Origin: Mikrocytos mackini
Lineage: Eukaryota; Endomyxa; Ascetosporea; Mikrocytida; Mikrocytiidae
Assembly: GCA_030180075.1 (NCBI GenBank)
Contig: JASNJN010000396.1
Span: forward strand, 1 to 21,209
Length of the DNA stretch: 21,209 nt
Direction: 5' to 3'
Position numbers and translations under genes: made by a program. Positions 1-21,209 of the stretch are shown in pieces. How positions within the stretch are numbered: the first letter of the stretch is position 1; each line of letters opens with the position of its first letter. The notes under the pieces are model-generated. The model searched no databases, had not been told where the DNA came from, and saw nothing but the letters and a program-made list of their open reading frames with translations.

Positions 1-104
1 TCCGATTCTGGCGGTGTGGGGATTCTCTCCACTACCAGAGCCACATATTTGATCGACCAAGGACCGCTTGCCACCAACGGGAGTGGATCGTTGGAGGGGA
101 ACAT
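1..104 (-). CDS. ORF4 of left-edge unit, 5' part only (unknown protein)
   Basis: This frame opens with an ATG at 104-102 whose first base is the last base of the ORF3 stop, giving TGATG, and it stays open to the window edge. About 34 residues are visible. They include SGPWSIKYVALVVERIP, which resembles SGPWSIPYTVWVIVRLP near the end of ORF3, so a short module appears to be duplicated across the stop. The frame is -1 relative to ORF3. A stop/start overlap of this kind is known for termination-reinitiation in some non-LTR retrotransposons and fungal dsRNA viruses; its use here is inference. The protein family is not recognised and the C-terminus lies outside the window. Confidence 0.45.
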   Translation of the reverse strand, partial: MFPSNDPLPLVASGPWSIKYVALVVERIPTPPES

Positions 105-796
105 CAACTAAGGGACACGAATGTCCTGTACGAGTTTGAGTTGTTTCCTACCTGGATTTTCCCACTCAGGGATGGAGGGAGCCTCACTATCACCCATACC
201 GTGTATGGAATTGACCAAGGGCCGGAGGTTTCTCCGACAGATGGGTAGTTTCCGGGGCGATTTGCTTCCGGTTGCTGCCCGTTTCTCACTCGAATGCCCG
301 AGCCCTGTCCACCTTCTTTTGAAGGCTTTTTAAGGGACAGTGTGGAATCAATTGCTTTTATTTGGGCAGTGGTTCCACACTGTTCTGCACGAACGACGTT
401 TGCCGTTTGCTTGACAGGGGTAGTACTTGTTTCAGGTTTGGCCTTGATGGCCATAACCTTACTCCGTTCCTTCACGGGCGCCTTTACAGGCTTCCAAAGG
501 GGAAGTTGGTCCTTCTTCTCCACCTTCCAAGACTTTGGGATTTCCCAATTCTTGCGGTGGAGATTAAGTTTACCAACTCCCTCAAAAATGTCATCCCTAT
601 CCCACTCGACCGTCCGTCTCGAAGAGACTTTGGTCCACACCCCTATTTTATCAGGGTGGTGTGGGATATGTTGACGTGTAGTGTTTACTGCACGCGGGAT
701 AACACTTTCGCTCCGCGCTCGCCGGATACTAGGATACACGTCCTTTCTCCGTGAACCACTCGCGGCCCGCTCCGAGAGGGGCGGGTGGAGTGTCGT
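104..796 (-). CDS. ORF3 of left-edge unit (unknown, basic)
   Basis: This frame is open from just after a TGA at 799-797 to a TGA at 106-104, about 230 codons. It has no ATG near its start; the only early candidates are GTG codons and an internal Met well inside. It would therefore have to be reached by a frameshift from ORF2, which it overlaps by about 110 bases in the -1 frame, or by splicing, or it is one gene broken by indels. The product is rich in Lys, Arg and Pro (for example WKPVKAPVKERSKVMAIKAK) with no catalytic motif I recognise. Near its end it carries a GPWSI module (209-223) repeated in ORF4. The region is visibly richer in G and C than flanking DNA. A retroelement or virus-like structural protein is possible but unproven. 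Confidence 0.45.
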   Translation of the reverse strand, partial: TTLHPPLSERAASGSRRKDVYPSIRRARSESVIPRAVNTTRQHIPHHPDKIGVWTKVSSRRTVEWDRDDIFEGVGKLNLHRKNWEIPKSWKVEKKDQLPLWKPVKAPVKERSKVMAIKAKPETSTTPVKQTANVVRAEQCGTTAQIKAIDSTLSLKKPSKEGGQGSGIRVRNGQQPEANRPGNYPSVGETSGPWSIPYTVWVIVRLPPSLSGKIQVGNNSNSYRTFVSLS

Positions 797-1212
797 TCAT
801 AAACGGGAATCGTCTCACTTCTGGTGTTGGGGACAACACCATTAGCTGGGACTTGTGCCATAAACATGGACTTGAAACACGAAAACATTAGATCAAAACA
901 TTTTTCAACACAATAAAAATAGTTATCAGACTTTTTGTTATTATATTTATTTATGTCTTCTTGTCGATCATTCTTTCGACTTCCTTCGGCCCCGGTCTCT
1001 CCAGATTGGGCCGGCCTCTTTCTTCGGGAACGTTTCCGCTTTTTATCGCGTACTTGCTCAACCGGGTTGTCTTTCCCAAGACTATTAAGTAGTTGCACAG
1101 CTTGTGCAATACCTGCTGCTATGCCAGGGTTTCCCCGGTAGCAGACTTTTTCTTTGTTCCAGAAGGTTGTGGGGATGTTCCTCCTTTCTCCTTCTTCACA
1201 AAGACTACAGAA
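685..1212 (-). CDS. ORF2 of left-edge unit (unknown, Lys/Arg-rich)
   Basis: The frame opens after a TGA at 1215-1213, overlaps the last 94 bases of ORF1 in the -1 frame, and ends at a TAA at 687-685. It lacks an ATG before residues equivalent to about position 890, so translation would need a -1 shift inside the ORF1 tail (an A-rich GAAAAAG stretch lies there) or the frame was broken by an indel. Visible features are a strongly basic stretch (RDKKRKRSRRKRP), an acidic and Asn-rich linker, then a Cys/Met/Phe-rich segment with CVEKCFDLMFSCF. No family recognised. Confidence 0.45.
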   Translation of the reverse strand, partial: FCSLCEEGERRNIPTTFWNKEKVCYRGNPGIAAGIAQAVQLLNSLGKDNPVEQVRDKKRKRSRRKRPAQSGETGAEGSRKNDRQEDINKYNNKKSDNYFYCVEKCFDLMFSCFKSMFMAQVPANGVVPNTRSETIPVYERHSTRPSRSGPRVVHGERTCILVSGERGAKVLSRVQ

Positions 1213-2837
1213 TCATTCCTAAACACCTTTTGCTTTGATTTATTTTCGGGTTTTGGTTTTTTGATGCTCGGCTTGTTTTCTTTCTTGGGTTTCTGCCTTG
1301 CAATTTGTGGTTTCCTGTTGATCTTCGGTTTGTCTTCTGAGATTATTTCTCTCAGTGACATACCCGCTCGATCAACAGTGACCCACTCTTTTTTCATGAA
1401 ATCATAGCGTAACGTGGGGTCAACCCTGTCTTTCCTCAGGATTATTGCTTCCTTGAGGTCAAGGCCAAGGTTGAACCACCAATGTTTGTGCATCTTGTAA
1501 CTTCCTGCTCTAAGACACGACGTTTTGTCGTGCATGAAGCAGTCAAACCATTTGCCGATAACTTCAATGTTGTCTAGTTCTTCAACTAGACACGCATGAA
1601 TTATCGCAATAAATAGGGGAGGGAAACCATCGGTTATCAATTCCTCCACCCATTCAGGTCTAGTCACACGGGAAGTGGGCCAATCCAATCTGAATAAAAC
1701 ATTACTGGCTTCGCTTGAGCTAATGCCATCAGTAAATTCAATTGCGAATTCAGCAGTTCTTGCAATAGCCTCGTTCAATCGGAACTTAGTTAATGCTTCG
1801 AACTTGCGGGGATTACATCTGAAGAAGTCGTATATTTTACGCATATCTTCAGACATCCCACGCCATCTACCAAACTTGTTACACTGTTTGCATTTTGGTA
1901 CAGCTTGGTATTGCTGTACTGGTGGCTTGTCCGTCTTTTCAACAACCTTCTGGTTAACAGACAGGTCGCTGAATCGGTAGACTTCGTCTTTTCTTTTTTC
2001 CGTAGCTTTTTGCTTCGTTACAAGACGTGCCAATACAATGACATCATACTTTTTCCCCATAGGGATTAGGGTAGACTTGTCATATCTAACCAAACCCTTC
2101 ACCATTAGGACTCTGTCTCTAATTGCTTGGAAATGATCAACAGCGCCATGTATTCTGGATATGACCTGTAGTAACTGGGCGTCTATACACCTGTCTGATG
2201 CTTCCGCATTTGTCATATGCCCTACTGGACCAGACAAGGTGATAGACTTATCTTTTTTATTTGTGCTAGTCCCATTGATATTGTCAATGGTATTCGCAGA
2301 TTTGCCAACAATATGTTTGTTGGACTTCTGGTGGCCCGCGGTACTTCCTCCGGCCAAAGTCATTTCTTTTTTGTTAATTTTATTTTTATTTCTGTTTTGC
2401 TTTATTTTGTTCCCTTGTCTGACTGGCTTGTTTGCTTTAAAATGTCCATTTAGTATCTCGTCTCTTTTCTTGTCTATCTCTTCGTATTCTTCTTCTGCCC
2501 TTCTAACTTCCTCTTGTTCTGTTGGAGTGAGAAATGGAGTGTCTTCCATGCTGGAACTGTACTCGTCCCATTCAATTCCACTATCCTCCAGTGTCACAGG
2601 GCTGTTCTCTTTGTTAGTTTCTTTTATGTCTTTTGAGTTAGCTTTGTTGCTGTCCCTCTTCTCGCCGCGGTCTTTGGCACTCTGGTTCACCGCTTTACTT
2701 TTTGTCGCCCCTCTACTTCCTGCGACCGGGGTCCGCCACGCTTCTGCAGGGGTGGTGGGTCCTTCCACACTCTCGCCCTGCCTGTTCGGACGTTGTTCGT
2801 TCTTGGCTCGCTCTGAGCATGGAGAATTTGACTTCAT
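1119..2837 (-). CDS. ORF1 of left-edge unit: large gag-like protein of unknown family
   Basis: The frame is open from 2897, but the first ATG is at 2837-2835, giving 572 residues that begin MKSNSPCSERAKNEQ; it ends at a TAG at 1121-1119. The N-terminal third is low-complexity and charged, rich in Lys, Asn, Glu and Ser, with an acidic patch (EEYEEIDKKRDEI). The middle and C-terminal part looks folded: ISRIHGAVDHFQAIRDRVL, then CKQCNKFGRW, then a Trp-rich stretch (RLDWPTSRVTRPEWVEELI, HKHWWFNLGLDL). The last 80 residues are Lys/Pro-rich. The CxxC alone is not a retroviral zinc knuckle, as no matching CxxxxHxxxxC follows. Layout (disordered basic ends, folded core, further frames downstream) is gag-like, but this is inference; no reverse transcriptase or other enzyme motif is visible in the window. 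Confidence 0.55.
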   Translation of the reverse strand: MKSNSPCSERAKNEQRPNRQGESVEGPTTPAEAWRTPVAGSRGATKSKAVNQSAKDRGEKRDSNKANSKDIKETNKENSPVTLEDSGIEWDEYSSSMEDTPFLTPTEQEEVRRAEEEYEEIDKKRDEILNGHFKANKPVRQGNKIKQNRNKNKINKKEMTLAGGSTAGHQKSNKHIVGKSANTIDNINGTSTNKKDKSITLSGPVGHMTNAEASDRCIDAQLLQVISRIHGAVDHFQAIRDRVLMVKGLVRYDKSTLIPMGKKYDVIVLARLVTKQKATEKRKDEVYRFSDLSVNQKVVEKTDKPPVQQYQAVPKCKQCNKFGRWRGMSEDMRKIYDFFRCNPRKFEALTKFRLNEAIARTAEFAIEFTDGISSSEASNVLFRLDWPTSRVTRPEWVEELITDGFPPLFIAIIHACLVEELDNIEVIGKWFDCFMHDKTSCLRAGSYKMHKHWWFNLGLDLKEAIILRKDRVDPTLRYDFMKKEWVTVDRAGMSLREIISEDKPKINRKPQIARQKPKKENKPSIKKPKPENKSKQKVFRNDSVVFVKKEKGGTSPQPSGTKKKSATGETLA

Positions 2838-2874
2838 CTTTGAATTTAAAACTTTAAAATTTAAATTTAAATTT

Positions 2875-2901
2875 CGTCTTGGCAAAAATCTTGCCAAGAC
2901 G
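2875..2901 (-). repeat. Perfect hairpin in the leader of ORF1
   Basis: CGTCTTGGCAA and TTGCCAAGACG form 11-bp perfect arms around a 5-base loop. The structure lies 38 bases upstream of the ORF1 ATG and is followed, toward the ATG, by an ATTTAA-repeat stretch. It marks the approximate point where GC-richer coding sequence gives way to AT-rich DNA, so it could be part of the 5' leader or terminus of this element. A role is not demonstrated. Confidence 0.6.
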
Positions 2902-3562
2902 GGAGAGGTTTTCTGAACTGATTATTTCGAATCTAAACCAAATACTGCCGATAAAATAAAATTATGTAAAATTCAATTCTTACCTTTTATACTAAGCTCT
3001 TTTAGCTATTCCATAATATTAAATATTATGTCAAGAAAAGTTAATGATTTTATACAATAATATATTTATTATGATGTAATTAAAAAAATTATATATGAGA
3101 TGTTCATTAAAAATAAGATAAAATAATCCGGCAACTTTAAATCAATATAAGAATTTATGTTTATACTAAAAACAATGAAATCCAATTAAATGTGTATAAA
3201 CTGTATATATCAAAAACAAGAGTGATCTTGATATGTGGAATTTAATAATTAATAAAATTATTCATATTAATTATATTTGTATGCACTGAATTCAATGAAA
3301 ATATTTAAATACACAATAAATATTTGTCGTCTGAAATATAAGATTGGGAATTCACTTAATTATCATTTTAAACTTCGTATATTGATTAAATTGTTTGGAT
3401 ATTCGAAATAATATCGAAACTTATTTCAGATCATCCTAGAGTTTCAATTCAACAAAATATTTAATATATAAATCAATATAAAAATGATTTATTTGGCGAA
3501 TTAAACAGTGATTATAAATGCTTATTTTATATGAAAACTCGATTTTATAAGTGCTAATAATG
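2902..3562. other. AT-rich intergenic stretch, no gene seen
   Basis: All frames are closed by frequent stops, and no RNA gene or clear repeat was recognised. Base composition is strongly A+T. Confidence 0.6.
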
Positions 3563-3768
3563 CTATTTTATAGCTGCTATTTTTGGTTGCCCTACTAATG
3601 TATCACCGAATAAAGATTCCCTCATGAGATTATAATTTCCAAAATTAAAAATTAAACTTGCTGCAAACATCTCAAATTACAGGATGTATGTTTTAATTAC
3701 ACCTTTAAGCTTAGACCACATACTTTCTATATTGTTAGTTGTGCAACCATTCTAATTTTCGATCAGTT
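3563..3768 (-). pseudogene. Merlin/IS1595-type transposase C-terminal relic (copy A)
   Basis: Minus-strand translation gives NGCTTNNIESMWSKLKGVI, then one stop, then FEMFAASLIFNFGNYNLMRE, ending at a TAG at 3565-3563. TTNNIESMWSKLK corresponds to the H/T-N-x-IE-x-x-W-x-x-x-K block around the last catalytic acidic residue of ISXO2/IS1595-like (Merlin) transposases. Upstream, in-frame stops multiply and the catalytic D motifs cannot be followed, so this is an old, dead copy. It differs from copies B and C, which suggests a separate subfamily. Strand and family are well supported; the exact 5' limit is not. Confidence 0.65.
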
Positions 3769-4296
3769 TTTATTAAATATTAACTTTTCATAACTAAATA
3801 TAATACCATAAGGATTCAAACCTTCCTGTAATTATTCATGGCCTTCAAATAAGTTCGTAATATTAATAGAGAATGGGATATAGTAATGATAATGGGCCAC
3901 GAATTCGGCCCGTTATCCTTTTATATAATACATATAAGTGGTTTCAAAGTAGAAGGAAATATATAATATATGGAAACAGGACGCATAAGAAAGCTGATGA
4001 TTGTTAATAATTGTGAATCGTTTTGTACAATTAAAATAACATAAGTAAATTAGTTCTACCAATAGTATTTACAAATCCATATCTACTTTGTACGGGTATT
4101 AGTATTGGATATCTTGTCTGGGTTATCTCATTTATTATTATAAATATAAAATATTCTCACTATACAATAGGCTAATATAATTTCGCTAACTAAATTACGA
4201 TGTTGAACGTTCGATTCCCATATTGCGAAAAAATATTTCAACGAAAAAATATTTTGGCATAGATTCAATTTTCGATTAATGAATTGCTCTTTAAAC
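3769..4296. other. AT-rich intergenic stretch, possible further relic of copy A
   Basis: The first 180 bases probably hold decayed upstream sequence of transposase copy A, but stops interrupt every frame. The rest shows no gene. A GTTCGATTCCC box at 4209-4219 resembles a tRNA B box but has no tRNA fold around it. Confidence 0.4.
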
Positions 4297-4843
4297 CTAA
4301 TCATCAAACATGGCTACGATGTCATCATTATCCAACCACCCCCAAAATTTGCTAATTGCAAACAATATCATTAGAAGGTCTTACTTCCTATCCCATATTT
4401 GAAATCCATACCTAAAGCAAAATTCCGACAGATATAATGATAGTGACTCTACACCGGCCCATTTTACATCGTATTTCTTGCGCATCTTCTTCATACAACG
4501 GAAAAGACCTTAAATCCAGTTGATGTGTATAGCGATTGGGCCAACCAGATTACGGCTATGATTCACACGATGGTGTATAAACCCAACTTAATTCAATTCA
4601 TGATATGAAGCCAGTGAATCAGTATAGGTAGTTGATGCTTTGGCGATCCATTGGTTTACGAGCTGGTTAAGGTCTGCATGAGAATGAGAAGAAAGAAATT
4701 GAAGAAAATATATTCTTGTGTCGATGTCGACAGCTCCGACAACCCAAACCGTGTTACCTTGCGCATGTCTGCCGACATAACCATGTCAACGGATAATTGG
4801 GGTTTAGTCAAAGTGCTTGACTAAACCGTTGCCCCACGTTTGG
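4297..4843 (-). pseudogene. Merlin/IS1595-type transposase pseudogene (copy B)
   Basis: One minus-strand frame reads through the DDE core with only isolated stops: GLVKHFD-stop-TPIIR-stop-HGYVGRHA, then NTVWVVGAVDI, TYTDSLASYHEL, VNHSRNLVGPIAIHIN, RCMKKMRKKYDVKWAG and YLSEFCFRYGFQIWDR. This lines up with copy C (QFDETPITRRHG, NTVWVIGVVNI, VHTDSHKSYDIL, VNHSRHLVS). The Glu next to the first catalytic Asp and the Glu of the final IEG-like block both read as TAA, so the enzyme is dead. The N-terminal zinc ribbon seen in copy C is not found upstream. A perfect 11-bp inverted repeat at 4801-4827 spans the first catalytic Asp. Confidence 0.8.
4801..4827. repeat. Perfect short inverted repeat inside transposase copy B
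   Basis: GGTTTAGTCAA and TTGACTAAACC are perfect 11-bp arms around AGTGC. It covers the codon of the first catalytic Asp and the adjacent TAA stop of pseudogene copy B. It may have arisen by template switching during decay. Confidence 0.7.
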
Positions 4844-6212
4844 AAGAATATAGATCATGGAATCTTCCTAATGTCGACCGGAATAACGTTTATAAATCAT
4901 AAATGCGCTCACCAAACTGGAAGATCTTACCAGATTCGCTAGAGTCCAGGTCAAGAGGGCCAACAGGATCCCATGGAAGATCTCAAACGGGAGAGTCGGG
5001 TGATCCGCGCTTATTTGGCCACCTTCGGTGGCCAAATAAGTGGTATTTTGTTGAAATAATTGTCTTTTTATAATAAGGTTTTTATAATTTACTACCATAG
5101 TAAAGTTGCGGTGACTTTGGGAATTTCGATCAAAGGCCGAGTTCGATTCCCAGACGAGTAATTTTCTTTGGTACAGAACTTTGTTAATATTTATATTGCA
5201 GGTTCGGGGTTGGATCTGGGGTGTATCATTACTTGGCATTAGGCTGTTTGGTAATTTATACATCCCCAGCCAATTATGTTTTAAAATATTTGCCATTTTA
5301 ATTCATAAAATCTGGGTAATAAAAGGGTCCCCACCCTTACATTTTTTTAGGTTTGTATACACAGGATCTGTCTTTTAGAGGACTTGTTATTTTAATTAAT
5401 AACATTTTTATACCTTTTGTTTGAGTCTATAAACAGCAGATTATAAACCTGGTTATTAATACAAATCTATATACTGATTTTAAAAACATTAGTTAAACTG
5501 ATACCTTTTTATTCGAAGATTATATTTTGAAATTTTAAATTTCTAAGGAAATTAACATCATCCCTGTACGAAATCGCCTTAATGCCAAAACATTCCCCGA
5601 TTCTTAAAGTTATGCGCCAAACCCAAACAGATAAGGAATACGCATGTTAAACAAAAACAGAGCACCATGGTATTAAATCAGTACAAGGAAAGCAGCGTGA
5701 AAACAATAGCTCCCATGTACGTGTTCAGAACCCTAAAAGGTCAACCTGACAAAATTTAAGCTCACAAAAACACGATGGACTAAATAACTCAATATAAAGA
5801 ACATAACGAATTAACACGCAAAGGAAACCGGAAAATAAGAAGAACGAAAAGAATCAATAGAGTTGAAAAACAGAGCGGAACGTAAGAACAAAAACGAATA
5901 CAAAGAGCAGACATTCAAACAAGCAGAGAGTTAAATAAAAGAATGTTAAGAAGAATAAACCATGGAAAACTTTCACATAACTATAGGTTGATCAGCACGA
6001 GAAGAAGGAATATACAAAGTTGGAAGAAATTAAACACCAAAGCGAAAATACAGTATTTTGTTTTAAAATAATTCTAGAAAATAAATCAAGAAAAAGAACA
6101 GATTGAATAAAATTTTTAAGCTAAGAAAACAAAATTATATTATACATAACAAAAGATAAATAAATTGAATATATTAATTTTAATAATTATTAACATATAA
6201 CCAATTATTTAT
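4844..6212. other. Gene-poor stretch between transposase relics
   Basis: Contains the hairpin at 5010-5040 and an open minus-strand frame of 142 codons at 4868-5296 with no recognisable domain, probably fortuitous. From about 5560 to 6120 the plus strand is conspicuously rich in A and G and poor in T, with no frame longer than a few dozen codons. No RNA gene was recognised. Confidence 0.5.
5010..5040. repeat. Perfect hairpin, 14-bp arms with TTC loop
   Basis: CTTATTTGGCCACC, loop TTC, then GGTGGCCAAATAAG. The arms match at every position and the loop is the shortest that can form. No T-run follows as in a bacterial terminator, and the context is decayed AT-rich DNA, so a transcription terminator is not implied. 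Confidence 0.75.
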
Positions 6213-7234
6213 TTACTGGAATTCAGGTAAAGAAAATAATTCTCTTAAGACAACAATTAAATTCATCATGGCTGTTGGTCTATGGAATCCGTTATAGCAA
6301 TAACGGAAAACCCATTCAGAACACATCAAATTTAAATGTTCAGCATCTGTCCATTGGTAATTATAGTGCCTTTTTAAGCGCTTCATATTACCAAAGATAC
6401 CTTCGATGTGGTTTGTGTGGGTTCCGTACTAACGAGATGTCTAGAATGGTTGACTTTATGATGATCGAACCCCAAACTAGACAAAATGTCATAAGATTTA
6501 TGACTGTCCGTGTGAACCGTTGTACCCAGTTCAACCCATCGAAAGATAAATGGTAAGATGTGTAAATGACCACGGGAAGGAAGAAACTCCAAGGATCCCT
6601 TTTTCTTTATTATATTGACGACTCCAATTACCCAGACGGTATTACTCGGGCTTGTCCTTCCTTGGTTCCCATGCCGCCGGGTTATGGGAGTCTCGTCGAA
6701 TTGCATCATGATTCCTTCTCCCACAACTCTGGTATTTCTCTTCGATAACCAGAAGAATAACGACTCTCGGAAAAGAGGATATATGTTTCTTACTGATGCA
6801 TCTCCGAGACCAAGACTTTGTTCTACATTAGATTGGACACGCATAGATGCGAAGAAGTTTAGAAGGTAGGGCATCTTACTTGGTTCTACGTGTGATTCCT
6901 CAAATAGGGAGTTCTTAAGAAGTGAATATTTTGCACGGGCGCATCGTCTTTTGTTGCAACGAAAAAACGGCGAGTGGTTGTTCATGTAGTAAATCTTAAT
7001 GAGAACTGTAGAACAACAAGGGCAAGTCTTTGATTTAAGAATTAATCTTATTTCCCTTAAAAATTCTATGAAATCCTTGTATGGAAGGGCGACCAAGAAG
7101 TGTATGTCGCTATAATTTATTTTGTAAGTGCTGTTGGATGTTATTTCCCATTTCTCTAATACACGACTGTAGTGTGTATTGTGGCTATTGAACACTTCGA
7201 AAAGGTTTTCAAGTCTAGTTGAAGGTCGGTTCAT
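6213..7234 (-). pseudogene. Merlin/IS1595-type (ISXO2 family) transposase with one frameshift (copy C)
   Basis: Starts at an ATG at 7234-7232. Residues 71-98 form a zinc ribbon (CPCC, then C93 and C98). The DDE domain follows: QFDETPITRRHG with Asp180, NTVWVIGVVNI, and VHTDSHKSYDIL with Asp243, then VNHSRHLVS near 261-269. Here the frame breaks (about 6410-6433) and 283 codons end at 6383. A neighbouring frame continues the family C-terminus exactly: THTNHIEGIFGNMKRLKRHY, then WTDAEHLNLMCSEWVFRY and FHRPTAMMNL, ending at a TAA at 6215-6213. With one indel it is the youngest of the three copies. The family uses a DDE cut-and-paste mechanism in Merlin elements. Terminal inverted repeats were not found by eye. 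Sequencing error at the indel is a possible alternative to true loss. Confidence 0.88.
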
Positions 7235-8629
7235 ATTTAAAAATTAAAATTTTGTAAATATTTAAACGGATGGTATTGTACTGAAAACATTATATATTAT
7301 GATTCTAAATATGTATATTATTTTAAAAAACTAATTTTATAAGATTTGTATTATGTGATCGTATATTTTACCTTATTTTTACTCCATTATTAGAATTATT
7401 TTTATGTTTAATAGATCATTTCATATTTATTAGACGATGGTAAATATTTGCAACCTATTTACAGTCAACACCGCTTATAACGAATGTTCGTTAAAAATTA
7501 AATTTCCCAATTTTTGCATTTATTTACCAATCTTTCTGTAGAAAAACTCTTGTAATGGATTATTATAGACATTTATATAAAATATTTGGTCCATAAACAA
7601 AATTGTGGTCCGAACTGTGCTATTCTTTAGATTTGGTTATAACGTATAATCGTTTATAACGTACCCCTTTTCTTCTAAAATAACGCGTATTTCAAACAAG
7701 AATTTTTTAAAAAATGGGTTTCGAGGCCACTAATGTATACAGAAGTAATATATATAATTAATAGAATGTTCAAAATAATATATTAACAAACATTTTGGAA
7801 CAGTTCGTCATTTAACAATTTTGAAAGTGGCATAAACAAACTTTAAATTTTATAAAGTTATAAACCCATTCTCTTAAGATATAAAACTAATCATATAATC
7901 ACACTAGAGTTATTATAGACGAGAATTAATTGGAGCCCCGGGTAATAAAAAAACAATCATTGGAATCAATTTTCATTTTCGGAATAGTGTGTTCGCGGGA
8001 CTGGATCGCGGTATTTTCTCAAAATTAGGAGCTCATTATTTTGAACACCAATACTTTATTTTCATAAATTCGAACTTTATTTTATTTGACATCGATTAAA
8101 TAACAGGAAAAGGGTATTGGGAATTGTTTAAGAATGGAAATTTCATAACCAAAAAAATTGTTTGCTCCCGGGAAATCGAACACTAGTTCGGAAATACTGC
8201 AAATTGTTTTTTTTTCATTTTTCGTACATATGAATGTCTGTCAAAAAATCTCAACATATCATCTATTACAATTGATTATAATTAAATTATATTAGTTAGG
8301 CTCTTGAAATTTGTAAACTCCCCTTAAAGCGGAAATCCTTGAAATACGATTTACAACAGTTTTAATACATTGATACGTGTGTTTATTGAGAGTACGAGTG
8401 CCCTCAGCCACAAAATCATTTACTATCAATAATTTACCATTTTTATTTATTTTTAAAATAAAAGAAGCTAGAATGTTTATTTTTTATTCAGAATAAATTA
8501 TTTTAACCTAAATATTGTGCTTATCATTCTATCCATCGACATTAACACTATTTTGGAATTTCAATAAATTTGTGTTTCATCATATATTATCCTATTTATA
8601 ATACATGTTTTAAAATTTTCCCTGGGTAT
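7235..8629. other. AT-rich intergenic stretch, no gene seen
   Basis: No frame of note, no RNA gene, and no clear repeat. Two CCCGGG sites (about 7937 and 8168) are the only GC-rich spots. The transposase promoter and left terminus of copy C should lie at its beginning but could not be delimited. Confidence 0.55.
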
Positions 8630-9301
8630 CGCTGCAGAGTGCAACATGAGCTCAGGATGGAGGCGAAGAGCCCAAGGTTGCAACAACTAGCTCATCAAGG
8701 GCTCCACATTCCTCCCGGCCTTCAAAACTCCCTTAACCCAACCTCTGCCTGGTCCCCTATTAGGAAGATAATAAAGCCAGATGGGGAACCATGTTGGTCT
8801 GTCCTGTCATTAACGCTTTAACATGGGGCCGCAAGGCCCACAATAAAAAGACGGGCCCGGAATCAATTCATGTTTTCCTGGCCACAGGCCCGGTAAACCG
8901 CCCAAAGGGAAGGTGAACCATGAATACCAGTTCTCAACGAGAAGATGGTAGAGCTTTGCGACAACCCCTTGGGTTCATCGCATAGACCTAAAGGTCTCCG
9001 TTTTATTTTACCCTTGGTGAATAAACGGAGTGGTATAACTAGATACCACAGCGACCTGGTAAATAATACCCCAGTCACCTGACCATTCCTTACGCGCCAA
9101 AAACCCCAAGGGGAAGAATAGGCAAAAGTAAGGGGGTTTGATAGGCTGATCTATTAACCCTTTAAGGGTTATCACATGGCCTTAAACGGCTCTGGGGGAA
9201 CCAGGAGTAGGCAAGGGAGATCCAAAGCAAACCGCCAGGTTGAAATAGAATCCATTGGTTTCACAGGGAAGGGCTGAAGTGGCCAAGTGATAGTGCCTTA
9301 A
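8630..9301. other. GC-richer island of unknown origin, ending at the palindrome
   Basis: Base composition changes abruptly from AT-rich to roughly even at about 8630 and the island stops at the TTAA of the palindromic element. The longest open frames are short (8570-8821 plus, 8863-9078 minus) and match no family I know; longer readings hit stops in all six frames. It is likely a fragment of another mobile element, perhaps LTR or leader sequence, truncated or interrupted by the piggyBac-type insertion. On the far side of the palindrome (after 13653) the sequence is AT-rich, so continuity was not seen. Confidence 0.4.
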
Positions 9302-9305
9302 TTAA
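9302..9305. repeat. TTAA target-site duplication, left
   Basis: TTAA directly followed by CCCTTTG. The matching TTAA is at 13650-13653 preceded by CAAAGGG. Duplicated TTAA targets are specific to piggyBac-type integration. Confidence 0.8.
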
Positions 9306-9310
9306 CCCTT

Positions 9311-9471
9311 TGTGTACCCTCTGTATCATATTTGCACTAATCAGAATATCCACTTGTGAGCCTAATGTATCATTTATGCACTATAAATTTATGTATTTGT
9401 GTACCCTTTGTATCAGATTTGCACTAATTTGTAAATTGACTTGTGTACCATTTGTATCAGATATGCACTAA
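9311..9471 (+). repeat. Four 30-bp subterminal repeats, left end
   Basis: Copies start at 9311, 9355, 9398 and 9442, each about 30 bases and built as TGTG(T/A)(A/G)CC, GTATCA, then GCACTAA/T. The period is 43-44 bases, about four turns of DNA, so all copies would face the same side of the helix. The second copy is the most diverged. Arrays like this usually serve as transposase binding sites; that role is inferred. Confidence 0.8.
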
Positions 9472-11054
9472 AGACGCTTCTCATGTTTAAATGTTTTATT
9501 TAAGCGAAATTTTTTGGTTGTTGCAACAACTTTTATTCATATCCAATAGATTTTTATAATTGGTCTACTCGTGCTTATTGACTTTATAAATATGTTGGAA
9601 ATTACTCCAGGTTTAGCATGTTTATATACTTCATCTTTAGTATTCACTCAAATAACATAATTTTTCAACATTTACACTGACAAAATGAATGCTCATACGT
9701 TATTATTTGGATGATATGTTCAAATAACAATAATAAGCATGAACAACATCTTATATAGATAAATTATTTAGATATAATTTTTCCATAATACCTTAATAAA
9801 ATAATTTATTGGCTTATTATGAATAATTACGAATCAAAGATAAACGAACCCATGCGAAATATTTCAAAAAATTATCAAATCATATCGTTTTAGAATGTGC
9901 AAAGTTTATTATTTTAGGAGCTTTAAATTATGTTATACAATTGTTTTGCAAATACCAATTATTTTGATGTCTAATTTTGGCAAATTAATAACATAAATGA
10001 ATATTTTGTATATTGACCAGGTAACTTGACGCTGTGTCCGGCATGGTAGACAGGAGCCTAATAAAACGTGGGGAAAGTGTATTGATGAAGACAATATAAT
10101 TTTATAACAAAAACTAATAAAAAGCCATATCATGAATAGCTAAATGTAATCATCAAATGACCGCTGCAATTTTATTCCCTGGTCTGTTTTTGGTGCTAAG
10201 AAACTAAAACGGGAGACCTGGGACACAACACAAGAAATATATGCCAAAAACCTCAAATCGCCGTTTGAGGGGTAGAAGGATGATCACAACACAATCTGCT
10301 GGAAACAAAACATTTTGGGCACTGTCAACCTTTGGGCCAAACTACCAGAAACGTCAACCATTAGAAGTTCGTACAATCAGAAATATAAGGTGGTAGAATT
10401 ATAGGGATTTTGTAAAAGGGCATCGGAAGTTATGATGAAAATGCGATGTTATCCCGAAGGAATATAAGATAAATGCATAGAAGAGTGTGAAGTTTAACAG
10501 AGTTATTCAGTGATGGAAAAGAAATTTTTATAATTAACTATGCGGTTAGTTTTTCTTATAAAATATTATTTGACATAAATGGGATCATTTTTACAGATGC
10601 CCTTTAAAATACCAATTATATCATTTTGAAAGTTGTTTGGATTTGCCTTACCTTGCACATTGCACAGGGGGATTACACCTTCTTGATAAGTTGTATATCA
10701 TTAAAAGTACAATAATCAATATTAAATTATATGTTCGAAGCTCTTGAACACCGCAAATGTGTTCTATTTGAATTTATAATAATTTTGGGATATGTATTTA
10801 TAGAATAAGACCTCCAAAGATGACCAACCAAGTAAAATTCAATTTATACCAATCTTATTGTAAACCCAAAATTCCAAAGCTTATCTGATGTTAAAATCTA
10901 TTAAAACAACACATATCATTCTCGCCCTTATAAAGGCAAGAGATTTCGTTATGATTTCTTTAAATATATATTTACATTACATGTTCTGATTCAAATGTGA
11001 ATTTTGTTTTAATCTATTGAATAATACATCATTTCGTAATAAATAGGGGCCGGC

Positions 11055-11085
11055 AAATATATGATTTGGTACAAATCATATATTT
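11055..11085. repeat. Perfect hairpin, 14-bp arms with GTA loop
   Basis: AAATATATGATTTG, loop GTA, then CAAATCATATATTT. The same hairpin occurs in the right arm at 11886-11916. Its geometry, 14-bp arms with a 3-base loop, equals that of the unrelated hairpin at 5010-5040. Confidence 0.75.
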
Positions 11086-11457
11086 TCCCAAAATCTTGCA
11101 AAATTTCCACCCGTAATTATATCAAATTTGGGCAATTCATATATTTTATTCTATTTGAAAATGTTAACTATAATGAGATTTCAGTCAAAATCATATATGG
11201 TCATTTATTTCACGATTTTTTATCATATATTTTCCGACCTCTAGTAATAAACTTATAATGAAAATTATACAAAATTAAAATTACTAGTAATTTGATTTTA
11301 TATCTTTATAAAATAATTGTTTTATAAATACCTGAGTTAGTCAAAATGTTTTGTATTGATACCCAGATGCTTTAAATTCATATCCTATTCGATTTTCTAA
11401 AAGTTAAATCATATCTATATTAAATTTCCGACTCTTCTATGGCCGAATGCTTTAAAA

Positions 11458-11513
11458 ATTGTTAAGTTTAACCAACCAATCTAAATTATTCTAACATTAA
11501 ACACAGAACATAT
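11458..11513. other. Unique spacer at the palindrome centre
   Basis: This AT-rich sequence of 56 bases separates the two arms and has no pairing partner. Its presence means the arms could loop out as a cruciform or hairpin with a 56-base loop, and it is what keeps the palindrome from being perfect. Confidence 0.75.
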
Positions 11514-13649
11514 TTTAAAGCATTCGGCCATAGAAGAGTCGGAAATTTAATATAGATATGATTTAACTTTTAGAAAATCGAATAGGATATGAATTTAAAG
11601 CATCTGGGTATCAATACAAAACATTTTGACTAACTCAGGTATTTATAAAACAATTATTTTATAAAGATATAAAATCAAATTACTAGTAATTTTAATTTTG
11701 TATAATTTTCATTATAAGTTTATTACTAGAGGTCGGAAAATATATGATAAAAAATCGTGAAATAAATGACCATATATGATTTTGACTGAAATCTCATTAT
11801 AGTTAACATTTTCAAATAGAATAAAATATATGAATTGCCCAAATTTGATATAATTACGGGTGGAAATTTTGCAAGATTTTGGGAAAATATATGATTTGTA
11901 CCAAATCATATATTTGCCGGCCCCTATTTATTACGAAATGATGTATTATTCAATAGATTAAAACAAAATTCACATTTGAATCAGAACATGTAATGTAAAT
12001 ATATATTTAAAGAAATCATAACGAAATCTCTTGCCTTTATAAGGGCGAGAATGATATGTGTTGTTTTAATAGATTTTAACATCAGACAAGCTTTGGAATT
12101 TTGGGTTTACAATAAGATTGGTATAAATTGAATTTTACTTGGTTGGTCATCTTTGGAGGTCTTATTCTATAAATACATATCCCAAAATTATTATAAATTC
12201 AAATAGAACACATTTGCGGTGTTCAAGAGCTTCGAACATATAATTTAATATTGATCATTGTACTTTTAATGATATACAACTTATCAAGAAGGTGTAATCC
12301 CCCTGTGCAATGTGCAAGGTAAGGCAAATCCAAACAACTTTCAAAATGATATAATTGGTATTTTAAAGGGCATCTGTAAAAATTATCCCATTTATGTCAA
12401 ATAATATTTTATAAGAAAAACTAACCGCATAGTTAATTATAAAAATTTCTTTTCCATCACTGAATAACTCTGTTAAACTTCACACTCCTCTATTCCTTCC
12501 GGATAACATCGCATTTTCATCATAACTTCCGATGCCCTTTTACAAAATCCCTATAATTCTATCACTTTATATTTCTGATTGTACGAACTTCTAATGGTTG
12601 ACGTTCCTGGTAGTTTGGCCCAACGGTTGACAGTGCCCAAAATGTTTTGTTTCCAGCAGATTGTGTTGTGATCATCCTTCTACCCCTCAAACGGCGATTT
12701 GAGGTTTTTGGCATATATTTCTTGTGTTGTGTCCCAGGTCTCCCGTTTTAGTTTCTTAGCACCAAAAACAGACCAGGGAATAAAATTGCAGCGGTCATTT
12801 GATGATTACATTTAGCTATTCATGATATGGCTTTTTATTAGTTTTTGTTATAAAATTATATTGTCTTCATCAATACACTTTTCCCAAGTTTTATTAGGCT
12901 CCTGTCTATCATGCCGGACACAGCGTCAAGTTACCTGGTCAATATACAAAATATTCATTTATGTTGTTAATTTGCCAAAATTAGACATCAAAATAATTGG
13001 TATTTGCAAAACAATTGTATAACATAATTTAAAGCTCCTAAAATAATAAACTTTGCACATTCTAAAACGATATGATTTGATAATTTTTTGAAACATTTCG
13101 CATGGTTTCGTTTATCTTTGATTCGTAATTATTCATAATAAGCCAATAAATTATTTTATTATGGTATTATGGAAAAATTATATCTAAATAATTTATCTAT
13201 ATAAGATGTTGTTCATGCTTATTATTGTTATTTGAACATATCATCCAAATAATAACGTATGAGCATTCATTTTGTCAGTGTAAATGTTGAAAAATTGTGT
13301 TATTTGAGTGAATACTAAAGATGGAGTATATAAACATGCTAAACCTGGGGTAATTTCCAACATATTTATAAAGTCAATAAGCACGAGTAGACCAATTATA
13401 AAAATCTATTGGATATGAATAAAAGTTGTTGCAACAACCAAAAAATTTCGCTTAAATAAAACATTTAAACATGAGAAGCGTCTTTAGTGCATATCTGATA
13501 CAAATGGTACACAAGTCAATTTACAAATTAGTGCAAATCTGATACAAAGGGTACACAAATACATAAATTTATAGTGCATAAATGATACATTAGGCTCACA
13601 AGTGGATATTCTGATTAGTGCAAATATGATACAGAGGGTACACAAAGGG
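11514..13649 (-). repeat. Right arm of the giant inverted repeat
   Basis: Reverse complement of 9306-11457. Examples of differences from the left arm are single substitutions at the positions pairing with about 9590, 9630, 9650, 10370 and 10395, and a deletion of about 15 bases. The innermost 500 bases show one or no mismatch by eye. The frame at 12822-13022 mirrors 9933-10133 with a few changed residues, and both are too short and AT-rich to be taken as genes. Confidence 0.85.
13484..13644 (-). repeat. Four 30-bp subterminal repeats, right end
   Basis: Mirror image of the left block, with no mismatch seen over the terminal 180 bases. The same TGTGTACC / GTATCA / GCACTAA composition and 43-44 base spacing are kept. 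Confidence 0.8.
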
Positions 13650-13653
13650 TTAA
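13650..13653. repeat. TTAA target-site duplication, right
   Basis: CAAAGGG followed by TTAA, matching the left boundary at 9302-9305. Confidence 0.8.
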
Positions 13654-13691
13654 ATAGAAAATACAAAAAAAAATATATTCAATATTCATAA

Positions 13692-15093
13692 TTATTTTTT
13701 TTGATTCATATTATTATATTTAATTATTAGGTAACTTTCGACATTTTCATAATTAAAATTCCTATCATCCGCCAACAATTTGTTTAAAAGACTAAAACTT
13801 CTCTCTACAGCTATAGACGTTGGCTGTGCATTTTGTAATAAATTATACTCCTCTGGGCTCAGTTCCATATCATCCATAGTCATTATTTTAACTATATCAC
13901 TTTGTTTTAATCTTTTAATCTTTTAATAATATATGATTTTATATTTAAAGGATCATCTTTGAAATTCAGTTTAAAAATTTCCTCATATGCTCTTTTAATT
14001 GTATGGTTAGTCGATTCCAATTTATCTATTTGTTCCAAAATAATCAGGTAATTATTTGTAATTTCAATTAATTCAAAATATAAACCCGGATCGTTTACAA
14101 TATTTTTTGCATTATCTACTAAAATACCGTCTTCTTCGAAATCATTTACTATTTTCTTAATTTAACTAAATTTTTACTATAATATTTGCATGCAGACAGC
14201 CATGAACCCCATCTAGTAAGTATGGGTTCCGGGGGAAAACCGATAGATGAAAATTTTCTTCTTCTTGTTCCGTTTCGAACGACACATGATTTAATAGAAG
14301 CGATTAATTTGTTTACTAGCTTGTAATTTGCTGCTATGTTTATTACACAATTATGCATTAAATGTGCTAAACAAGTAACTCCTTTTAATTTCGGGTAGAA
14401 TATTTTTAAGTTTCTTAAAGCAGCTGTATTATATCGCGCCGCATCTGTAAGTGAAAGTAAAAAATTTTCGCCTTTAATATTAAACTCTGTTAGAAAATTA
14501 TTAATAGAAGTTTTTATACTTTTAGAGTTGCAACTATATTCAGTATATATAGTTTTCGCTAGATAAAATAGGTTTGAATGTTCTAAATCTGAAACTAAAA
14601 TATTTATATACTTAGTTTTGTTAATCTCTGTTTCGTCTATCATCAAACATACTTTTTTGTCTTTTATCTTTTCTTTTATTTTGTCTTTTTCTAGTTTGGC
14701 TATGTTCGGAATTTTTCGGCGTATAGAACTTTCTGAAGGACGCCACCCCATGTGCTTATTTAAGAAATTCGAAAATTTGGTATTTCTAAGTTTTTTAAGA
14801 GGGATTTCTGCAGCCAGAAATACTGAGGCAAGTTCTTCTTCTTCGTCGTGTTTTGATGGTTCAATAAATGTTTGGTGGCTTTCAGACGATGCGCTGTTGT
14901 TTGCTTCACGCATAGAATGTGTTTTGGACTCTCTATGTCTCTGTGCGTTCTGATCTTTATTGCAAGAAACATTCTTCTTACAAAGAGTACAGTATAGTTG
15001 TTTCTTGTGGTCAAGTGTGAATTCAGATGGGTAGCGAGTAACGTATGAACCGGATCTGTTGAGGAATGAGTTGTTGTTTTAAGTAGCAGGCAT
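13692..15093 (-). pseudogene. hAT-family transposase, frameshifted, with N-terminal zinc finger
   Basis: An ATG at 15093-15091 starts M-P-A-T, then an in-frame TAA, then an open frame with a zinc finger YCTLCKKNVSC...HRESKTH (C2H2 of BED/CGGBP1 type). The next domain, LASVFLAAEIPLKKLRNTKF, is the segment shared by CGGBP1-like hAT proteins. The catalytic region holds LMIDETEINKTKYI and LTDAARYNTAALRN, and ILTRWGSWLSACKYY near 14190. A shift at about 14150 leads to IVNDFEEDGILVDNAKNI; a second shift, in an 8-bp ATTAAAAG direct repeat at 13905-13925, leads to the C-terminal dimerisation motif PTSIAVERSFSLLNKLLADD ending at 13692. The full length would be about 460 residues. It ends 39 bases from the palindromic element. 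hAT terminal repeats were not found by eye. One stop and two shifts mean it is inactive. Confidence 0.85.
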
Positions 15094-15397
15094 CTTTATT
15101 AAAAATTTTAAAAACTAAAAATCTACATTTTCTACATTTTACCGATGCACACAGGGTACAATAGACAGTGCAGACAGCACCTATAAGGATGTATTATGTT
15201 CATGCTAATCATATATATTATCTACCTTTACTCACATTGGGTCGCCCTAGTCATGGCATTTTATTCAAAAATAAAAATTCAAAACAGTGACTTAAGAAAT
15301 TGATATAATTAGAGATAATAACGTTTAATAAAAACGAAGCGTAGACACAGTCTAAATGTAGATTTATATATTTATTGTAAAATAGAAATTATAACTT
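15094..15397. other. AT-rich spacer between hAT relic and CDT1-like gene
   Basis: No gene seen. It should contain the hAT terminus and the 3' untranslated region of the CDT1-like gene, neither of which could be delimited. Confidence 0.5.
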
Positions 15398-16504
15398 TTA
15401 AATTCTATAGTTTACAACACATGTATTTAGGTGTTCTATTACCACAAACTTGTTATTTCCTTTAATCGTTTCCAAAGTTGTATTTTCAATTTGTTGTTTA
15501 GAGTAGCCTTTTATTTTTCCATTTAGTTTGTTAAATAAATGTTGCATTTCAATGCAGTTCTTCTTTTCCGAAGTAAATATTCTTATAATACAATTGTTTA
15601 TCTTAATCTCCAATTCCTTTTGATTCAAAATCTCATTTGCTTTTTCAATCGCTCTATGAGTTTCATTGTTAATGATCTTGTCCTTTTCGAGTTTGATTAT
15701 TTTTGTAGCTAAGTTTTTTCCAACTTCCTTCTCTAATGACTTCTTAATATCGGGCTTAATCTTTAACTTCTCTTTTATAATTTTAGTTTTACTGAATCCT
15801 TTAATTTCCTTTGACTTCTTCACAACGGGGGCTTTCGTTTCTAATATACACGCTTTACAAACAATATTTTTGTAGTTCAATTCTGCAATTTTATCTTTTA
15901 AGTTAAAAAGCCTGTAGTAGTCATCTTCTGAATTCAAAGTTGCGCCGTAAGTATCACTGTCTAACAAATTTTGGAACAACATTACTTCTTCTAGTTTATA
16001 TTTAGGGTGTATGTGTTTTCCGATGAATTCCCCCTTTTTATTGTAATAAAATCTGTATTGCAATAAGTACCTGTCTTTTATAAATGCCCTATGTTGCAAA
16101 TGGAACCTGTCTAAAAGAACCGTCTTCAGTTTATCCTTCATTGATATTATATCTGGTTGGAATTTCAAACCACTGAAATCCGATATACCAACAAAAGATG
16201 GTTTTTGTATGCTTTCATGGAAACAAGTGAATTCAAGCATCATACACGAGGGGCACATCAGGTGAATGACAAACACACCCTCTTTGGAAATCCTACGTTT
16301 GTATGTTTTCTCTAGGGCGGTCTTTAATGTACCGAATGGAATAAATTCTTTGCACTTTCTTCTTTTCGTAAGAAAATAATAGGATGAGAGGTTGTTAAAG
16401 AGAGTACAGGTATCTCGAATATTTTCCGGGATAGCAATGCCTTGTGCGTCTGAAGCTAAGCTCTTCAATCTATCTACGTTCAGTTTTGTCATTACTGAGC
16501 TCAT
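15398..16504 (-). CDS. CDT1: CDT1-like DNA replication licensing factor
   Basis: 368 residues from an ATG at 16504-16502. CDT1 loads the MCM helicase onto origins with ORC and CDC6 in the nucleus. Residues about 24-95 (IPENIRDTCTLFNNLSSYYF, FIPFGTLKTALEKTYKRR, VIHLMCPSCMMLEF) follow the pattern of the first winged-helix domain of CDT1. Residues 124-144 (KLKTVLLDRFHLQHRAFIKD) match the conserved helix ending in HRAFL. Residues about 286-368 (NNCIIRIFTSEKKNCIEMQH, SKQQIENTTLETI, VIEHLNTCVVNYRI) follow the C-terminal MCM-binding winged helix, which in animals reads like lpelaRvlrnvFvSErk. A Lys-rich linker (about 215-285) joins them. It is shorter than animal CDT1 (about 550). It is divergent from the PP1 gene with 68 bases between starts. 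The assignment rests on pattern recognition, not a search; an unrelated winged-helix protein is the alternative. Confidence 0.72.
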   Translation of the reverse strand: MSSVMTKLNVDRLKSLASDAQGIAIPENIRDTCTLFNNLSSYYFLTKRRKCKEFIPFGTLKTALEKTYKRRISKEGVFVIHLMCPSCMMLEFTCFHESIQKPSFVGISDFSGLKFQPDIISMKDKLKTVLLDRFHLQHRAFIKDRYLLQYRFYYNKKGEFIGKHIHPKYKLEEVMLFQNLLDSDTYGATLNSEDDYYRLFNLKDKIAELNYKNIVCKACILETKAPVVKKSKEIKGFSKTKIIKEKLKIKPDIKKSLEKEVGKNLATKIIKLEKDKIINNETHRAIEKANEILNQKELEIKINNCIIRIFTSEKKNCIEMQHLFNKLNGKIKGYSKQQIENTTLETIKGNNKFVVIEHLNTCVVNYRI

Positions 16505-16572
16505 TCAAATCGTCTTCAAATTTAAATTTCTAAATTTCATCAAAACTGTACAACTATAACGTTTCAACTCAC
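16505..16572. promoter_or_regulatory. Bidirectional promoter region, CDT1-like / PP1-like
   Basis: Only 68 bases separate two divergent ATGs, so both promoters must lie here or extend into the genes. It is AT-rich with ATTTAAATTTCTAAATTTC. No TATA box can be assigned with certainty. Confidence 0.55.
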
Positions 16573-17583
16573 ATGTCTACGACACGACTAGCAAAAGGAA
16601 TCATTAAAACACTACTTAAAATTCCAGCGATGGATTTGGAAACACAGCCCACTGAAAAGATCCCTTCCATGATTGGCAAGACTGCAGCAAAGAAGATAAA
16701 GCTTGAAAGCGGGGTTTTATCAGACAAGGTAATTTTCGACCTGTTAGACGAAGTCGAGATTATATTAATAGGAGAGGAAAACGTATTGCAGGTAAAACCA
16801 CCTTGTGTTGTCGTTGGAGACATCCACGGCCAGTTCTCCGACCTCTTAGATTTATTTGGAAGAACGGGACTATTGTCAGCTTTAAACACCAGTGAGGAAT
16901 TGAAAGAACAGTTCCTGTTTCTGGGGGATTATGTTGATAGAGGTCCTCGTTCTCTAGAAACCATTTGCTTCCTCTTCGCACTTAAATTACTTTACCCCGA
17001 TTCTATGATGCTGTTGAGAGGAAACCACGAATGCTGGTACGTCAACAAAACGTACGGGTTCTACGACGAGGTAAGATTAAGATACTCGCAGAAATTGTGG
17101 AGGAGGTTTACGAATGTGTTTCAGTACCTTCCCATTGCAGCGATTATCGATGAAAGAATATTCTGCTGTCACGGGGGAATATCGCCCAGTTTAGTGGAAA
17201 CCAGAGGCGGACTAAAGGCGATAGAAAGAATACCCAGGCCGATAGAGATTCCATCCAAGGGACTTTTGTGCGACCTGCTTTGGTCCGACCCGGATGCCAA
17301 CGTCGACGAGTTCGGGCCCAATTCGCGGGGCACTTCTTATGTTTTTGGAAAGAAAGCGCTAAACAGTTTCTTGGACCGATATGATTTCGACTTGATTTGT
17401 AGAGGACATCAAGTTATTCAAGACGGGTATGAATTCTTTCATGACAAGAAACTTGTCACTGTGTTCAGTGCGCCCAATTATTGTAACTTTGGAAACACAG
17501 CAGCTTATATGACTGTTGATGAAAATCTCGTCTGTGCGTTCAATTTATTGAAAAAGAGAAAGAATGAGAATGAATTCATATAA
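16573..17583 (+). CDS. PP1-like serine/threonine protein phosphatase catalytic subunit
   Basis: 336 residues, no intron. It removes phosphate from Ser/Thr using two metal ions. All signature motifs are present: GDIHG at 82-86, GDYVDRG at 118-124, RGNHE at 149-153, HGG at 200-202 and SAPNYC at 299-304. LCDLLWSDPD and DGYEFF are typical of PP1 rather than PP2A. Oddities: an insertion of about eight residues (NTSEELKEQ) before FLFLGDYVDRG, RGH at 277-279 where PP1 has RAH, and a shortened NFGNTAAYM loop after SAPNYC where PP1 has a GEFDN-type loop. There is also an N-terminal extension of about 45 residues. It is therefore a divergent member, perhaps a second PP1 in the genome. It lies 166 bases upstream of the SF3B2-like gene on the same strand. 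Confidence 0.93.
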   Translation: MSTTRLAKGIIKTLLKIPAMDLETQPTEKIPSMIGKTAAKKIKLESGVLSDKVIFDLLDEVEIILIGEENVLQVKPPCVVVGDIHGQFSDLLDLFGRTGLLSALNTSEELKEQFLFLGDYVDRGPRSLETICFLFALKLLYPDSMMLLRGNHECWYVNKTYGFYDEVRLRYSQKLWRRFTNVFQYLPIAAIIDERIFCCHGGISPSLVETRGGLKAIERIPRPIEIPSKGLLCDLLWSDPDANVDEFGPNSRGTSYVFGKKALNSFLDRYDFDLICRGHQVIQDGYEFFHDKKLVTVFSAPNYCNFGNTAAYMTVDENLVCAFNLLKKRKNENEFI

Positions 17584-17749
17584 AATAAGATAAATATTCA
17601 ACATGAAGTTAACCGGAGGTTTTATTTTAAATTAAAAGCAAGAGCTTTATTTATGCTTATCTATAGCCCTAATCGATTTAAATATAGATGAAATTTCCCC
17701 TGTAGATTTTCTTTCAAATTATTGTATTTTGAAAAGTAAAAAATGAAAA
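17584..17749. other. Spacer between PP1-like and SF3B2-like genes, with upstream ORF
   Basis: AT-rich spacer of 166 bases. It carries a short out-of-frame upstream ORF beginning with the ATG at 17743, seven bases before the SF3B2 start and ending about 28 codons later inside the gene. This could lower translation of SF3B2, or leaky scanning may simply bypass it. Confidence 0.45.
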
Positions 17750-18592
17750 ATGACTTTTTATATTCCTGGACGAAACAAAGAGAACTCGAAAAAGTCTGTT
17801 ATATTAGATCTAAAGCTAGCATCTTTTGACCCTTCTCTGGTCGATATAGAAGATGCGAATTCTCCTTGTCCAATACAGAACATAAAGATTAAATCTTCGC
17901 GATACAGCACGCCATTTCCCTCTGCCTGGAGATTAAATATCAAAACCAAGCTCAATTCCGGCAGATACGACAGAAAGGAATATGTGTTGCCGCCGAACGT
18001 AGCTGCAACGGGAATACAACAATTGAAGAAAATCTCACTGAGTTTAGAGGAACTAAACAAAATAAAACGTGCCAAGATTCAAACATTAAACCCTATAATG
18101 GGGCGCATTAACATCGATTATAAGATACTTCACGACGCCTTTTTCCAGTTTGAATATCTCCCCAAATTTAGTGGTTTTGGCGAAATAGGTGGGAACTCTG
18201 ATACGAAGACTAAAAATAATGCAACATATCCTTCTAAAATATCAGACACATTGAAACGGGCTTTGAATCAGAGTGGGCCCTTAAAACCTATGCCTTGGAT
18301 AAACCGAATGCAAAAACTTGGGACACCACCGGCCTTTATAGATCCCGAGATACCCGGTGTTACGGCACCAATACCTCTTGGAGCTGATACTAAAGACTGG
18401 GGGAGTTTGCCTGTTGATGAATTTGGAAGACATAGTTTGTTTTTGAAAGGAAATAAAAGATGGGATTTGTTAGAGAAGAAGGGGGTAGACATTGAACAAG
18501 AAAAAATCATACAGAAGGAATTAGATGGATTGTTCAACTTCGATATTATTGAATGGATAGATACAAAAGAAGCTTTCGAAGATTACTTATAA
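17750..18592 (+). CDS. SF3B2: SF3B2-like splicing factor (SF3b145/Cus1), compact form
   Basis: 280 residues, no intron. SF3B2 is a subunit of SF3b in U2 snRNP and helps hold the branch-site region in the spliceosome. The DUF382 domain spans about 45-165: TPFPSAWRLNIKTKLNSGRY, ELPP-like VLPPNVAATGIQQLKK and GRINIDYKILHDAFFQFEYL. The PSP domain follows at about 163-212: ISDTLKRALNQSGPLKPMPW, then RMQKLGTPPAF and IPGVTAPIP. It ends with KDWGSLPVDEFGRH, the counterpart of WGKPPVDETG in animals. Human SF3B2 is about 895 residues; only the conserved core is kept here, as expected in a reduced genome. The start is the second ATG because the one at 17743 is out of frame. The stop is followed within 60 bases by a piggyBac-type end. 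Confidence 0.9.
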   Translation: MTFYIPGRNKENSKKSVILDLKLASFDPSLVDIEDANSPCPIQNIKIKSSRYSTPFPSAWRLNIKTKLNSGRYDRKEYVLPPNVAATGIQQLKKISLSLEELNKIKRAKIQTLNPIMGRINIDYKILHDAFFQFEYLPKFSGFGEIGGNSDTKTKNNATYPSKISDTLKRALNQSGPLKPMPWINRMQKLGTPPAFIDPEIPGVTAPIPLGADTKDWGSLPVDEFGRHSLFLKGNKRWDLLEKKGVDIEQEKIIQKELDGLFNFDIIEWIDTKEAFEDYL

Positions 18593-18647
18593 ATAGGGAA
18601 ACTAAAAGTCTATAAGTGCAATTGGATTATGTGAATATAATTATTAA

Positions 18648-18792
18648 CCCTTTGCGTACTCTCTGTATCATATTTGCACTAATCCGAATATCCACTTGTG
18701 AACCTAATGTATCATTTATGCACTATAAATTTATGTATTTGTGTACCCTTTGTATCAGATTTGCACTAATTTTTAAATTGACTTGTGTACCA
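18648..18792 (+). mobile_element. Severed left end of the same piggyBac-type family
   Basis: TTAA (18644-18647) followed by CCCTTTGCGTACTC and then the same subterminal repeats as at 9306-9450, with a few substitutions. The match breaks inside the fourth repeat at about 18792, where unrelated, LTR-like sequence begins. It sits 56 bases after the SF3B2 stop codon, so it may supply the 3' untranslated region or terminator. Confidence 0.82.
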
Positions 18793-18795
18793 TAT

Positions 18796-19017
18796 TGCCG
18801 TGCCTTCGGCTATCTTGCGGCCTGTTTGCCGACTGAAAAGGTTTATTGTTGTAGTTTGGGTTGTTCCGCATATTTACCGAAAATTTAAATTTTCTAAAAT
18901 ATATATATTGTTATTTATAATTACTTACATTTCCCATAATTGGATGTTGGCTTCAAAAAATCAGTTAGCCCTTTTTAGTTAGACCTACAAAACCCTGTGG
19001 GAAAAAGGTTTCTAACA
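18796..19017 (-). repeat. Probable LTR of a Ty3/gypsy element
   Basis: Lies directly downstream (minus strand) of the gypsy polyprotein end. It can be drawn from TGTTAGAAACC at 19017 to CA at 18796, 222 bases, ending where piggyBac homology starts. It has a TATA-like ATATATAT stretch and an AATAAA. No clear polypurine tract precedes the assumed start and the second LTR is not in the window, so limits are provisional. Confidence 0.4.
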
Positions 19018-19054
19018 GGCATGGACATCTTTGAAGCCGTTGGATTCCAGTTGA

Positions 19055-19342
19055 CTATTCAACTGCTGGGATCCGACAGTCTGCCTCTTCTCCCTGCCAT
19101 AATGTAACTCTTCTAAAAGGCAGAATCACTTCGTTCCCGTTCTCTCTAATTGTAATAGTTCCCAAACTTGAATCCTGTTGTATTACTTCAAAAGGCCCTC
19201 GATATTNATGNNTGGTTCGGTTTGGTGCTGCAGTATTAATTTTTGGGAAATGGCCCCTTAAAATAAAAATTCCGTACTTTAGGACATATTTAACGGGGAA
19301 TTGCTTGGGGAAAATTCTCGAAATCTTGAAATTTTTTGACAT
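19055..19342 (-). pseudogene. Ty3/gypsy polyprotein C-terminus (integrase end), fragment
   Basis: The frame of 95 codons ends at 19055. HFPKINTAAPNRT followed by YRGPFEVIQQDSSLGTITI and EVILPFRRVTLWQGEE is the typical tail of gypsy integrase, where a small beta-barrel (GPFxVI...) is followed by a loosely conserved end. Three undetermined bases (19207, 19211, 19212) fall in the reading and may hide a further indel. Nothing upstream (above 19342) can be read as the integrase core, so the element is truncated or heavily decayed. ATG at the start of the open frame is probably fortuitous. Confidence 0.7.
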
Positions 19343-20036
19343 AAATGTCCAGATTCCTGGTATAGTTTTCCTGACTTTCGAAAATTGTGAATTCTATCCA
19401 CAGATAATGTTGTCAACAGACGGCCTAAAGCATTGAAGTCTAAATGGAGTAGTCAAATTTACTATTCTTTAGATATAATGCCTTTCTTAGTACTTCGAAG
19501 TTTTTTAATAAGTTATTGCACAATACTGTTAAATAGGAACTTTAGTATCTATTGATTCAATCAAGACTGTTTCAAGCCGATGCTACAACAAATATATCAA
19601 TATTATCCAAGTATAACCAGAATGTCGTTTTTATATCCTCCGTTACATTATATATCTTATATGTTGGTTATATTAAGAAAATGAAAAACAATAAAGAAGT
19701 GATGCAGAGAAAGATATAAGTATAAAATCATCATAACTTATATTAATTCTGATTAAATTCCTGAATATAATTCATAGATAATTGTACAATACAGTATTAT
19801 TTGCATATAAATGGGTTTCATCCATTCAATTTCAACCATGTGCGTTGGCAGTTTGGTCATCGTTACTCTTTTGGGGTTTAAAATCAAACTTAGGCATCCC
19901 ATTTCTAATATGAAATATAATCCGTATAAAGAAAATACATATAATCTAATAATATTGTATAACAAAAAATCAATCGAACATTCGTATGAATGTACCGACA
20001 TTCGACTGGTTTCAGACCAATCGAATATTGCAAACT
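19343..20036. other. AT-rich stretch with no recognised gene
   Basis: Should contain the remains of the gypsy element if it was not deleted. A 85-codon plus frame (19811-20068) and an 82-codon minus frame (19753-20001) overlap each other and match nothing known. Confidence 0.4.
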
Positions 20037-20281
20037 CTAGCCATGACTTTCAATTAAAGCCCCTCTAGTCATATAAATAATTGGGCGTCCTATATTATTT
20101 GGTTTCATAATCGGCATACACTTTTCATTCCCAATCTTTGTTTTGTGTCTGGTGAGGTTATATGAAAGTTCTTCAGCCCGAATCATAATGTCTGTAAGTT
20201 TTATTTAATCTTCTTTAAACTCCAATTTCTTGAAATACTGGATGATATTGCTAATGTGTCTTTCGGTTGTAGTAGGGTTTA
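20037..20281 (-). pseudogene. Decayed ORF of unknown family
   Basis: One minus-strand frame reads PTTTERHISNIIQYFKKLEF, one stop, then IKLTDIMIRAEELSYNLTRH, KTKIGNEKCMPIMKPNNIGR and PIIYMTRGALIESHG before a TAG at 20039-20037. The amphipathic, charged composition is unlike the surrounding non-coding AT-rich sequence and suggests old coding DNA, probably from a mobile element. Family not recognised. Confidence 0.35.
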
Positions 20282-20467
20282 AAATGACGGGTCACGGGTA
20301 ATGGTATTAATCAACCAATATACACAACCACAACCCATTAACGTTTATGAAAATGATTGTACGTGCGTATTTAACAATACTGTATATTTTATATTAATTT
20401 TCGTACAGATTAATAAAAAATCTTATAATATTTTGACGTTTTAAAAATTTTCCTGAAAACCCATTTT

Positions 20468-20492
20468 CAATTACCCGGGTAACGGGTAATTG
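20468..20492. repeat. Short perfect inverted repeat
   Basis: CAATTACCCG and CGGGTAATTG, 10-bp arms around GGTAA. A related ACGGGTCACGGGTAATGG motif occurs at about 20288-20305. Could be part of a transposon terminus. Confidence 0.45.
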
Positions 20493-20661
20493 ATTATTAA
20501 GCCGTATGTGAAGGTATTTCATCAAATAAAAGTGCGCAAATCGATATCTGGAAAAAATTGAGGTTGCCATAAAAATTTCAAATTTTTTAATGATAATAAA
20601 CCTATATAAAAATACATTTTAAATTTGTCGCTACCCGACCATTTTAAACCCTAGGTTGTAG

Positions 20662-20916
20662 TCATCCCTTTCTTTTTAAGAAACGGTTTATGATCGATGG
20701 TTTACGTACACCACCTTTAAACAAATCCAGAACCTCCTTCTTAATTTCTTCATTTTGATTCACATGGAAATCTATTGTTTGTGCTCCCCGGATAGTAACT
20801 ATATATTCATCTTCCTTGTTAAGTGTGGAACAAGTAACCTCTATTCTTCGTTTACGGCTGGAATCTTGTTTCCCACACTTTCTTCCATTTCCCACACTTT
20901 CTTCCAATTCCCACAC
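20662..20916 (-). pseudogene. Possible transposase N-terminal fragment
   Basis: An open frame of 84 codons without a near ATG. Past the minisatellite-encoded start it reads RKRRIEVTCSTLNKEDEYIV, then DFHVNQNEEIKKEVLDLFKG and KPSIINRFLKRKG. The last part is the kind of helical linker that follows the DNA-binding finger in MULE/FLYWCH-type transposases. No catalytic domain follows; the frame closes at once. The assignment is tentative. Confidence 0.3.
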
Positions 20917-20953
20917 TTTCTTCCGATTCCCACACTATCTTCCATATCCCACG
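20872..20953. repeat. 19-bp tandem repeat, about 4.3 copies
   Basis: CCCACACTTTCTTCC units start at 20872, 20891, 20910, 20929 and 20948 (partial). The last two copies are the most diverged. A 19-base period is not a multiple of three, so it is not a repeat selected at protein level although a minus-strand frame runs through part of it. Confidence 0.85.
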
Positions 20954-21209
20954 ATCGTCCATTTTAGCATGATTGCTGGCGGTTTTATGGTGTTTCACAC
21001 ATCCTAACCGATGTATGACGATATTTCCCAGAGACTGAGACTATTTTGATCTGTTAATACGAAAATCCACACTATATTCTTGAATATTACAAGCAATTTT
21101 CCAATTTTGAAAATTTGAAAATTTAAAGCAATTAAGTCATATAAACGTGTAAAATCGACTTCCCAGCTTTCATAGCCTAATATATTTGTAATAATTTTCA
21201 AAAATTATC
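20954..21209. other. AT-rich end of window, no gene seen
   Basis: Only short, overlapping, unrecognised frames. Confidence 0.5.

What the first reader, a model, noticed from the sequence alone, without database searches (positions are those of the whole stretch)
9302..13653. Giant 4.3-kb palindrome carrying piggyBac-type ends and TTAA duplication
Seen: two arms of about 2.15 kb in inverted orientation around a 56-base spacer, bounded by TTAA-CCC and GGG-TTAA. Known: TTAA duplication and CCC-type ends are diagnostic of piggyBac elements; typical non-autonomous piggyBac derivatives have short terminal repeats, not repeats running the full length. Inference: a fold-back piggyBac derivative that may move as a near-perfect hairpin, or a fusion of two head-to-head copies.
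Basis: partly seen in the sequence, partly recalled or inferred. Interest (0 to 1): 0.85.

Follow-up and report, generated by a model that had tools for sequence, protein, structure and literature searches.

The report
Two transposon copies misjoined head-to-head
The long mirror-image stretch is really in the sequence, but its two sides do not fit one insertion site, so it is most likely two copies of one jumping element joined nose to nose, probably by the assembly, rather than a new kind of mobile palindrome.

Summary
In detail: 9302-13653 is a near-perfect inverted repeat (arms about 2.15 kb, 98%, exact spacer 55 nt) bounded by TTAA-CCC and GGG-TTAA. The ends are piggyBac-like: 18 terminal bases equal the end of C360, which encodes a piggyBac transposase start. 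The claim of one mobile palindrome fails its main test. The left end sits at a TTAA inside a high-copy repeat; 34 of 39 other scored copies run through that TTAA, and 0 of 39 continue into the palindrome's right flank. The flanks are therefore not two halves of one target. The arms are two lineages: the right arm shares 7 derived substitutions and a 15-base deletion with C82, another contig. The centre occurs nowhere else in the held contigs, and the spacer matches two relatives that run straight on. The assembly (Mikrocytos mackini, by one identical protein) is Illumina-only, and 6 of 50 other stretches hold long inverted duplications. Best reading: two insertions falsely joined at a fold-back. 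A real rearrangement stays possible; no reads were seen.

The parts
9302..13653 (.). whole inverted repeat, TTAACCC...GGGTTAA
9302..11457 (+). left arm (lineage L)
   Evidence: 19 substitutions and one 15-base indel from the right arm
11458..11512 (.). spacer by exact pairing; 11464-11508 is homologous (38 of 45) to straight-through copies on C162 and C309
11513..13653 (-). right arm (lineage R, closest to C82)
9302..9319 (+). 18 terminal bases identical to the end of C360, which encodes the start of a PF13843 transposase (17 to C273)
9310..9471 (+). four copies of a 31-nt unit at 43-44 nt spacing near the end (mirrored in the right arm)
   Evidence: family D1 (units at 9310, 9354, 9397, 9441)
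10462..10476 (+). 15 bases present in the left arm and, with two differences, in C162; missing in the right arm and C82
11044..11243 (.). nested MITE of about 200 bp with 8-base duplication GTAATAAA (11036-11043, 11244-11251)
   Evidence: read; over 30 other places match this stretch at 78-88% (40 of 188 candidates scored); 'hAT-like' is recalled from the 8-base duplication and end form
11727..11926 (.). mirror copy of the nested MITE in the right arm
8700..9301 (+). left flank: part of a high-copy repeat that continues past the TTAA in other copies
13654..13951 (+). right flank: single-copy in the held contigs apart from two 54-base matches at 83%; not the continuation of the left repeat
18644..18793 (+). 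150-base stub of the same element end, broken off against other sequence

Best explanation
Two separate insertions of one non-autonomous piggyBac-type element appear joined head to head inside the element. Locus X is the left flank plus the left arm; locus Y is the right flank plus the right arm. The join is a fold-back: a strand reading inward along the element reached the end of the spacer, paired with an earlier short reverse-complementary stretch and was continued backwards. In this Illumina-only overlap assembly the likeliest place for that is the library or the assembler: a fold-back read bridged two contigs that both ended in the same repeat. Shown: the mirror structure, the TTAA ends, the two arm lineages, the flank mismatch, the straight-through relatives. 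Inferred: that X and Y are separate loci and that the join happened outside the cell.
For: Flanks: with the left flank plus the repeat's continuation as query, 34 of 39 non-self scored copies run past the TTAA (40 of 93 candidates scored; one of the 34, C318, supplied the continuation letters; the query favours copies that continue). With the left flank plus the window's right flank, 0 of 39 non-self scored copies go more than 3 bases past the TTAA (40 of 92 candidates scored). C386, C318 and C11 were read directly. Lineages: of 17 substitutions between the arms covered by C82, C82 agrees with R at 16; with C162 as outgroup 7 are derived in R and C82, 9 in L, 1 in R alone; R and C82 share the 15-base deletion. 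Centre: query 11410-11560 found only itself, 1 of 1 candidate scored. Spacer: 38 of 45 identical to C162 and C309, which run straight on (score 31, best of 1000 shuffles 21). Method: TruSeq MiSeq/HiSeq reads, MIRA, 49.7 Mb, N50 4547 (PMC10245619, Methods read; passages); a later re-assembly gave 15.4 Mb, ascribed to repeat handling (PMC11069148 passages). Elsewhere: inverted duplications of at least 120 bp at 95% or more in 6 of 50 non-window stretches (61 loci merged, 196,298 bases, 48 contigs), direct ones in 2 of 50; L020 and L046 have Ns at or beside the fold, L030 and L044 lie at contig starts. Read artefacts of this geometry, including same-strand hairpins: PMC8458033 passages, for FFPE samples.
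Against: No reads could be examined, so the join was not tested directly. This spacer holds no N, and Ns are scattered elsewhere in the held loci too, so Ns at two folds are weak evidence. The exact outer 304 and inner 574 bases of the arms would also follow from gene conversion in a real palindrome. The six other inverted duplications come from stretches chosen for repeats; L028 (flanked by MITEs) and L031 (608-base spacer) could be real element structures. C82 ends inside the arm and could itself be half of a similar palindrome. A deletion or further insertion at the right edge could also have removed the repeat's continuation. The paper's Results speak of low DNA yield, its Methods of about 4 micrograms and mention no amplification, so chimeras from whole-genome amplification are not indicated.
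Confidence: 0.68

Rival explanations
1. A real head-to-head fusion in the parasite: breaks in two copies of the element at different loci were joined through a fold-back or microhomology, a translocation or inversion with both breakpoints in the element.
For: Explains the flank mismatch and the two arm lineages. DNA repair genes are reported as over-represented among gene losses in M. mackini and two relatives (PMC11069148 passage).
Against: Needs a rearrangement exactly where short reads are weakest; other folds at contig starts or beside Ns suggest a technical cause.
Confidence: 0.19
2. A palindromic piggyBac derivative that transposed as a unit, with the right flank changed afterwards by deletion, insertion or rearrangement, and possibly with C82 as a second copy.
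For: Exact TTAA ends on both sides; R and C82 could be corresponding arms of two copies of an older palindrome.
Against: No other copy of the centre in the held contigs; the target repeat does not resume on the right; C82 shows only one arm before its contig ends.
Confidence: 0.08
3. A simple fold-back duplication of one arm in place.
For: Asymmetric unique spacer and a short near-reverse-complementary stretch at the turn.
Against: Would carry the left flank into the mirror image and make the arms each other's closest relatives; neither holds.
Confidence: 0.03

Closest known systems
piggyBac superfamily, non-autonomous derivatives
   Same: TTAA next to CCC; 18 terminal bases shared with a copy that has a PF13843 transposase start in this genome; the same boundary beside five different flanking sequences
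   Different: the far end of the element was not identified; the full-length arms belong to the join, not to the element
Foldback-type elements with long inverted repeats and tandem subunits (recalled)
   Same: long inverted arms, four tandem 31-nt units near each end
   Different: no recurring centre found, flanks do not match one target
Artefact chimeric reads from short reverse-complementary pairing (PMC8458033, passages)
   Same: inverted duplication around a short unique loop, short near-reverse-complementary stretch at the turn
   Different: described there for formalin-fixed samples; 4.3 kb here needs an assembler to extend both sides

Membership tests
piggyBac element (family of the arms) | insertion at TTAA with the element starting CCC | tested here: met
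   TTAACCC beside five different flanking sequences: window 9302, window 13653 (reverse), window 18644, C65, C82; for window 9302 uninterrupted copies of the target repeat carry the TTAA
piggyBac element (family of the arms) | ends shared with an element encoding a DDE_Tnp_1_7 transposase | tested here: met
   18 terminal bases shared with C360, which has a PF13843 start; 66 PF13843 matches in the held genome, 0 of 14 control genomes
piggyBac element (family of the arms) | own transposase or its remains | tested here: not met
   tblastn of the longest open frame of each of 22 piggyBac loci: no match to the arm at E up to 1, none to four relatives below 0.42; compatible with a non-autonomous derivative
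piggyBac element (the palindrome as one unit) | both flanks are the halves of one TTAA target | tested here: not met
   34 of 39 scored copies of the left repeat run through the TTAA, 0 of 39 reach the right flank; a later change at the right edge is not excluded
piggyBac element (the palindrome as one unit) | several copies with the same centre | tested here: not met
   query 11410-11560 found only the window; the held contigs are 13.6 Mb of a published 49.7 Mb
Foldback element | mobile unit with long inverted arms | tested here: not met
   the two tests above

The most novel reading that the evidence does not exclude
Fold-back duplication is a real and frequent process in this parasite genome; it gives one-ended transposon fragments a second end, making new two-ended piggyBac-type elements, of which the window palindrome and C82 are two.
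Probability: 0.08. Interest if true: 0.7.

Novelty: not a real feature. Interest (0 to 1): 0.17.

Why it matters
It warns that inverted duplications in this short-read assembly should not be taken for genome structure without reads, and it gives a cheap test for any TTAA-flanked element: compare both flanks with uninterrupted copies of the target repeat. If the palindromes proved real, they would show how fragments of transposons regain mobility.

Tried and rejected
A single-molecule fold-back as the origin of both full arms was rejected because the right arm is closer to C82 than to the left arm. Remains of a piggyBac transposase in the arms were sought and not found. An empty site was sought with the right flank alone (5 of 5 candidates scored) and with both flanks joined (40 of 92 scored): none seen. 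The other half of locus X (element end followed by the repeat's continuation) was sought by pattern: one match with one mismatch, on C273, which carries the C360-type end; the other listed matches have two mismatches, and the reversed control pattern also gave 10 matches against 23, so nothing rests on it. My first guess that the host is a microsporidian was wrong: the protein at 17750-18589 is identical to transcript GAHX01001343.1, and GAHX01 is listed as the M. mackini transcriptome. Counting inverted duplications over the whole genome was not possible. For L020, the open frame before the fold reads like a retroelement protease (my reading; a Pfam search of its last 59 residues gave nothing). 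Paper searches for palindromic or fold-back piggyBac elements, (5 papers; none; 2), and on piggyBac in microsporidia (15 of 23 listed), were seen as listings only; none of the titles or abstract openings shown reports such an element. Read in part: PMC8458033, PMC11069148 and PMC9998036 (passages), PMC10245619 (outline, passages, sections 6 and 10).

Full report
Setting. The window is contig C330 of a 13.6-Mb set of 733 contigs. The protein encoded at 17750-18589 is 100% identical to EukProt record GAHX01001343.1, and GAHX01 is listed as the Mikrocytos mackini transcriptome in PMC9998036 (passage); the host is named on this one protein. The published M. mackini genome is a 49.7-Mb MIRA assembly of Illumina MiSeq and HiSeq reads, 16,018 contigs, N50 4547 bp (PMC10245619). 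The contig lengths I saw are all above 10 kb, so the held set looks like its longer contigs (inference). A later re-assembly was 15.4 Mb, and its authors put the difference down to the handling of repeats (PMC11069148, passage). No long reads are described in the Methods.

Observation. The inverted repeat is in the sequence and the coordinates are exact: TTAA 9302-9305 then CCC, GGG 13647-13649 then TTAA 13650-13653. The arms pair over about 2.15 kb. They differ by 19 substitutions, all from 9606 to 10883, and a 15-base indel at 10462-10476; the outer 304 and the inner 574 bases pair exactly; the exact spacer is 55 nt.

The element. The first 18 bases equal the end of C360, where the start of a piggyBac-type transposase (PF13843) follows. 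The held genome has 66 PF13843 matches; none of the 14 control genomes has one. The boundary TTAACCC stands beside five different flanking sequences: the two window ends, the stub at 18644, C65 and C82. Each arm has four 31-nt subterminal units and a nested MITE with an 8-base duplication (read). No transposase remains were found in the arm. So the arms belong to a piggyBac-type element that has inserted more than once and shows no gene of its own. Its far end was not identified.

Is the palindrome one mobile unit? Three results say no. First, the flanks. The left flank is a repeat: 43 matches, with 40 of 138 candidates scored. Copies on C386 and C318 read straight through the TTAA, as does C11 with a changed TTAA. 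A query of the left flank plus the repeat's continuation (letters from C318) was matched beyond the TTAA by 34 of 39 non-self scored copies; the other 5 stop at 9281, 20 bases before the TTAA, and in one of these, C549, other sequence begins there. This query favours copies that continue. A query of the left flank plus the window's right flank was followed by 0 of 39 non-self scored copies for more than 3 bases past the TTAA. The right flank is single-copy apart from two 54-base matches. So the element's left end lies inside that repeat, and the sequence on its right is not the repeat's other half. Second, ancestry. C82, on another contig with another flank, agrees with the right arm at 16 of 17 sites and shares its 15-base deletion; with C162 as outgroup, 7 of the 17 are derived in R and C82, 9 in L, 1 in R alone. 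Third, the centre was found nowhere else in the held contigs, and the spacer is homologous, 38 of 45, to C162 and C309, which run straight on and share about 1.6 kb more.

What made it. At the turning point the straight-through copies carry a stretch resembling the reverse complement of the arm's inner end, 8 of 10 bases by eye, the geometry of a strand folding back on itself; a match so short could be chance. A fold-back can happen in a cell or in a library; artefact chimeras from short reverse-complementary pairing, with an excess of same-strand pairs that the authors think may come from hairpins, are described in PMC8458033 for fixed samples (passages). I favour the technical cause. Among 50 other stretches (61 loci merged, 196,298 bases, 48 contigs), 6 hold inverted duplications of at least 120 bp at 95% or more; 2 hold direct ones, both among the same six, and that of L046 looks like a by-product of its fold. 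L020 and L046 have Ns at or beside the fold and L030 and L044 lie at contig starts. These stretches were picked for repeats, L028 and L031 may be real structures, and Ns occur elsewhere too, so neither the rate nor the Ns are proof. A contig entering the element from X and one entering it from Y, bridged by one fold-back read, would give what is seen: two different flanks, two arm lineages, exact element ends on both sides and an identical inner part.

What remains open. No reads were available. A real head-to-head rearrangement would look the same. A real mobile palindrome would in addition need a later change at the right edge and, to explain C82, a C82 that turns beyond its contig end; neither is excluded, both are unneeded.

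Noticed in passing
window 18644-18793; C556:8524-8820 (L036 3525-3821): The stub of the element end breaks at 18793 (arm position 153 counted from 9299); C556 has arm 151-269 beside sequence 97% like window 18901-19078: probably the two sides of a retroelement insertion into such a copy (inference).
   Followed up: partly
C102 (L046 3037-4044), C535 (L030 1-757), C355 (L044 1-1911), C662 (L020 2917-3212): Other near-perfect inverted duplications, two at contig starts, two with Ns at or beside the fold; L046 reads A, reversed A, A again.
   Followed up: partly
window 11044-11243 and over 30 other places: A high-copy MITE of about 200 bp with TAGGGG(C/T)CGG-type ends and an 8-base duplication, mostly about 80% alike.
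   Followed up: partly
C273:14124 and C360:11235: Two copies, 99% alike over 766 bases, of a piggyBac element whose open frame stops at about 170 residues; the C273 end is followed by sequence resembling the continuation of the window's left-flank repeat.
   Followed up: partly
window 6383-7234 (-): ISXO2-like (DDE_Tnp_IS1595) transposase fragment.
   Followed up: no
window 14149-14913 (-): Weak DUF659 match below the cut-off, perhaps a hAT-like remnant near the palindrome; 13952-14250 is 95% alike on C711 and C422.
   Followed up: no
window 16573-17583 (+) and 17750-18592 (+): A calcineurin-like phosphoesterase and a DUF382/PSP protein (recalled as SF3b145-like); they look like host genes.
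   Followed up: no
window 20870-20964: Tandem 19-nt repeat, four or five units of the form TTCCCACACTTTCTTCC plus two bases.
   Followed up: no
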